A stretch of 64,000 nt of DNA, from NCBI RefSeq assembly GCF_008326345.1, contig NZ_BJEN01000001.1, positions 558,001 through 622,000 on the forward strand. Reading direction: 5' to 3'. The position numbers and the translations under genes were made by a program. How positions within the stretch are numbered: position 1 is the stretch's first letter; every line of letters starts with the position of its first letter. Of this stretch, positions 1 to 64,000 are shown piece after piece. The notes under the pieces were generated by a model. It saw only the letters and a program-made list of their open reading frames with translations. It ran no database searches and had not been told where the DNA came from. The DNA is from Cutibacterium modestum (GTDB lineage Bacteria > Actinomycetota > Actinomycetes > Propionibacteriales > Propionibacteriaceae).

Positions 1-87
1 CTGTTGGCTTCGGGCAAAATAGATCGGGCGAGAGCACGTCGCCTGATAGCTCAGGCACTTTCGGATGGGAGCGCGTGGCAGCGGTGA
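1..87 (+). CDS. 3' end of an unrecognised protein, truncated by the window edge
   Basis: A plus-strand reading frame is open from base 1 and stops at a TGA at 85-87, giving 28 residues ending in SDGSAWQR. The tail is rich in Arg and Ala and looks helical. No family can be named from so short a piece. It lies 76 bases before menF on the same strand, so it could be the last codons of an upstream gene, but it may also be a chance open frame. Confidence 0.3.
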   Translation: MLASGKIDRARARRLIAQALSDGSAWQR

Positions 88-163
88 AGGGATTGCGGGC
101 AGGTTACGATGCCAATCATCTCCCGTCACTTTTCTGACCGCTTCTTAACCTGGTGTCCGCGGT

Positions 164-1399
164 ATGGCACTGTTGCGTTCTTGGCTACGGCTAGAGTCAG
201 GCTTCGTGCCCACACTTTCATGTTCCGACGCCATCTCCACCCTCCCTGGTGCGGAGTGGCTAGCCGAGGTCCTGCATTGGGTGCCCGACGGCATCGATCC
301 GTGGATCTGGCTCGCCCCCGACTCCGACGATGTACCAGCCATGGTTGGTTGGGGGGTCCAACGGCGATTCGTCGCCTCGGGGCACCGGGCCGTGGAATGC
401 GCGTGGCACCACATGGCGTCATGGGCCAACGACCACGTCGTCGCCTTCGGATCCTTTCCTTTCTCCAAAACGCAGGAAGGGTTCCTCGTCGTGCCGCAGG
501 TACTCATCGCTCGTCAACACCTGGGATCGCCAACCATGGTCACCGGAGATGCCTCGTCGCTGACACGTCGCGATCTCTATCTGAAACCTCCTCACATCTA
601 CACCAGTGCCCCAGCCATATCCGAAGCGCAGTGGACCGCCTCGGTCAAGGCAGCCACCCGCCGTCTGCGAGAGGATTCCGAACTTGAGAAAGTCGTCCTA
701 GCTCGAGCAGTCGACGTCGAGGCCGACGCGCCAGTGAGCCGAACCGCCGTAGCGTCACGTCTGGCTTCACAGTTCCCAGGGTGCTGGACTTACAGCCATG
801 ACGGCCTCGTTGGGGCCACGCCAGAACTACTAGTCGACTGCCGGGATGGGTTGTTTCGTGCCCGTGTCCTGGCCGGCACCCGCAAACCTGAATGGGCCGA
901 CGAGCTGTTGTCCAACCTCAAAGAACGCCGCGAGCACGAACTTGCCGTCGCCTCGGTCACTGGCAAGCTCACCGAGGCGGGCTTAAGTGACGCCACAATT
1001 CGAGGTCCGTTCCGCCTCGAGCTGCCCAATGTCGTGCACTTAGCAACCGATGTCACCGCTCGGGTGAACGGGTCCAACGCGGCGCGAATTGTTGACGCTA
1101 TGCACCCCACCGCCGCCGTGTGCGGCACGCCCAGAGAAGGTGCTTACCGACTCATCGCCGAGGTAGAGAGCCTGGACCGCGAACGGTTTGCCGGCCCGGT
1201 TGGCTGGATGAGTTCCGATGGATCGGGGCAATGGGCGCTTGCGTTGCGCTGCGGACAGTTCAGCGACGACTCACGACAGATACGCTTATATGCAGGAGCG
1301 GGGATCATGCCAACCTCCGATCCGGCCAAGGAATGGCTCGAGGTCGGCGCCAAGATGGCTGCTTTCAACGGCTGTTTGAGACAGCCCACGGACTCGTGA
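164..1399 (+). CDS. menF: isochorismate synthase (menaquinone pathway)
   Basis: The 411-residue protein belongs to the chorismate-binding family. The C-terminal half carries the family signatures: ELEKVVLARAVDVEA, TPELLVD, LAGTRKPEW, the HLATDVTARV segment, HPTAAVCGTPREGA and RERFAGPVGWM, ending in RLYAGAGIMPTSDPAKEW. It isomerises chorismate to isochorismate, the first committed step to menaquinone. menD and menC lie nearby on the opposite strand, which favours the menaquinone role over a siderophore role (EntC/DhbC). The length is normal for a MenF/EntC protein. The ATG at 164 is supported by the full N-terminal domain following it; no strong ribosome site is obvious. Confidence 0.9.
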   Translation: MALLRSWLRLESGFVPTLSCSDAISTLPGAEWLAEVLHWVPDGIDPWIWLAPDSDDVPAMVGWGVQRRFVASGHRAVECAWHHMASWANDHVVAFGSFPFSKTQEGFLVVPQVLIARQHLGSPTMVTGDASSLTRRDLYLKPPHIYTSAPAISEAQWTASVKAATRRLREDSELEKVVLARAVDVEADAPVSRTAVASRLASQFPGCWTYSHDGLVGATPELLVDCRDGLFRARVLAGTRKPEWADELLSNLKERREHELAVASVTGKLTEAGLSDATIRGPFRLELPNVVHLATDVTARVNGSNAARIVDAMHPTAAVCGTPREGAYRLIAEVESLDRERFAGPVGWMSSDGSGQWALALRCGQFSDDSRQIRLYAGAGIMPTSDPAKEWLEVGAKMAAFNGCLRQPTDS

Positions 1400-1454
1400 T
1401 GGCGCCGGCCTCAAGAGCGGTCATTCCTTAATTTTATTTTGAGCGTTAATCCAC

Positions 1455-2590
1455 CCGGGGTCTTGTTGACGACTTGATCACGGGCGGCGTCGTTGAAGAT
1501 CTCGTGCATGAGGCCCGTCCAGACAATCGCGGTTTTATCCTTCGAATCAGTCGCGTTGCACCAGTTACTATCGTTAAAACGACGGTGCCATCCCGTCGGT
1601 CTCTCCATGCATGATGAAGCTCGGAGTCGTGAAATCGCAGGGAAGGCGATGTACAGCTGGCCGATTACCATCTAAGTGCAGAAGCTCTGCCGTCATGTAC
1701 TTGTTATTGAGCAAGTCGTAGGCAAGCTCTCGTAGGATCGAGGATCGGTGCGCACCCCGTCGTATGTGGTCCTTAAGGAAGACAGCCAATGTGCCGGGAA
1801 TCTTGACCTTGGCCGAGGCCACGTAGAGCGATAACGGCAGGTGGGCTCCCCCTCGGATTCTTCTTGTGCTGTGACAGCAGCGGGCGCTCGTATTCTGGTC
1901 TAGCAGAACTTGTGAGACGGCGGCTTAGCGTGCCTCTCGACCCCGGTAAGGCTCCTCGCCACGATCACCTCGGGCTTGAGGGGTGCCGTTGCCATAGCGA
2001 TTCATGCCAATTCCACCCGCAGTGGAGATAATGCCATCGACGTCGTTAGGACAGGTGATGCCATAGCCCCGCACAGCCTGGGAACCCATCGAGTGTCCGA
2101 GGAGGAAGGCCTTGGCACCGGGCGTGTCCTTCTTCGCGATTCCGACCAGCTGGTGAGTGTCGACGAAGATTGAATTCCAATCGTCGATGTGGCCTCGCGG
2201 CACCACGTTGTTTACGTAAGAAGCGGCGCTTCTACCGCGGCCGCGATGGTCCAGCCTGAAGACGTTGTAGCCAGCCTAGGCGAAATGCTTGACGACACTA
2301 TCGTAACGACCCTGGTGCTCATTCGCGCCGACGATAATGACGATGCTGCCCTTGGGACGTGCCATCAGGTTCTTCTTGGTGAAGCTTTTAGTCTACCACT
2401 GATTCCGTAAAGGTCATGTATCCGATGACAATCTGTGGTATCGCGGTCTGGCTGACGCTGACGGGTGCTTTGACTTCCTGTGCTAGCGCAGCATGAACGG
2501 AGTTACCTAGGCCGCCGAAAGCGGTGACTCCGGCAACGGGGCCAGCACTCACCCGCAAGCCGTGCCCCTCCACGTTGCATCTCCTGTTCT
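1455..2590 (-). pseudogene. decayed alpha/beta hydrolase (lysophospholipase / monoacylglycerol lipase type)
   Basis: Read on the minus strand, several frames together rebuild a serine lipase. Fragments in order are GGLGNSVHAALAQEV (near 2490), GSIVIIVGANEHQGRYDS then LDHRGRGRSAASYV (2340-2220), the nucleophile elbow AFLLGHSMGSQAVRGYG (near 2070), IMHGETDGM (near 1590) and a C-terminal segment ending HEIFNDAARDQVVN (near 1480) that should carry the catalytic His. Stops, including one right after SVVKHFA, and at least two frame changes break the gene. The GHSMGS motif and the EHQGRY and HRGRGRS blocks are typical of this family. The coordinates are approximate. It fills the whole gap between menF and menD. 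Confidence 0.7.
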
Positions 2591-2776
2591 GACATCGGCA
2601 AGCCTTCTTTGGCTCCCATTGGCCTCGACTCCAAGCTCTATCTAGTGGTTCTCGCCCTAGGAACCCGAAAGGTCACTCTCGACGCGTCAAGCCAGACCTT
2701 GTGCGTCGTGCGTGACAATGCATTTATCACAATCTCGATGTGCAGGCCATCTTCGCAATGCATCGGCCACAACGGG

Positions 2777-4369
2777 TCATACCGCGGGCAGGGACACCTC
2801 GACGACACTCCTGCCATGGACTGGCTCAGCTAGCAGACGACGCATCTCGTCGACCATGCGTTTGGGCCTACTCGCCTCTACTGTGCAATGGTGTGCGCCA
2901 AGCCCGGCAGCCAGGGCCGACAGGTCCAGACGTTGCGGGGTAAGGAACATCCTCTCGAGGACGGGGCGAGGCGCCGCAGAATGCTCCAATCCACCAAAAA
3001 TCGCGCCACCGTGATCGTCGAGGACAATGACTTGCACGTCGACATCATCGTCGTTGTCACCTCTGAGTAGTGCCATAGCATCATGGGCAAAAGTGAGATC
3101 ACCGACAACCACCCTGACCGGGTATCGACTACCTAGAGCATGGCCGATGCCGGTACTCACCGTTCCATCGATACCAGCCAATCCGCGATTGGCCACTGCG
3201 CGGGGAGACTCACGCTGCGGAACTGCACCGATATCGAAGGCTCGGATGACATCAGAGGCGCCAATGACAAGCTGCGGTGCCTCCGGACACGCCGACGCCC
3301 GCCAGATAACGTCGCAGATCCTCTGTTTGCAGGTACGGCCAACCGATTGATCGGCATCTAGCCAGCGCGGCAACCACGACTCGTCAACCTTAACGTCGGC
3401 CAACCTGACGGGGCCAGCTACCACTCGCGCAACTCCAGCAACATCGGCCCACCGTGCCCGGTCGGTCACAACGGTCACCCCAGGGCGCGACAACAGCCGC
3501 GACACCGGACGCGAGAGGGTCGGATGTCCCATAACGAGTATCCCGTCGATTCCCTCGGCCACCGCACTGCCCAGGGCTGCCTGATAGTTCGTCATCGCAT
3601 GGCATCCGGCCCGGGCACCCGAGGTGGGCTCGGCCAGTAGAGGCCATCCGCCCTGCTCAGCCAGCTCCCGGGCGCCGCTCCCGGCACCGTCTCCAGCTAC
3701 AACGACCGTGTGCGACGGCATGGACAGCGGTGTCAAAGCGCCGATCGCCGCCTGCCCAATTCCAGAGTGCTCAATTCGATGATGTGGCATACACGTGGGC
3801 CGCCACGAGTCATCCGGCACAAGCGGATCACGGAAACCGACGTTGACATGGACGGGGCCAGGGTCACGGGTGAGGACCCCGGTTGCAGCACTCACCGCAC
3901 GCAGCACGAGGGAGTCGAGTCTCCCATCAGCGGGAAACCCGGCCGGGATTTGAGCGTCGAACCGCGACGCAGACCCGAACATCCCTGCCTGCAGCGTCGT
4001 CTGATTCGCCTCGGTGTGCCACATCTCATGTGGCCGGTCAGCTGATATAACGACAAGCGGCACCCCAGCAGCATCCGCCTCTAGCACAGCAGGATGGAGG
4101 TTCGCCACGGCAGTACCCGACGTTGTCACCACCGCAGCCGGATGCCACAGCCCCGCCAACATTGACGATTTCGACAGTCCGAGGGCAACGAACGCAGCCG
4201 ACCGTTCATCCAGACGCACGTGAATCCGCAGCCATCCGGCAGCCTCAGCATCAGCCAGCGCATACCCGATAGGCGCGTCCCGGGATCCTGGGCAATACAC
4301 GACGTGTTGGACCCCAGCCCCGACGAGGGCGCTCACCAGACGTCGTCCCACTTCAGTAGAGGGGTTCAA
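2777..4369 (-). CDS. menD: 2-succinyl-5-enolpyruvyl-6-hydroxy-3-cyclohexene-1-carboxylate synthase
   Basis: The 530-residue thiamine-diphosphate enzyme begins with [16 protein letters not shown] and [16 protein letters not shown], the MenD N-terminal signature. The catalytic Glu lies in [15 protein letters not shown]. The C-terminal cofactor domain shows [19 protein letters not shown] and [17 protein letters not shown] followed by [14 protein letters not shown]. The enzyme joins isochorismate and 2-oxoglutarate in menaquinone synthesis. It starts one base after the menC stop region (4371), so menC and menD form one transcription unit led by lepA. The length is slightly short but all core motifs are present. 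Confidence 0.95.
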
Positions 4370-4370
4370 C

Positions 4371-5378
4371 TCAGCTCCGTTCTAACTCGGCTAGGGCGGC
4401 CACGGTGAGATCCAGGCGCTGTGACCACCTCGGGCACAGATTCGCATCCGGCTCTTCAGCCTCGACATCGACCTCCCCGCGCTGCGGGCTCAAATAACCG
4501 CCAGCTGGAAGGAGTGGTGAGGCGCTGACATCACCCCGAAAAAGACGAATCGTCCCTAGCCCGCAGGCGTAGTCAAGGCTGGGTAGGGCTGCCGCCAAAT
4601 GTGTGGCCAGGCCGATCCCGATACTGGTGTCCAAAGCCGAGGAGACGACGGCCGGCAACCCGGCAGCGTCAATGACCTCGAGGGCTCGGGCGACCCCCGC
4701 CAGCGGCTGGGCCTTGACGATGATGAGATCAGCAGCGCCGACCCGTGCCACCGCAAGTGGATCTTCAGCTCTACGCACTGACTCATCAGCCGCGACTGGC
4801 ACGTTCACCTTCCGCCTCACCTGAGCTAGCTCCGCCACACTTGCACAGGGTTGCTCGACATATTCCAACCCCTCTGCTGCGGCGTCGAGTTCGGTGATCG
4901 CCCGGACTGCCGTCTCCACATCCCAGGCAGCATTGGCGTCCACCCGGATGTGTCCGTCCGGCATAGCCTCGCGCACAGCGGCGACCCGTCGACAATCCTC
5001 GCGCAGATCGCTATGGGGATCAGCGACCTTAACCTTGGCCGTCCTGCAGGCGGACTCAGCTGCCATCTGGCGAGCACGATCAGCGTCAACGACGGGGATA
5101 GTCACGTTGACCGGCACCCGATCTCGTCGTACGCCGGGTAAGCGCCGAGTGGCGCCCTCGATCCCCGCATGCAACCACGACGCCGACTCAACCGGGTCGT
5201 AATCCCAAAAAGGCGACCACTCTCCCCAGCCCTCCGAGCCATGAAGCAGCGTTCCCTCCCGCACCTCAATACCACGGAACCTCATCACCAAAGGCACAGC
5301 GAATGCGAGCACCCGATCAATACCACGATCAGCTAGCAGGGGCGGAACGTCTAGTCGGTAGGCCCTTAGACCCGTCAC
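4371..5378 (-). CDS. menC: o-succinylbenzoate synthase
   Basis: The 335-residue protein is an enolase-superfamily enzyme. Visible motifs are the catalytic Lys region [20 protein letters not shown] (first metal ligand), LEYVEQPC (second ligand), [10 protein letters not shown] (third ligand) and [12 protein letters not shown] (second catalytic Lys). Dehydration of SHCHC gives o-succinylbenzoate. Its first four bases overlap the lepA stop (ATGA type), so translation is probably coupled to lepA. The C terminus is followed almost directly by menD. Confidence 0.93.
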
Positions 5379-7210
5379 TTCTTCTCCACCGACTCGCCGG
5401 TACGCAGAGCAGCGACAAAAGCCTCCTGAGGCACCTCAACCGAACCGACGACTTTCATGCGTTTCTTACCGGCCTTCTGCTTCTCGAGCAGCTTGCGCTT
5501 ACGAGAAATGTCACCGCCATAGCATTTGGCCAACACATCCTTACGAACAGCGCGAATAGTCTCGCGAGCAATAACCCGCGCGCCAATGGCAGCCTGGATT
5601 GGCACCTCGAACTGCTGACGCGGGATGAGTTCCTTGAGCTTGGCCGCCATCGCGACACCGTAGGAATAAGACTTCTCACGGTGGACGATCGAACTCAGGG
5701 CGTCCACCGGGTCCCCGTTGAGCAAAATATCGACCTTGACAAGGTCGGCAGCTTGCTCACCGGCCTCGTGGTAGTCCAGTGAGGCATATCCCTTTGTTCG
5801 CGACTTGAGCTGGTCAAAGAAGTCGAAAACGATCTCCGAGAGCGGTAAACGGTACCGAATTTCCACCCGATCAGAGGACAAATAGTCCAGGCCCTGCTGA
5901 ACACCACGACGCTGCTGGCACAACTCGAGAATCGCACCGATGTACTCGGCCGGGCTAAGGATCGTGGCATCAACGATGGGTTCACGCACTTCGATGATCC
6001 GTCCGACAGTCGGGTACTCTGACGGGTTCGTGACGGTCACAGTCGACCCGTCCTCCATAAGGACATGGTGAACCACTGAAGGCGCCGTAGAGATGAGATC
6101 AAGGTCGAACTCACGCTCCAGGCGCTCGCGCACAATCTCCATGTGCAGCAGCCCAAGGAACCCGACTCGAAATCCAAATCCCAGAGCCGTCGAGGTTTCA
6201 GGCTCGTAGACCAGTGCAGCGTCGTTGAGCTGCAACTTATCAAGAGCGTCGCGCAGTTCAGGAAAATCCTTGGCATCGATCGGGAAGAGTCCCGAATACA
6301 CCATTGGCTTGGGGTGCCGATAGCCGCCAAGGTCCTTCTCGGAGGGCTTGGAAGCATTGGTGACGGTGTCGCCGACCCGGGATTGACGGACGTCCTTGAC
6401 ACCGGTGATGAGGTACCCAACCTCCCCCACCGACAGGCCCTCAGCAGACACCATTTCTGGGGATATAACGCCGATCTCAAGCACCTCGTGGGCTGCTCCG
6501 GTGCTCATCATAAGGATCTTCTCACGGTGACGCAGGGCACCGTCAACGACGCGGACATACGTGACGACACCGCGGTAAGTGTCATAGACCGAGTCGAAAA
6601 TGAGGGCCCGAGCAGGCACGTCGGCGACCCCCTCAGGAGCCGGCACCTTAGCGACGATGGTGTTAAGCAGGTCGTCAACACCGTCACCCGTTTTTGCTGA
6701 AACTCGCAGCACCTCTGATTCATCGCAGCCAATGATTCCGGCAATCTCGGCGGCGTGGCGATCCGGCTCGGCTCCAGGCAAATCAATCTTGTTGAGCACC
6801 GGAATAATCTCCAGATCAGCTTCCAAAGCCAGATACAGGTTAGCCAACGTCTGGGCTTCGATACCCTGGGCAGCATCGACGAGCAAAACTGCTCCTTCGC
6901 AGGCCTGCAAGGATCTAGATACCTCATACGAGAAGTCCACGTGCCCAGGGGTGTCGATCATGTTGAGAAGGTGAGTGACGCCGTCAACCTCCCACGGCAT
7001 CCGCACAGCCTGGGACTTGATGGTAATTCCGCGCTCTCGCTCAATATCCATGCGATCCAAGTACTGCGCACGAGCACTGCGCTCGTCAAGGACTCCAGTG
7101 ATTTGCAACATCCGATCGGCCAGGGTCGACTTGCCGTGGTCAATGTGCGCAATGATGCAGAAGTTCCGGATGATGGCCGGATCTGTACTGCCAGGCTGAG
7201 GCGCGAACAT
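5375..7210 (-). CDS. lepA: elongation factor 4 (back-translocating ribosomal GTPase)
   Basis: The 611-residue translational GTPase carries G1 AHIDHGKST (residues about 20-28), the switch region RGITI, G3 DTPGHVDF and G4 NKIDLPG, followed by domain II and the LepA-specific C-terminal domain ending in [16 protein letters not shown]. LepA acts on stalled or mistranslocated ribosomes. The length matches the family. It is the first gene of a minus-strand unit lepA-menC-menD, and its promoter must lie in 7211-7361, back to back with the amylosucrase gene. Confidence 0.97.
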
Positions 7211-7361
7211 CTGCTCCCTTATCGACGATGGTGCCGGGGATGCCCGGCTCAGGTTTTAGTTTGTCACGCGCCGACGACACTGTGCTCTCAGTTACGACGC
7301 ACTCGGTTATGACCACACTGTCAATCCCTTTAGTGTGCGCGCAAACCGATAGGCTCAAACT

Positions 7362-9272
7362 ATGGTCGCCGATGACAGTCTCGGACATGTGAGCCTTGAC
7401 CCATTCACCCAACAGTCCTTCGACCTCCGCTGGGAGCGCTACCTGCCTGACCTATGGATCGGGTTGAGCAGGGTCTACGGTGACCGGGCCGATGAAACCC
7501 TACAGAGAATTCGCGCCATCCTGCTACAACGGTGTGCCGAACGTCCTGACGATCTCAAGCGCCTCGACGAAGCCCGCCTCCTAGAACCCGACTGGCTTTA
7601 GCAACCGACGATGATCGGTTACGCCACCTACACCGATCACCTCTCCGGCACCCTCAAAGACATGAGCGACCACCTCGATCACCTTTTAGACATGGGTGTG
7701 CGGTATCTGCACCTCATGCCGCGGCTACAACCTCGGAAAGAGGCTAACGGTAGTAGCTATGCCGTCGAGGACCATCGCAGCATCCACGCCGATCTGGGCG
7801 CCACGGATGACCTAACCGACCTCACCGCGACTCTACGCACCCATGGCATATCCCTTGTCACGGACGTCGTCGTTAACCACGTAGCGGCCGAACACCAATG
7901 GGCTCGATTGGCTCGGACTGGTCAGCAAAAGTACCGCGACTATTTTCATATTCTGTCGACTGAAGACGAGGTTAATGCCTGGCAGAAGAACCTCCCGGAC
8001 GTTTTTCCGGACTCCGCGCATGACAATTTCACCTGGGACGACGACTGCCAAGGGTGGGTGTGGACGACCTTCAACGAGTTCCAGTGGGATCTTAATTGGG
8101 CTAATCCTGACGTTTTCTGCGAATTCCTCGACTCAATGTGTGTGCTAGCCAATCGTGGGGTCGAAGTGTTCCGTCTCGACACCATCACCTTCATTTGGAA
8201 GAAACTCGGCACCGCCTGCCAGAACCTTCCGGAAATCCACGACATCACCCAGTCACTGCGTCAGGCAATGCGGATAATCGCCCCCGCCGTCGCTTTCATG
8301 GCCGAGGCCGCCGTCGGACCCAACGACCTCATTAATTACCTCGGGCGCGGGCGTCACTGGGGCAAGGTCTGCGAAATGGCCTACCACAACAGCCTCATGG
8401 TACAGCTGTGGAGCGTTCTGACTACCCGCAATGTCAGCCTCATGGAGACGGCCTTGAGTCGGATCCCCGACAAACCCTCGACGACAACCTGGGCCACCTA
8501 CGCTCACTGCCACGACGGCATCGGCTGGGCCGTTGATGATGCCGACGCTCGTGATACAGGCCTCGACCCCACCGCCCACCGGCGGTTCCTCTCCGACTTC
8601 TATTCCGGAAGCTTCCCAGGATCCTTCGCTCGCGGTTTGGTCTTCCACAAGCCGGTTACCGGCGACTGTCGAATTGGCGGCTCTCTAGCGAGCCTGGCTG
8701 GGCTGGAATCTGCCCTGGAAACCAACGACCCGGCTGATATCGACGTTGCCATTGCTCGTATCATCATGCTGCACACTGCGATCCTCGGGTACGGCGGAGT
8801 ACCGCTGATCTGGATGGGCGATGAGGTCGGCATGCTCAACGACGACTGGCGACGCGATTCCAACCATGCTGACGACAACCGCTGGGTCCATCGACCTGCG
8901 ATGGACTGGTCAATAGTCGAGCAGGCCGACGCCGAATCGCATAGCGTTCCTGGTCGAATATGGAACGGGGTGCGCCGGGCGATCAATGCCCGCCGTCGCA
9001 GCCCTGAATTTCATGCCTCCGTCGAGACGGTGGTCCTGCCCTCCCCCAGCCGTAAGGTCATCATGTGGGGACGTCCTCATCCAGAAGGCCGCATGATCGA
9101 GCTATATAACGTCAGTGAGCACGAGGTGTGTTTCCCGATGGAGACCCTGCGCTCCGAACTCGCCGACGTCGTCACCGAATTGCTGAGTGGGTTCGATTAC
9201 GACCTCACCCCCATGAATCTGCGCCTCGCCCCCTACGAGTGCCTTTGGCTCAGCGACCGCTCTTACGCCTAA
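7362..9272 (+). pseudogene. amylosucrase (GH13) interrupted by an in-frame TAG
   Basis: One frame runs from the ATG at 7362 to 9272 and is broken only by a TAG at 7599-7601. Reading through would give about 636 residues, the usual size of an amylosucrase, a sucrose-using glucosyltransferase of GH13. The break falls in EPDWL*QPTMIGYATY, where relatives usually have Gln, so a single CAG to TAG change would explain it. Downstream motifs are intact: DVVVNHVA (region I), EVFRLDTITF with the nucleophile Asp, FMAEAAVG with the acid/base Glu, and CHDGIGW (region IV). Restart at ATG 7611 would give a 553-residue protein without the N-terminal helical domain. The rest of the gene shows no decay, so the break is recent, suppressed, or an artefact. 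Confidence 0.8.
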
Positions 9273-9397
9273 CATGATCACCGACCGCTCACAGGCATCG
9301 GCTGATTTGGGGACGGCTGCATCGATTTGGTAACGTAGCCTGCTGCGCCTGTCTGGCGCACTCCACGTACATCGACCAAGGAATCAGAGGCTGCCCA

Positions 9398-9664
9398 GTG
9401 CCGAACATTAAGTCGCAGATGAAGCGCGTGAAGACCAATGAGAAGTCGCGCCAGCGCAACAAGGCTGTCAAGTCCGCCCTGCGGACCTATGTGCGCAACT
9501 TCCGTCGCGCGGCTGAGGCCGGTGACGTTGAGGCCGCCACTAAGGCGGCCAGGGTCGCCAACCGTCAGCTCGATAAGGCCGCGTCAAAGGGCGTCATTCA
9601 CAAGAACCAGGCCGCCAACCGTAAGTCGGCCATTTCCAAGAAGCTCAACTCGCTGGCCGCCTGA
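9398..9664 (+). CDS. rpsT: 30S ribosomal protein S20
   Basis: The 88-residue, Lys/Arg/Ala-rich protein starts [17 protein letters not shown] and ends [11 protein letters not shown], the complete S20 pattern. The start codon is GTG at 9398; the N terminus matches the family exactly from there. S20 binds 16S rRNA early in 30S assembly. It is a single gene with a strong hairpin downstream. Confidence 0.97.
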
Positions 9665-9702
9665 GTTTTTCTCTCCTGCTGAGTTTCTATAGGACGCGCA
9701 CA

Positions 9703-9732
9703 GCGCCTCGACCCACTGGGTGGTCGAGGCGC
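9703..9732 (+). terminator. hairpin terminator after rpsT
   Basis: An 11-bp perfect stem, GCGCCTCGACC at 9703-9713 and GGTCGAGGCGC at 9722-9732, with an 8-base loop. It lies 38 bases past the rpsT stop. There is no long T run, as is common in high-GC terminators. It also faces the convergent holA end and could serve both strands. Confidence 0.75.
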
Positions 9733-9793
9733 TTGGTGTGCATCCAGTAGAAACGGAAGAAGCACTGAGCCTAGACCCATCTGATAAAACCAA

Positions 9794-10819
9794 TCAGGCT
9801 TGGCGGGCCTTCTCGATGGCGATGAGCATCGATTCCAGGGCGTAGTTGGCGTCAACCGCAGCTCCCTTGACGGCAGCATCGCACGTGTTGACGAGCTGGA
9901 TAGCCCTCGCGACGCCAGCCTTGCTCCATGACCGTGCCTGTTTATTGAGCGACTTAAGTTTCCATGGGGATACGCCAATGGTCTGGGCGAGTTGTTTATC
10001 CCCCATCCGTTGGCTTCGCATATCCAGGTAGAGGCCCAAAGACCGCAGCCCGCGTGCCATGGCAGCCGTCACCGCCGCCGGTTGTACCCCGATTGACAAG
10101 GCCCAGCGCAGGGTTTCCAACGCATCGGGGAGGCGTCCTTCCAAGCTAGCGTCAGAAACGTTAAACGACGAAATTTCCGCCCTTCCACCGAAGTAAGTTG
10201 TAACGGCCTGAGGCCCAACTCGCCCGTTCGGTGAATCGCTCGCAAGCTGGTCGACGGCTGCCGCCAGAGTGCGCAGATCGTTACCGAGGGCCTGGTGCAA
10301 AGCATTGACGGCGTCGTGATCCATATCAAGATGGCCCCGACGTGCCTCTTTCGCGATGAAGTCCGGAATCGCCCACGGTTTAGGGGCATCGACTTTAACG
10401 GTCTCCACCTTGGCCTTCGAGAGCCTGGTCAGTAGCCCTTTACCTTTAGTTCCGCCTGGATGGACCAAGATGAGGCAGAGGGTGTCTGGAGGATTAGCCG
10501 CGGTGGTGGTGACGAGATCAAACAGATCCTTATCGAGATCAGACACAGCATTGACGACGACGATCGTTGCCTGGCTAAACAGCGACCCCCCAGTGGCCTC
10601 CACGAACCGTCCAGCGTCGACCTCCCGGCCCTCTAGCTTGATGAGCTCGGCCTGCGGATTTTCCCGACGAGCGGCCTTGACCCGGGCGTCAACGGCTCGG
10701 TCCGACAACAGGGTCTCCGCGCCCTGGACCAGCAATGCCGTACCGTAAACCGTACTCACCCTTCTAAGAATGCCAGAAAATGATGCTGAAATCGCCACCC
10801 CGAGGTGCTCTCCTGCCAT
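9794..10819 (-). CDS. holA: DNA polymerase III delta subunit
   Basis: The protein (341 residues from the ATG at 10819) has the HolA fold: the N-terminal segment VYGTALLVQGAETLLSDRAV, an AAA-like region with PPDTLCLILVHPGGTKGKGL, and the helical C-terminal part with SVGVQPAA-type collar helices ending AIQLVNTCDAAVKG. It loads the beta clamp onto DNA. The first about 20 residues are not typical; a GTG at 10759 (VSTVYGTALL) is the alternative start. It follows the helicase and comEC on the same strand, the usual comEA-comEC-holA neighbourhood. Confidence 0.9.
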   Translation of the reverse strand: MAGEHLGVAISASFSGILRRVSTVYGTALLVQGAETLLSDRAVDARVKAARRENPQAELIKLEGREVDAGRFVEATGGSLFSQATIVVVNAVSDLDKDLFDLVTTTAANPPDTLCLILVHPGGTKGKGLLTRLSKAKVETVKVDAPKPWAIPDFIAKEARRGHLDMDHDAVNALHQALGNDLRTLAAAVDQLASDSPNGRVGPQAVTTYFGGRAEISSFNVSDASLEGRLPDALETLRWALSIGVQPAAVTAAMARGLRSLGLYLDMRSQRMGDKQLAQTIGVSPWKLKSLNKQARSWSKAGVARAIQLVNTCDAAVKGAAVDANYALESMLIAIEKARQA

Positions 10820-10826
10820 TAGGTCA

Positions 10827-12569
10827 TTAGTGAGAGTGCAGCCACTCCAACCGAGTACGCAGCAGGTTCATTGGCGCCGATTCATTTTTCGGCCCAGGAA
10901 CTTCCCGGTATAGCTGGCCCCAACCAGCCTGCGGAGTTAGATCGTGGTGGCGGGAGTAGTCAAGCAAGGCGCGGTGTATTTCGCGTCGCATTTCACGCGG
11001 GTCACTGATGGCGTCAAGGGTGGACCCGCCGCGGCGCTGTAGTGCAACCATCTCGTCTCGTCGAACCTGCCTCTCCTCGGCTTCCTTCGATGCTTTAGAC
11101 GCGCGGCGGGCCGAGGCGACGCGACGGGCCTGCTCAGCGCGAATCTTCTCATCTCGGGCCAGCAAAGCCCGCTCCTGCTCAGGGCTGAGCAAACCGTCAA
11201 GGGCGAAAAGACCGCCATCAGAGGGTGCATAAGTGTCGATAACTTCGCCTAGGATCGCGTCGGATGCGACGGCCTGCCAGACTCCGGCGTCAGGATCCGG
11301 CTCGGAGCGCTCACGAGTGTCGAATTCCTCAATGAGGTCGGGCTCGGCAGGCGGGCCGATAACGTGGTCACGCACCTCCTCCATCTGGGAGGCGAGATCG
11401 AGGAGCCGTCCCACTGCGGGAAGAAAGACTGTGGCCCGTTCGCGACGGTTCCGTGCCCGAACCACACGTCCCACCATCTGGGCGAAGAATAGCGGGGTGG
11501 ACGCCATCGTCGAGTAAATGAGAACGGCTGCGTCCGGGATGTCAACACCCTCGGTGATGAGGCGCACACACACGGCGCAGATCTTGTCCGGGTCATCGCG
11601 GTAGACGGCAAGCTTCTTAGCCGAGGCCGCGTCTTCAGAGAGGATCACGGACGGTTCATTACCGGTGACGTCTCGCCAGACCTCGGCATATTCCTTAGCA
11701 ATCTTCTGATTAGAAGCCGGGATAAGCACCTTGGCATGCGGGATCGTCCCTGAATCGCGTAGCTGGTTCACCCGTGCCCACGCTGCCGCCATGACATGGG
11801 CAATCCACTCGCCGTCAGAGTCCAAGGCGGTACGCCAAGCCATTTCCTCGTGAGCCTTGGTGAGTTCGGAATCACCGAGGATGGCCGTGTGAGTCTCACC
11901 CACGGCGTCAGTCCAGGTGGAGCGCCCGGTGTATGTGGCAAAGGTAACCGGACGCACTACCCCATCACGTAAAGCGTCACCGTACCCGTAGGTGTAGTCG
12001 GCTACCGACTCGAAAACTCCGTCACCAACTTCCTCGTATCGGACGTGGGCGATTCTGGCCTCGTCAGACCGGAAAGGCGTTCCTGTCACACCAAGTCGCC
12101 GCACCGCTCCCGAGAAGGCCTCAATGACGCCAGAACCCCAACTCATGACGTCGCCAGCGTGGTGGATCTCATCGAAGATGACCAAGGTGCGCATATTGGT
12201 TGCTCGGGCCGCGTGCAGGGAAGGTTTCTGGGCGACCTGGGCATAGGTGACAACGCATCCGTGACAATCGGGTGGAAGTGCCTCAGCATTGGTCGTATCG
12301 CGTAAGTCCAACCCGAGTCCACGAGCCGCATCAATCCACTGGGAGCGCAGGTGATCGGTCGGACACACCACGATGACGCGATTGATGACGTGGTCCTGCC
12401 ACAGATGTGCAGCAACGGCCAAAGTGAACGTCGTCTTACCGGCGCCCGGGGTGGCGCAAACCAGCCAATCGCGAGGGCTCGTAGCAAGGTACGAATCGAG
12501 CGCTTCTCGCTGCCAGGTACGCAACCGCATCGGCATGCGAGGCCCTTTAGTCGTGAACCGTGACGCCAC
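10827..12569 (-). CDS. superfamily 2 DEAD/DEAH helicase
   Basis: The 580-residue protein carries helicase motif I CATPGAGKTTF (residues about 38-48), motif Ia VCPTDHLRSQW, motif II IFDEIHHAG (DEIH) and motif III GVTGTPFRSDE, then the second RecA domain with the motif V-like region VRLITEGVDIPDAAV and motif VI MVGRVVRAR. A charged C-terminal tail rich in Arg/Glu/Ala (residues about 470-530) probably forms a coiled coil. The cellular role is not known. It sits between comEC and holA, with 7 bases to holA. Similar SSL2/XPB-type helicases are common in actinobacteria. Confidence 0.85.
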   Translation of the reverse strand: MASRFTTKGPRMPMRLRTWQREALDSYLATSPRDWLVCATPGAGKTTFTLAVAAHLWQDHVINRVIVVCPTDHLRSQWIDAARGLGLDLRDTTNAEALPPDCHGCVVTYAQVAQKPSLHAARATNMRTLVIFDEIHHAGDVMSWGSGVIEAFSGAVRRLGVTGTPFRSDEARIAHVRYEEVGDGVFESVADYTYGYGDALRDGVVRPVTFATYTGRSTWTDAVGETHTAILGDSELTKAHEEMAWRTALDSDGEWIAHVMAAAWARVNQLRDSGTIPHAKVLIPASNQKIAKEYAEVWRDVTGNEPSVILSEDAASAKKLAVYRDDPDKICAVCVRLITEGVDIPDAAVLIYSTMASTPLFFAQMVGRVVRARNRRERATVFLPAVGRLLDLASQMEEVRDHVIGPPAEPDLIEEFDTRERSEPDPDAGVWQAVASDAILGEVIDTYAPSDGGLFALDGLLSPEQERALLARDEKIRAEQARRVASARRASKASKEAEERQVRRDEMVALQRRGGSTLDAISDPREMRREIHRALLDYSRHHDLTPQAGWGQLYREVPGPKNESAPMNLLRTRLEWLHSH

Positions 12570-12665
12570 TTGTTCTCCTTCCCCCGACAGCTCACTGCGA
12601 ACCGACCGCTCAGGTTAGCGCGGCCTGCCGACACCTATCGACGGCATTCCCGACGACGCGGAACG

Positions 12666-15012
12666 TCACGATCGTGTCTGCACCAGCACGGACCCACCAT
12701 TGCGGGCCAACAGCACCGTCCCTTCAAGATCAGTGCGATGCAGCTGCATTCCCATCCGCTTAGCCAGAGATACTGCCCTGTACGAGGGATGCCCGAAGGA
12801 ATTTCCTTGGCCCGCAGACGCCACCGCTACGCTTGCCCCGGTTGCTGCCCAGAAGCCCTCGTCTTGACGGGCCGATCCGTGATGAGGCAAGACGAGGACA
12901 TCACTGGTCAGGTCCGTGCCTTTGGCCAAAACGTGGTGCTGTTCCTCAGCTTCGGCATCTCCAGGAAACACAACTCTCAACCCGTTAACCGTCGCCTTGA
13001 TCACAACTGAGGAATTGTTCTCGGCGGCAGGCTCCTCCCCCCAACTCATCCGTACCAGTCTCTGAAAGCTGGGCTCCTCCCCAGAGCTCAAGTGTCGCCG
13101 TTCCGGCCGTCATGACCTGGCCCGGACTAGCCACGATCACCTTGGCACCCAACTGAGCAGCCGTTTGCGCCACTCCCTTAGCTGACCACTCTGGGGACGC
13201 CAGCTGGGACACGACGATGGCTCTCGTTGGACCATGATCACAGATGGCGTTGAGGCCGTCGACATGATCGGCGTGGAAGTGGCTGAGGATCACCACCGGC
13301 ACCTGGGCGACGCCGAGGTCATCCAAGCAACGACTCAATCTGTGCGGATCCGGTCCAGTGTCGACGACGACAGCCTCATCCGGGCTGGCACGCACCAGAG
13401 CCGCACTGCCCTGACCGACGTCACAGATGGCCACCTGCCACTGCCCCGGCCAGCCCGGGACGGGAGGACGCACGACTGTCGCTGTTAAAACTGCTAGCCC
13501 CGCGAGCGCAGTCAACCACGGCCTCGTCAAGACCGCCGGAGTGACCAAAGCCAATCCCACACATATCCCGGCCAGCACCCCGACGGCCCATCCGCCTGCT
13601 GGCCACCTGAGTAGACCGGACGGAGCTTTAGCACCGACGTGAGCTATCCAGATGATCGGCTGGACGCAGCATCCGGCAAGCCGCCCGAACGGCGCCCCCA
13701 ATGGCGGCCAGATCAAGGCGAAAAGCCCGGTCGCCATCCCTAGCGCCGAGGCCAGAGGTACGAAGGGAGCAGCCGCGAGATTAGCGATGAGTCCGGTCGT
13801 GCCAGCCATCCAGGTGATGACAGGCTGAGTCGCCAACTGGGCTGCCCATGGCACTGTTATGGTTGTCGCTAGCCACGTTGGCGCCCACGCCATCGCAGCC
13901 GACCATGGTTGGGCCCACCACAAGATGCCAGCCGTTGCACAGACCGACAGCCAGAAACCCACTGATCTCACGAGCCATGGATCGATGAGCATCAGCCCAG
14001 TCACCGCGACGGCTAAGGTCCTGATGCCACCGCGCCAGTCGAAGGCGACCCCCGTCGCAGCCACAGTGACCACTCCCATCGCAGCTGCTCTTACCACCGA
14101 GGCTTCGGTCCGACACACCACCACAAATACAACGACACCAGCCACCGACAGCACCCTTAGCCCTCGCCGCTTCAGGCCGCACCACGCACCTATCCACCAC
14201 AGCAGGACCGTCGTAGAGGCAAGGTTGGCCCCAGAGACGGCCATGAGGTGGGTCAACGCCGTCACCCGAAAATCCTCGGACATCTCCTCAGAAACCGCTG
14301 CGGTATCCCCCACAACAATCGATGGCACGATGGCTCGTTGCCCCTTTGGACATCCCGAAACAGCACTGACTAGACCGGCGCGAAAACGATTGACCCCACG
14401 GTCAAGGGGCCCGGCCGGTACAACGACCCTCGGCGGGGACCGCAACTTCAGTACTGCTGCTTCAGCCCGCCCTTCCCGTGGCGGAGTTAGAAGGCCCTGC
14501 ACCTGAATCTGCTGCCCAACGGTTACCTTCGCGGCAGGGTCCGACATTGACCCCGACGCCACGACAACAACCTTCACCGACTGATTAATAGCCTGGCCTT
14601 CTGCGACGATGCGATGGGCTGCCAGAGTGATCATGACAGTGCGCCCTCCCGAACCACTCCCCTCGAATGTCCGCGGATCGACGGTAACCCGACCTCTCAC
14701 AGTCACCGAAACTCCTTCCTGGGCAAGCTCAGCGACGCCAGTGTGGTGGACAACGTGGTCGCGTATCCCGGCGCTCACGAGGATTGTCAACCCCACCGCA
14801 GCGGCTACAACAACCAGCCACACCTTGCGCCCCACCGCGATCATGCCTGCGACAAGGCATCCGATTCCGGCACCAATAACCGTCCAACGATGACCGCCGG
14901 TGCCGACGGCAGCCATCCCACACGCGGTGATAGCCACCGGAATCATGCGTACATCGGGGGTTGCGAAGGCCTGGCGTTGACGGCCCTCACGATGAGGTTT
15001 AGACCGTGACAT
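12666..15012 (-). pseudogene. comEC: ComEC/Rec2 DNA-uptake channel, split by a frameshift
   Basis: Codons from 15012 down to about 13040 encode the DUF4131, competence and metallo-hydrolase parts: hydrophobic helices throughout, AVSGANLASTTVLLWW, and LSHFHADHVDGL (metal-binding HxHxDH). The frame then runs off at 12985 in unrelated residues. The expected C-terminal part of the beta-lactamase-like domain is found in the next frame (13091-12666): NNSSVVIKATVNGLRVVFPGDAE and VLVLPHHGSA. The frames meet at a run of six G (minus strand) at 13037-13042; deleting one G restores a single protein of about 780 residues. ComEC forms the inner-membrane channel for transforming DNA. The gene overlaps comEA by 14 bases. 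Confidence 0.85.
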
Positions 15013-15841
15013 GCGGCTTGATCTTTTCGAAGGTCTTCGCTCCGATCCCAGATATTTCCCGCAGCTGGTCTACGGAGGCGAACTGTCCGTGTTCCTGACG
15101 CCACGCCATGATCTTGCCCGCCATCACTGGACCGACTCCGTCGATCGTCTCAAGCTCACTCTGATTCGCGGTGTTGAGATTAACCTGAGCCTTACCGCTG
15201 CCTGGAGCCGCTGCTACGCCGCCACTTCCCGACCCTCCGGCAACCCCCGGCGAGCCGCCAACGCTGTGGTCGGGTGGGGTCACTGTCCCGTCTCCACCTG
15301 CGGGGACCCATACCTGGCAACCGTCACAGACTGGGGCAGCAAGATTGAGACGACCGGGGTGGGCACCCGAGCTTGTTCCGCCCGCAGCTCCGATGGCATC
15401 AGCGACGCGGGCGTCGGGATTAACCGTATACACACCGGGATGCTTCACCCGTCCGGCCACGTGAACCTGGATGGGTGCGGTCGTCGTTGCGGTGGCGGCC
15501 GGGAGAGCGGCAGGAGTGGTGCCCTCAGACCGCACCTCGGACTCACTGGTCTCTCGACCGGGCATAGTTGTACCTTCAGGCACCGTCGACACCGCCATAG
15601 CGCCCGATGGCGCTTCGGTAGGTTTCGAGCGCATCAACACAACAGCGATGACAGACAGCACCACAACGAGCAGAATCCCCACTGCTGAGGCGTGTACTCG
15701 GGTCACGGCCCGTCGAGGAGTTGAAGTCTCCTCGGGTGCCGGTTCCTCCTCTACTGGAGTCGCCGAATGTCGGGGCCCCAGGTTGCGGGCAGGCAGCCGT
15801 GCCATGAGGTCCTCAAGACGCTCTCGGTAGTCATCACTCAT
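14999..15841 (-). CDS. comEA: ComEA-type DNA-binding competence protein
   Basis: The 280-residue protein has a cytoplasmic N terminus, one membrane helix at about residues 51-69 (AVGILLVVVLSVIAVVLM), a SLBB-like segment (IQVHVAGRVKHPGVYTVNPDARVADAI) and a C-terminal helix-hairpin-helix domain (VNLNTANQSELETIDGVGPVMAG and ISGIGAKTFEKIKPHV). ComEA binds incoming double-stranded DNA outside the membrane and hands it to ComEC. The ATG at 15841 is preceded by AAGGT only one base away. The promoter region is nearly identical to that of the DUF4192 gene at 20.5 kb. Confidence 0.93.
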   Translation of the reverse strand: MSDDYRERLEDLMARLPARNLGPRHSATPVEEEPAPEETSTPRRAVTRVHASAVGILLVVVLSVIAVVLMRSKPTEAPSGAMAVSTVPEGTTMPGRETSESEVRSEGTTPAALPAATATTTAPIQVHVAGRVKHPGVYTVNPDARVADAIGAAGGTSSGAHPGRLNLAAPVCDGCQVWVPAGGDGTVTPPDHSVGGSPGVAGGSGSGGVAAAPGSGKAQVNLNTANQSELETIDGVGPVMAGKIMAWRQEHGQFASVDQLREISGIGAKTFEKIKPHVTV

Positions 15842-15900
15842 ACCTTCAGTTGTCGTCGGGACAACCGAATTTCGCCAGGCAATTTCAAACCTGTGGATAA
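15839..15900 (-). promoter_or_regulatory. comEA copy of a shared promoter module with a DnaA-box sequence
   Basis: Read on the minus strand the block starts with a perfect TTATCCACA (15892-15900), then GAAATTGC, ATTCG, GACGACAACTG, AAGGT and the comEA ATG. It matches the block at 20497-20559 at about 85 percent of positions by eye, with almost the same spacing between box and ATG (51 and 52 bases). It also contains a small hairpin GTTGTC/GACAAC (15849-15865). Confidence 0.6.
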
Positions 15901-15942
15901 CACGGCGCGGCGGGAAGTCTGCTATTCACAGGCTCGCCACAG

Positions 15943-15957
15943 CGTCATGTTATGACG
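15943..15957. repeat. small inverted repeat between comEA and leuS
   Basis: CGTCAT-GTT-ATGACG, 6-bp arms with a 3-base loop, located upstream of the comEA promoter module and 45 bases beyond the leuS stop. It could be a weak leuS terminator or a binding site; nothing in the sequence decides. Confidence 0.3.
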
Positions 15958-16001
15958 GAGCTGGTCAGTCACGTCATTGCGTGATCGAGCTGATCACATC
16001 A

Positions 16002-18482
16002 TCACTTCGCGACGATCGATATCATCTTTGGCAGCCTGGTAATGACCTTGACGATCTCTTTGCCTCCGGTGAACCGCTGCACATTAGCGTCAGCCAAAGC
16101 CACCTCGAGAGCTTCGTCCTCAGTGATGTCGGGGCTCACCTGGATTTTGGCGCGTACCTTGCCCGTCACCTGGACGACCATGGTCACTTCCTTGGTGACC
16201 AGTAGTTTCTGGTCAGCAGTAGGCCAATGAGAGTTCGCGACGGAAGGCTCCAAGCCGAGTATCTCCCACATCTCCTCAGCAAGGTATGGGGCCACCAAGG
16301 ACAGGGCCTGGGCGGTAAAGGTGACAGCCTCGCGCACCGCAGGGTCGGCTGGGCCACACCCCGAATCGATGGCCTTACGGGTGGCGTTGACCAACTCCAT
16401 GACCCGCGCCACGACGACGTTGTAACGCCCGCTCTCCAGCAACTCGGTGATGTCAGCGATACTGCGATGGGTAACTTGACGCAAAGTGGCGTCACTCTGC
16501 GTCAAGTCGACGTCAGGATCGCTCGTGACCTCAGATGCCACGCGCCAGGCACGCTGCAAGAACTTCAACGTCGACGCCGGGGAGACGTCGGCCCAGTCGA
16601 TGTCCTCATCCGGCGGACCTGCGAAGATGACGGTAGTACGCACGGCGTCGACACCGAACTCGTCGATCTGCTTGCCGAGGTCCACACCATTTCCTAGCGA
16701 CTTCGACATTGCCCGGCCCTCGTTGATCACCTGGCCCTGGTTCATGAGCCGCTGGAAAGGCTCGGTGAAGTCGACCATGCCGAGGTCATGCAGCACCTTA
16801 GTGAAGAACCGGGAGTACAGCAGGTGCATAGTGGCGTGTTCAACACCACCGATGTACTGGGCCACCGGCATCCAACGGCGAACAGCCTCCGCATCAAACG
16901 GGCCTTCGTCATAGTGCGGAGAGCAGTAGCGCATGAAATACCACGACGAGTCCACGAAAGTGTCCATGGTGTCGGTGTCGCGCTGCGCAGCCCCCCCACA
17001 CGACGGGCAGGCAACCGAACGCCATTCGCTGGCCTCCTCACCGGCCAAGGGGGACGTTCCCTTGGGGGCGAGCTCAGTGCCACGCAGATCAGGCAACCTA
17101 ACTGGCAGCTGCTCGTCAGGGACCGGAACGTCGCCACAGGACTCACAGTGGATGATCGGAATGGGGCATCCCCAGAAACGCTGACGACTCAGCAGCCAGT
17201 CGCGCAGCCGATAGGTAGTTGTCGCCTCACCAATCCCTTTCTCGCCCAGGAGCTTACACACCTTCGCGATGGCCTCGGCTTTAGTGGTGATGCCATCGAG
17301 GAGTCCAGAGTTCTGGTAAACGCCATCACCCGTTGTGGCGACCCCGGACTCACGAGGATCGGCTTCGCCTGTGTCGATGACCGGGATGACGTCAATGCCG
17401 TACGCGCGGGCGAAGTCGAGGTCGCGCTGGTCATGGGCGGGTACAGCCATAATGGCACCCGTCCCGTAGTCCGCCAGCACATAGTCACCAGCCCACACCG
17501 GAACTTTGGCACCATTGACCGGGTTCGTGGCCTCGACCCCGAGGGGCACGCCGATCTTCTCGTGATCGGTGGACTGCCGCTCAATCTCGGACTTCTTCTT
17601 GACCTCATCGAGGTAGGTCTCAAAGGCTGGCCGGGCTTCATCCGAAACGATCTCCTGGGCCAGAGTCGAGTCGGGAGCCACCACCATGAAGGTGGCTCCA
17701 TACAGGGTGTCCGGGCGGGTGGTGAAAATCCTCACTGGCTCCGTGCGACCATCAATCGTGAAATCAACGTAGGCACCCTCGGAACGACCGATCCAATTGC
17801 GCTGCATCGACAGCACACGCTCAGGCCACTTGCCCTCAATCTGGTCCATATCGTCGAGCAGGCGCTGGGCGTAGTCTGTGATGCGGAAATACCACTGGTT
17901 GAGCTGACGCTTGGTAACGACCGCACCGCAACGCTCGCAGCACCCATCCTTGACCTGCTCATTGGCGAGCACCGTCTGGTCGTTGGGGCACCAGTTCGCC
18001 CAGGAACCCTTGCGGTAGGCCAATCCTTTCTCAAAGAAGCGGTTAAACAGCCACTGGGTCCAGCGGTAGTACTCCTCGTCGGAAGTGTGCAGTCTCATCG
18101 ACCAGTCGAAAGAGACCGCGTACCGCTTAAAAGAGGCCGCCTGAGTGCCGATGTTGCGGTAGGTCCACTCCGCAGGATGGGTCCCGTGCTTAATAGCGGC
18201 ATTCTCGGCCGGCAGGCCGAAGGAGTCCCAGCCCACCGGGTGCAGGACGTCGAATCCGCGCAGACGCCAGTAGCGGGCTAGCACATCGCCGATAGCGAAT
18301 GCCTCAGCGTGGCCCATATGAAGGTCCCCGGAGGGGTAGGCGAACATGTCAAGCACGTAACGACGCTCCTTGGAGCCGTCGTCAAGGGCTGCGAAGGTGC
18401 GGTGCTCCTCCCAATACTTGGACCACTTTTCCTGGGCTGCGGCCGCGTCGTAGCCCGTCGTCTCGCGCACTTCGTCGCTCAC
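16002..18482 (-). CDS. leuS: leucyl-tRNA synthetase
   Basis: The 826-residue class I synthetase has the HIGH-type motif in [14 protein letters not shown] (residues about 51-64), a zinc-type CysCys region ([19 protein letters not shown]), the CP1 editing domain around [16 protein letters not shown], a second cysteine cluster ([17 protein letters not shown] and [18 protein letters not shown]) and the KMSKS-type motif in [11 protein letters not shown]. The anticodon-binding and C-terminal domains follow. It charges tRNA-Leu. It is a single gene; the promoter must lie in 18483-18588, divergent from the VIT-family gene. Confidence 0.97.
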
Positions 18483-18624
18483 GTCACACCTCTCGGATCC
18501 ACTACGGGCCTAACCAGACCCACGACACATACGGACCCGAGTTTAGCGAAACGGCCCCACACCTAGCGTCAGGGTTCCCTGTCCTTCCTTGTGGACAGCT
18601 GTTGGTAAGTGCACAGTTGATGTC

Positions 18625-19467
18625 ATGAGCACCGTGACACGATGCGCGAACACGCCCGACGAGAAGACGAAGATGCCCTCAACTCCGGCATTGTCCGCCC
18701 TCGCCCCCGCTCACGATACCTCGACAACGACGTGCCAGCCCTTGTACTCCTCCACCTTTGTCAATCAGCCCCGCAAAGCGGACAAGGGCATGGGCAGCCT
18801 CAACTCGAAACTCAATTGGCTGCGTGCCGCAGTGCTGGGCGCCAACGACGGCATTATCTCGACGGCGGGCATCGTGATGGGAGTCGCTGGCGCCACCGTC
18901 GATCGTTCCTCCCTCCTTATTGCTGGCCTGGCTGGTCTGGTCGCCGGTGCTTTGTCGATGGCTGGCGGCGAGTACGTTTCCGTGAGTTCCCAGCGCGACA
19001 TTGAGAAGGCTGTCATGGCGAAAGAAGCCGCTGAGCTACGCGACTTCCCCGACGAGGAGCTTGAGGAGCTCACCGGGATATACACGGAGAAGGGATTGTC
19101 CCACGGTACCGCTCGTCAGGTAGCTCTGGAACTTACCGCTCATGACCCGCTGCGTGCCCACGCTGAGGCTGAACTAGGCATTGACCCTGACGAGTACACC
19201 AACCCGTGGCACGCCGCCTTCGCATCGATGGCCGCGTTTACTGTCGGTGCCCTAGTACCACTGCTGGCCATGGTGTGCTCCCCAACGGCGATTCGGGTCT
19301 ACATCACCATCGCCGCGACCATCATCGCCCTACTCCTCACTGGTTTGGGCTCGGCAATCGTCAGTGGCAGCGGGAAAACCCGTCCTATCGCTCGCAACAT
19401 CATCGTCGGTATCTGTTCCATGACGATCACCTATCTCATCGGGCACCTGGTCGGTACCCGGATGTAG
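18625..19467 (+). CDS. VIT1/CCC1 family Fe2+/Mn2+ transporter
   Basis: From the ATG at 18625 the protein has about 280 residues. After a non-conserved N-terminal stretch of about 50 residues comes the family core LNWLRAAVLGANDGIISTAGIVMGVAGA, a second helix GLAGLVAGALSMAGGEYVSVSSQ, a cytoplasmic segment rich in Glu (EEAELRDFPDEELEELTG-like), and three C-terminal helices. The family moves Fe2+ or Mn2+ out of the cytoplasm. An in-frame ATG at 18589 is possible, but the N terminus is equally poorly conserved there. The stop is 9 bases from the convergent DUF4192 gene. Confidence 0.88.
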   Translation: MSTVTRCANTPDEKTKMPSTPALSALAPAHDTSTTTCQPLYSSTFVNQPRKADKGMGSLNSKLNWLRAAVLGANDGIISTAGIVMGVAGATVDRSSLLIAGLAGLVAGALSMAGGEYVSVSSQRDIEKAVMAKEAAELRDFPDEELEELTGIYTEKGLSHGTARQVALELTAHDPLRAHAEAELGIDPDEYTNPWHAAFASMAAFTVGALVPLLAMVCSPTAIRVYITIAATIIALLLTGLGSAIVSGSGKTRPIARNIIVGICSMTITYLIGHLVGTRM

Positions 19468-19476
19468 CCTCCGTTG

Positions 19477-20499
19477 CTACGCCGATAAGTTGGATTCCTC
19501 ACCCACTTGCTCCTCCAGAAGGGGGTGTGCAATCACTGTTGGATCATGATTCATGACGTCCCACAATTTGGGCGGCACGAAAGCGTCAACAATGACTGTC
19601 AGCGCAGCAGGCAAGTCAGCTGTTCCCGCCATAAATTCGCATCGACGTGCGCACACCGCTGCCACTGCCCCCTCACCGCTCAACCATCCCGCCAGCCCAC
19701 AGAGAGACAGTGGAGCTGGCGCCATCCGATCCGGGATGATCTCGACTGCTCGACTCCATATCGCGAGCCAGCGCGATGCGTCGGCCCGCTCCATCGACAT
19801 CCACAGTCTGCGCGCTATGCCCGGACGCTGGACGGCTACCGCTAGCTCCGTCACAATCGCATCGTCGGTTTCGTCGCGAGACTCAAAGAGGACCTGGCAC
19901 CTGGTCTTCACGGCGTCGTCCTCCTTGCGGCAGAGCCGCCGCCGGGCACTAGCCAGGAGTCTGCGGGTATCTGGATCACATGTGCGCCCAGGGCCGGAGA
20001 GCGTATTGACAAGGCTGGTGCGACTAGGCAGAACAGTCAGCCCGCGATAGACCGCTTCGGCTGCGATGGACGGATCTGGAACAAAGCGGTGATTCTCGCC
20101 ACAGCCCTGCTCATCACAAAAGATGCTGCGCCAATATTCACCGTCAGTCCACGCAGCATCACCAATATTCATGCTTCCCAACGCTTGGACGGCCGACATC
20201 AGAGTGCCCATGGCGCGATCTTGATTGTTACTGAACGCTAAGACGACCGTTCGACCTCGCCCTGCCAGGGGGCCGACCCGTGATGCGAAGGCATCCATAG
20301 TCACGGCAGATTCGAGGTCGTCGAGATCGGCTCGGGCAACGAAGCCCTGGCATGCGGCACCGTCGTCGGCAACGATGAGGAGCAGGCTCTCAGTAGGCTG
20401 AAACCCCAAGAGGTACGGTGCCAAAGTCACCGCTTCTTCGACGGTCCTGACGGTCAATGGATCACGGCCATCAGTGGTGGAGGAATGTAGTGCTGTCAT
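19477..20499 (-). CDS. DUF4192 domain protein, function unknown
   Basis: About 340 residues from the ATG at 20499 (MTALHSS). The DUF4192 signature follows at once: VRTVEEAVTLAPYLLGFQPTESLLLI, with RADLDD and later LPSRTSL and ASRWLAIWSRAVEIIPD-like helical segments. The C-terminal half is helical and Cys-bearing (AAVCARRCEF). The family is widespread in actinobacteria and uncharacterised. The start choice rests on the GGAGGT directly before the ATG and on the promoter block shared with comEA; a longer in-frame start at 20541 would run through that block. The shared promoter suggests co-regulation with DNA uptake. Confidence 0.8.
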   Translation of the reverse strand: MTALHSSTTDGRDPLTVRTVEEAVTLAPYLLGFQPTESLLLIVADDGAACQGFVARADLDDLESAVTMDAFASRVGPLAGRGRTVVLAFSNNQDRAMGTLMSAVQALGSMNIGDAAWTDGEYWRSIFCDEQGCGENHRFVPDPSIAAEAVYRGLTVLPSRTSLVNTLSGPGRTCDPDTRRLLASARRRLCRKEDDAVKTRCQVLFESRDETDDAIVTELAVAVQRPGIARRLWMSMERADASRWLAIWSRAVEIIPDRMAPAPLSLCGLAGWLSGEGAVAAVCARRCEFMAGTADLPAALTVIVDAFVPPKLWDVMNHDPTVIAHPLLEEQVGEESNLSA

Positions 20500-20559
20500 A
20501 CCTCCAGTTGTCGTCTCGACCCCGCCGAATCCGTCAAGCAATTTCGAATCTGTGGATAA
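20497..20559 (-). promoter_or_regulatory. DUF4192 copy of the shared promoter module with a DnaA-box sequence
   Basis: The minus strand reads TTATCCACA (20551-20559), GAAATTGC, ATTCG, GACGACAACTG, GGAGGT, ATG. It matches the comEA block nearly throughout. A second box-like site, TTGTCCACA, lies 35 bases further upstream (20594-20602), close to the divergent gene at 20639. Confidence 0.6.
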
Positions 20560-20638
20560 GTCTCATCTGCGCCATCTCGTCTTGAAGCCAAGCTGTGGAC
20601 AACATCATCCGTCGACAACAACGTACAGTAGAGCCACC

Positions 20639-21193
20639 ATGAGCCAACCGCCTGACATCAGCCAGTACCAGCCACCAAAACGCCACAGCGGTTGGATCGC
20701 CGTCATCATCGTGGCAGCGATCATCATCGCACTAGTCATCATTGCACGCCGGGTCACCAGCGAGCCAGTGAATCCCGTCGCGCCGACACCATCCTCAATT
20801 GCGACGTCTACGTCTTCTACTCCAACGTCGATCCCGGCATCAGCTACTGCGGTCGCCTCCTCGTTACCGTTCTCCTCGAAGGACGACGACACCGAGGGAC
20901 GGTGGTCGATCGACAACGTGAAATGGGGACCTAACACCGTCACTCTCACGGTGACCATTGAGGTCACCAGGGGCTCTCTGACCGACTACACCTTCTTCAT
21001 CATGGAAAACGAGTCGACCGATATCCATCAGGCGAGCCAACCCTCCACAGGCTCTCTCGGCGCTGACGTATCCCAAGGCCACAAAGTTCACGGCACGATC
21101 ACCATCGACTGCCCACGGACTAACGCCACCGTCATGCTCACTCACAGATCGGGGATGTCTTCCCCCATTTCGGCATTAACGATCAAGGCGTAG
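20639..21193 (+). CDS. membrane-anchored protein with Ser/Thr/Pro linker and extracellular domain
   Basis: From the ATG at 20639 the protein has 184 residues: a short cytoplasmic tail (MSQPPDISQYQPPKRHSG), one membrane helix (WIAVIIVAAIIIALVIIA), a linker of about 40 Ser/Thr/Pro/Ala residues, and a domain of about 100 residues rich in beta-prone Thr/Val (NTVTLTVTIEVTRGSLTDYTF). The domain resembles small immunoglobulin-like extracellular domains, but no family is recognised. A longer in-frame start at 20474 would cross the shared promoter block and is unlikely. It is divergent from the DUF4192 gene, so both may share control elements. Confidence 0.7.
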   Translation: MSQPPDISQYQPPKRHSGWIAVIIVAAIIIALVIIARRVTSEPVNPVAPTPSSIATSTSSTPTSIPASATAVASSLPFSSKDDDTEGRWSIDNVKWGPNTVTLTVTIEVTRGSLTDYTFFIMENESTDIHQASQPSTGSLGADVSQGHKVHGTITIDCPRTNATVMLTHRSGMSSPISALTIKA

Positions 21194-21194
21194 T

Positions 21195-21229
21195 TCGCGC
21201 CCCCTACAAGATATGCGTAGAGGGCGCGA
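21195..21229. terminator. bidirectional hairpin terminator
   Basis: TCGCGCC at 21195-21201 pairs with GGCGCGA at 21223-21229, extended inward by CCCTAC and GTAG(A)GG. It lies between the convergent ends of the membrane-anchored protein gene and the malic enzyme gene and can serve both. Confidence 0.7.
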
Positions 21230-21262
21230 GTCCGGTACCGGTCGTCTTCTCTCCTCAGCGCA

Positions 21263-22969
21263 TCAGTCGACCGCGATGCGCGGGTACCGCGGCTGCCACA
21301 TCGCTGAGAACACCTTCTCAACGGGATTGTCCGTGACCTCGGTTGCCACGCCCTCCTCCATCGCCTGTTCAGCGACAGCAATGGCCACCGACGCCGACAG
21401 CGGCCTCAGATTCTTGATCGATGGCAGCAGCGAGGCCCCCACAACACGGCTGTCGGCGCGCAGCGCTACCGCCTCAGCAGCGGCCGCGATCATGCCGCTG
21501 GTGACGCGGGACGCCCGAACGGCGATGGCCCCCAAACCAATTCCCGGGAAGACCAGAGCGTTATTAGCCTGCGCGATCTGGTAGGTCACGCCATTAACCA
21601 TGACCGGCTTGAACGGAGACCCAGTAGCGACCAAAGCGCGTCCGTCAGTCCACTTGAGGATGTCAGACGGTAGGGCCTCGGCCTTACGAGTTGGGTTCGA
21701 TAGCGGCATGATTACCGGACGCTCGCAGTGGGAAACCATCGTCGTGACGATGTTCTCGGTAAAGGCTCCAGGTTGGGCGGAACAGCCGATAAGGATCGTC
21801 GGGTGGACGTTTCGTACCACGTCATTGAGCGTGTACTGGTCTGGGCTGTCGAGGATCCAGCCTTCCAGCTCCTTCTTGCTGCGAGCGAAGGGGCGCTGGA
21901 AGTCGCGCAGCCGTAAGCCTTCACGCAACAGACCCCGTGAACCGAGCCCCCAGAAGTGGGAGCGAGCCGTCTTTTCGTCAACGCCTTGACTAACCATGAG
22001 CTGCACCAGCAGATTGGCAATGCCGGTACCCGCCGAGCCCGCCCCGTAGATAACAATGCGGTGCTTGCTCAGCGGAATACCCGAAGATTTGACGGCGCTC
22101 AGCACCGCCGCAACGACGACGGCCGCGGTGCCCTGGATATCGTCATTAAAGGTGCAGTAGTCGTCGCGGTATTTGTTGAGGATCCGGGTAGCGTTGCCGG
22201 CTGCAAAGTCCTCCCAGTGCAGTAGAGCGTGAGGGAACATCCGGTGGGCGGTTTCGACGTATTGCTGGACGAAGGCGTCGTAACGCTCGCCGCGCACGCG
22301 GGGATGGCGCACTCCGAGGTAACCATCGTCGTTGAGACGTTCCATGTTGTCGGTACCGACGTCGAGGATAACCGGGAGTACACGGTGAGGGTGGATCCCT
22401 GCAGCGGCGGTGTACACGGCCAGCTTTCCTACCGTGATCGCGACGCCACCGACACCTTGGTCACCGATGCCAAGGATGCCCTCCGCATCGGTGGCCACGA
22501 TGAGGTCGACATCGTCAGGACCATGACCCAACTGTGCCAGGGCTTGTTCCATGCCCTCCGGATCGTCAATAGACAAGTAGATGCCGCGCGGACGGTCGTA
22601 CCAGTGGCTGTACTCCTCAATCGCCCTACCAATGGTTGGCGTGTAAACGATCGGAAGCATCTCCTCAATGTGCTCAGCAAGGAGGCGGAAATACAGCACC
22701 TCATTGCGGTCATGCATGTGGTTGAGGTACAGGTACTTGGCCAAGTCATCGGGCTGTGCCGAGTACTGTGCGTAGACCCGCTTAAGCTGATCAGTGATCG
22801 TCATGACCCCTGACGGCAGCAGGCCGGTGAGACCAAGCGCCTTTCGCTGCTCGATGGTAAAAGCCGTACCACGGTTGGTCAGAGGGTTCGTCAACACCTC
22901 CTGGCCACGAGCCGCAATCCTAAGAAGGTCTCCGTCGTCATCGTGCGCATACTGAAAGGGAATTGACAT
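21263..22969 (-). CDS. maeA: NAD-type malic enzyme (oxaloacetate-decarboxylating)
   Basis: The 568-residue protein has the malic enzyme signature LPIVYTPTIGRAIEEYSHWYDRPRG (active-site Tyr), the metal-site FNDDIQGTAAVVVAA, and the cofactor fold IVIYGAGSAGTGIANLL. The C-terminal part contains the conserved LSNPTRKAEA and GSPF. It converts malate to pyruvate and CO2. The length and the N-terminal half match the large SfcA/MaeA type rather than the short bacterial MaeB type. It is a single gene with the promoter upstream of 22969. Confidence 0.93.
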   Translation of the reverse strand: MSIPFQYAHDDDGDLLRIAARGQEVLTNPLTNRGTAFTIEQRKALGLTGLLPSGVMTITDQLKRVYAQYSAQPDDLAKYLYLNHMHDRNEVLYFRLLAEHIEEMLPIVYTPTIGRAIEEYSHWYDRPRGIYLSIDDPEGMEQALAQLGHGPDDVDLIVATDAEGILGIGDQGVGGVAITVGKLAVYTAAAGIHPHRVLPVILDVGTDNMERLNDDGYLGVRHPRVRGERYDAFVQQYVETAHRMFPHALLHWEDFAAGNATRILNKYRDDYCTFNDDIQGTAAVVVAAVLSAVKSSGIPLSKHRIVIYGAGSAGTGIANLLVQLMVSQGVDEKTARSHFWGLGSRGLLREGLRLRDFQRPFARSKKELEGWILDSPDQYTLNDVVRNVHPTILIGCSAQPGAFTENIVTTMVSHCERPVIMPLSNPTRKAEALPSDILKWTDGRALVATGSPFKPVMVNGVTYQIAQANNALVFPGIGLGAIAVRASRVTSGMIAAAAEAVALRADSRVVGASLLPSIKNLRPLSASVAIAVAEQAMEEGVATEVTDNPVEKVFSAMWQPRYPRIAVD

Positions 22970-23010
22970 ACCCCTAGCTTATGCGACCGGTAGCACAGAT
23001 GTTCATCAGG

Positions 23011-23970
23011 TCATGCGATCGATGACAGAGTGTCACGCAGTCGTTCCGCTGAAGCCTTGAGAGAAGCAATCTCTTCGGTATCCATGACGACGGGGACGAC
23101 CCCCTCAATACCGTCGCGGGAGACGATACAGGGCATCGATAAGGCTACCCCCGAAATTCCGTGCACGTCCGTCATAACACTTGACAATGGCAGGACGGAA
23201 CGGCCTGGGCGGAGCAGAGCCTCGGCCAGACGGGCACCCGTCAAACCAATGGCGTAGTTCGTAGCGCCCTTGCCCTCAATAATCTTGTAAGCTGCGAAAG
23301 CTGCCTCTTGAGCGAGGTCAGCCAGCACCTCCTCGGTGAACACCCGGTCGCCATCGACCGTCCAGTCACGGATCGGCACACCGGAGATATTGGCTGTTGA
23401 CCACAAAGGGAACTCCGAATCACCGTGCTCGCCCACGATGGTGGCGTGAACGTGACGCTGTTCAACGTTGGCCCACTGACGAATGAGCCAGCGCAACCGC
23501 GAGGTGTCAAGCATCGTGCCAGTGGAAAAGACGCGGTTGGTGGGAAGACCCGTGGCCTGCTGAGCAACAACGGTGAGGACGTCGCAAGGATTGGTCACCA
23601 ACACGAACAGGGCGTTCGGGGATTGCTCAACGAGCTGCGGCATGAGGGAGCGCAAAATATTGGCATTGACGCCGGCAAGGTCCAGACGAGTCTGACCCGG
23701 CTTCTGCCTGGCCCCGGCTGTGATAAAAACGACGTCAGAGGCGGCAGTGTCGTGGACGTCAGCGCCGCCCATGACCGAAGCAGGAGTGAACTGAGTGCCG
23801 TGGGCGAGATCTGCCACCTCAGCCTCGACCTTGTCCTTGGCGATGTCATAGAGGGAAACGAGGTCAGCCGATCCACGGATAAGGCAAGCGTAGGCCAGTG
23901 AAGAACCGACCGAACCGGCACCAACAACGGAAATCTTGGAGGCGCGACGGGTGGCGTCAAAAGTACTCAT
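23011..23970 (-). CDS. ldh: L-lactate dehydrogenase
   Basis: 319 residues from the ATG at 23970. The Rossmann motif is [16 protein letters not shown], followed by [20 protein letters not shown], the substrate loop with [26 protein letters not shown] and the catalytic His in [13 protein letters not shown]. The Gln in KPGQTR at the specificity position favours lactate over malate dehydrogenase. It reduces pyruvate to L-lactate with NADH. It lies next to malic enzyme on the same strand with a 42-base gap. An in-frame ATG at 24018 adds 16 non-conserved residues. Confidence 0.92.
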
Positions 23971-24091
23971 GACGGTCATCTTAGGGTGCCCTCGCGCCTG
24001 GTTCAGAACGCTGCGCACCAGGGCCGCTCATCTGAACAAGATGCCAGTAACTGTGGCCGTTTGTGCATCCCCTGACGTCAGGCCACACTCA

Positions 24092-24742
24092 TCACTCCTT
24101 CGCCCTGCGCCATGCCTCGGCGAGTTCCCGTGCACTGGACTCGGGATCGGTGCTGCCGCAAATCGCCGAGACAACACTCAGGCCGTCACATCCCATCCGG
24201 GACACGTATGGAGCATCGGATGCGCTCACCCCACCGATGACGCACACCGGCCACGGGCTAGCGTTGACGACATCGCATATCCCAGCCAGGCCGAGCTCCT
24301 CGGCCTCCGGCTTGGTACCAGTGCCATGCAGGGCACCAACTCCCAGATAGTCGATGACGTCACGACCATGGGACAGGGCTGCCTTCACATGGACAGGGGC
24401 CTGCGCGGACAAGCCGATGAGCAAATCGTCACCTAGAACCGCACGGGCTTGGTCGACCGGCATGTCAGACTGCCCGACATGGGCGCCGTCAGCCCCGATC
24501 TCGGCAACGAGATGAACCCGGTCGTCAATGATGAGGGGCACTCCGCCCGAAATACACGCATCCCTGACGCGTCGTCCCAAGGTGACGAACTCATCGTCGG
24601 ATAAGTCGTGGTCGCGGAACTGGACTAGGGTCACCCCACCGACGATGGCGCGCCGCACGGTCTCGACGACCCCGTCTGGCCCGCCACATTGGGCGGTGTC
24701 GGTGACGAGGTACACCGACAGATCAAATTCAGGCCGAGACAT
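24092..24742 (-). CDS. thiE: thiamine-phosphate synthase
   Basis: 216 residues from the ATG at 24742, chosen because GGGAGGG sits at proper distance upstream. The TIM-barrel shows YLVTDTAQ, GVTLVQFRDHDLSDDEF, LIIDDRVHLVAEIGADGAHVGQSD, LIGLSAQ, DYLGVGALHGTGTKPEA and VIGGVSASDA. It couples HMP-PP and thiazole phosphate to thiamine phosphate. Most ThiE proteins have Q-x-R-x-K in the pyrimidine/diphosphate site; here the last residue is His (QFRDH). It follows thiM directly and falls under the same TPP riboswitch. A longer start at 24772 would overlap the thiM stop. Confidence 0.93.
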   Translation of the reverse strand: MSRPEFDLSVYLVTDTAQCGGPDGVVETVRRAIVGGVTLVQFRDHDLSDDEFVTLGRRVRDACISGGVPLIIDDRVHLVAEIGADGAHVGQSDMPVDQARAVLGDDLLIGLSAQAPVHVKAALSHGRDVIDYLGVGALHGTGTKPEAEELGLAGICDVVNASPWPVCVIGGVSASDAPYVSRMGCDGLSVVSAICGSTDPESSARELAEAWRRAKE

Positions 24743-24768
24743 CGCGAAGCCCTCCCCGCGCGCCGACT

Positions 24769-25524
24769 TCATCGGGTGACGCCAGGAATAGCTTGAGCGA
24801 AAGCGCCCGGACCCACACTGCGCTCTGCTGCCCGTTCGGCGGCTACGCACAACATGGCGGTCGCGGACGTAGCCGCAATGAGGTAATCATTCTGGACGCC
24901 TGCAAAGGCCGCTGTGAGCGCTCCTAGCGAGCATCCCACCCCAGTAACCCGCGTCATCCACTCATGCCCCGATGACACGGTCACATGCCGGTCCGCATCG
25001 ATGATGTGATCGACGGGACCGCTAATGGCCACCACGCAGCCGTGGTTGCGCACGAGCTGAGCCGCCGACGCCAAAGCATCCTCGACGCCATCTCCCGCCT
25101 CCGGCCCCCGGGCGGAGGCATCCGTACCAGCCAATGTCAACACTTCGGAGGCATTCGCCCGGATGACGGCTGGAGCCGCGACGTGCAGGGCTTCAAGGGC
25201 TACCTGGGTGCGCCATGACATACCCACTCCCACGGGGTCGAGCACCCATGGCGTGTTACTGCTTGCGGCACCGCGCACAGCAGCAACCATGGCCTCAGCA
25301 GTCTCCCGGTAGGGAGTCCCCGTGTTGACGAGCACGCCGTCAGCCACAGAAGCGAATTCCTCAGATTCCTCGGAGTTATCGACCATGGCGGGAACCGCCC
25401 CTGCGGACAACAACACGTTGGCGGTGAAATTGGCAACCACAATGTTCGTCAGGCACTGCACCAGCGGCCTGTCCCGGCGCAGCCGTTCCACAGACTCCGC
25501 CACTAGATTCGACAATTCAGTCAT
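24769..25524 (-). CDS. thiM: hydroxyethylthiazole kinase
   Basis: 251 residues from the ATG at 25524 (MTELSNLVAESVERLR). Family motifs are PLVQCLTNIVVANFTANVLLSAGAVPAM, WVLDPVGVGMSWRT, VIRANASEVLTLAG, VAISGPVDHI and the catalytic GVGCSLGALTAAF. It phosphorylates hydroxyethylthiazole in thiamine salvage. The gene begins 9 bases after a TPP riboswitch whose 3' end carries the ribosome site (GAAGGGAG), so translation is probably TPP-controlled. thiE follows. Confidence 0.94.
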   Translation of the reverse strand: MTELSNLVAESVERLRRDRPLVQCLTNIVVANFTANVLLSAGAVPAMVDNSEESEEFASVADGVLVNTGTPYRETAEAMVAAVRGAASSNTPWVLDPVGVGMSWRTQVALEALHVAAPAVIRANASEVLTLAGTDASARGPEAGDGVEDALASAAQLVRNHGCVVAISGPVDHIIDADRHVTVSSGHEWMTRVTGVGCSLGALTAAFAGVQNDYLIAATSATAMLCVAAERAAERSVGPGAFAQAIPGVTR

Positions 25525-25532
25525 GTCAACCA

Positions 25533-25621
25533 CTCCCTTCGCCGGCATAACCCGGACAGGTTCAGGCGGTCGGCACCTTCACGGCACCCTCTCAGCCCAC
25601 AGCGGTCAGTGGGCTCCCGCG
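25533..25621 (-). promoter_or_regulatory. TPP riboswitch (THI element) controlling thiM-thiE
   Basis: The minus strand reads CGCGGGAGCCC, a variable P3 arm, GGGCTGAGAGGGTGCCG, then CTGAACCTGTCCGGGTTATG and CCGGCGAAGGGAG. These are the conserved CUGAGA pyrimidine-sensing and GAACCUG...GCGAAGGGA diphosphate-sensing parts of the TPP aptamer in correct order. The terminal GGGAG is also the thiM ribosome site, which points to control of translation initiation. Confidence 0.93.
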
Positions 25622-25838
25622 TCGTTACCTCCCAACCTATCCCCATACCGAGCGCTCCCGACGTTGCTTTCGTCCTTATGGGGGAACTGCCGTCCCAAGC
25701 CAGCTCTACCCAGGCAAACATCTGGGTGGCACAGTGGGCCATCGACGCCCGCCTTGACCCTGCTGTCGAAGTTCTCGACATGGGTGCGTCAAAAGCTACC
25801 GAGACCGGGACCTCGTTGTCCTAAGCAAGCGTCTTAAA

Positions 25839-26321
25839 CAGGGAAGTGCTGTACGAGGACCCCAAGGATCGCGTACACAGCATCGCTTCCATGTCGAAGC
25901 CTTCATCGTTACCAGCATTCAAGGAATCTGCCAGGGGCTCGTCAACGTGACTTCTCGGCGACCCACTCGTGACGACACGCTGGCACGTTGGATTCCGCAA
26001 CTGCGGCCATCGGTGACGGGCGCGACGATTCGTGACGCCCTGACGATGTCGACCGGCCTACTACCGGGTGATCCCTGAGCGGACTGCCAGCAGATGATGT
26101 CTCGTGACGAGTTCGAGACCCTGCTTACCGAACCATTCCTCACGAATTTCGCCTCGGGCACGAGGTACGCGTACTCAAACCTCAGCTATACCCTCCTCAG
26201 GCACGTCGTCGAACTCACCACCGGGCAATCGTTTCTTAATGTCGCCACAGCGAACATGCTGCGCCGGGTTGGGATGACCGAGTCTTATCTCGACGTCGCG
26301 CAGGTGCCCGAGGGAAGCTAG
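25839..26321 (+). pseudogene. decayed beta-lactamase-fold serine hydrolase
   Basis: Fragments on the plus strand rebuild part of a class C-like serine hydrolase. VHSIASMSK (25890-25916) holds the S-x-x-K motif. After a frame change come DDTLARWIPQLRPSVTGATI and LTMSTGLLPGD, then a TGA at 26076-26078, then RYAYSNLSYTLLRHVVE with the Y-x-N motif and MLRRVGMTESYLDV, ending in TAG at 26319. The C-terminal third with the last active-site motif is absent. Coordinates are approximate at the 5' end. Confidence 0.65.
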
Positions 26322-26819
26322 TCCCAGGTCTCGGCAAGGGTAGTAACGTCCAGCCCCTGCCCGGCCCCAAATCCTTTCTCCCATTGGAGGTCTCATCTGC
26401 ACAGCCAAGAAGGTCAGCGTTTAGGTAAGTCAGTTATCACCACATGGACGTCAGGTATTCCGTGATATGCAGCAGATATACCGACATTTCACGATGCATG
26501 GCCGGGTCACCGATGAGTCCGATCAGATGAATCCGATTATGCGAAAGTAGCTGACCAATGGATCATTCGCAATTGGTCGGACGTCGATCGTGATTGGAGC
26601 CCGAGGGTGGATACGGATCTTCCATTGGATCAACGCAAGGTGGCCTTCGCGGACATTGTCAAGGTCACCGGAGAATCTCCTGATGCCGCTGCCAACCTCG
26701 TCGAAACCGCTCCTTGTCGCTCAATCTGGCGTGTCGAGGGCCCCGGCCACCCGCAAGTCACGGCTTCGGCCGACCCTTTGAGTTAAGTACAAGCCCTCGA
26801 CGTCAGGATCGTCCGTCGA
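26322..26819 (+). other. region without an intact gene; unrecognised coding remnant at about 26450-26786
   Basis: The 3' part contains open stretches such as YRHFTMHGRVTDESDQMNP (near 26490) and, after a frame change, RDWSPRVDTDLPLDQRKVAF, FADIVKVTGESPDAAANL and ASADPLS ending in a TAA at 26784. These look like real protein and not noise, but I cannot name the family. They could be the tail of another lost gene. Confidence 0.35.
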
Positions 26820-28178
26820 TCAGATCGTGTCGAGCGAGGTGCCGCGAGTTTCACGCGCGAACATGTACGTCACACCGCCAATAACCAGCAGCACAGTGAA
26901 CAAGATGAACGCCGGGAACACCGCATCCAAGGTGACATTCTGCTTGACGGCAGATCCACCCACCATGAGTCCCATGAGGGCCGGACCGATGACCTTAGCG
27001 GTGGCACCGATCCCATAGCCCAACCCCAGGCCGGTCGAGCGAGCCTCGTTGGGGAATTGCTCGGCACCGAACGCATTGAGAATACCGAAGGCACCGTCGG
27101 CGAAGGCCATCGCAACGAGGACACCGACGAAGAAGATCTGCCAGCCCCAACCCAGGTGGGCCGAAAGCGCGACAATGAGGGTTCCTGCTGCACCGATGAG
27201 ACCGAACGACAACATGGTGCTCCTCCGGCCGATGCGGTCAGCCAGCCATGCTGACAGAAAGCGGCCTACGAGATCCGCCAGAGAAACGAACATGAATAGG
27301 ATCCCAACTTGTTCGGGAGACTTTCCGAAGCCGGTTTTGAGCAGCGTCTGGCCCCACGACTGGATCGTGAAGGAACCCAGAATGAAACAGAACGATCCCA
27401 GACTGACGATGAGAAGGCTCTTGCGGTACTTACCAAAGACGAGCGAGTAGGAGGCGTCTTGGACGTGCTCGACGGCGGGCAGATCTCCAATATCGTCAGC
27501 GGGCATCTCGAGTGCCCAAGCCAGGGCTTCACGGGCTTCCTTCTCGCGTCCATGACTCTGCAAGAACCGTGGCGATTCGGGAACGAAACGGATCCACACC
27601 AGCAGAAAGACGGGAATAGCGCCTAAGGCGATGAGGGCACGCCAATTATCGCCCAAGGCATTTTGAGCGAGGGATCCCAGGAACAGACCGAGGGGGATAA
27701 ATACCGACGCCAGACCGGCGAGAAGACCGCGCTGCTTCGCAGGTACGAATTCCTGAACGTAGGGAATCGAGGTGATGTTGAGCCCACCGACGCCGATCCC
27801 CACACCAATACGCAAAATGGCGAGCATAATCCAGCCACGGTCCGGGGTAAGCACCGACACTACGGTGAACACAACGAACATGAGCACGCACCAGAAGAAG
27901 GAGGAGCGGCGTCCAATCTTGTCGGCGAAGCGCCCCCACATGATGGCACCGATGACCGTCCCCAGACCGGAACAGGCGAGGATGACGCCTGCTTCGGTGC
28001 CAGTCAGGTTCCATGGCTTAGTAAGGACGGATACAACGAAACCAATGAGGAAAATGTCGAAGAACTCGGAGATATTTCCAACAATGGCTAACGCAACAAG
28101 ATTCTTCTGATTACGCGTCAACGGACGCGAATCAATGAGGTCTAAGGCTGATTGTTTGGCTGTTGTTGAGGTGGACAT
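26820..28178 (-). CDS. MFS sugar/organic-acid importer
   Basis: The 452-residue protein has twelve predicted membrane helices. The cytoplasmic motif A appears twice (GRFADKIGRRSS and ADRIGRRSTM), and RFVPESPRFLQ follows helix 6, as in the sugar-porter and aromatic-acid symporter branches. It probably imports the substrate of the operon as a free, unphosphorylated molecule. It is the last gene of the six-gene unit that starts at 32450, 34 bases after the PfkB kinase gene. The substrate cannot be read from the sequence. Confidence 0.88.
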   Translation of the reverse strand: MSTSTTAKQSALDLIDSRPLTRNQKNLVALAIVGNISEFFDIFLIGFVVSVLTKPWNLTGTEAGVILACSGLGTVIGAIMWGRFADKIGRRSSFFWCVLMFVVFTVVSVLTPDRGWIMLAILRIGVGIGVGGLNITSIPYVQEFVPAKQRGLLAGLASVFIPLGLFLGSLAQNALGDNWRALIALGAIPVFLLVWIRFVPESPRFLQSHGREKEAREALAWALEMPADDIGDLPAVEHVQDASYSLVFGKYRKSLLIVSLGSFCFILGSFTIQSWGQTLLKTGFGKSPEQVGILFMFVSLADLVGRFLSAWLADRIGRRSTMLSFGLIGAAGTLIVALSAHLGWGWQIFFVGVLVAMAFADGAFGILNAFGAEQFPNEARSTGLGLGYGIGATAKVIGPALMGLMVGGSAVKQNVTLDAVFPAFILFTVLLVIGGVTYMFARETRGTSLDTI

Positions 28179-28212
28179 GTGAGTGTGCCTCCTATCTACG
28201 CCGTGATCGGGG

Positions 28213-29163
28213 TCAGCGCAGAATGTCGGTATTCGGGGGAATGTTGAGTTCGCTGGGACTCACACGAGTCAGATCACCGTAATGGGTCAAGGCGTAGGCG
28301 GAGGTCCGCTGACCATAATGGATTCCCTGCACCACGTCACCTCCGAGGTACCCGTGCAGGGTTCCCGCGACGAAAGAGTCTCCAGCGCCTGGCCGGTCGA
28401 CGACGGGCACCTGGACCACGGGGAAGGTACGGTCTCCGCGTTCAACGTCCGAGAGGTACACACCGTTAATCTGATCGGTGGACACGACCGTCGGGGTTCC
28501 GAACAATTCACGCAATTCGCGGCATGCCTGTTCCCCGTTGGACTCAATACCGAAGACGGCTTTGCCGTCGCGCACCGAGCAGAAAACGATATTCGACATC
28601 CTCGCAATAGGTTCCAGCACCGCACGAGCGCGCTCCGGGTCCCATAACAGAGACCGATAGTTGACGTCAAGGGCGACGGAAATGCCTCGACGGTGGGCCT
28701 CGTCAACAAAGTGACGCACCACGGTCGCGGTGTTCTCGGTCAGGGCAGCGGTGATGCCTGTGATGAAGACCAGGCGGGTGTCGAGCAGTGCCTCCCAGTC
28801 GAGGTCCTCAACGGTGACGTCGCGGAAGGGGGTGTGTTCCCGGTCATAGAGCACGCGGGCAGGCATCGGGTATTCGCCGGGCTCCATGAAGTACAGCGCG
28901 ACGCGTCCCTCGGGTTTCATGCAGATGTGGGAAACGTCAACCCCAACGCTGCGGAACTCATTGACGACCCGGTCAGTGAGATCACCCTTGGGCATGACGG
29001 AGGCCCAGCAGGTGTTGCGTCCAAGCTGGGACAGCAGGCCCGACACATTGGCCTCGGAGCAAGCTGCGGTGGCGCGCAGTTGCTGGGCATTGATAAGCCG
29101 TTCACCTTTATAGCAGGTAAGCCTGATTTGTCCCTCACCAATGGTCGAGATGTCGTACGTCAT
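28213..29163 (-). CDS. PfkB-family sugar (acid) kinase
   Basis: 316 residues of the ribokinase/PfkB family. Visible are the N-terminal ISTIGEGQIRLTCY, a substrate region with SEANVSGLLSQLGRNTCWAS, and the ATP/anion-hole signature VVDRPGAGDSFVAGTLHG at about residues 255-270 with the catalytic Asp. The resemblance is to 2-keto-3-deoxygluconate kinases. Its start overlaps the end of the UlaF-like gene by 4 bases (ATGA). In this operon it is the only kinase and the likely source of the phosphate that the UlaD/E/F-like enzymes need. Confidence 0.88.
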   Translation of the reverse strand: MTYDISTIGEGQIRLTCYKGERLINAQQLRATAACSEANVSGLLSQLGRNTCWASVMPKGDLTDRVVNEFRSVGVDVSHICMKPEGRVALYFMEPGEYPMPARVLYDREHTPFRDVTVEDLDWEALLDTRLVFITGITAALTENTATVVRHFVDEAHRRGISVALDVNYRSLLWDPERARAVLEPIARMSNIVFCSVRDGKAVFGIESNGEQACRELRELFGTPTVVSTDQINGVYLSDVERGDRTFPVVQVPVVDRPGAGDSFVAGTLHGYLGGDVVQGIHYGQRTSAYALTHYGDLTRVSPSELNIPPNTDILR

Positions 29164-29828
29164 GCCGTCACCCCCGTGGATGCTGCCGCGGTGCCATAAC
29201 GGTTGGTGTATCGATCGTGGTTGAAGTCGATCTCCGACTGCGGAAGTGAGGAGATTTCGCCGATAAGTGTGGCGTAGGTGAGAGTCTTGGCGACGTCCTC
29301 GACCATGACGGCTGCCTTGACGGCCCTTTCGATGGAGGTGCCGACAGTGAAGACACCGTGCTTTTTGAGTAGCACCGCCGGAGACTGGTCGATGAACCGC
29401 ATAATCTGCTCGCCAATCTGTTCGGTGCCGATCTGGGCGTAGTCACCGCACGGCACTGGCCCACCAAACTCGTCAGCGATGGCTGTTATTGCGCAGGGGA
29501 TGTCCTGACCGGTAGCCGCCCACGCGGTGGCGAAGGTGGAATGGGTGTGGATGATGCTCCGAATATCGTCGCGACGCCGGTATACGTACAGGTGTGAGGC
29601 GGTGTCCGAAGACGGTCCTCGATGCCCCTCGACGACCTTGCCGTCAAGGTCGACGACAACCATATCGCCTGGGGTCATGTTGTCGTACAGCATCCCAGAC
29701 GGCTTAATGACGACAAGGCCGGTTTCAGGGTCTCGGGCGGACAAGTTGCCCGAGGTCCACGTCACAAGGCCATGACGGGGCAGTTCGAGGTTACCTTGAC
29801 AGACGTCTGTCTTGAGCTTTTCCAGCAT
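29160..29828 (-). CDS. L-ribulose-5-phosphate 4-epimerase-like class II aldolase
   Basis: 222 residues from the ATG at 29828, which has GGAGAACC just upstream. Class II aldolase/epimerase motifs: VTWTSGNLSARD, IKPSGMLYDNMTPGDMVVVDL, PSSDTASHLYVYR, the zinc ligands HTHSTFATAWA and KKHGVFTVG, and a C-terminal RYTNRYGTAA resembling the AraD/UlaF tail with its catalytic Tyr. Expected reaction: L-ribulose 5-phosphate to D-xylulose 5-phosphate, feeding the pentose phosphate pathway. It could instead be an aldolase; the context with UlaE- and UlaD-like genes favours the epimerase. Confidence 0.82.
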   Translation of the reverse strand: MLEKLKTDVCQGNLELPRHGLVTWTSGNLSARDPETGLVVIKPSGMLYDNMTPGDMVVVDLDGKVVEGHRGPSSDTASHLYVYRRRDDIRSIIHTHSTFATAWAATGQDIPCAITAIADEFGGPVPCGDYAQIGTEQIGEQIMRFIDQSPAVLLKKHGVFTVGTSIERAVKAAVMVEDVAKTLTYATLIGEISSLPQSEIDFNHDRYTNRYGTAAASTGVTA

Positions 29829-29914
29829 GGAAGGTTCTCCTTTGAACGGTGATGAAAATTTGTTGGGATTCAGAGCCGGTCGACCCGGGACCATACCGGG
29901 CTTACCAGCCATGG

Positions 29915-30802
29915 TCAGACGACGGCGCAGCGGATCGGGATTCCGGCGGCTCGAAGATGGTCCTCAATGAATGTTCGTGCTGACGCGCTGCGCCTGTTGG
30001 AATCGGGAGCGTCGTCGTTCCACATCTCGATCATCATTCGGCCGCGCCAGGTCTGTTCGGCAAGGATGGCGAAAGATTCGTCCCAGTCGACGGTTCCCTC
30101 CCCCATCGGCACCCGCCGGGGCTCGCCTGGGCGAACATCCTTGACGTGAATAGCGACCATGTGGCCGCGCCCAGCCTCAAGTTCGGTCGCGGCATCGAGC
30201 TGCTGCTCGGCGATGTTGCCGAGGTCCGGGTACACTTGCAGGTAAGGCGTGTCGGCAAGCCTGACAAACTCCATCGCCTTGCATATGGAGGTGACGTCGG
30301 TGCCGTCAACGTTTTCGATGCCCATGACGACCCCCAACCGTGCGGCCATCGGGACGGCGTCGAGCAGGAGGTCGGTGTACCACTGCTCGGCATGGCCGTT
30401 CATCTTCTCGTAGTAGCAGTAATACCCCGCAACCTGAAGCACGGGAGCGCCGAGGTCGTGGCACAACTGCAGTCCTTCGGCCATCGTCTCCCGAGCGCGC
30501 TGACGCATGGCTGGGTCGGCACTGCCAGGGCCAATGCGCCGATGTACCGACAGACATATGCCACCAATCGCAGTTTCTTCAGCCTCAGCGCAGTGGCGCA
30601 CCATGCGACGCTGGCTCTGATCCCATCCGAGCCGTGCCATCCTCTCCTCGGTCTCGTCGACGGACAGGTCAATGAAGCTGAATCCCGCTTCGGGCACCTG
30701 GCTCAGGAAGCGTCGCCAGTCATCGTTGGTGGTCAGTGGATTACTGATGAGGGCTTTCTCATAGATGCCGAGTGTCACCCCGTCGGTCAGTGATTCGGTC
30801 AT
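29915..30802 (-). CDS. ulaE: L-xylulose-5-phosphate 3-epimerase (UlaE/SgbU type)
   Basis: 295 residues from the ATG at 30802, overlapping the end of the decarboxylase-like gene by 4 bases. The xylose-isomerase-like barrel keeps the expected metal and catalytic residues in order: Glu in GIENVDG, Asp in VYPDLGN, His in AIHVKDVRPGEPRRVP and Glu in MMIEMWND. The N terminus LGIYEKALISNPLTTNDDWRRFL matches UlaE well. It epimerises L-xylulose 5-phosphate to L-ribulose 5-phosphate. An 86-base gap separates it from the UlaF-like gene. Confidence 0.9.
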   Translation of the reverse strand: MTESLTDGVTLGIYEKALISNPLTTNDDWRRFLSQVPEAGFSFIDLSVDETEERMARLGWDQSQRRMVRHCAEAEETAIGGICLSVHRRIGPGSADPAMRQRARETMAEGLQLCHDLGAPVLQVAGYYCYYEKMNGHAEQWYTDLLLDAVPMAARLGVVMGIENVDGTDVTSICKAMEFVRLADTPYLQVYPDLGNIAEQQLDAATELEAGRGHMVAIHVKDVRPGEPRRVPMGEGTVDWDESFAILAEQTWRGRMMIEMWNDDAPDSNRRSASARTFIEDHLRAAGIPIRCAVV

Positions 30803-31452
30803 TGCGGCCACACCTCGTTCAGGGTGGATCGCAGCCGTTGCGCGGCAGCCTTCGGGGCTTTAGCGGCGACGATCGACCGGCCAGCAATGACGATGCCGAC
30901 CGGGTGTCCAGCGAAAAGCGGGAGATCCTCGGGGGTGATTCCTCCGGTGACGGTGACGGTAAACCCCATCTGGGCAAGTTCGTCAACTCGCCCGAGGTCC
31001 TCAGGCTTCCAGGAGAGGTCTCCGGCAGCTTCGCGGTCGCGGGAACGCTTGACGATGACATGCTGGACACCCAGTTTGCGCCAGGCGCGGGCGCGGTCAG
31101 CGTCGTACCACTCGTCGGCGAGCTCAACCTGTACCTCACCGTTGAACTCCGCTGCCACCTTGCATACCTGGTCGATAGTCGTCAGGGATGCCCCAGCGAC
31201 GCAGGAGACGAGGTCGGCGCCTGCGTCGAAGCACATCCGGGCGATCTTCGCCCCAGCTTCAGCGATGCGAACGTCGGCGAGGATGGCCTTGTCAGGGTAG
31301 GCGGCCCGAATGGCACGCACCGCACCCATTCCCTCAGCGAGGACGAGAATAGTTCCGCACTCGATGACGTCGACCTCGTTGGACACCTGAGCCAGCGGAG
31401 CGAGGGCCGACGGCAGGTCATAGGTGTCAAGAGCAACTTGAAGTCGTGGCAT
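30799..31452 (-). CDS. 3-keto-L-gulonate-6-phosphate decarboxylase-like protein with altered active site
   Basis: 217 residues from the ATG at 31452. It aligns end to end with UlaD: LQVALDTYDLPSAL, VIECGTILVLAEG, ADVRIAEAG, VQVELADEWY, KRSRDREAAG, VTVTGGITPEDLPLF and IVIAGRSI. From memory of E. coli UlaD, the D-x-K-x-x-D motif reads ADAKIADAG and the loop reads YHRSRD. Here the motif Lys is Arg, the second Asp is Glu, and the loop His is Lys, while the loop Arg, Glu33-like and Glu112-like residues are kept. It therefore belongs to the OMP-decarboxylase suprafamily but may use another mechanism or substrate. Confidence 0.8.
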   Translation of the reverse strand: MPRLQVALDTYDLPSALAPLAQVSNEVDVIECGTILVLAEGMGAVRAIRAAYPDKAILADVRIAEAGAKIARMCFDAGADLVSCVAGASLTTIDQVCKVAAEFNGEVQVELADEWYDADRARAWRKLGVQHVIVKRSRDREAAGDLSWKPEDLGRVDELAQMGFTVTVTGGITPEDLPLFAGHPVGIVIAGRSIVAAKAPKAAAQRLRSTLNEVWPQ

Positions 31453-31457
31453 CGTCG

Positions 31458-32450
31458 TCACCCGGCCAGCGGCTCGAAGCCAAAGAAGGCGGCCGCGTTG
31501 TTAATGAGGAGGTCGGTGACATAGTCGCGATCGACGCCTTCGTCCTCGACAAGGCGCGGGCAGAAAACGGCCGGATCGTAGTCGATACCTGAGACCGAAC
31601 CGTAAACTTTCTGGTAAGAAGCCTTGCCAGAGTCGGTACCCAGCAGGATCTGCTTGCCGTAACCCTTTTCGCCGAGGGTCTTCACCAGGTTGACGCGGGT
31701 GTTGTCCGGGACGTACTTGATGCGGTTAGTGCCGTCGAGCTCGACGTAGCAGCCGAGCTTGCAGATCTGCTCATGGACCCACGGATCCCAGTTGCGCTGC
31801 ATGTGTCCGATGGCGATCTTGGTGGGATCAACACCTTGATCAACGAGGAATCGCGCCTGATCTGGACCGCAGGTTCCAGCCGTGACGTGGGTGTTAATGG
31901 GGCAGCCGGTCTCTTTAGATGCGATAGCAACGGCCTTGCCGGATTTCTTCTCCCACTCGGTGATCTTGCCGTAAGCGGTGGCCCACTTGATGACGCCGGC
32001 CTTGACGTTGGTGCGTTCGACGATGGGGCCCATGTAGTCGAAGCGGTCGATGCCCTCCACAATGTCGGCGATAAGTAGATCGGCAATCTGGTTGACGGTG
32101 TACTGGTTGACCCAGCTTTGGCGCCACTCGAGGTAGACCTTCTGCTGGTGGAAACCAGTGGCTTGGACAACCTGGAGGTCCGGGACCTTCTCGACGACCT
32201 CGAGGGTTTTGAGTACGCCGCGGCCCGAGGATGCGGGGCACATGTCGATGATGGTGCCGCCGTTGGCCCAGTTCTTGGAGGCCTCAACGAAATACGTAGC
32301 TTCCTGGGCGGCCTTGTCGACGTCGTCGAGCAAGTGGTCGGGATCAATGTAAACTTCGCCGGCTCCGACGCGGATGAGGTGATCGTGGGCGTTGACAACG
32401 CCGAGAGTGTCGGGTGAAACGTCGCCATTGATGGTGCGAACAACGGCCAT
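31458..32450 (-). CDS. phosphotriesterase-family metal-dependent lactonase
   Basis: 330 residues of the PF02126 family. Metal ligands can be placed: H22 and H24 in NAHDHLI, a candidate carboxylated Lys at 155 (GVIKWATAYG), H188 (PINTHVTAG), a His in IGHMQRNWD and the Asp in LLGTDSGKASY. Bacterial members near sugar genes hydrolyse phosphorylated sugar lactones. It is the first gene of the operon behind the divergent promoter region, and could open a lactone (possibly phosphorylated) before the decarboxylase, in place of the unrelated UlaG lactonase of the ascorbate pathway. The substrate is inferred, not shown. Confidence 0.82.
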   Translation of the reverse strand: MAVVRTINGDVSPDTLGVVNAHDHLIRVGAGEVYIDPDHLLDDVDKAAQEATYFVEASKNWANGGTIIDMCPASSGRGVLKTLEVVEKVPDLQVVQATGFHQQKVYLEWRQSWVNQYTVNQIADLLIADIVEGIDRFDYMGPIVERTNVKAGVIKWATAYGKITEWEKKSGKAVAIASKETGCPINTHVTAGTCGPDQARFLVDQGVDPTKIAIGHMQRNWDPWVHEQICKLGCYVELDGTNRIKYVPDNTRVNLVKTLGEKGYGKQILLGTDSGKASYQKVYGSVSGIDYDPAVFCPRLVEDEGVDRDYVTDLLINNAAAFFGFEPLAG

Positions 32451-32527
32451 TGGAATGATTCCTCTCTCACGACTGCGTGACGGGGACTATTCAGCCGCCG
32501 TCACAACAACCCCGCAAGGTCGTGTGC

Positions 32528-32539
32528 TCACACATGTGA
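32528..32539. promoter_or_regulatory. operator-like palindrome 1 (TCACA-N2-TGTGA)
   Basis: TCACACATGTGA, with perfect 5-bp arms, lies 78 bases upstream of the lactonase start in the divergent intergenic region. The same arms recur at 32611-32622. It is a likely SorC-family regulator site. Confidence 0.6.
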
Positions 32540-32562
32540 ATTCTCCATCAGCAGAGGGACTA

Positions 32563-32577
32563 GTAAAGTGGCTTTAC
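32563..32577. promoter_or_regulatory. inverted repeat GTAAAG-TGG-CTTTAC
   Basis: A perfect 6-bp inverted repeat with a 3-base spacer, midway between the two TCACA-N2-TGTGA sites. It could be a further protein site or part of a promoter. Confidence 0.4.
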
Positions 32578-32610
32578 CTCCCGTTTTAAGTGAGCCTCAG
32601 CGACAAAGAT

Positions 32611-32622
32611 TCACATTTGTGA
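32611..32622. promoter_or_regulatory. operator-like palindrome 2 (TCACA-N2-TGTGA)
   Basis: TCACATTTGTGA ends 7 bases before the ATG of the SorC-type regulator, a position suited to autorepression. The centre-to-centre distance from the first copy is 83 bases, about eight helical turns, which would allow looping. Confidence 0.6.
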
Positions 32623-32629
32623 GACACCC

Positions 32630-33574
32630 ATGACTAATCGAGAACACATCCAAACCCTCTTGACGGTGGCGAGACGGTACTGGTTGGAACAGGTCACTCA
32701 GGCCGAGATCGCCGCCGAGATCGGATACTCCCGGTCGATGGTGTCGCGTCTGCTCGACGAGGCCCGGCGTCGTGGAATCATCACGTTCACCGTGCAGCAC
32801 CCTTTGGAGCGCGCCATCGAGTTGGAGGATGATCTGACGCGAACCTTCGGGCTTGCGTGCGCGAGAGTGGCACTATCGAGTAACGACTCGGCGACCGACG
32901 AAGTGTCGCGGATGGCGGCCGATCTTGTGAGGACGTATATGCACCCGGATTCGGTGATCGCATTATCGAATGGACGCGGGGTAGCCTCGGTGGTACATGC
33001 CATGGTGCCGATACGTTGTCCGGCAGTAACGGTGGTGCAAGCGATTGGTGGAACGGCACGCGGGAACCTGTTGTTGGACTCCCCCGAGCTGTGCCGCCAG
33101 ATGGCAGAGCGAATTGGCTGCGCTTACCGAGTGATGCCCGCACCGGTGCTGGTGTCGAATCCACAGGTGGCGGCAGCATTAAAGGCAGAGACGTCGGTTG
33201 GAATGACGATCGCGATGGCCTCCCACGCCGACATCCTGGTGACGGGTGTGGGCGCGGTCGGGGTGAACTCAGTAGCGCCGATTTTCGACCACATGATGCC
33301 CGAACGGGCTCACGCCGAGTTGTTGTCGCGGGGAGCAGTCGGCCACATCTGCGGACACCACATTGATACGCGGGGCCGTCACGTGGATGCGGACTTCTGC
33401 CAAGGGTTGATGACGATACCAATTGACCGGATCCCTTCCATCACCCACGTCATCGTCAGTGCCTTTGGAGCCGAGAAGGTGCCAGCCTTGACAGCAATCC
33501 TGCAAGGTAATTGGGTAACGGACCTGGTGACCGACATGGCAACAGCGAGGGCAGTGCTGGACCATCCTGACTGA
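32630..33574 (+). CDS. SorC/DeoR-type sugar-binding transcriptional regulator
   Basis: 314 residues. An N-terminal helix-turn-helix (QVTQAEIAAEIGYSRSMVSRLLDEARRRGI, residues about 20-50) is followed by the sugar-isomerase-like effector domain of the SorC family (VIALSNGRGVASVVHAM, VVQAIGGTAR, VTGVGAVGVNS, and a final ALTAILQGNWVTDLVTD). These regulators bind phosphorylated sugars. It is divergent from the six-gene sugar-acid operon and shares with it a region holding two matching palindromes, so it probably controls that operon and itself. Confidence 0.9.
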   Translation: MTNREHIQTLLTVARRYWLEQVTQAEIAAEIGYSRSMVSRLLDEARRRGIITFTVQHPLERAIELEDDLTRTFGLACARVALSSNDSATDEVSRMAADLVRTYMHPDSVIALSNGRGVASVVHAMVPIRCPAVTVVQAIGGTARGNLLLDSPELCRQMAERIGCAYRVMPAPVLVSNPQVAAALKAETSVGMTIAMASHADILVTGVGAVGVNSVAPIFDHMMPERAHAELLSRGAVGHICGHHIDTRGRHVDADFCQGLMTIPIDRIPSITHVIVSAFGAEKVPALTAILQGNWVTDLVTDMATARAVLDHPD

Positions 33575-33604
33575 GATTTCGGTGACTAGTCCGCTGTTAG
33601 CGTC

Positions 33605-34642
33605 GTGGGTATTCCGAGCCGACAAGGATTCCCGTGGCCGCTGACGCCCGCCCCCATCACCACGAACGAGCTCATCGCGGCTGTCGCCAAGACGGTGATT
33701 GACGCTGGGGTGTCTCGGGAGGTGGCGCAGGTGTTAGCACGCAATTGTGCTTCATGTAGGCGAGACGGCACGACCGGCCACGGACTGTTTCGGGTCCCGG
33801 GATACGTAAAATCCTTGACAAGCGGTTGGGCTGACGGGACCGTCACCGGCGAAGCGCACCAAGTAGAGTCGTCTTACCTGCGCGTTAATGGCCGCAGTGG
33901 GTTTGCTCAGCCTGCAACGGCCGCCATCGAACAAACCACCGAGCAGATGCTGACCGAGACGGGAGTCGCGGTGGTCGCTGTTCATGACACTCATCACTTC
34001 AGTGCGCTGCGGCCAGATCTGGAACCTTGGTCCCGCAAAGGTTTCATCGGATTGGCGACGGTGGCCAGCGGTCAGTTGTCGATGACGGCACAAGGGAGAA
34101 CCGAGGCCGTCATGAGCACAAACCCGCTGGCCTTTGCGACGCCGGTTGCCGGCAAGGACCCGTTGGTGTTCGACTTTGCGACCTCGTCGATCTCGCGCGG
34201 GAACTTTTACTGCTGATAGCACGCAAGGACCAGACGGCCCCCAGAGTCCGGTATTGATGCCCAAGATCAGGAGACCAATGATCCCTCAGAGATCCTCGAG
34301 GAGGGCAGCATTCTGCCCTTCGGTGGGCACCAAGGGAGCTCTCATCGCCATGTGATCGAGATGACGGCGGCTGGATTTACGGGTGCCGAGTTCTCCTATC
34401 AGGTGGCCGCCGAGGCCCCAGAGAGTGTGTCGACCTTCCGCACCGGCTAGCTGTACATCTTGTTGGATCCAGCTCGAGGTGGGAATGACATCTATGCTGA
34501 ACGGACCAAGGAGTTCGTCGACATGCTGGGGCAAGCTGGATGGAATCACATCCCGGCTCGCAGCAGGTTCTCAAGCGTGACAAGGCAATGGAGATGAAGA
34601 AGGGGATTCCGATTACCGAGGAGATTCAAGCGCTGTTGATCT
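33605..34642 (+). pseudogene. decayed Ldh_2-family NAD(P)H-dependent reductase
   Basis: The 5' part (from 33605, possible GTG start) is intact for about 200 codons: VAKTVIDAGVSREVAQVLA, GHGLFRVPGYVKSL, VAVHDTHHFSALRPDLEPWS and STNPLAFATPV. It then loses frame at about 34205. The next frames continue the family: ILEEGSILPFGGHQGSS, AAGFTGAEFSYQ, a TAG, LYILLDPARGGNDIYAERTKEF and finally MKKGIPITEEIQALLI. The family includes 2,3-diketo-L-gulonate reductase (YiaK) and cyclic imino-acid reductases; HHFSALRPDLEP is closer to the latter. It lies 30 bases after the SorC-type gene. Confidence 0.75.
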
Positions 34643-34649
34643 GATTGGG

Positions 34650-35196
34650 TCACCACAGCGGACGGAACGACGTCGTCACCGCGTCAAAGCCAGCTGAGAA
34701 GAGATCATTAACCATGGTTTGAGAGCGGATAAAACCTCCTGCGATGACGGTTCGCTTCGGGTCCGTGCTTCGCACGGACTGATAAGCACCCTTCGCCATT
34801 GGACCTGGGAGAATCTCGACAGCGTCTGTGCGTAGCTTTTCCAAAATTCGAAGAGCAGTCCGCAGAGCGATCGAGTCGAGCAGAAAAATCCTAAAATCGT
34901 GTTGAGGCCACTTCGCTGCGCAGTGTCAATCGTTCGTGCGTTCGAGCTAATGACAGTGTCGACGCCGCACTGTTTGCTCAAGAATGACAAACCGGCGGAA
35001 TTGGGTGTAACCCGGAAGCCATATCGACGTGAACAACGACCCTCTTTGCTGCGTCTACTACCTCCCGCGCCTTTGGACAGACGGTGGCGAGGGTAACGTC
35101 AGTAAGTAGGACGTATGGTGATGCCGTTTTCAGAGCGGCCTTCATCATCGTTGTATCCGCTGATGGAATGACTAAGCCTCGTTCAACCGTCAGCAT
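34650..35196 (-). pseudogene. decayed GlpP-family antiterminator
   Basis: Three minus-strand frames join into one protein of the glycerol-3-phosphate-responsive antiterminator family. In order: YVLLTDVTLATVCPKAREVV and VHVDMASGL; then, after a first frame change near 34985, LSFLSKQCGVDTVISSNART and IDTAQRSGLNTI; then, after a second near 34895, IFLLDSIALRTALRIL, RTDAVEILPGPM and VIAGGFIRSQTMVNDL. GlpP proteins bind mRNA leaders and prevent termination. It is the last member of a broken carbohydrate operon on the minus strand. Confidence 0.75.
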
Positions 35197-35279
35197 TGTG
35201 AGCCCCCTTCTCCATCTCAGCGGCGAATATGACCGGGCTGCCGTAACGGTGAACTTATTACGACAGCCCGAGGCGAGTC

Positions 35280-35933
35280 TCAGTTCTCGCTGTCCACGCT
35301 CTTTGGACTGTATCCGGCAACACCTTGCACGGCGTCGGCCATTTGTTGATCGTCAAGAATCTTGATCGTACGCCCAGTCGACATGGCTCTGAGGTGGACC
35401 TCGCAGATATACTCAAGGTACGGAAGCAACGAAAGAGCCTTGTCAATACTCGGTCCTGTCGTGATGGCCCCATGATTAGCCATCAGGGCGGCGTGGCGAT
35501 CTCTCAATGCGTCCATCACGTTGAGAGCAAGCCCGTCAGTACCGAACTCGGCATAAGCCGCAACACGCACTGTACCCTCGAACATCGCTGAGTAGTAGTG
35601 CGAGCACGGCACCTCATCTACGACGAGACCTAAAGCGGTGGAGGCCGGAGCATGGTTGTGGGTGATAGCCACAACATCGCTACTGTGATACACGCTCAAA
35701 TGCAGTGGCAATTCTGATGACGGCTTGTAACGAGCTTCGACGGGACTGCCATCGAGACGGTGCACACCGATGTCTGCAGCTGTCAATTCGTCATACGGAA
35801 CTGCTGACGGTGAGATAACGACAAGGTCATCAACGCGGATAGAGACGTTTCCTGCAGTTCCCACAGTCAAGCCCTGGTCTTGCATCGTGTGGCATGCGTC
35901 AACTACCGCTTGGCGTTCCTGCTCTAAAATCAT
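35280..35933 (-). CDS. class II aldolase (L-fuculose-phosphate aldolase type)
   Basis: 217 residues and intact. Motifs are VGTAGNVSIRVDDLVVISPSAVPYDEL, KPSSELPLHLSVY (catalytic Glu), zinc ligands ITHNHAPASTALG and MANHGAITTG. The family cleaves sugar 1-phosphates to DHAP and an aldehyde. Its operon partners on both sides (2-hydroxyacid dehydrogenase, FGGY kinase, GlpP-like) are all broken, so the pathway is probably lost even though this gene still reads through. The exact substrate is unknown. Confidence 0.85.
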   Translation of the reverse strand: MILEQERQAVVDACHTMQDQGLTVGTAGNVSIRVDDLVVISPSAVPYDELTAADIGVHRLDGSPVEARYKPSSELPLHLSVYHSSDVVAITHNHAPASTALGLVVDEVPCSHYYSAMFEGTVRVAAYAEFGTDGLALNVMDALRDRHAALMANHGAITTGPSIDKALSLLPYLEYICEVHLRAMSTGRTIKILDDQQMADAVQGVAGYSPKSVDSEN

Positions 35934-35958
35934 GCCTTCTCCTTACTTATGTTTTCTT

Positions 35959-36984
35959 TCAGCGATTAACGGTTGGATTAGCTAGGTGCTTAGGACAACG
36001 ACCATCTACAAAAGCGGCTACATCTGCCGCACCAATTCGTGCCGCTAACTCCGCAGCCTGTTTTGAGGCGCCAGCAATGTGCGGCGTCAGCACAACTCGC
36101 GGAGTCCTTAGAAGGCGAGAGGTAGCAGGGAGCGGTTCTTCCGGTAGACAATCGAAAGCAGCGGCGTACAAGTGGCCACTATCAATGGCATTACAAACCG
36201 CTTCATAATCCACGAGCACAGTTCACGAAGACAGATCCAGCCGGCATCTTCTGCAACTCGTGCGCACCAATCATGTGGTGGCTGTCGTCAGTGACACGAG
36301 CATGGACAGTGACAATTCGACAGGATCCCATGAGATCATCCAAAGAGTCAGTGAGCGTGATACCTGGTTCGAGTGCCTTCGGATCGGCCCATGGATCATG
36401 AACGAAAACGTTGGCACCCATCGCGGTCATTATCACGGCCACTCTCGAACCGACCGAGCCGTAACCGATGGCCCCGCCACGAATCTCCATTCCGACATCG
36501 TCGTAACGGTAAGCCGCCCTTTCCCAATTGCCTGTAACGAGGCAATTGTGGTGAGCGGGAATCTGACGAACGGCTGCCAGGATCATGGCTACGGTGTGTT
36601 CTGCCGTCGCTGTGGCATTCCGGCCTGGAGCATAGGTGACCTGAACCCATGCCTCGTCGCGGAATCGATGTTCACATTTACCGGGCCACCACGCATGATT
36701 GTCACCTGCTGTAGAGCGGGACTCGATTCAAAGACACGGTCGATGAATGGAAAAGTATGACTGACACACACCTGGACGTCCTCAAGAGCCGCGATCAATT
36801 CATCGACGTCTCTCGCAGCTTCGTGAACCTCGTCGACATTCCCCACGGGTATCATGGGCCAGTTTGACAATAGCTCTTTGATACGAGCCCTCGGAACCGA
36901 ATTGTGCAACGCATTTTTGAGAACCTCAACCGTCTCAAACTGATCCCCCGCCACAAGGATCGTGATTTCATTTTCAGTTGACAC
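35959..36984 (-). pseudogene. decayed D-isomer-specific 2-hydroxyacid dehydrogenase
   Basis: The minus-strand frames combine to a full-length dehydrogenase. The N-terminal part runs from 36984 (MSTENEITILVAGDQ) to NVNIDSATRHG, then shifts near 36650. The middle part AEHTVAMILAAVRQIP and GYGSVGSRVAVIMTAMGANV (NAD-binding) runs to FVNCARG and meets a stop. The last part LVDYEAVCNAIDSGHLYAAAF to PHIAGASKQAAELAA (catalytic His) is in another frame from about 36215. It belongs to the serA/ghrB family. Two small lesions explain the damage. Confidence 0.8.
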
Positions 36985-37505
36985 TGTCAGCCTCCTTCAT
37001 GTTTCTGATTTCACGCATGCTTGGCCAAACAGGGCGAATGGCTACACGGGATTCGAAATAAACCTCGGCTACGGCTCGGTAAATGCGGCCACGTTCTGGA
37101 TGTGGGTCGAAGCACTCGAAGGAACACGTCATCGCAGCCGCGGCATCTTCGACAGTGTCGTACCGCCCAGCCACAGTGAGCGCCAAGACTGCAGCACCCC
37201 GGGCACCAGTTTCTGGTGCGCTTTGACGAACCACAGATCGACCGGTCACATCGGCTAAGACTTCGCAGATGAGGTCTGACCTGAAACCACCACTCGACAC
37301 GACAAGGTCCCCCGTCATCCCCAGATGATCGCCACAGTCAGCGAGGGACAGTGCTACGCCCTCATAGACACTGCGCAACACGTCATCGGGGGTTGTCGTG
37401 AGCGACATTCCCATCCACGAGGCACTCGCAGAGGTGTCAACGAAAGGCGCTCGCCACCACCGAGCGATGCATAAGGCAAATAAATAACGCCATTCGCACC
37501 TGGAC
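36974..37505 (-). pseudogene. 3' remnant of an FGGY-family sugar kinase
   Basis: Only the C-terminal part remains: PGANGVIYLPYASLGGGERL (37505-37430), then, after one missing base near 37430, MGMSLTTTPDDVLRSVYEGV, VVSSGGFRSDLICEVLADVT and APETGARGAAVLALTVAG, ending at 36974. The N-terminal ATPase half is missing; sequence beyond about 37505 belongs to a different gene on the other strand. FGGY kinases phosphorylate pentoses and related sugars. It was the first gene of the operon containing the dehydrogenase and aldolase. Confidence 0.75.
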
Positions 37506-37507
37506 GT

Positions 37508-38152
37508 GAGTTTCGCGCGCGTCCTGGTGCATCGACCGCGAGTATTGCTGTTCGACGAACCTCTAGCTCACGTAGATGCCACGTCGAGGCCGAATTTGCG
37601 GCAAGAACTCGTGCGAGTCCACCGACGGATGGACTGCGCGACAATCCCGTAACCCACGATGTTCGCGAGGCATTGTCGATCCCAGACCGGATCATGTATT
37701 TAGCTGACGGCCAGGTCGCTTAGGACGACTATCCCGAGGACGTCCACGCGACCCCCGCAATGCTGGATATGGGAGCAACGACCATGATCTCCTGCACTGC
37801 CAGGATTACCGGACAACCGCCCATGGCCGAAGCGAGGATTTTCGACCAAGCCATCCGGGTAGCAGCTCACCCGCATTTCGACGATATGGTCGGTACCGAG
37901 CAACAAGTGGTGTTGGTGGGCTACCCCGGCAGTATCCGTATTTCTCGAGCAAATGAGCAGATCCGCATCCACGGGTGCCATGGCCAGATTGTCAGCCACG
38001 TGTTCGACGGCGAGTACTACCTCGTTGGCATGGAGACTGAGTATGGCATGGTCACTGCTCGGATAGCGGTCAGTGCCGAACCCATGATGGTCGGTGACGC
38101 GGTAACGGTAAGCGTCGTGACGTCAAGATTGTGGGCATTACCGGTGAAGTGA
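37508..38152 (+). pseudogene. 5'-truncated ABC importer ATPase (UgpC/MsmK type)
   Basis: The sequence begins abruptly in the middle of an ATPase: SFARVLVHRPRVLLFDEPLAHVDATSR (Walker B and D-loop), VTHDVREALSIPDRIMYLADG (H-loop), a TAG at 37720-37722, then a TOBE-like C-terminal region (ARIFDQAIRVAAHPHF, then EYYLVGMETEYGMV). The Walker A half is absent. The type normally serves ABC importers for sugars or glycerol 3-phosphate. It abuts the truncated FGGY kinase at about 37505, head to head. Confidence 0.75.
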
Positions 38153-38335
38153 TGGGCTACTCGCAAATAACGTTGCGCTAATCGCGCCGAAGAGCATCGG
38201 CGTAAACCGTCGCTTAGGGCAACGTTGAAGAGAAAGAAGAGAAACCTGCGTTATTGCTAGCAGCTAACATGCCCCCGTCCAACGCCAATTTAAAGTCAAG
38301 ACAGGCGGGGGTCGTGTGTTCCTACCAGCGCCAGG

Positions 38336-38365
38336 TTCAACTCCCATTTATCACAGGTGTGATAG
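38336..38365 (+). promoter_or_regulatory. promoter of the ABC-F/TetR operon with operator in the spacer
   Basis: A -35-like TTCAAC (38336-38341) and a -10-like TGATAG (38360-38365) are 18 bases apart. Transcription would begin at or within a few bases of the ATG at 38375, giving a leaderless mRNA. The palindrome TATCACAGGTGTGATA (38349-38364) covers the spacer and -10. Confidence 0.5.
38349..38364. promoter_or_regulatory. 16-bp operator palindrome
   Basis: TATCACA-GG-TGTGATA has perfect 7-bp arms and ends 10 bases before the ABC-F start. The downstream TetR-type protein is the natural candidate to bind it. Confidence 0.65.
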
Positions 38366-38374
38366 TTTGGCCTC

Positions 38375-40045
38375 ATGATTCATCTCGATGTCACATCGGT
38401 GACGTACACCTTGCCGGATGGACGGCCTCTACTACGTGATGTGTCCCTGAGTCTGGGTTCCGGAGAGCGAGTCGCCATTATCGGCGCGAACGGAGCTGGC
38501 AAGAGCACGCTTCTGCGCATCGTCACGGGTGAGCTGTCACCAGGTTTAGGTAATGTAACATGTACTGGTAGCTTGGGCGTGGCGCGTCAGTTCATTACGG
38601 GCACGACTGTCAGAGAATTACTGCTGTCGGTAGCGCCCCCGGCGATCCGTGACGCTGCCACGCAGCTCGCGCACTCTGAGGCCACGATGAATCAAGAGGG
38701 CACCACCCAATCGCAGATGGCATACGCGTCCGCAGTTGCCTCATGGGGTGAAGTGGGTGGCTACGGCGTTGAGGTGTTGTGGGATGTCTGCACAGTCGCC
38801 GCTCTCGGGATACCTTTCGATCGGTGTCGCGACCGCTCACTAGCTACGTTGTCGGGTGGTGAACAGAAACGACTCGTACTAGAGGCGCTACTGCGCGGCC
38901 CCGATGATGTGTTATTACTCGATGAGCCGGATAATTCTCTGGATGTGCCAGGCAAGCGCTGGCTGGAAGAGCAGCTGAGCGCGACAGACAAATGCGTGCT
39001 GTTCGTGAGCCACGATCGTGAGCTACTGGCACAAACGGCAACCTCGATCGTGACGCTGGAAGTCGGAGCAGCGGGCAACACCGCGTGGACACACGCCGGT
39101 GGGTTCCGCACCTACCACCGCGCACGAGAGCAACGCTTCGAACGGTTGGACGAGTTGCATCGCCGGTGGAGGGAAGAGCATGCAAAGCTGCGCTCCCTCA
39201 TGCTCATGTACAAACAGAAGGCCGCTTACAACTCCGACATGGCCTCTCGGTATAGAGCGGCGCAAACCCGACTTAACCGCTTTGAGGAGGCTGGGCCGCC
39301 GCAGGAACCGCCTCGAGGACAGCACCTTCACATGCGGCTGCGTGGCGGGCGCACCGGGAAGCGGGTGCTGACCTGCGAGGCACTCGAGTTGACGGGCCTG
39401 ATGCACCCCTTTGACTTCGAGGCCTACTTCGGTGACCGGGTTGCGCTTCTTGGTTCAAATGGGTCCGGAAAGTCGCACTTTCTGCGCCTACTCGCAGCCG
39501 GGGGCACTAACCCTGCACTGGATCAGGAGCCCGTAACCGGAACTAGGATCGAACCTGTGCCTCACGAGGGTTCAGCGCGTCTCGGTACGAGGGTGCGTCC
39601 GGGATGGTTTGCCCAAAATCGCAGGTGCCCCGACCTCACCGGCCGCACACTCCTGGACATCCTGCACCGTGGTGATGAGCACCGCACTGGTCTTCCCCGG
39701 GAAGACGCTTCACGAGTGCTGGCTCGCTATGAGCTGGCAGAGTCCGCAGAACAATTCTTCGACTCGCTTTCAGGTGGTCAACAGGCAAGATTCCAGATAC
39801 TGCTATTGGAACTTAGCGGGGCGACGATGCTGCTACTAGACGAGCCCACTGACAACCTCGACCTCGTCTCCGCCGAGGCCCTCCAAGAAGCACTGGCCAC
39901 TTTCGAGGGCACGGTACTCACAGTGACCCACGATCGATGGTCCGCGCGCGACTTTGACCATTTTCTGATTTTCGGAGAAGACGGAAATGTCTATGAAAGC
40001 AGCGAGCCCGTGTGGGATGAGGCCCGCGTCACCAGGGAAAGGTAA
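38375..40045 (+). CDS. ABC-F family ATPase
   Basis: 556 residues with two ATP-binding domains and no membrane helices. Domain 1: Walker A GANGAGKSTLL, signature LSGGEQKRLVLEALL, Walker B VLLLDEPDNSLDVP, H-loop VSHDRE. A charged linker (RREEHAKLRSLMLMYKQKAA-like) joins domain 2: Walker A GSNGSGKSHFL, signature LSGGQQARFQ, Walker B MLLLDEPTDNLDLV, H-loop VTHDRW. ABC-F proteins act on the ribosome, either in translation or as antibiotic protection factors. The tight pairing with a TetR gene and operator suggests an inducible, resistance-like role. Domain 1 lacks the usual Thr in DEPTN (DEPDN). Confidence 0.9.
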   Translation: MIHLDVTSVTYTLPDGRPLLRDVSLSLGSGERVAIIGANGAGKSTLLRIVTGELSPGLGNVTCTGSLGVARQFITGTTVRELLLSVAPPAIRDAATQLAHSEATMNQEGTTQSQMAYASAVASWGEVGGYGVEVLWDVCTVAALGIPFDRCRDRSLATLSGGEQKRLVLEALLRGPDDVLLLDEPDNSLDVPGKRWLEEQLSATDKCVLFVSHDRELLAQTATSIVTLEVGAAGNTAWTHAGGFRTYHRAREQRFERLDELHRRWREEHAKLRSLMLMYKQKAAYNSDMASRYRAAQTRLNRFEEAGPPQEPPRGQHLHMRLRGGRTGKRVLTCEALELTGLMHPFDFEAYFGDRVALLGSNGSGKSHFLRLLAAGGTNPALDQEPVTGTRIEPVPHEGSARLGTRVRPGWFAQNRRCPDLTGRTLLDILHRGDEHRTGLPREDASRVLARYELAESAEQFFDSLSGGQQARFQILLLELSGATMLLLDEPTDNLDLVSAEALQEALATFEGTVLTVTHDRWSARDFDHFLIFGEDGNVYESSEPVWDEARVTRER

Positions 40046-40050
40046 GTGTC

Positions 40051-40656
40051 ATGCCCGTACGGATCGACCCGGAAAAGCGTCGTCAGCAAGTTCTCGAAGC
40101 GGCTTTCCGCCTCGTGGTAGCCGAGGGAATCGATGGGGTATCCCTGCGGAAAGTCGCCGAAGAGTCCGGTCTGAATATCGGCTCAGTCAGGCACTACTTC
40201 GACGGACACCATGATCTGCTCAACGCCGCCGCAAAAGAGGCAGGCGCCAGAATGGGCAAGCGTCTCGAATCCCATCCCGCCGAAAAACTGCGCGGGCTCA
40301 CTGGTGAAGCAGCGCTCGACGCCTTACAGGCCCTCGTCGAGACGGTCATGCCGGTCGATGAGGCACGCCGCGACGAGGCGATCGTGGTAGTTGAGCTGAT
40401 TATGGCTTCCCGAACGATGCCGGTGTTCCGTGCCACGTCTGCACGAATGGCCACCAACCTCGATGCTGTCCTGCTCGAGGCACTTGAGTGCTTACGCGTA
40501 CCGGAAGCCGACCTTGCTGCGGCGCAACTTGCAGCCATCATCGGCGGGTTGACCTTGGACGCAGTTACCCCACATGGTGCCCTGAGCGTCGACCGTTTGC
40601 GAGCCGTCCTCCGTTCACATCTGCGAATGCTCCTCGCCACCCCGCACCACGGATGA
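40051..40656 (+). CDS. TetR-family transcriptional regulator
   Basis: 201 residues. The N-terminal helix-turn-helix region reads RRQQVLEAAFRLVVAEGIDG and SLRKVAEESGLNIGSVRHYF (residues about 10-50); the rest is helical ligand-binding domain. The start is 5 bases after the ABC-F stop, in one transcription unit with it. It probably represses the operon through the palindrome at 38349-38364 and is released by a ligand, perhaps a ribosome-targeting drug; that last step is inference. Confidence 0.9.
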   Translation: MPVRIDPEKRRQQVLEAAFRLVVAEGIDGVSLRKVAEESGLNIGSVRHYFDGHHDLLNAAAKEAGARMGKRLESHPAEKLRGLTGEAALDALQALVETVMPVDEARRDEAIVVVELIMASRTMPVFRATSARMATNLDAVLLEALECLRVPEADLAAAQLAAIIGGLTLDAVTPHGALSVDRLRAVLRSHLRMLLATPHHG

Positions 40657-40698
40657 GAAGTATTCCTCTTTGGTTATTCGCGCCGCTCGCAACTGCAT

Positions 40699-40870
40699 TT
40701 ATGGTCCACTGCGGCTGGGAAAATCAGCTGATCCGTCCGCCTGATAAGCCTCAATGAACTGGGCTGCTCGTTCATGGAAGCGAGTGACGGATCTGAGTAC
40801 GCGAATGTGGTCTCCGAATTGAAGTAGCTGTCGCACAGACTCAACCGAGAATTGTCCAGACGGATAGAGG
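40699..40870 (-). pseudogene. possible C-terminal remnant of a WYL-domain regulator
   Basis: The minus strand encodes SVESVRQLLQFGDHIRVL and RSVTRFHERAAQFIEAYQ before a stop at 40699. The pattern resembles the last helices of WYL-domain transcription factors. No upstream domain is present because the tRNA-Ala gene and its terminator follow. Nothing else is visible between 40657 and 40887. Confidence 0.3.
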
Positions 40871-40887
40871 AACACAACGTAGACGAA

Positions 40888-40910
40888 ATAAACCCCGCCC
40901 ACCGGGCGGA
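40888..40910 (-). terminator. terminator of tRNA-Ala
   Basis: CCGCCC-GGT-GGGCGG on the minus strand (stem 40904-40909 with 40895-40900) followed by GGTTTATTT. It lies 25 bases past the tRNA 3' end. Confidence 0.75.
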
Positions 40911-40934
40911 GCACGTCTCGACTCTCATCTTACG

Positions 40935-41007
40935 TGGAGCATAGGGGATTCGAACCCCTGACCTCTTCCATGCCATGGAAGCGCGCTACCAACTGCGCCA
41001 ATGCCCC
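40935..41007 (-). tRNA. tRNA-Ala (anticodon GGC)
   Basis: 73 bases form a full cloverleaf: acceptor GGGGCAT with ATGCTCC and discriminator A, D-arm GCGC-AGTTGGTA-GCGC, anticodon stem CTTCC/GGAAG around the loop ATGGCAT with anticodon GGC, and T-arm AGGGG-TTCGAAT-CCCCT. The 3' CCA is not encoded. It is a single gene with its own terminator. Confidence 0.96.
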
Positions 41008-41230
41008 AGAAAACATTCCCGAAGGAGCCGTTTTCCTCGTTCCCCCGATTGCCCGGGCGACCCGCCAAACGTTACCGGACCCCACCCATCCTTACCAAAT
41101 CGCCCCAGGCGAAGCGACTACCTCGACATGGGTAACAAATACAAATCACCAAGGAAACTCACCACGCGCACGAAGGGCCATACATCACGGCATTCCAGCC
41201 ATGTCGCACGACCCTTGATGCCGGCGCCGT

Positions 41231-42541
41231 TCAGCTCTGCACGTCCTTGGCCTTCAGATAACCCTGACGGTGCCCTAGGAAGACGCACACGTACCGGTCC
41301 TTGCCGGTGACATTGACGTGGTCCTTGGGTGGCGGAGCGTCGAAAGTCTTGGAACGGTAATAGTCTGTCGCAGGCTCAGGATCGATGACGACGTAGCGTT
41401 GTCCGCGCTCCAACACGTACGGCAACGCGGCATCCGGCTGCACCCAGGCTGGGTCCGGATAAGCGGAGGCCTCCGGGAAGGCCCGGCCGTAACCTGACGT
41501 GCGCGAAACCACAGTAACCGTTCGCGCCCCCGGGACAACCCGCGCCACGGGCCGCGTAGCGGGGTTGTGGAACCACGCCTTGGCTCCCAGGTACCAGACG
41601 GCGACCCACTCGCCGTCCTGCCCTCCGACCTCTGCGACGACGTACTCCGCACCCGTATTAAGACGAGCGCCGACGTCGGAAGGCTCTGTTGTCGCTGGCT
41701 CCGGCCTGATGCCGGCATCAACAACAGTCGGGGCATCCGGTGAGGGGGCTTGCCGCGCCGTCACAAAGTTCACCCCTGTGACGACCTGACCGTTGAAAAC
41801 CTGCGTGTTGGTCTCGAAATCAGGCAGGATCCTCACGACGTCGCCGCGCTTTGGCCTGGTGCTCACCGTGCCCTTGAAGAGTGAGCTTCCTAGTAGTTCG
41901 AAGTACCGAGTCCAGTTCCAAAATGGGCCCGGATCCCAGTGCATCCCCTTGATGTGCTCGGTATCAGTCCCTGGAACTTCATCGTGGCCGATGACGTGGC
42001 CACGTGTCATCGGGATCGAATACTCGTCGCACAAGTAGCGGACTAGTGTCGCACTGGAGCGGTACATGGCGTCCGTGTACCAGGTTTTCCCCTCGAGGGC
42101 CTTGCCTTCATGCTCGAGGCCGAGGGCGTGCATGTTGTAGTACCAGTTCCCTGCATGCCAGCCGATATCTTTGGGATCGAGGTGCTGCGCAACGTGACCA
42201 TCAGAAGACCTCAGCGTGTAGTTCCACGCGAGGTAACTCGGCTTTTCAACGAGCTTAATGGTGTTGTCATAGGTCTCCTCAGTGTCGTGGATGACGATCC
42301 TCGTCAGCGAAGGAGTGGAGGGGCGGTGCGCGACGTCGTGATTTCCGTACTTGACCGGATCCGTCCCGTACTGCTGATACGGAGCTGGTAGCCATTCGAT
42401 CCGAAGGCTATCCGGACCGTCAATCGGAGGGCCGGAGACCCTAGCCCTAGCAACGCGGTCATGCTCGGGCAACGCCGCGCGGCCAATGAGCGGGCCGAAA
42501 ACCGTCATGACAGTAAAGGAACGGCGGCTGATGTCAACCAT
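41231..42541 (-). CDS. secreted N-acetylmuramoyl-L-alanine amidase
   Basis: 436 residues. The N terminus ISRRSFTVMTVFGPLIG has a twin-arginine pattern (SRRSF) before a short hydrophobic stretch. An Amidase_2 domain follows (residues about 75-240): zinc ligand His in RIVIHDTEETYD, WNYTLRSSDGHVAQHLD, ALGLEHEG, RGHVIGHDEVPGT and HWDPGPFWNW. The C-terminal 200 residues hold two SH3-like repeats (VVRILPDFETNTQVFNGQVV and YVVAEVGGQDGEWVAVWYLG) that probably bind cell wall. It cleaves peptidoglycan at the MurNAc-L-Ala bond. Export by Tat is inferred. Confidence 0.88.
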   Translation of the reverse strand: MVDISRRSFTVMTVFGPLIGRAALPEHDRVARARVSGPPIDGPDSLRIEWLPAPYQQYGTDPVKYGNHDVAHRPSTPSLTRIVIHDTEETYDNTIKLVEKPSYLAWNYTLRSSDGHVAQHLDPKDIGWHAGNWYYNMHALGLEHEGKALEGKTWYTDAMYRSSATLVRYLCDEYSIPMTRGHVIGHDEVPGTDTEHIKGMHWDPGPFWNWTRYFELLGSSLFKGTVSTRPKRGDVVRILPDFETNTQVFNGQVVTGVNFVTARQAPSPDAPTVVDAGIRPEPATTEPSDVGARLNTGAEYVVAEVGGQDGEWVAVWYLGAKAWFHNPATRPVARVVPGARTVTVVSRTSGYGRAFPEASAYPDPAWVQPDAALPYVLERGQRYVVIDPEPATDYYRSKTFDAPPPKDHVNVTGKDRYVCVFLGHRQGYLKAKDVQS

Positions 42542-42678
42542 CGAAAGAGTCCTCCTGATCGGTAAAACTGCTTATGAACTCCCTAAAGGAAGTACAAGCA
42601 AACCACAAACAAGGGTCAGGACAAGGAGGATCACCACATAGGAGCGTTACCGCCCTGAATCCCCGCGCACCATCAAGC

Positions 42679-43305
42679 TCACATTACGGTTGCGTTATAC
42701 GTCCGCAATCGCCAGCAATCGCCTAGTCGGTAGGCATCACCCAGCCCAATCCGGTCTAGCACGGTCCACGAGCAGTTGCCCAGCCCACCAAACCGTAGAA
42801 ATTCCGGGTATCCACCGCCGAGCAGCCACACCACTGCCGCCCGCAGCGCAAAACCGTGTGCGACCAGGCACGCCGTCTCCCCCTGATGCACACGCACGGC
42901 GTCGTGGATAGCCGATGTCACCCTCTCGGCAACCTCAGCGGTAGTCTCACCGTCAGATCGCCGAAAATCCTCCCCAGAGGTCATCAGGCGGGTGTAGTCA
43001 GGGTCATTGCGATGCAGATCAGGAACAGTCTGACCTGCCCACTGGCCGACGTCGACCTCTTTGAGCCGCTCGTCGATACCAACGTCAACCCTAGCCGCCC
43101 GTCCAATCGCCTCCGCAGTGACCCGAGCACGCATCAACGGCGACGACAGGATTGCCACCGGGTTCATCCCGGCGATCACCGGCGCCACGGCCTCGGCTTG
43201 GGACACACCCCTGGCCGAGAGTGGAACGTCCATCTGTCCCTGCAAGCGTCCGTCGGCGTTGAACTCGGTTTCCCCGTGTCGCACCAGGACGATCCGCGTC
43301 GTCAC
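42679..43305 (-). CDS. histidine phosphatase / phosphoglycerate mutase-like protein
   Basis: 208 residues of the histidine phosphatase superfamily: RIVLVRHGETEFNADGRLQGQMDVPLS (catalytic RHG), SSPLMRARVTAEAI, EVDVGQWAGQ (acid/base Glu region) and CLVAHGFALRAAV (second His). In actinobacteria this position after rsfS often holds a phosphatase such as glucosyl-3-phosphoglycerate phosphatase, but the substrate is not readable here. It overlaps rsfS by 4 bases and is the last gene of the obgE-to-phosphatase run. Confidence 0.88.
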   Translation of the reverse strand: MTTRIVLVRHGETEFNADGRLQGQMDVPLSARGVSQAEAVAPVIAGMNPVAILSSPLMRARVTAEAIGRAARVDVGIDERLKEVDVGQWAGQTVPDLHRNDPDYTRLMTSGEDFRRSDGETTAEVAERVTSAIHDAVRVHQGETACLVAHGFALRAAVVWLLGGGYPEFLRFGGLGNCSWTVLDRIGLGDAYRLGDCWRLRTYNATVM

Positions 43306-43688
43306 ATTTGGTCCCAGTCGAGCTGCTCTTCCGGCAGCTGCAGATCAACCGCGGGGCAGTCCTTCCACAGCCTCTCCAGCGAGTACAACTCGCGCTCCTC
43401 CTGGTGCTGCACATGCACCACGATGTCGATGTAGTCGAGCAGCACCCAACGGTTCTCCCGTTCCCCTTCGCGACGCGCACGATGGACCTCATGCTCGTGC
43501 ATGGCTTCGTCAACAGCGTCAACGACCGCTGACACCTGGCGCTCGCTAGCCGCCGAAATGACAACGAAGATATCGGTAATGGCAAGATGCTCCGAGACGT
43601 CAATAGCGACGATGTCGAAGCCCTTCTTCTCAAGCGCGGCATGTGCCGCCACACGGGCGAACTCGATGGCCTGTTCAGTGGCGCTCAA
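43302..43688 (-). CDS. rsfS: ribosomal silencing factor RsfS
   Basis: 128 residues from a TTG at 43688. The TTG is chosen because GGAGG precedes it and it overlaps the nadD TGA (TTGA). The family pattern is complete: [54 protein letters not shown] and FYS-type YSLERLWKD. RsfS binds L14 and blocks subunit joining under starvation. A much longer ATG-started frame would run back through nadD and is rejected. Confidence 0.92.
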
Positions 43689-44350
43689 TGATCCTCCGGA
43701 ATGGTTTGGTCGTTGTCGCGGTAAAGACCGCGCTTGTTGATGTACTGCACGATGCCGTCTGGCACGAGGTACCAGATTGGCATGTCCTCCCCAACCCGCT
43801 GACGGCAATCGGTCGACGAGATGGCCATAGCCGGCACTTCGAGAAGAGTGACCTTCTCTGCCGGCAAGTGAGAAATGTCCTTGACTCCCAGCGGCACACC
43901 GGGCCGCGACACCCCGATAAAATGCGCCAGATCGAACAATTCCTCAGCCCCACGCCACGTAAGAATGTGGCTCAACGCGTCCGCACCGGTAATGAAAAAC
44001 AAGTCGACGTCACTGCCACGCTCTCGGCGCAAATCCTTAAGGGTATCGACGGTGTAAGTGTCGCCCGGACGATCAATATCGACCCGCGACACCGAAAAAG
44101 TCGGATTCGACGCCGTCGCGATAACGGTCATGAGGTAACGGTCTTCAGCCTGCGAAACTTTGCGTCCCTTCTTCTGCCAAGGCACGCCGGTAGGTACGAA
44201 GACAACCTCGTCGAGGTCAAACCTGGCCGCAACCTCCGAGGCTGCGACGAGGTGGCCATGATGAATAGGGTCGAAGGTGCCACCCATCACCCCGAGCCGG
44301 TAGCGGCGTCCGATGTGGACCCGCGCCAACCCCAGTTCAACACTTGGCAT
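43685..44350 (-). CDS. nadD: nicotinate-nucleotide adenylyltransferase
   Basis: 221 residues from the ATG at 44350 ([14 protein letters not shown]). The nucleotidyltransferase signature is [24 protein letters not shown], with the second motif [29 protein letters not shown] (ISST-xxR). It makes nicotinate adenine dinucleotide in NAD synthesis. The ATG overlaps the stop of a 40-residue membrane peptide (TGATG), so the two are probably translationally coupled. A start at MGGTFDP is possible but would lack a ribosome site. Confidence 0.93.
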
Positions 44351-44472
44351 CAGGAATGCGGCCGACCCTTGCCGATACCACGGACGATGGCCAGCGCGAT
44401 CAGCAGCACCAGCAGCGTCAAGATGCCGGCGGTGAAGGCCGACGACTCCATCAGGAGAGGAACGATGCTCAT
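44350..44472 (-). CDS. 40-residue single-helix membrane protein
   Basis: A short frame encodes 40 residues: [16 protein letters not shown], a hydrophobic helix ([14 protein letters not shown]) and a basic tail [10 protein letters not shown]. The charge pattern (outside N terminus, positive C terminus in the cytoplasm) is typical of real small membrane proteins. It lies between proA (47 bases upstream) and nadD, and its TGA overlaps the nadD ATG. No named family is recognised. Confidence 0.7.
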
Positions 44473-44519
44473 GGCGCCTCAGCCTATCCCACAACCGCAC
44501 CACGACAACCGATAACCGG

Positions 44520-45767
44520 TCATTGACGGGTCTGACCGTCCCCATGCAGGACGTAAGTTGTCGTCGTCATTTCCCGCAGGCCCATCGGTCCGCGCGCGTG
44601 GAGCTTCTGGGTCGAAATGCCGATCTCGGCTCCGAACCCGAACTCGCCACCGTCAACAAATCGACTGGAGCAATTTATCAGCACGGCGGCAGCGTCCACG
44701 CTTGAGGTGAAAAACTCCTGCGAGGACATCGACCTAGTGACGATGGTTTCCGAATGCCCCGAGCCATGCTTGGCGATGTGATCGACTGCCTTTTCCAGGT
44801 CGTCAACGATGCGCAGCGCAAGATCTAGGGACAGGTACTCATTGTCGTACTCGTTGGGGGCGGCCGGTACGATCCTCGAATCCAGTCGGATGCTCTCATC
44901 ATCACCGTGCACCGTCACTCCGCGGTCACTCATGGCGTCGACCAGCGGAGGCACTGCCGAGTCCGCTATTCCCCGATGTACCAGGACCGTCTCGATGGCA
45001 TTGCACACACTGGGGCGTTGGGTCTTGGCATTAACGACAATGTCGATTGCCATCTCCACATCGGCGCTGACGTCAATAACGAGGTGGCAGTTGCCGGTAC
45101 CGGTCTGGATGACGGGAACCTTGGCCCTAGTCACGACGGCGTTGATGAGCCCGGCACCACCGCGCGGAATAAGCAGGTCGACATAGTCTCGGGCAGCCAT
45201 GAGCTCATCGGTAACCTCGCGGTCTCCCTCGACGAGTTGCACCGCTTCACGAATCTCCTCCGGTAGCCGTGAGCGCATCGCCATGATGACTGTCCGGTTG
45301 GACTCCAAGGCCGACGAGGAGCCTCGCAACAAACACGCATTTCCAGACTTCAAGCAGATACCCGCAGCGTCGGAAGTAACATTGGGACGGGCCTCGTAGA
45401 TGATCCCGATGACGCCAATCGGCACCCGGACTTGCTCGACCTTGACTCCCAGCGGGGTACACCAGCCGCGCACCACCTCGCCGACGGGGTCGTCGAGACG
45501 AGCAACCTCTTCCAAACCGACAGCCATCCCCTCGATTCGCTCTGGGGTGAGAGTTAGGCGGTCGAGAAGAGCGTCGTCCATCCCGGCCTCGCGACCACGG
45601 TCGAGATCAGCACGGTTAGCAGCAAGGATCTCATCGACACCCGTGCGCAACCCGGTAGCCATTGCCGTCAGCAGGTCATCTTTATCAATATGGCGCAGCC
45701 GGCGCAATATTGTGGCAGCAGATCGGGCAGCTATGGCCTGTTCGATGACTCGCGAACTCATGGCCAT
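44520..45767 (-). CDS. proA: gamma-glutamyl phosphate reductase
   Basis: 415 residues of the aldehyde dehydrogenase superfamily. Family features: [62 protein letters not shown], and the catalytic Cys in [14 protein letters not shown]. It reduces glutamyl 5-phosphate in proline synthesis. It follows proB with a 70-base gap on the same strand. An internal ATG two codons in (MSSRVIEQ) is an equally good start. Confidence 0.95.
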
Positions 45768-45837
45768 ATGGTATTCGCCAGCTGGGAATCACTAGCCTGA
45801 CGATCAGACGGTGAGTCGTAGGGTCACACCTGACCCT

Positions 45838-46950
45838 TTACTTCTTGGCTCCTCGACGGCGGTTCAGCACCATGGCATCGCGGTGGATGATCTCGCGAGA
45901 CGCCGCCGGACCCATCTCCGCAACTAGCCAGGCACTTGAACGTCCTCTCATGATTCGTACCTCGTCATGGGAGAATTGGACGATCCCACGACCGATAACC
46001 CGACCGTCGGGGGCCAGAATCGTCACGGGATCGCCCGCTTGGAAATCCCCATGCACCCGAGTGACACCCACTGCCAACAACGAGGAGTGACGCTGAGTCA
46101 GTGCTTCGACAGCTCCGTCGTCAATGACGATCTGCCCCTGCGGAGTGGCAGCGTCGGCCAGCCATAACAACCGTCGGGGTCGTCGCGTTGCCATCGGGCG
46201 GAAGTAAGTACCTACGGGGTCGCCAGCCAAAACGCCACGGGCGTCCGCCATCGCTGCAAGCACCACCGGCACCCCGGCGCAGGTGGCCATTCGGGCGGCC
46301 TCGAGTTTCGTCGTCATGCCGCCGGTTCCCACCCCCGAACCAGCCTTATGAGTATCGACATCCAATGCTTCGATGTCTTCAACAACCTCGACGCGACGAG
46401 CGTCCGGCGAATCCGGATGGGTGGTGTACAGGGCGTCGACGTCAGAGAGCAGGACGAGGGCCTGAGCGCGCACCAGCTCAGCGATCAGAGCAGCGAGCCG
46501 ATCATTATCGCCAAACCGAATCTCCCCGGTGGCGACCGTGTCATTCTCGTTGACGATCGGTACGACGCCCAGCCCGAGCAGAGTGTCGAGGGTTGACCAG
46601 GCATTACAGTACGAGGTGGGTCGCACGAGATCATTGACAGTGAGTAGCACCTGCCCCACCCGCAGCCCGTGGCTAGAAAACCTCGACGTGTAGTGAGCCA
46701 GCAAAATCCCTTGTCCGACTGACGCTGCCGCCTGCTTGCCAGCTAATGTGCGTGGACGATGAGTCATCCCCATAGCGGGAAACCCGGTTGCGATCGCTCC
46801 GGAACTCACTAGAACGACTCTCCGACCGTCCTTGACGACCTCACTCAGCACATCGACTAGATCGTCGACACGGCGCACGTCGATTCCGCCGCCAGGAAGG
46901 ATCAGAGAGGACGATCCGACCTTGACCACCACGGTGGTGGCCTCGCACAT
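45838..46950 (-). CDS. proB: glutamate 5-kinase
   Basis: 370 residues from the ATG at 46950 (MCEATTVVVKVGSSSL). The amino acid kinase domain shows VVVKVGSSSLILPGGG, VVLVSSGAIATGFPAMG, IVNENDTVATGEIRFGDND and GVGTGGMTTKLEAARMA. A C-terminal PUA domain (residues about 280-370, with RHSSLLAVGVTRVHGDFQAGD) is present. It makes glutamyl 5-phosphate, the first step to proline. A GTG at 46971 overlapping the obgE stop is the alternative start. Feedback control by proline is a family trait. Confidence 0.94.
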   Translation of the reverse strand: MCEATTVVVKVGSSSLILPGGGIDVRRVDDLVDVLSEVVKDGRRVVLVSSGAIATGFPAMGMTHRPRTLAGKQAAASVGQGILLAHYTSRFSSHGLRVGQVLLTVNDLVRPTSYCNAWSTLDTLLGLGVVPIVNENDTVATGEIRFGDNDRLAALIAELVRAQALVLLSDVDALYTTHPDSPDARRVEVVEDIEALDVDTHKAGSGVGTGGMTTKLEAARMATCAGVPVVLAAMADARGVLAGDPVGTYFRPMATRRPRRLLWLADAATPQGQIVIDDGAVEALTQRHSSLLAVGVTRVHGDFQAGDPVTILAPDGRVIGRGIVQFSHDEVRIMRGRSSAWLVAEMGPAASREIIHRDAMVLNRRRGAKK

Positions 46951-46963
46951 GGCTCCACGCAGA

Positions 46964-48481
46964 TCAGTCACGGCCCTCGAACCACTCCTCTTCGGCAACG
47001 CGAGCGCGCCACGACTCTCCGCGTGGGTCGCGTCCGACCTGGCCGTATTCCTCGCGGGCGCGATGGTATTCGCGGTCCATCTCGCGACGACGAGCAACCG
47101 AAGGACGCTCAGTCTCCAAACGCTGGTCCTCACCGCGGCGAGACAGTATCTCGGCGCCCGACTCGATCTGCGGAGCAAAGTCGAAGATGACGGCGTCCTC
47201 ACCACCGACAGCGACGGTGTCACCAGCAATGGCGCCCATAGCCAGCAACTTCTCCTCGACGCCCAAGCGGTTCAGGCGATCCGACAGGTATCCGACAGCC
47301 TCGGGGTTATTGAAATCGGTCTGGGCAACCCAGCGGGTCGGTTTGTCGCCAGTCACGCGCCACAAGAATCCGCCTTCGCCGTCGCCCTGGCGCTTGATGG
47401 AGAACGCCTGACCTTCATCCTTGGTCTTGGGTCGAATGACAATACGCTCCGGCTCTGGTTCAGGTTCCTTGTTGCGGGCCTTCTCAACCAATTCGGCCAT
47501 AGCGAATTTGAGGGCATTAAGCCCCTCCCCTGATTTCGTGGAAATGCGGAATACCGGCCAGCCACGCTTGGCGACGTCATCGAAAACGATATCGGCTAGG
47601 TCAGCGGCATCAGGGACGTCGACCTTGTTGAGCACCACCAGGCGCGGGCGATCCTCAAGACCACCGTGGGAAATAAGCTCACCCTCAATGACGTCGAGGT
47701 CACTGACCGGGTCGCGGTCGGGCTCGTAAGTAGCGCAATCGATGACGTGGACGATGGCCCGGCAACGTTCAATGTGACGCAGAAAATCAAATCCCAGACC
47801 CTTTCCCAGAGAGGCTCCTGGAATGAGGCCTGGCACGTCGGCAACGGTATACGTCGTCTCCCCAGCCACGACGACACCCAAATTCGGCACTAAAGTAGTG
47901 AATGGGTAGTCAGCAATTTTCGGCTTAGCTCGTGAGATCGCCGCAATGAGACTGGATTTTCCTGCGGAGGGAAATCCCACCAGGCCGATATCGGCGACCA
48001 CTTTGAGTTCGAGCAGGATTTTACGTTCCTCCCCGGCCTCACCGAGGAGGGCGAAACCAGGAGCTTTGCGAGCTGAGTTCGCGAGGGCTGCGTTACCGAG
48101 GCCACCGCGTCCGCCAGCGGCAACGACGAGTTCGGACCCCGCGCCGACGAGGTCTCCGAGCAGCTCTCCAGTGTCGGCGTCGGAGACGATTGTGCCCTCT
48201 GGGACACCCAAGACGATATCGGACCCATTGGCTCCAGCCTGGTTATCACCGCGTCCGGGCTCTCCATTCGTGGCCTTACGGGTGGACTGCCAGTGATAAT
48301 CCACGAGGGTCGTCACCTGGGGATCAACGCGCAGAATCACGGAACCGCCGTTACCGCCGTTTCCACCGTCGGGCCCACCCAACGGCTTGAACTTCTCACG
48401 CTTGACGGAGGCGCAGCCGTGTCCCCCCCTGCCCGCCACGGCGGTCAGCGTCGCGCGGTCCACGAACGAAGGGATGGCCAT
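46964..48481 (-). CDS. obgE: Obg-family ribosome-assembly GTPase
   Basis: 505 residues. The N-terminal Gly-rich Obg domain ([29 protein letters not shown]) is followed by the G domain: G1 [11 protein letters not shown]3 [11 protein letters not shown]4 NKVDVPD. The C-terminal OCT domain ([20 protein letters not shown]) and an Arg/Glu-rich tail follow. Obg supports 50S maturation. It is the usual neighbour of rpmA, but here about 4.6 kb of other DNA separates them. Confidence 0.96.
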
Positions 48482-48645
48482 ATCTCTATCTCTCCTTAAG
48501 CATAAACCGGGTAGCTTTCGCCCAGCGTGGGATTCAAAGCACTAAGCGCAGCAGACCGAAACACGATGGACACTCCACCCCAAGCGACACCGAACCATCT
48601 CCACTCTACCTTAGCTGACACCTGCGTCTATGAAAGGAAGACCCA

Positions 48646-49024
48646 ATGAAGTCCAGCAAGCGCGCCTGCCTCATCACGTGGGCTATGGGTTTAACGATGC
48701 TGCTTACACTAACACCCATGCCCGCTCACGCTTCTCCACGCTATGAAACATAGTGCAGCACCGGAATTACTAATGTGTCTGTTCCCAACCCTAAAACCCA
48801 GCAAGCTGCGGAGCAGGATATTGGTACGTAGTTTTTGATAAAACAAACAACAAGGAAGTCCTACGTATCAGCATTCCACCAAATCAACGCCCATTGAGGC
48901 ACTGAAATCTGGATATAATGCCGTTAATAGGTTTTGCGCTGCTAACTCGACATTATGCAGCCTGATCACCACTGTTGGGGTAGCTATAACCCAATACAGA
49001 CTGGCAGGAAAACAAGAGCCATGA
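48646..49024 (+). pseudogene. decayed small secreted-peptide gene
   Basis: An ATG at 48646, with AAAGGA upstream, opens a clear signal peptide (MKSSKRACLITW, then AMGLTMLLTLTPMPAHA) that meets a TAG at 48751 after SPRYET. The same frame continues as CSTGITNVSVPNPKTQQAAE to a second TAG near 48827. The next frame gives WYVVFDKTNNKEVLRI and SIPPNQRP, and then another gives ALKSGYNAVNRFCAANSTLC and SLITTVGVAITQYRLAGKQEP ending at TGA 49022-49024. The pieces suggest a secreted protein of about 120 residues with a Cys pair and hydrophobic C terminus. The family is not recognised; a bacteriocin-like peptide is one guess. Confidence 0.5.
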
Positions 49025-49302
49025 GCCCCCTAGACGCCACCAAAACGGATTTATTTGATGTAATTCACGATCACTGCATCCGGGTTGAACTAAAGCTTAA
49101 TCCGCTTCAGGCCTTATCCATTGCGGTGGAACAACATGAAAGGAGTAGCAACATGAGCACGTTTTTCACACGACATAACGCTGTAAGCAGTCCTGCTGTA
49201 CGGAATCCTGCAGACCATCTGGATAACGCTCATAGACCCTTCGCAACACATGACCTTTCTCGGGCTCATGACCTGTGCAGCGGCATCTCTTACGGTGACT
49301 GA
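49021..49302 (+). CDS. small protein after the secreted-peptide remnant, unrecognised
   Basis: The ATG at 49021 overlaps the TGA of the preceding remnant (ATGA), an operon-like junction. The frame gives 93 residues: MSPLDATKTDLFDVIHDHCI, RVELKLNPLQALSIAVEQHE, then a segment starting MSTFFTRHN at 49153 that has its own AAAGGAG upstream. The first 44 residues look like a real folded domain; the rest less so. It may be two overlapping starts or a degraded gene. A partner of the secreted peptide (for example immunity) is conceivable but unproven. Confidence 0.4.
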   Translation: MSPLDATKTDLFDVIHDHCIRVELKLNPLQALSIAVEQHERSSNMSTFFTRHNAVSSPAVRNPADHLDNAHRPFATHDLSRAHDLCSGISYGD

Positions 49303-49371
49303 AATACTGCGCAGGGTTGCGAACCGGAAACTGCGTTAAGTCCCAAATCGTCTCAACGTCATGATACGAAA

Positions 49372-49402
49372 ACCGGCTCCCGTCACTGTGACGTGAGCCG
49401 GT
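49372..49402. terminator. strong hairpin terminator
   Basis: ACCGGCTC (49372-49379) pairs with GAGCCGGT (49395-49402) around an inner CGTCA-CTG-TGACG stem. It sits between the secreted-peptide locus and the rpmA remnant and can act on either strand. Confidence 0.7.
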
Positions 49403-49419
49403 CACATCCACGTGGGGTC

Positions 49420-49630
49420 TCAGACCTCAACCGGAGCTTCCACCAGGATGACATTGCCGACCTTGCAGCCACGATGAGTACTGAACTCGACATTGCCCTC
49501 ACGCAGTGCGAAGAGAGTGTCGCCGCCACGACCAACCCCGTCACCAGAGTGGAAGTAAGTACCGCGCCGGCAGATGATGATCTCGCCGGCCTTGACGACC
49601 TGACCGCCAAAACGCTAAAAGCCGAGGCAG
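49420..49630 (-). pseudogene. truncated, diverged copy of rpmA (L27)
   Basis: The minus strand encodes [40 protein letters not shown] and [20 protein letters not shown], then VEV and a TGA at 49420-49422. This matches residues from about 26 to the end of the intact L27 at 53.1 kb, with several substitutions and no start. It is therefore a pseudogene fragment. With the intact rpmA it brackets the MFS/TetR segment as same-orientation repeats. Confidence 0.85.
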
Positions 49631-49663
49631 CGCAACCCCGCCCAGGTAAAACGCCTGGCTAGG

Positions 49664-51421
49664 TTACGTCTCTGCCGGCTGATCCGATCCGGCGGAACGC
49701 CGTGGCGATGCAGCTTCGACCTTCCTCACGCCAGCCGCACGACGCGCCGGAGCTTCCGCCACAGTGTCAACAGGACTTTGCGACGCACTCTCCTCGCCGT
49801 TCGCCGGCACACCCTGAGCAAGTGCATCCTGAGCCTCGGAGGCGGCACGCATCTGCAATCCCGTGTGATGCGATAGCGGCACGTCCTTGAGTAGCAGAGC
49901 CAGCAAACCTGCCGCAGCCACCATCGGGGCCATCCACAGGAACAACGGGGTCAATGAGTTGACGTACGCCTCAATGATCCCCTGACGAATAGATCCGGGC
50001 ATCTGATTGACGGCACCAGGCGTCAGCGAGGCCGCAGCATGGTTTTGCGAACTCATAGCGCCCAGTGCCTTGAGGACCGCGGGGTCCTTGCTCGTAGCCA
50101 AAGATGCGAACAAGTCGCCGACGCGGTTCGTCAGCCGGGTCGTGAAAGCCACGCCAATCAAGGACGATCCTAGGCACACACCAATCTGGCGGAAGAAACT
50201 GTTGTGGCTGGTGGCCGTGCCAAGCAGAGTCGGTCGGACGTCGTTCTGCACCGCCATAACGAGCAGCTGAAAGAACATGCCCATGCCCAAACCAAGGACG
50301 AAGGTATCGCCCATGATCCGCCACACTGGCGAGTTCTCGTTGAGGGTGGACATCAACACCATGCCGCCCGCCGCGACGATCGGGCCGATGATGATGAAGA
50401 TGCGGTAGCGACCTATACGGGACGTCAACAGGCCAGTCACCGCCGAGGCCAACAGAATACCGATCGTCATGGGGATGAGCAGTAGACCAGACACCGTGGC
50501 CGAATAGCCGTAGGTCATCTGCATGTAGGTCGGCAGGTAGGCCAGCACACCGAACATGGCTCCCATGGCCAGCATGCCGATGATCGTCGCGACGACGAAG
50601 GTCCGGTTGTGAAACAGTTCCAGCGGCAGAACCGGATCCTCGACACGACGCTCCACGACGGGGAGCCAACCCCATGCCACAACCGTGACGACGCCCAAAC
50701 CGATGATCTGCCACGACGACCAGTCGTATTGGGAGCCACCCCAGGTGGCAAGCAGCACGATTGCCACAGCGCCAACGTCCATCAGCGTCAGTCCCAGCCA
50801 GTCAATCTTCGTCTTCAGCTCGTGCTTGGGAAGTTTGAGGGCGAAAAGGCAGGCGACCCACGCCACCACACCCAGTGGCAGGTTGACCCAGAACACCCAG
50901 CGCCACGAGATCGAATCGGTGAGCCAACCGCCCAGCAGCGGGCCGAGCACTGAAGAGACACCAAACATCGCACCCATCGGCGCCATGTACGCAGCACGAA
51001 CGCGCGGCGGGATGAGGTCACCGGTAATCGCTTGGGACAAAATCATGAGGCCACCGCCACCCAGGCCTTGGATAAAGCGGTAGAAAATGAATGCCACCAT
51101 GGTGCCGGCGGTACCACAGAGGGCAGACCCCAGCAGGAACAGACCAATCGCAATAAGGTAGAGCTTTTTGCGACCAATCAGGTTGGACAGCCGGCCATAC
51201 AGCGGCATACCGACCGTGATCGCGAGGGTATAAGCGGTGATAACCCATGCCATGTGCTCGACCCCGGACAGGTCCCCGACAATAGTCGGAAGGGCCGTTG
51301 CGACGATTGTCTGGTCCAGCGAGGACAGGAACATCACCATCATGAGGCAGAGATAGACAACCCAGAACCGGCGGTCCGGTTTGAACTTGACAGCCTCCGG
51401 GGCAGCAGCAGTTGCGGTCAT
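49664..51421 (-). CDS. DHA2-family multidrug efflux transporter (14 helices)
   Basis: 585 residues with 14 predicted membrane helices. Motifs of the EmrB/QacA branch: LSSLDQTIVATALPTIVGDL (helix 1 with the conserved Asp), GRLSNLIGRKKLY (motif A), RFIQGLGGGGLMILSQAI, and GVSSVLGPLLGGWLTDSISWRWVFWVNLPLG (motif C and beyond). The last about 60 residues are a soluble Ala/Ser-rich tail. It exports drugs or related compounds by proton antiport. It is 90 bases downstream of a TetR gene on the same strand and is probably controlled by it. Confidence 0.92.
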   Translation of the reverse strand: MTATAAAPEAVKFKPDRRFWVVYLCLMMVMFLSSLDQTIVATALPTIVGDLSGVEHMAWVITAYTLAITVGMPLYGRLSNLIGRKKLYLIAIGLFLLGSALCGTAGTMVAFIFYRFIQGLGGGGLMILSQAITGDLIPPRVRAAYMAPMGAMFGVSSVLGPLLGGWLTDSISWRWVFWVNLPLGVVAWVACLFALKLPKHELKTKIDWLGLTLMDVGAVAIVLLATWGGSQYDWSSWQIIGLGVVTVVAWGWLPVVERRVEDPVLPLELFHNRTFVVATIIGMLAMGAMFGVLAYLPTYMQMTYGYSATVSGLLLIPMTIGILLASAVTGLLTSRIGRYRIFIIIGPIVAAGGMVLMSTLNENSPVWRIMGDTFVLGLGMGMFFQLLVMAVQNDVRPTLLGTATSHNSFFRQIGVCLGSSLIGVAFTTRLTNRVGDLFASLATSKDPAVLKALGAMSSQNHAAASLTPGAVNQMPGSIRQGIIEAYVNSLTPLFLWMAPMVAAAGLLALLLKDVPLSHHTGLQMRAASEAQDALAQGVPANGEESASQSPVDTVAEAPARRAAGVRKVEAASPRRSAGSDQPAET

Positions 51422-51511
51422 AAAACAGCTTTCGTAACGATCTGGGACGGATGGAATGGTGCGTTTAAATACGCAGAATGGGAGCGTCAGGTCTTGACGG
51501 CCAGGACTCGA

Positions 51512-52120
51512 TCAAGGCGTGGTCGACGAGGTATCTGCGATGAGCTCGGCGGACAGTCTGGCCCAGACGTCGACGACACGATCGAAAGTGTCGGCCACTT
51601 CGGCTGAGCTTCCCCCAGAGCGCACCACGACCGATTGGAAGGCGGAGCGTTCCATCGCCTGGACGGTACTGACCAAAGCCAGCACCTCTAACGAGTCCTC
51701 AGGCTTGCCCGTGCGCCGAGCAGAGGCAGTCACTAACGCCGCCCGCTGGCCATCGACAGCCTCCTTGAGGGCCATTCGGAGTTCCGAGCTCTCCCCTCCG
51801 ATTCTCATGAGAATGCATAGATCGTCGAAGTCGACGTTCGCCTCGCGCCAGCGAGCCTCAAGCAGGTCACGAATGAGCTGAGCGAGAGGAGTCTCGACAT
51901 CCGTCGCGAAGGCCTCCAGGGTGTCTTGCGGATAGGGGACGAGGGGCGGTAGATAGACGTCATACTTGGACGGGAAATGGTTGAAAACGGTGCGTCGGGA
52001 AACCCCAGCACGCTCCGCAATATCATCGACGGTGACGTCATCAACTGGCTTTTCGATCGCCAGCTCGATGGCGGCACGGCGAATGACGCCTTGGGTTCGA
52101 ATTGCTGTCGGTGAGGTCAC
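51512..52120 (-). CDS. TetR-family repressor of the efflux pump
   Basis: 202 residues. The DNA-binding part reads GVIRRAAIELAIEKPVDDVT, VDDIAERAGVSRRTVFNHFP (residues about 10-50), then a helical ligand domain. The gene starts 12 bases from an array of three identical-spaced palindromes (52132-52180), which is most simply its operator. It would repress itself and the pump behind it. Confidence 0.9.
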   Translation of the reverse strand: MTSPTAIRTQGVIRRAAIELAIEKPVDDVTVDDIAERAGVSRRTVFNHFPSKYDVYLPPLVPYPQDTLEAFATDVETPLAQLIRDLLEARWREANVDFDDLCILMRIGGESSELRMALKEAVDGQRAALVTASARRTGKPEDSLEVLALVSTVQAMERSAFQSVVVRSGGSSAEVADTFDRVVDVWARLSAELIADTSSTTP

Positions 52121-52131
52121 AACAACAATTA

Positions 52132-52180
52132 TGCACCCAGTGCAGATTTTGCATCAAGTGCAGAAGGTGCACTCAGTGCA
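52132..52180. promoter_or_regulatory. three phased operator repeats TGCA-N3-AGTGCA
   Basis: TGCACCCAGTGCA (52132), TGCATCAAGTGCA (52150) and TGCACTCAGTGCA (52168) recur at exactly 18-base intervals just upstream of the TetR gene. Each is a near-palindrome with conserved TGCA arms. Confidence 0.75.
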
Positions 52181-52220
52181 TACGCTGTCACGCTTTCGGT
52201 GAACGAGGTTGCCAATGACG

Positions 52221-52820
52221 TCATCGGAATGCTTTCCACGCAGCTCGCAAATAGGGCCAGGCTCGCTGGGCCGAATCTTTCCATTGGTCAAGTGATCCTG
52301 TGGCTCGGTGCACCCACGAACCGGCTTCCTCGCCTACCGATGGCGCCAACCACAGCACCCCGACGACGACAGTAAGCACGCTCACGACGAGGGCCACTGC
52401 GACCATGCGGGCCCACATCCCTCGACGTTGGCGAGCTCCGGAAACACTGTGGTGAGTCCGGGAAAAACACCGCGTAAACAGCGCACCACCTAAGGCAATG
52501 ACCAAACTCGTGACGGCAGCTCCGATCATCGTCCCGCCGATCCCGAGGCCACCGACCACCCCAGTCGCAGCCGCAGAAGCACAGGCACCAGCAGCCACCT
52601 CGTACGGGCGAGGCCATCGATGACGAGTCTGGGGCTGCGAGACAGAAGCCGCGCCACGATGACGAGGCTTACTAGTCTGCGAAGTGGTTGGTCGACCGGA
52701 ACGAATCGGGGGCAGCGGCGCGGTGACTTTGGGCAGTGACCTTGTGAGTTTCGGTGCATCCGACCCCGGCTCGATCCGGTATAACCACCGCTCGTCCTCA
52801 CTGAATTCCCGGTCGCCCAC
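52221..52820 (-). CDS. membrane protein of unknown function
   Basis: 199 residues. The first 80 are hydrophilic and Pro/Arg/Ser-rich (cytoplasmic). Two or three membrane segments follow: VAAGACASAAATGVVGGLG with GTMIGAAVTSLVIALGGALF, and MVAVALVVSVLTVVVGVLWL. A short amphipathic C-terminal part (SLDQWKDSAQRAWPYLRAAWKAF) ends the protein. No family is recognised. It lies upstream of the TetR/efflux pair on the same strand. The 253 bases between it and rpmA show nothing I can name. Confidence 0.7.
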   Translation of the reverse strand: MGDREFSEDERWLYRIEPGSDAPKLTRSLPKVTAPLPPIRSGRPTTSQTSKPRHRGAASVSQPQTRHRWPRPYEVAAGACASAAATGVVGGLGIGGTMIGAAVTSLVIALGGALFTRCFSRTHHSVSGARQRRGMWARMVAVALVVSVLTVVVGVLWLAPSVGEEAGSWVHRATGSLDQWKDSAQRAWPYLRAAWKAFR

Positions 52821-53073
52821 GGTTCTCTACTCTCCCCTCACTATGCAGTCGATATCGACCACCAGTTTTGAGAGTAGGTCGTCATTCCGTCACTTCCAGC
52901 CATTGCGTCCCAGTGACGACCACAGTCGCGCAAAAGGTCCGACGACGGTCGCAATCGCCGGCGGAATTCTCAATTAGCGCTGAGTCGATAGCACACACTC
53001 GCTCAGCTTGCCTCAGACACAAATTGGCCCCCGCTACAACAGCGGAGGCCATTCAGCTCTCTATCGTGGGGGC

Positions 53074-53343
53074 TCAAGCCTCGACCGGGGTCTCCACGGG
53101 ATTTACGTTGACAACCTTACGGCCACGACGGGTACCAAACTCGACATTGCCGTCACGCAGGGCGAAAAGAGTGTCGTCGCCACCGCGGCCAACCCCGTCA
53201 CCAGGGTGGAAGTGAGTACCACGCTGACGAACGATGATCTCACCAGCGTTGACGAGCTGACCGCCGAAACGCTTCACGCCGAGACGCTGAGCGTTAGAGT
53301 CACGACCATTGCGCGAGGAGGACGCGCCCTTCTTATGTGCCAT
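53074..53343 (-). CDS. rpmA: 50S ribosomal protein L27
   Basis: 89 residues beginning [20 protein letters not shown] and [20 protein letters not shown], then [22 protein letters not shown]. It is the complete L27 pattern; the basic N terminus reaches the peptidyl-transferase centre. It follows rplU by 11 bases and shares its promoter. A truncated paralogue lies 3.4 kb further on. Confidence 0.97.
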
Positions 53344-53354
53344 GTCTGTCTACC

Positions 53355-53693
53355 TCAGCCTTCGATTCCGGTGACCTTGACCTGGGTGTACTTCTGACGG
53401 TGCCCCTGGCGCTTCTTGTAGCCGGTCTTGTTCTTGTACTTGAGGATGCGGATCTTCGGGCCCTTGATCTCGCCGAGAACCTCAGCGGTGACCTTGACCT
53501 TCCCGAGCGCGTCCTTGCCGGAGGTGACGGACTTGCCATCAACCACGAGGAGCGGGGTCAGCTCGATGCTGCTGCCCGCCTCGTCGGCGACCTTGTCGAT
53601 CTCGACGACGTCACCCACTGCCACCTTGTGCTGGCGGCCGCCACTACGCACGATCGCGTACACGCCTGACCTACTCTCGTTCTTGTCGTACAT
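53355..53693 (-). CDS. rplU: 50S ribosomal protein L21
   Basis: 112 residues from the ATG at 53693 ([20 protein letters not shown]). The L21 core is clear: [25 protein letters not shown] and [25 protein letters not shown]. Most L21 proteins start near VYAIV, so the extra about ten residues are unusual. An upstream in-frame ATG at 53738 would lie in the leader and is less likely. Confidence 0.95.
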
Positions 53694-53759
53694 TTCCGGG
53701 GACCGGAACCACTGGCCCCGGACAAACCTGACCGACAATTCGTGTCGGACCGGCTACTT

Positions 53760-53788
53760 ATCCTACATTTCATGCGGTGGACGGTCAA
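53760..53788 (-). promoter_or_regulatory. promoter of rplU-rpmA
   Basis: On the minus strand TTGACC (53788-53783), a 17-base spacer and TAGGAT (53765-53760) form a near-consensus sigma-70-type promoter 67 bases upstream of the rplU start. The leader holds a GC-rich inverted repeat (CCGGGG/CCCCGG) that could fold. Confidence 0.65.
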
Positions 53789-53822
53789 AACAACCACCCA
53801 CCAGTCCTCTGTGGGCCTGATC

Positions 53823-56459
53823 TCACTTGGCGTGGGACTTAGCCGAGGAGCCCCTATGACCGCGTCCGCGACCCTTAGAACGCTCGCCACCGTCGGCCGG
53901 AGCTTGAGAATCCACCGGCTTATCGAAGCGGTGGTAGCCCCGACCGCCACAGGCCTCACACTCCTCAGTAAAGGCCTCGGCCAGCCCGGTACCGATCTTC
54001 TTGCGGGTCATCTGAACCAAACCCAGCGATGTCACCTCAGCGACTTGATGACGGGTACGGTCGCGTCCCAGACATTCAGTGAGACGACGCACCAGAAGCT
54101 CGCGGTTAGTCGGCAACACCATGTCAATAAAGTCAACGACGATAATTCCGCCAATATCGCGCAGCCGTAGCTGACGCACGATCTCCTCGGCCGCCTCCAA
54201 GTTGTTGGCGGTAACGGTGGCCTCGAGGTTACCCGCCGACCCAGTGAACTTTCCGGTATTGACATCGATCACCGTCATAGCCTCGGTACGGTCAATGACA
54301 AGGGATCCTCCCGAGGGGAGGTACACCTTGCGCTCCAGAGCCTTCGCGATCTGCTCATCGATGCGGTACTCAGCAAAGGGGTCCTTGTCGTCGTGCTTCC
54401 AATGAGTCAACCGCGACACCATCTCCGGTGCCACGTGATCGACGTAGGCTTTAATAGTGTCGTAGGCGTCGTTAGGGCCGCCGTTGCCAGCGATAACGAG
54501 CTCAGAAAAGTCCGCAGTAAACAAGTCGCGGATGATACGCACCGTCAGATCGGGCTCGGTATACAGCATCAGTGGAGCCTTGCTGTTACTGGCCTTACGC
54601 TCAATAACCTCCCACTGGGCCTTGAGACGGTTGATGTCGCGGATCAGATCTTCCTCGGTAGCTCCCTCGGCGGCAGTGCGTACGATGACGGAAGCATCCG
54701 ACGGGATGTTGTTCTCGACGATCTTCTTGAGGCGTTTACGCTCCGAATCAGCTAGCTTGCGGGAAATCCCCGAAAGGTGGCCGCCGGGCGAGTAGACGAC
54801 GAAACGTCCAGGCACCGAAATATGGCTCGTCAAGCGAGCACCCTTGGCACCCACCGGGTCCTTGGTAACCTGCACCAGAACCTGGTCACCGGATTTCAGC
54901 GCGTGCTCGATGCGCTTGTCCTCGCCTTCCTTGCCGTACTTGGCCCAATCGACCTCGCCAGCATAGAGCACAGCGTTGCGACCACGGCCGATATCAATGA
55001 AGGCTGCCTCCATCGACGACAGAACGTTCTGCACCTTACCCAGGTAGATATTCCCAATTGAGGATGTGGCAGAGGCACGGTCAACGTAATGCTCAACGAG
55101 CACCCCATCTTCAAGTACCGCTAGCTGTGAGTAGTCGTCGGACTGGCGCACAATCATCTTGCGATCAACTGACTCGCGACGGGCTAGGAATTCCGCGTCG
55201 GTAATGACGGCACTGCGGCGACGCCCGGCGGCACGTCCTTCCCGACGGCGCTGTCTCTTAGCCTCAACGCGGGTTGAACCCTCGATGTCCGTGACCTCAT
55301 CAGCCACCGACTGACGCGACCGCGGCTCGCGCACCTTGATGACGACGTCGCTGGGATCATCGTCAGAACCGCTAATGTCCTCACCACGGCGACGACGGCG
55401 ACGACGGCGACGGTGGGTGCTGTCCGAGTTATTGGATTCGGAATCACTGTCAGAGCTGGTCTGTGAGTCGTCGCTCTCACCCGACTCGTCCGCGGATGTG
55501 CTCTCCTCGGTGTCTTCGTTGCGACGGCGACGACGCCCACCGCGACGACGGCGACGACGATTCTGACCGTCCTCCTCAGCAGTCTCTTCAGCATCAGCGG
55601 TGGTGTCTTCCTCCACTGCAACCATGGCGTCGTGATCAGACTCTTCGCTCTTTCTAGCGGAGCTGTGGCGGCCCTTGGCCTCGGTCAAATCCGCCTCAGC
55701 CAGGGCCACCTCGTCGGTGTTTTCCGCAAAGTGGCTACCGGCTTCCGAAGGGCGAGTAGCACGACGGCGACGACGCTTCGGCATAGCGGATTCTCCCCCG
55801 CCGATCTCGGCGGCCAACGAGTCGAGGATGTCGCTCGTTGAGCGTTCCTCGCCTTCTTTAAATCCAAAGGGGTTGGCCAAGGCACCCTCAACCTTGTGGC
55901 TACGAACTCGGGCCTTGGCTTTCGTCAGCGCGGCATTGATGGGATCGTCGCCAGCACCATCGCTAACGGTATTTGCCTCAGTGGTCCTCGCCTCGGTCAT
56001 GCCCTCGACCTTCTCTGCGGACCGAGAGAGGCGACGGCGAGTGGCGCGACGACACTGTGAGGTGCCACGCTCGGCCTCAGTGGACGGCGCGGTTTCAGAA
56101 GCACCACGACGGGTACGGCGCGACTTCTCCTCAGGCTTCGCGTCTGTGGACTTGGGCTCCTCCGAGGTCGGCTCCGGAGCGTTGGTCTTAACAACGTCAG
56201 TCTCAGCAACCTGCAGGGTGCTCATCGCCTTGCGACGCCGTCCCATCGGAGGACGAGGCAGATCGGATGCCTCAGCATCAGACGTAATAATCGAGCCACC
56301 CGATCCGGCAGCAGTAATCGCCACTGGGACACTCGCCGTCTCGACGGGGACCGGGGCCCCAACGGGACGCGATGCAGCTCGACGGCGTCGAAGAACGGAA
56401 ATTTCAGCGGTGGAATTCTCGCTAGAATTCAATGTGGTGTTGTCAGTCTCATCGAGCAC
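53823..56459 (-). CDS. rne: ribonuclease E/G
   Basis: 878 residues. The first about 430 are low-complexity, with runs of Arg (RRRRRRGGRRRRR type) alternating with acidic Ser/Asp/Glu stretches, typical of actinobacterial RNase E extensions. An S1 domain follows (SSIGNIYLGKVQNVLSSMEA), then the catalytic DNase I-like domain with the metal Asp residues in AMTVIDVNTGKFTG and IIVVDFIDMV, and the Zn-link Cys pair in EECEACGGRGY. A short basic tail ends the protein. It processes rRNA and degrades mRNA. The 272 bases upstream (56460-56731) hold no gene and may be a long regulatory leader. Confidence 0.94.
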   Translation of the reverse strand: MLDETDNTTLNSSENSTAEISVLRRRRAASRPVGAPVPVETASVPVAITAAGSGGSIITSDAEASDLPRPPMGRRRKAMSTLQVAETDVVKTNAPEPTSEEPKSTDAKPEEKSRRTRRGASETAPSTEAERGTSQCRRATRRRLSRSAEKVEGMTEARTTEANTVSDGAGDDPINAALTKAKARVRSHKVEGALANPFGFKEGEERSTSDILDSLAAEIGGGESAMPKRRRRRATRPSEAGSHFAENTDEVALAEADLTEAKGRHSSARKSEESDHDAMVAVEEDTTADAEETAEEDGQNRRRRRRGGRRRRRNEDTEESTSADESGESDDSQTSSDSDSESNNSDSTHRRRRRRRRRGEDISGSDDDPSDVVIKVREPRSRQSVADEVTDIEGSTRVEAKRQRRREGRAAGRRRSAVITDAEFLARRESVDRKMIVRQSDDYSQLAVLEDGVLVEHYVDRASATSSIGNIYLGKVQNVLSSMEAAFIDIGRGRNAVLYAGEVDWAKYGKEGEDKRIEHALKSGDQVLVQVTKDPVGAKGARLTSHISVPGRFVVYSPGGHLSGISRKLADSERKRLKKIVENNIPSDASVIVRTAAEGATEEDLIRDINRLKAQWEVIERKASNSKAPLMLYTEPDLTVRIIRDLFTADFSELVIAGNGGPNDAYDTIKAYVDHVAPEMVSRLTHWKHDDKDPFAEYRIDEQIAKALERKVYLPSGGSLVIDRTEAMTVIDVNTGKFTGSAGNLEATVTANNLEAAEEIVRQLRLRDIGGIIVVDFIDMVLPTNRELLVRRLTECLGRDRTRHQVAEVTSLGLVQMTRKKIGTGLAEAFTEECEACGGRGYHRFDKPVDSQAPADGGERSKGRGRGHRGSSAKSHAK

Positions 56460-56731
56460 TGTGCTCTCCTTGGCCTTTCGGCACGATCAGTGCCCACCCG
56501 GGTCACGGCCCTGCAGGAATCCTCCCGCGGGCGTATGCACACGCCTCGCACTGTATTGACGGCGTCGTTCCCCGGCATGGGGCAAAAACTTGCGGTGAGC
56601 CCTCGAGTCCCCCGCGGTCGCCTCTCGGCGTCGCGGTATAAACCGTCGAGTGGGGTGGCACCCCGTTCACCTAAGCCCTAGTATGTCACGTCCCCCGCGT
56701 CGATGCCAGATTTCGCACACTCGCTCGCCGC

Positions 56732-57472
56732 TCACCACACCGTCACGGCAGCACCAGTGAACGGATCCGCCAACGCGATCGACACCCCGCTCGCTTTCTC
56801 ATCACAGGCCCCTTGAGCCAGTCGCGTCACCCGTGCCCCATCGAGAGCCGGACACTTTTCGGTCAGGGCACGCAGCACATCGTCAGGCCGGACCAATGGC
56901 GTGACGTGGCGCAGCATGAGACGCACCTGTCCGTCTGCGACATCCAGTCCAATGAGGGCGGCGCGCACATCGAACGTTCGCATACCCGACTTCGTCATCC
57001 GCTGCACTTCGACGGCTTCAGCTGCCATGAGAGCCTCCACCGCCGCCGCAAGCCCTGGCGCGTCACTAGCGGGCTCAATCAACCAAGCAGACGCCGTCAA
57101 CAGCTCAGTGAAGGGGGTGCGATCGGTCTCGACTACCTCCAAGACCTCCATTCCAGGTGGCATCTCGCGACCTAAGACTGCCAGAACCTTCCCCGGATCG
57201 CGCTCCTTAGCTAACGCGACCTCGAGGTATTCCGCCTCAGAAGCTGCCCCAGTAGCTGCGGCGTTGGCATAGGAGATACGTGGGTGCGGATTAAATCCTG
57301 ACGAATACGCCATCGGGATATGTGCTCGATTCAAGGCCCGTTCAAAGGCACGAGCAAAGTCACGGTGAGAGGTGAATCTGGCCGTACCGCGCTTGGCGTA
57401 CCGCATTCTCAGCCGCTGCTGCGGCGGGGTCTGCTGCTCTGGCTGTTGTTGCGCACGCTTTAACATCGTCAC
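56732..57472 (-). CDS. radical SAM-linked DUF2344 protein
   Basis: 246 residues. The TIGR03936-type pattern is visible: RLRMRYAKRGTARFTSHRDFARAFERALNRAHIPMAYSSGFNPHPRISYANAAATGAASEAEYLEV-like sequence over residues about 20-85. The family always accompanies a B12-binding radical SAM protein, here directly upstream with a 4-base overlap. The function is unknown; a link to tRNA or ribosome modification has been suggested only by context. Confidence 0.88.
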   Translation of the reverse strand: MTMLKRAQQQPEQQTPPQQRLRMRYAKRGTARFTSHRDFARAFERALNRAHIPMAYSSGFNPHPRISYANAAATGAASEAEYLEVALAKERDPGKVLAVLGREMPPGMEVLEVVETDRTPFTELLTASAWLIEPASDAPGLAAAVEALMAAEAVEVQRMTKSGMRTFDVRAALIGLDVADGQVRLMLRHVTPLVRPDDVLRALTEKCPALDGARVTRLAQGACDEKASGVSIALADPFTGAAVTVW

Positions 57473-59425
57473 TCCTCCTCTGATGGTACGAGCCTCGATG
57501 GTGCAAGATCAGGCACCACTAGCGTCAGCGGAATCAACGGATGGCCCGACGGTCCCACCTGAATCTCGGTGCCCATCTGCGGGCACACCCCGCAGTCGTA
57601 GCAAGGGTTCCAGCGACAGTCATTGACGGCCTCGCCGTCCATAGCGTCCTGCCAATCGTCCCACAACCAGTCACGGTCCAGCCCAGAATCCAGGTGATCC
57701 CAGGGCAATACCTCCTCGTAATCACGCTCACGGGTGGTAAACCAATCCAGCGAGACGCCCAGAGGCTCAAGTTCTTGCTCACAGCAGGCCAGCCAGCGGT
57801 CGTACGAGAAGTACTCGTTCCAGCCGTCGAAAACTCCCCCGTCGCGCCACACAGCCTCAATGACGTTGCCGACGCGACGGTCACCGCGCGAAAGCAACCC
57901 CTCGATGATTCCTGGGCGTCCGTCGTGGTATCGCATGCCTATCGACCGACCGAACTGGCGATCGGCGCGGATGGAATCACGCAGCACTGATAGGCGATGA
58001 TCAACCTCGTCGGCGGAGGCTTGGGCAGCCCACTGAAACGGGGTGTGAGGCTTGGGTACAAATCCACCAATGGAGATCGTGCAGCGAATATCTTTGCGCC
58101 CGGCAGCGGCTCGACCCGCCTCAATGACGTGGGAGGCCATGTCATGGATCCCCAGCACGTCCTCATCCGTCTCTGTGGGCAGACCACACATGAAGTACAG
58201 CTTGACCTGACGCCACCCGTTTCCAAAGGCCGTGGCAACCGTACGAATGAGATCTTCCTCGGTCACCTGCTTATTGATATCGCTCCGACCCACCTTCGGG
58301 GGCGAAGGTCAAACCAGAACGACGACCGTTACGGCTCAACTCGTTGGCCAGATCAATGTTGAAAGCATCGACACGGGTGCTCGGCAAGGACAAAGAGACG
58401 TTCGTGCCCTCGTACCGATCAGCCAGCCCCTTGGTGATGTCGGAAATCTCCGAGTGGTCGGCACTAGACAGACTCAACAGCCCAACCTCTTCCAGGCCGG
58501 TTGCTTGCAGGCCGTCATCAACCATCTGGGCGATAGTATCGATAGACCGCTCTCGCACCGGGCGGGTAATCATGCCCGCCTGGCAGAACCGGCAACCACG
58601 GGTGCAACCCCGGAAGATTTCTACCGAGTAGCGTTCATGGACAGTTTCAGCGACCGGCACGATGGGACGCTTCGGGTACTGCCACTTGTCAAGATCCATG
58701 ACGGTGTGCTTGGCAATGGTGAAGGGAGCCTCTGGACGATTCGGGGCGATTCTTCCAATAGTCCCGTCGTCGAAGTACTCGACGTCGTAGAAGGAGGGCA
58801 CGTAGACCCCACCGGTCTCGGCGAGCCTCACCAGCAGACCTTCACGGCCACCAGGGCGGCCCTGTTCTTTCCAGCCCCGGATAATCTCGGAAATCTCCAA
58901 ACAAGCCTCTTCACCGTCACCGAGGACAGCAGCATCAATGAAATCAGCTACCGGCTCGGGGTTGAATGCGGCATGACCGCCAATAAGGACGATGGGGTCG
59001 TCTTCGGTGCGGTCGGCTTGATGAATGGGGATACCGGCCAGGTCGATGGCGTTGAGCATGTTGGTGTAACCCAACTCCGTCGACAGCGAGACTGACATGA
59101 TGTCGAAGTCGCAAACCGGCCGGTGCCCATCAAGGGTAAATTGGGGGATCCCGGCCGCCCTCATCTGCCTCTCCATGTCCGGCCACACTGAGTAGGTGCG
59201 CTCAGCCAGCATCCAATCACGCTCGTTGAGCACCTCGTAGAGGATGGCCACGCCCTGGTTAGGCTGGCCAATTTCGTACGCGTCGGGGTACATCAGAACC
59301 CAGCGAACTTCAGCGTCCTGCCAATCCTTGACGATGCTGTTGTGCTCTCCACCCACGTACTGGATGGGTTTATTGACTCGGGCCAGCAGCGGCTCAATCC
59401 GACCGAGGAGATCCTGGGTACTCAC
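57469..59425 (-). pseudogene. B12-binding radical SAM protein (TIGR03960 type), frameshifted
   Basis: The 5' part (59425-58271) carries the N-terminal cobalamin-like domain (YVGGEHNSIVKDW, LMYPDAYEIGQPNQG) and the radical SAM cluster motif FRGCTRGCRFCQAG. It stops right after GLTFAPEGGSER. The 3' part (58293-57469) resumes with INKQVTEEDLIRTVATAFGN and YFMCGLPTETDEDVL in another frame. Relatives normally read GGSERMRRVINKQ, so about 11 bases seem missing at the junction near 58280. Without them the gene makes two fragments. The DUF2344 partner downstream is intact. Confidence 0.8.
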
Positions 59426-59470
59426 GAACGGCCATGGTAGGCGGTCTGGGCCAGACTATGGAATCACATA

Positions 59471-59887
59471 TCACACTAGGTTGGGGAACCAGAGGCTAAT
59501 CTCACGTTCGGCGGACTCTGGGCAATCGGAAGCGTGGACGAGGTTATGGTTCTTCTCCGTGCCAAAGTCGCCGCGGATAGATCCAGGAAGGGCCTCAGCA
59601 CAATCCGTTTTCCCGTTCATGGCACGGACAACCGAAATAGCCTTGCGTCCTTCGAGTACCAAGGCGACCAGTGGTCCCGAGGTGATGAACTCCTCCAACG
59701 GCTCGTAATAGTCCCGGCCAACGTGCTCGGCATAGTGCTTGCGGGCAGTCGTAGCGTCAATTGTGCGCAGCTGCATCGCCCGCACCGTCAAACCCTTGGC
59801 CTCATATCTACCGATGATCTTGCCAATGAGATGGCGCCTCACGGCATCCGGCTTCAACAGGACCAAGGTGCGTTCCCCGTCACTCAT
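59471..59887 (-). CDS. ndk: nucleoside diphosphate kinase
   Basis: 138 residues from the ATG at 59887 (MSDGERTLVLLKPDAVRRHL). The active-site His lies in NLVHASDCPESAEREI. It balances nucleoside triphosphates. It starts 34 bases after the DUF4233 gene on the same strand, at the end of the folC run. Confidence 0.97.
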   Translation of the reverse strand: MSDGERTLVLLKPDAVRRHLIGKIIGRYEAKGLTVRAMQLRTIDATTARKHYAEHVGRDYYEPLEEFITSGPLVALVLEGRKAISVVRAMNGKTDCAEALPGSIRGDFGTEKNHNLVHASDCPESAEREISLWFPNLV

Positions 59888-59920
59888 GGGGCCCAACTTA
59901 TCGCAGTGAAGATCGACACC

Positions 59921-60307
59921 TCATCGCACCTCAAGATTTCCATCAATACGCCTTCCGAGCACCATAATTGCCACCCAGATGGCAGCAAAGATGACCCCAA
60001 CAACGTACATCATCGGAGTGGCCAATCCGAGCAGAATGCCGAAGATCTGAATAGCCCAGGACAGCAGGTACCCCCACGTGCGAGGCACACCAATGGCGCA
60101 CACAATCGAGAGGATCATGCCGACACACCCCAGGATAACCGACGTGGCCACGCTGATCCTAGATACAAGGACCATTCCCGGGATGGCCAGTCCAAAGACG
60201 ATGACCTCAAAGGCCAGGAAGCTCACCACAGTCTTCGTCATCGGGTTATCGGCGGCAAGGGTGAGGATTCCACTCTTCCCAGCCTCGGGCCACGCGGTCA
60301 ACGTCAC
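59921..60307 (-). CDS. DUF4233 membrane protein
   Basis: 128 residues with four membrane helices (VVSFLAFEVIVFGLAIPGMV, VATSVILGCVGMILSIVCAI, LLSWAIQIFGILLGLA, MMYVVGVIFAAIWVAIMVLG). The family is actinobacterial and uncharacterised and is usually found between folC and ndk, as here. It overlaps folC by 4 bases. Confidence 0.85.
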   Translation of the reverse strand: MTLTAWPEAGKSGILTLAADNPMTKTVVSFLAFEVIVFGLAIPGMVLVSRISVATSVILGCVGMILSIVCAIGVPRTWGYLLSWAIQIFGILLGLATPMMYVVGVIFAAIWVAIMVLGRRIDGNLEVR

Positions 60308-61749
60308 CAGCCCCCGTCGTCGTTCATGTCGTCATCAGGCAATGGCTCGAGTTGGTGCCCCTCCATTGCTTTGATCTGGTCCTCGGATAAATCCGGACTC
60401 TCGACGACGGCGGTCTGTGGGGCATCCAGCATAGTGCCATCCGGGCGAAGGATAGCTCGAGCACGTCCCGCCAGAACCACCGATCCGGCAACAAGGACCC
60501 CAGCCCCCGGACCACACGAATCCGCGATGCGGAAAGCTTCCTCGAGTGCTTCGCGAACGTCAGCAACCCGGGTGAGGTGATCCGAATCCCAATGGGTTGA
60601 CGCCTTCTCAGCTAGCTCGTCAACGCTCAGGGCGCGCGATAGATCCGGCATTGAGGTGACGACGAGGTGGCTCACCGCATCCGAAAGCACCGCAAGCACA
60701 CCGTCGATGTCTTTATCAGCCATCGCTGCCACGACTGCAATTAGAGGTTCAGCCTCGAAGGACTCGCGCACCCCGGCCATCGCTGAGACGGCACCGTGTG
60801 GATTGTGGAAGGTATCGAGGATGACCAGCGGGGAACGTCGCACCACCTCAAGGCGAGCCGGAGCCTCCACAGCTGCCAATCCCTGTTCAATAATCGCGGG
60901 CGTAAGCGGCCCAGTGAGCGCCTCCGCAGCTGCCACTGCCTGAGCAGCATTGTGGGCCATATGCTCCCCGAAAACCGGGAGGAACAACTCCCCTAGCGGG
61001 CCGGATGCGGTCTGGATGCGAAGGACTTGGCCGCCGACGGCGCTGCGTCGATCCAGTAAGCCCCAATCAGGACCTTCCAGCAAGGGTTTGACGCCGACAT
61101 CGGCACATTGAGCCAACAGTACCGGGGCAGCTTCCGCCTCCTGGCCAGCAATGACGGGGATGCACCCAGGTTTAATGATCCCAGCCTTCTCAGCAGCGAT
61201 CTTGTCAATGCTATTGCCGAGAATGCGCATGTGGTCCATGGCAACGGGGGTAACGACGGCGACATTCGCATCGGCAACGTTAGTCGCGTCCCAGCGTCCT
61301 CCCAGGCCCACCTCAACGACGGCAACGTCCACCGGCGCATCGGCGAAGGCGGCGAAGGCCATTGCCGTCATCACCTCAAAGAAGGTCATATCGATACCGT
61401 CGATGCGCTGGGCGTCAACCATGCCCACCATGGGCTCAATCTGACGCCACGTCTCGTCAAAGAGGCCGTGGCTGATGGGACGACCATCGATGCAGATGCG
61501 CTCGTTGACGTCGACCAGGTGCGGGGAACAGTATCGACCTACCCGTAGACCAGCCGTCCGCAACAGAGCGTCGACCATGATCGCCGTCGACCCCTTGCCG
61601 TTAGTACCGGCAATCTGGATTACGGAGCAGGCCTGCTGCGGGTTGCCGAGCAGGTCAAGGAGGGCTCGTTCCCGATCTAAACCGGGGCCAATGCGATGCT
61701 CGGGCCAGCGCGCAGTCAGCTCCGCGACGAGCTGGTCGTAGCTGCTCAA
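60304..61749 (-). CDS. folC: folylpolyglutamate synthase / dihydrofolate synthase
   Basis: 481 residues. The Mur-ligase type ATP loop is VIQIAGTNGKGSTAIMVDALL; then GRYCSPHLVDVNERICIDG, FEVMTAMAFAAFADAPVDVAVVEVGLGGRWDATNVAD, and the C-terminal VVRRSPLVILDTFHNPHGA (with DTFHNPH for the usual DGAHNPH). It adds glutamates to folate. It overlaps rbpA and DUF4233 by 4 bases each, so this is one tight unit. Confidence 0.93.
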   Translation of the reverse strand: MSSYDQLVAELTARWPEHRIGPGLDRERALLDLLGNPQQACSVIQIAGTNGKGSTAIMVDALLRTAGLRVGRYCSPHLVDVNERICIDGRPISHGLFDETWRQIEPMVGMVDAQRIDGIDMTFFEVMTAMAFAAFADAPVDVAVVEVGLGGRWDATNVADANVAVVTPVAMDHMRILGNSIDKIAAEKAGIIKPGCIPVIAGQEAEAAPVLLAQCADVGVKPLLEGPDWGLLDRRSAVGGQVLRIQTASGPLGELFLPVFGEHMAHNAAQAVAAAEALTGPLTPAIIEQGLAAVEAPARLEVVRRSPLVILDTFHNPHGAVSAMAGVRESFEAEPLIAVVAAMADKDIDGVLAVLSDAVSHLVVTSMPDLSRALSVDELAEKASTHWDSDHLTRVADVREALEEAFRIADSCGPGAGVLVAGSVVLAGRARAILRPDGTMLDAPQTAVVESPDLSEDQIKAMEGHQLEPLPDDDMNDDGGW

Positions 61750-62102
61750 TAGATGACCTCACCATCACGGCGACGTTGACGCAGGTTCTCCAGTGCCTCA
61801 GTGAGAATTGCAGCGGCCTCAGCCTTGCTACGACGCTCCTTCACGTAGGCCAAATGGGTCTTGTAAGGCACGATCTTGGGTGGGGCAGGAGGATTCGCCT
61901 GGTCGCGGTTGGCCGGCAAACCGCACTTGGGGCAATCCCAGGTGTCGGGTATCTCAGCCTCCGCCGCGAAGGCCGGACGGATCACGTGGTGGTTGGCGCA
62001 AAAGTACGAAACGTACTCGCGAGGGGCGGCCTCACCGCGCTCTGCCTCTCCCATGGGGCCGGCACCGACGCGACTTCCACGGATGGCACTTCCACCGGAC
62101 AT
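61746..62102 (-). CDS. rbpA: RNA polymerase-binding protein RbpA
   Basis: 118 residues: GGSAIRGSRVGAGPMGEAERGEAAPR, YFCANHHVIRPAFAAEAEIP, WDCPKCGLPANRD and VPYKTHLAYVKERRSKAEA. RbpA is an actinobacterial factor that binds sigma and stabilises the open promoter complex. The Cys pairs are CANHH and CPKC. The position next to secG and folC fits the phylum. Confidence 0.95.
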   Translation of the reverse strand: MSGGSAIRGSRVGAGPMGEAERGEAAPREYVSYFCANHHVIRPAFAAEAEIPDTWDCPKCGLPANRDQANPPAPPKIVPYKTHLAYVKERRSKAEAAAILTEALENLRQRRRDGEVIY

Positions 62103-62215
62103 TCGTTCACTCTCCTCGAGGGGTCACAAAGCTGCCTGAGGGCAGCACTTTCAGGGCTTGGGAAGGTCAGCGCCTTCATGCACTCCGGCGCGGCAGACGG
62201 CCGCCCGATTCCGGC

Positions 62216-62458
62216 TCAGGAATGGCTGTAGAGCACCAGCAAGACAATGATGGAGACTAGCCACAGTAGGCCAATAACCACCGTCAGCCGGTCCAGATTT
62301 CGCTCAGCCACGGAGGTTCCGCCCATCGAGGTCGACACGCCTCCACCGAAGAGGTCCGACAAGCCGCCGCCCTTGCTTTTATGGAGCAGGACGAAGAGGG
62401 TAAGGATGACACTGAGCACACACAGGATGATGGACATCGTCAGTACGGGCCAGGTCAT
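62216..62458 (-). CDS. secG: preprotein translocase subunit SecG
   Basis: 80 residues from the ATG at 62458. Two membrane helices (TMSIILCVLSVILTLFVLLH and LTVVIGLLWLVSIIVLLVLY) flank the cytoplasmic GGGLSDLFGGGVSTSMGGTSVAERNLDR, the SecG signature. Earlier in-frame starts (62515) would add non-conserved residues. It aids SecYEG export. Confidence 0.92.
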   Translation of the reverse strand: MTWPVLTMSIILCVLSVILTLFVLLHKSKGGGLSDLFGGGVSTSMGGTSVAERNLDRLTVVIGLLWLVSIIVLLVLYSHS

Positions 62459-62567
62459 AAGGGGAGCCGAAATCACACCGTACAGGGTAACCCACGAGCC
62501 GTCACTTCCCCACATTGGAGCCCCGATATATGCGCGAATCTGGCTCCTGGATCAGGGGATAGACGAC

Positions 62568-62601
62568 GACGGTCCCCGCACCACCAGGTGCCGGGACCGT
62601 C
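62568..62601 (-). terminator. terminator after tpiA
   Basis: A 15-bp stem with one mismatch (62568-62582 with 62587-62601) and a 4-base loop, 15 bases past the tpiA stop. Confidence 0.8.
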
Positions 62602-62615
62602 ACGAAACTGATTGC

Positions 62616-63395
62616 TCAGGCCTTGTAGAAGGTCACGATCTTAGAGAAATCGCCAGCCTTGAGCGAAGCTCCGCCAACGAGAGCGCCGTCGACGTCTGGC
62701 TTGGCCATAATTTCAGCGACATTGGCTGGCTTGACCGAACCGCCGTACTGAATGCGCACAGCCTCAGCAGTCGGGGCGTCGTAGAGCTCCTTAATGGCCT
62801 CGCGAATGGCCTGGCAGACCTCCTGGGCATCGTCAGCGGTGGCGGTCTCGCCGGTGCCGATAGCCCAGATAGGCTCGTAGGCGATAACGAGCTTGGCAAC
62901 CTGCTCGGCGGGGATACCGTCAAGGTCAGCCTTGATTTGGCCGACAGTGTGTTCGACGTGCTTGCCGGCCTTGCGGACCTCGAGGGCCTCACCGCAGCAG
63001 ATGATCGGGGTCAGATCGTTCTCGATAGCCTTCTTAGCCTTCGCGTTGACCAGCTCGTCGGACTCGTCGTGGTATTCGCGACGCTCGGAATGGCCCACAA
63101 CAACGTAGCCGCAACCCAGTTTTGACAGCATGGTGCCGGACACCTCGCCGGTGTAGGCACCATCGTCGTGAGCCGAAATATCCTGGGCACCGTAGGCGAT
63201 TGGCAGCTTGTCACCATCAATGATGGTGGCCACGGTGCGGATATCGGTGAACGGCGGGATGACGACGGCTTCCGACTTTGTTGGGTCGTAGCCAGCGGAC
63301 TTGAGGGCCTCTCCGAGATCCTGGACGAGGGAGGTGGCGGCAATGTGGTCGAGATTCATCTTCCAGTTGCCGGCCATGATTGGGGTACGGGACAT
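62616..63395 (-). CDS. tpiA: triosephosphate isomerase
   Basis: 259 residues: [47 protein letters not shown] (electrophile His), [22 protein letters not shown] (catalytic Glu) and [29 protein letters not shown]. It interconverts DHAP and glyceraldehyde 3-phosphate. Its ATG overlaps the pgk TGA by one base. Confidence 0.97.
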
Positions 63396-64000
63396 CAGTT
63401 GCTCTCCTTGAGGACTGCGATTCCGGGCAGCTCCTTACCCTCCATGAGCTCGAGGGAAGCACCACCACCGGTGGAAATGTGGCCGAACTGGTCATCGGCG
63501 AAGCCGAGGGTGCGTACAGCGGAGGCAGAGTCTCCGCCACCGACCACCGAAAGGCCGTCGACCTCAGTGAGTGCCTGGGCAACAGCCTTGGTACCGAGTT
63601 CGAGACCCTTGATCTCAAACACACCCATCGGCCCGTTCCAGAACACGCTCGCGGCCTTACCGATTGCTTCGGCGTAAAGCTTCTCAGTCTTCGGGCCGAT
63701 GTCCAGCGCCATCTTGTCACAAGGAATCTCGTCGACAGGTACGACGTCGATTTGACCGACAGTGCGAGCCTCGAAATCGACGTCGGAGACCACTCGCACG
63801 TCAACGGGAAGCAGGATCTCTTTGCCGGCAGCCGCAGCCTGTTCGAGATACTTCGTGCACGCGTCAATCGAATCCTCGTCGAGGAGGGAGTCGCCGACCT
63901 CGAGCCCCTTGGCCTTGAGGAAGGTGTATGCCATACCGCCGCCAATGACAAGAGTGTCCGCAGCCTTGAGCAAGTTGTCGATGACAGCGAGCTTATCGGC
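63395..64000 (-). CDS. pgk: phosphoglycerate kinase, C-terminal part (5' end outside the window)
   Basis: The frame is open to base 64000. Motifs of the C-terminal half are present: [71 protein letters not shown] and [21 protein letters not shown]. The upstream end reads [13 protein letters not shown] without a start codon, so the gene continues beyond the window. It is followed by tpiA. Confidence 0.97.

Follow-up and report, generated by a model that had tools for sequence, protein, structure and literature searches.

The window analysed here, a 64,000-nucleotide stretch of the Cutibacterium modestum genome, raises the question of why comEA and the gene for a DUF4192 protein are preceded by much the same sequence. 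The sequence-only reading had placed the two copies at 15839-15900 and 20497-20559, and both were found there, on the minus strand. At comEA (14999..15841, minus strand; SLBB and helix-hairpin-helix domains, Pfam and NCBIfam) the module starts with a 10-bp proximal com box, TTATCCACAG (15891..15900), which begins 59 nt before the ATG, and continues with a conserved middle block, TGGCGAAATTC (15867..15877; consensus TGRCGRAWTT), in the −35 region, and with a −10-like element, CGACAACT (15848..15855), which stands 6 nt before the ATG and is conserved in Cutibacterium and Acidipropionibacterium. A degenerate distal box of opposite orientation lies upstream (15922..15932, plus strand); it reads CCTGTGAATAG on the minus strand and is of the CCTGTGGACAAC type in relatives. 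The comEC gene (12985..15012, minus strand; Pfam) overlaps comEA and is presumably on the same transcript. The gene for the DUF4192 protein (19477..20499, minus strand; 340 aa, Pfam) has the same parts in the same order on the minus strand: the proximal box TTATCCACAG (20550..20559) beginning 60 nt before the ATG, the conserved middle block TGACGGATTC (20527..20536), and CGACAACT (20506..20513) again 6 nt before the ATG. Its distal box, TTGTCCACAG (20593..20602, minus strand), is in tandem with the proximal one and 43 bp upstream of it, the norm for the set described below being 33-34 bp. A gene for a small predicted membrane protein (20639-21193) diverges from DUF4192, with the distal box about 37 nt before its start, and may share the control region. 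In several relatives (L004-L011) the inverted distal box of comEA lies within a GCGGCGAG...CTCGCCGC hairpin, where leuS transcription seems to end.

The likeness of the two modules was borne out by alignment, at a lower figure than the approximately 85% first given: a global alignment had 51 identical columns of 64 (80%). Exact copies of TTATCCACA occurred in the window only twice, at the two modules. When the first 32 nt of the comEA module were scanned without gaps across the window, the DUF4192 site scored 26 and the runner-up 20; for the last 30 nt the values were 22 and 19. An exact pattern search of the whole genome found TTATCCACAG-N(2-6)-GAAATTGC at the comEA and DUF4192 sites only. 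The distance between the 9-mer of the box and the ATG was 50 nt for comEA and 51 nt for DUF4192, and AGGT stood immediately 5' of the ATG at both genes, as had been noticed. As the ATG is the likely transcription start, this AGGT is likely a spacer and not a Shine-Dalgarno site.

About 60 bp of nearly identical text at sites 4.6 kb apart might also have arisen by recent duplication, or by chance, without regulatory meaning; the rest of the 2.63-Mb genome bears on this. We used a promoter model built from sequence only and trained on 24 comEA and DUF4192 promoters of Cutibacterium and Acidipropionibacterium, including those of the two query genes and none of the other genes named below. The held-out matches, with E values from 8e-12 to 3e-6, lay before a DUF4244 pilin gene, the ParA/TadZ-like first gene of a Tad operon that also encodes T2SSE and T2SSF proteins, a second ssb gene (ssb2), an M23 peptidase gene and three nuclease-like genes of the DUF559/MTES type, including a short one; recA gave a weak match (1e-3). 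The promoters shared one layout: TTRTCCACAG at roughly 59 nt from the start, then a TGRCGRA block, and finally CGAYAACT 6 nt before an ATG or GTG. This last distance held in the members that look leaderless, and ssb2, recA, the M23 gene and yraN (see below) carry a leader or start later. CGAYAACT was absent from the promoters of recA, where the −10 is of the TANNNT type (TACAGT), and of a third sigma-factor gene. TTRTCCACAG occurred 35 times in the genome versus 8 times for the reversed pattern, and by our reading about 20 of the 35 sit in promoters of the set. Two weak matches (C2:85341, E 0.013; C1:714699, E 0.15) were dropped, as they lacked a box plus CGAYAACT. That a model of comEA and DUF4192 finds held-out promoters of pilus, ssb2, M23 peptidase, nuclease-like and recA genes supports the earlier proposal that the two genes belong to one regulon. 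In this assembly the ParA/TadZ-like gene (G000:C2:361094-362185; L129:6094-7186) encodes 206-215 aa, compared with 351-352 aa in relatives, and is followed by a second frame; it may be frameshifted. The third DUF559-like gene with a com promoter (L072:1260-1451, minus strand) encodes 63 aa, compared with 293-300 aa in relatives (L167, L176).

The same elements were also found in other arrangements. A search at dprA, whose inspection had been suggested, led to a mirrored promoter some 2 kb upstream of that gene, where CTGTGGATAACTGAATAATC followed by CGACGACAACTG precedes yraN; yraN, comM and dprA we take to be one operon, from their usual gene order. Of the eight other genus genomes, seven had the mirrored yraN layout, slightly altered in some of them, and genome G111 had reverse boxes at yraN with CGAYAACT not evident. 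A gene for a SAF (CpaB-like) protein had the mirrored layout as at yraN. The third sigma-factor gene, directly downstream of dnaG in C. modestum, had an inverted box pair upstream in the genus Cutibacterium and in Acidipropionibacterium.

Comparison of related genomes showed that the element is kept at its member genes beyond chance. The comEA/DUF4192 model gave 6-17 matches in each of nine genus genomes, before the same types of genes wherever the matches were read. Promoters had one or two boxes, and within the genus these were usually in tandem, 33-34 bp apart; of 24 promoters checked, 23 had a distal box, the commonest spacing being 34 bp. There were 46 family loci in which comEA or DUF4192 had both a box and an in-frame start, and the box-to-start distance was 58-61 nt in 45 of them (raw counts from related species). 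Other genera also kept the DUF4192 box, and some of the loci of Nocardioides and its relatives had TCCACAG near the same distance. For the class we took 40 upstream stretches from comEA matches, of which 38 were usable; TCCACA lay 57-63 nt before an in-frame start in 18 of these 38 (a raw count, relatedness included), compared with a mean of 0.34 and a maximum of 3 for 59 permuted 6-mers. When a TANNNT −10 was required 5-8 nt before the start and the frame rule was looser, 20 of 38 had a TCCACA box 59-62 nt upstream (again a raw count with relatedness included). The box was not seen before comEA in some lineages, for example in the two f37 genomes and the one f20 genome that were read. CGAYAACT served as the com −10 only in Cutibacterium and Acidipropionibacterium, with TANNNT elsewhere in the class. 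One genus genome, G035, contained an unexpected expansion of eight nuclease-like paralogues, each behind a com promoter (L173, L174, L176, L179-L182, L184).

These comparisons make duplication or chance a very improbable source of the two modules: the element also precedes about ten further genes, and throughout the family its distance is fixed before both comEA and DUF4192 while the sequence between the conserved blocks drifts. A module scattered before many unrelated genes, or one found at these two only by duplication, had been named as grounds for giving up the proposal, and the comparisons showed neither. As judged from sequence, we consider it about 80% probable that the module serves as promoter for a regulon of natural competence, that is, DNA uptake and recombination, with leaderless mRNAs for most members. 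One element precedes several genes of DNA uptake and transformation, and the promoter appears to serve about a dozen genes in all, most of them established or probable genes of DNA uptake and recombination. Against this reading stand the nuclease-like genes and the M23 peptidase, which do not belong to the classical competence genes, the lineages in which no box was seen before comEA, and the lack of CGAYAACT at recA and the third sigma gene. An activator bound at the boxes, upstream of RNA polymerase, would switch on the whole set together, and in most members the start codon would itself be the transcription start, giving leaderless mRNAs, which are frequent in Propionibacterium acnes (PMC3848588).

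The arrangement resembles the competence regulons of Bacillota (ComK of Bacillus subtilis, ComX/SigX of streptococci), in which one element likewise precedes pilus, comEA/comEC, dprA, ssb and recA genes. The box differs from theirs; here it is like a DnaA box, the pilus is of the Tad/Flp type and the mRNAs are apparently leaderless. There is also a likeness in gene content to Micrococcus luteus, whose competence genes (comEA/EC, two tad clusters, the SAF protein Mlut_14650 and the HTH_17 protein Mlut_14660) are of the same classes; its transformation depends on Tad (Flp) pili and on the SAF/CpaB-like protein (PMC4322843, PMC8467076). A homologue of ComK had been looked for in M. luteus without success (PMC4322843), we found no description of a cis-element or regulon in PMC8467076 and PMC12849477, and the competence regulon and its upstream regulatory cascade were stated in 2026 to be unknown (PMC12849477). 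No prior description of the element was found in the open-access papers searched, one of which names DUF4192. With the shared promoter, the way these bacteria control natural transformation becomes open to testing: an element fixed in position names candidate regulon members and can serve as bait for the regulator, and DUF4192, the DUF559/MTES-type nucleases, the M23 peptidase and the third sigma factor join the candidate competence proteins. A broader scheme, which we regard as tentative and somewhat less probable than not, would place competence throughout the Actinomycetes under sites that resemble DnaA boxes. Uptake would then be linked either to the replication initiator or to a dedicated activator with a similar specificity; Cutibacterium would have gained a box-controlled sigma factor, and DUF4192 and the nuclease-like proteins would be new competence proteins.

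The identity of the 9-mer with the DnaA box, part of the sequence-only reading, is real as a sequence match, TTRTCCACA being the consensus, and DnaA is one candidate for the activator of the boxes. If DnaA itself were the transcription factor, competence would follow replication status, with a direct link between DNA uptake and replication. A universal protein suits an element spread across a class, and boxes of this sequence surround dnaA in C. modestum; near parA in the oriC region, moreover, a tandem pair of TTATCCACAG stands 33 bp apart (G000:C2:81248-81290; L074/L075), which is nearly the 33-34 bp of the com promoters. At some sites in B. subtilis, DnaA is found together with Rok, a repressor of competence (PMC11841835). 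The com box nevertheless differs from a DnaA box in its fixed promoter geometry and in a constrained tenth base. Of 52 com boxes in the family, 51 had G at position 10, versus 200 of 364 (55%) TCCACA sites near dnaA, counts that come from related sequences, so that a p-value would overstate the contrast; in lineage f4 both com boxes had T at this position, whereas its boxes near dnaA had A, G, G and C. When base preferences of com boxes and boxes near dnaA were compared, position 10 differed in the family and the rest overlapped (small samples of related sequences). As a test between DnaA and another factor, position 10 is suggestive only. On balance we regard DnaA as a doubtful candidate, clearly below even odds. 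To a dedicated competence activator, with a specificity close to that of DnaA and binding the tandem TCCACAG sites, we give even odds: the constraint at position 10, the fixed tandem spacing and the two fixed orientations relative to the −10 all argue for such a protein, and against it, no candidate gene was found.

Two known kinds of regulation were considered and set aside. PafBC/RecA-NDp promoters have TTGTCRNNN about 8 nt before TANNNT, and the com promoters do not fit this type, having more than 30 nt between the box and the −10. The HTH_17 protein reported to influence com expression in M. luteus (PMC8467076) was rejected as the binder of the box, C. modestum having no likely counterpart, as the sole match above the cut-off in this genome was an HTH protein encoded beside moaA-like and modA-like genes.

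The third sigma factor bears on how the −10 is read. In Cutibacterium and Acidipropionibacterium its gene carries boxes, and these are the same genera in which the com −10 is CGAYAACT; in a two-step cascade, the box-controlled sigma factor would then possibly read CGAYAACT there. An alternative sigma gene under the same boxes, as seen in the sequence, recalls ComX. The protein meets no NCBIfam equivalog cut-off, and its region 2.4, the reader of the −10, is changed relative to SigA. Homologues occur throughout the family and are clearest in the two genera; those in other genera include box-less ones, which counts against a competence sigma of the ComX/SigX kind, as does the absence of CGAYAACT from the gene's own promoter. 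Furthermore, a ComX-type system would have a sigma-specific −10 at com genes throughout the group, and the com −10 was the ordinary TANNNT across the rest of the class and at recA; we argue that the ancestral form therefore uses the main sigma factor. The correlation between the sigma factor and the −10 may also reflect a single evolutionary event. That the third sigma factor is a competence sigma with CGAYAACT as its −10 is thus a possibility to which we assign a little less than even odds. In other genera of the family a CGGTGTTGTC-type motif often stood upstream of the third sigma gene in place of the box pair (L213-L231).

The sequence-only reading had also suggested that DUF4192 takes part in DNA uptake, and the comparison bore this out to the extent that DUF4192 appears to be a member of the regulon; this membership, as judged from its promoter, is the main evidence for such a role. 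The predicted structure of the protein was confident (mean pLDDT 87.6), with a RadC-like N-terminal domain and a helical C-terminal half. Foldseek gave no match below E 0.001 for the full model; with the N-terminal domain alone it gave RadC (probability 0.93, E 0.02), and a fold comparison of this predicted domain gave RadC 2qlc a moderate Z score of 8.6 over 113 residues at 3.3 Å, the next entry scoring 5.1. DUF4192 thus resembles RadC in its JAB/MPN fold and differs from it in sequence (7% identity), in the extra helical half and in the metal-binding His/Asp motif, which is not conserved. No histidine conserved in at least 18 of 24 homologues was present in the N-terminal domain, and we therefore did not class DUF4192 as RadC proper. 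The radC gene is a late competence gene in streptococci. DUF4192 is perhaps an enzymatically inert, RadC-like partner in DNA processing.
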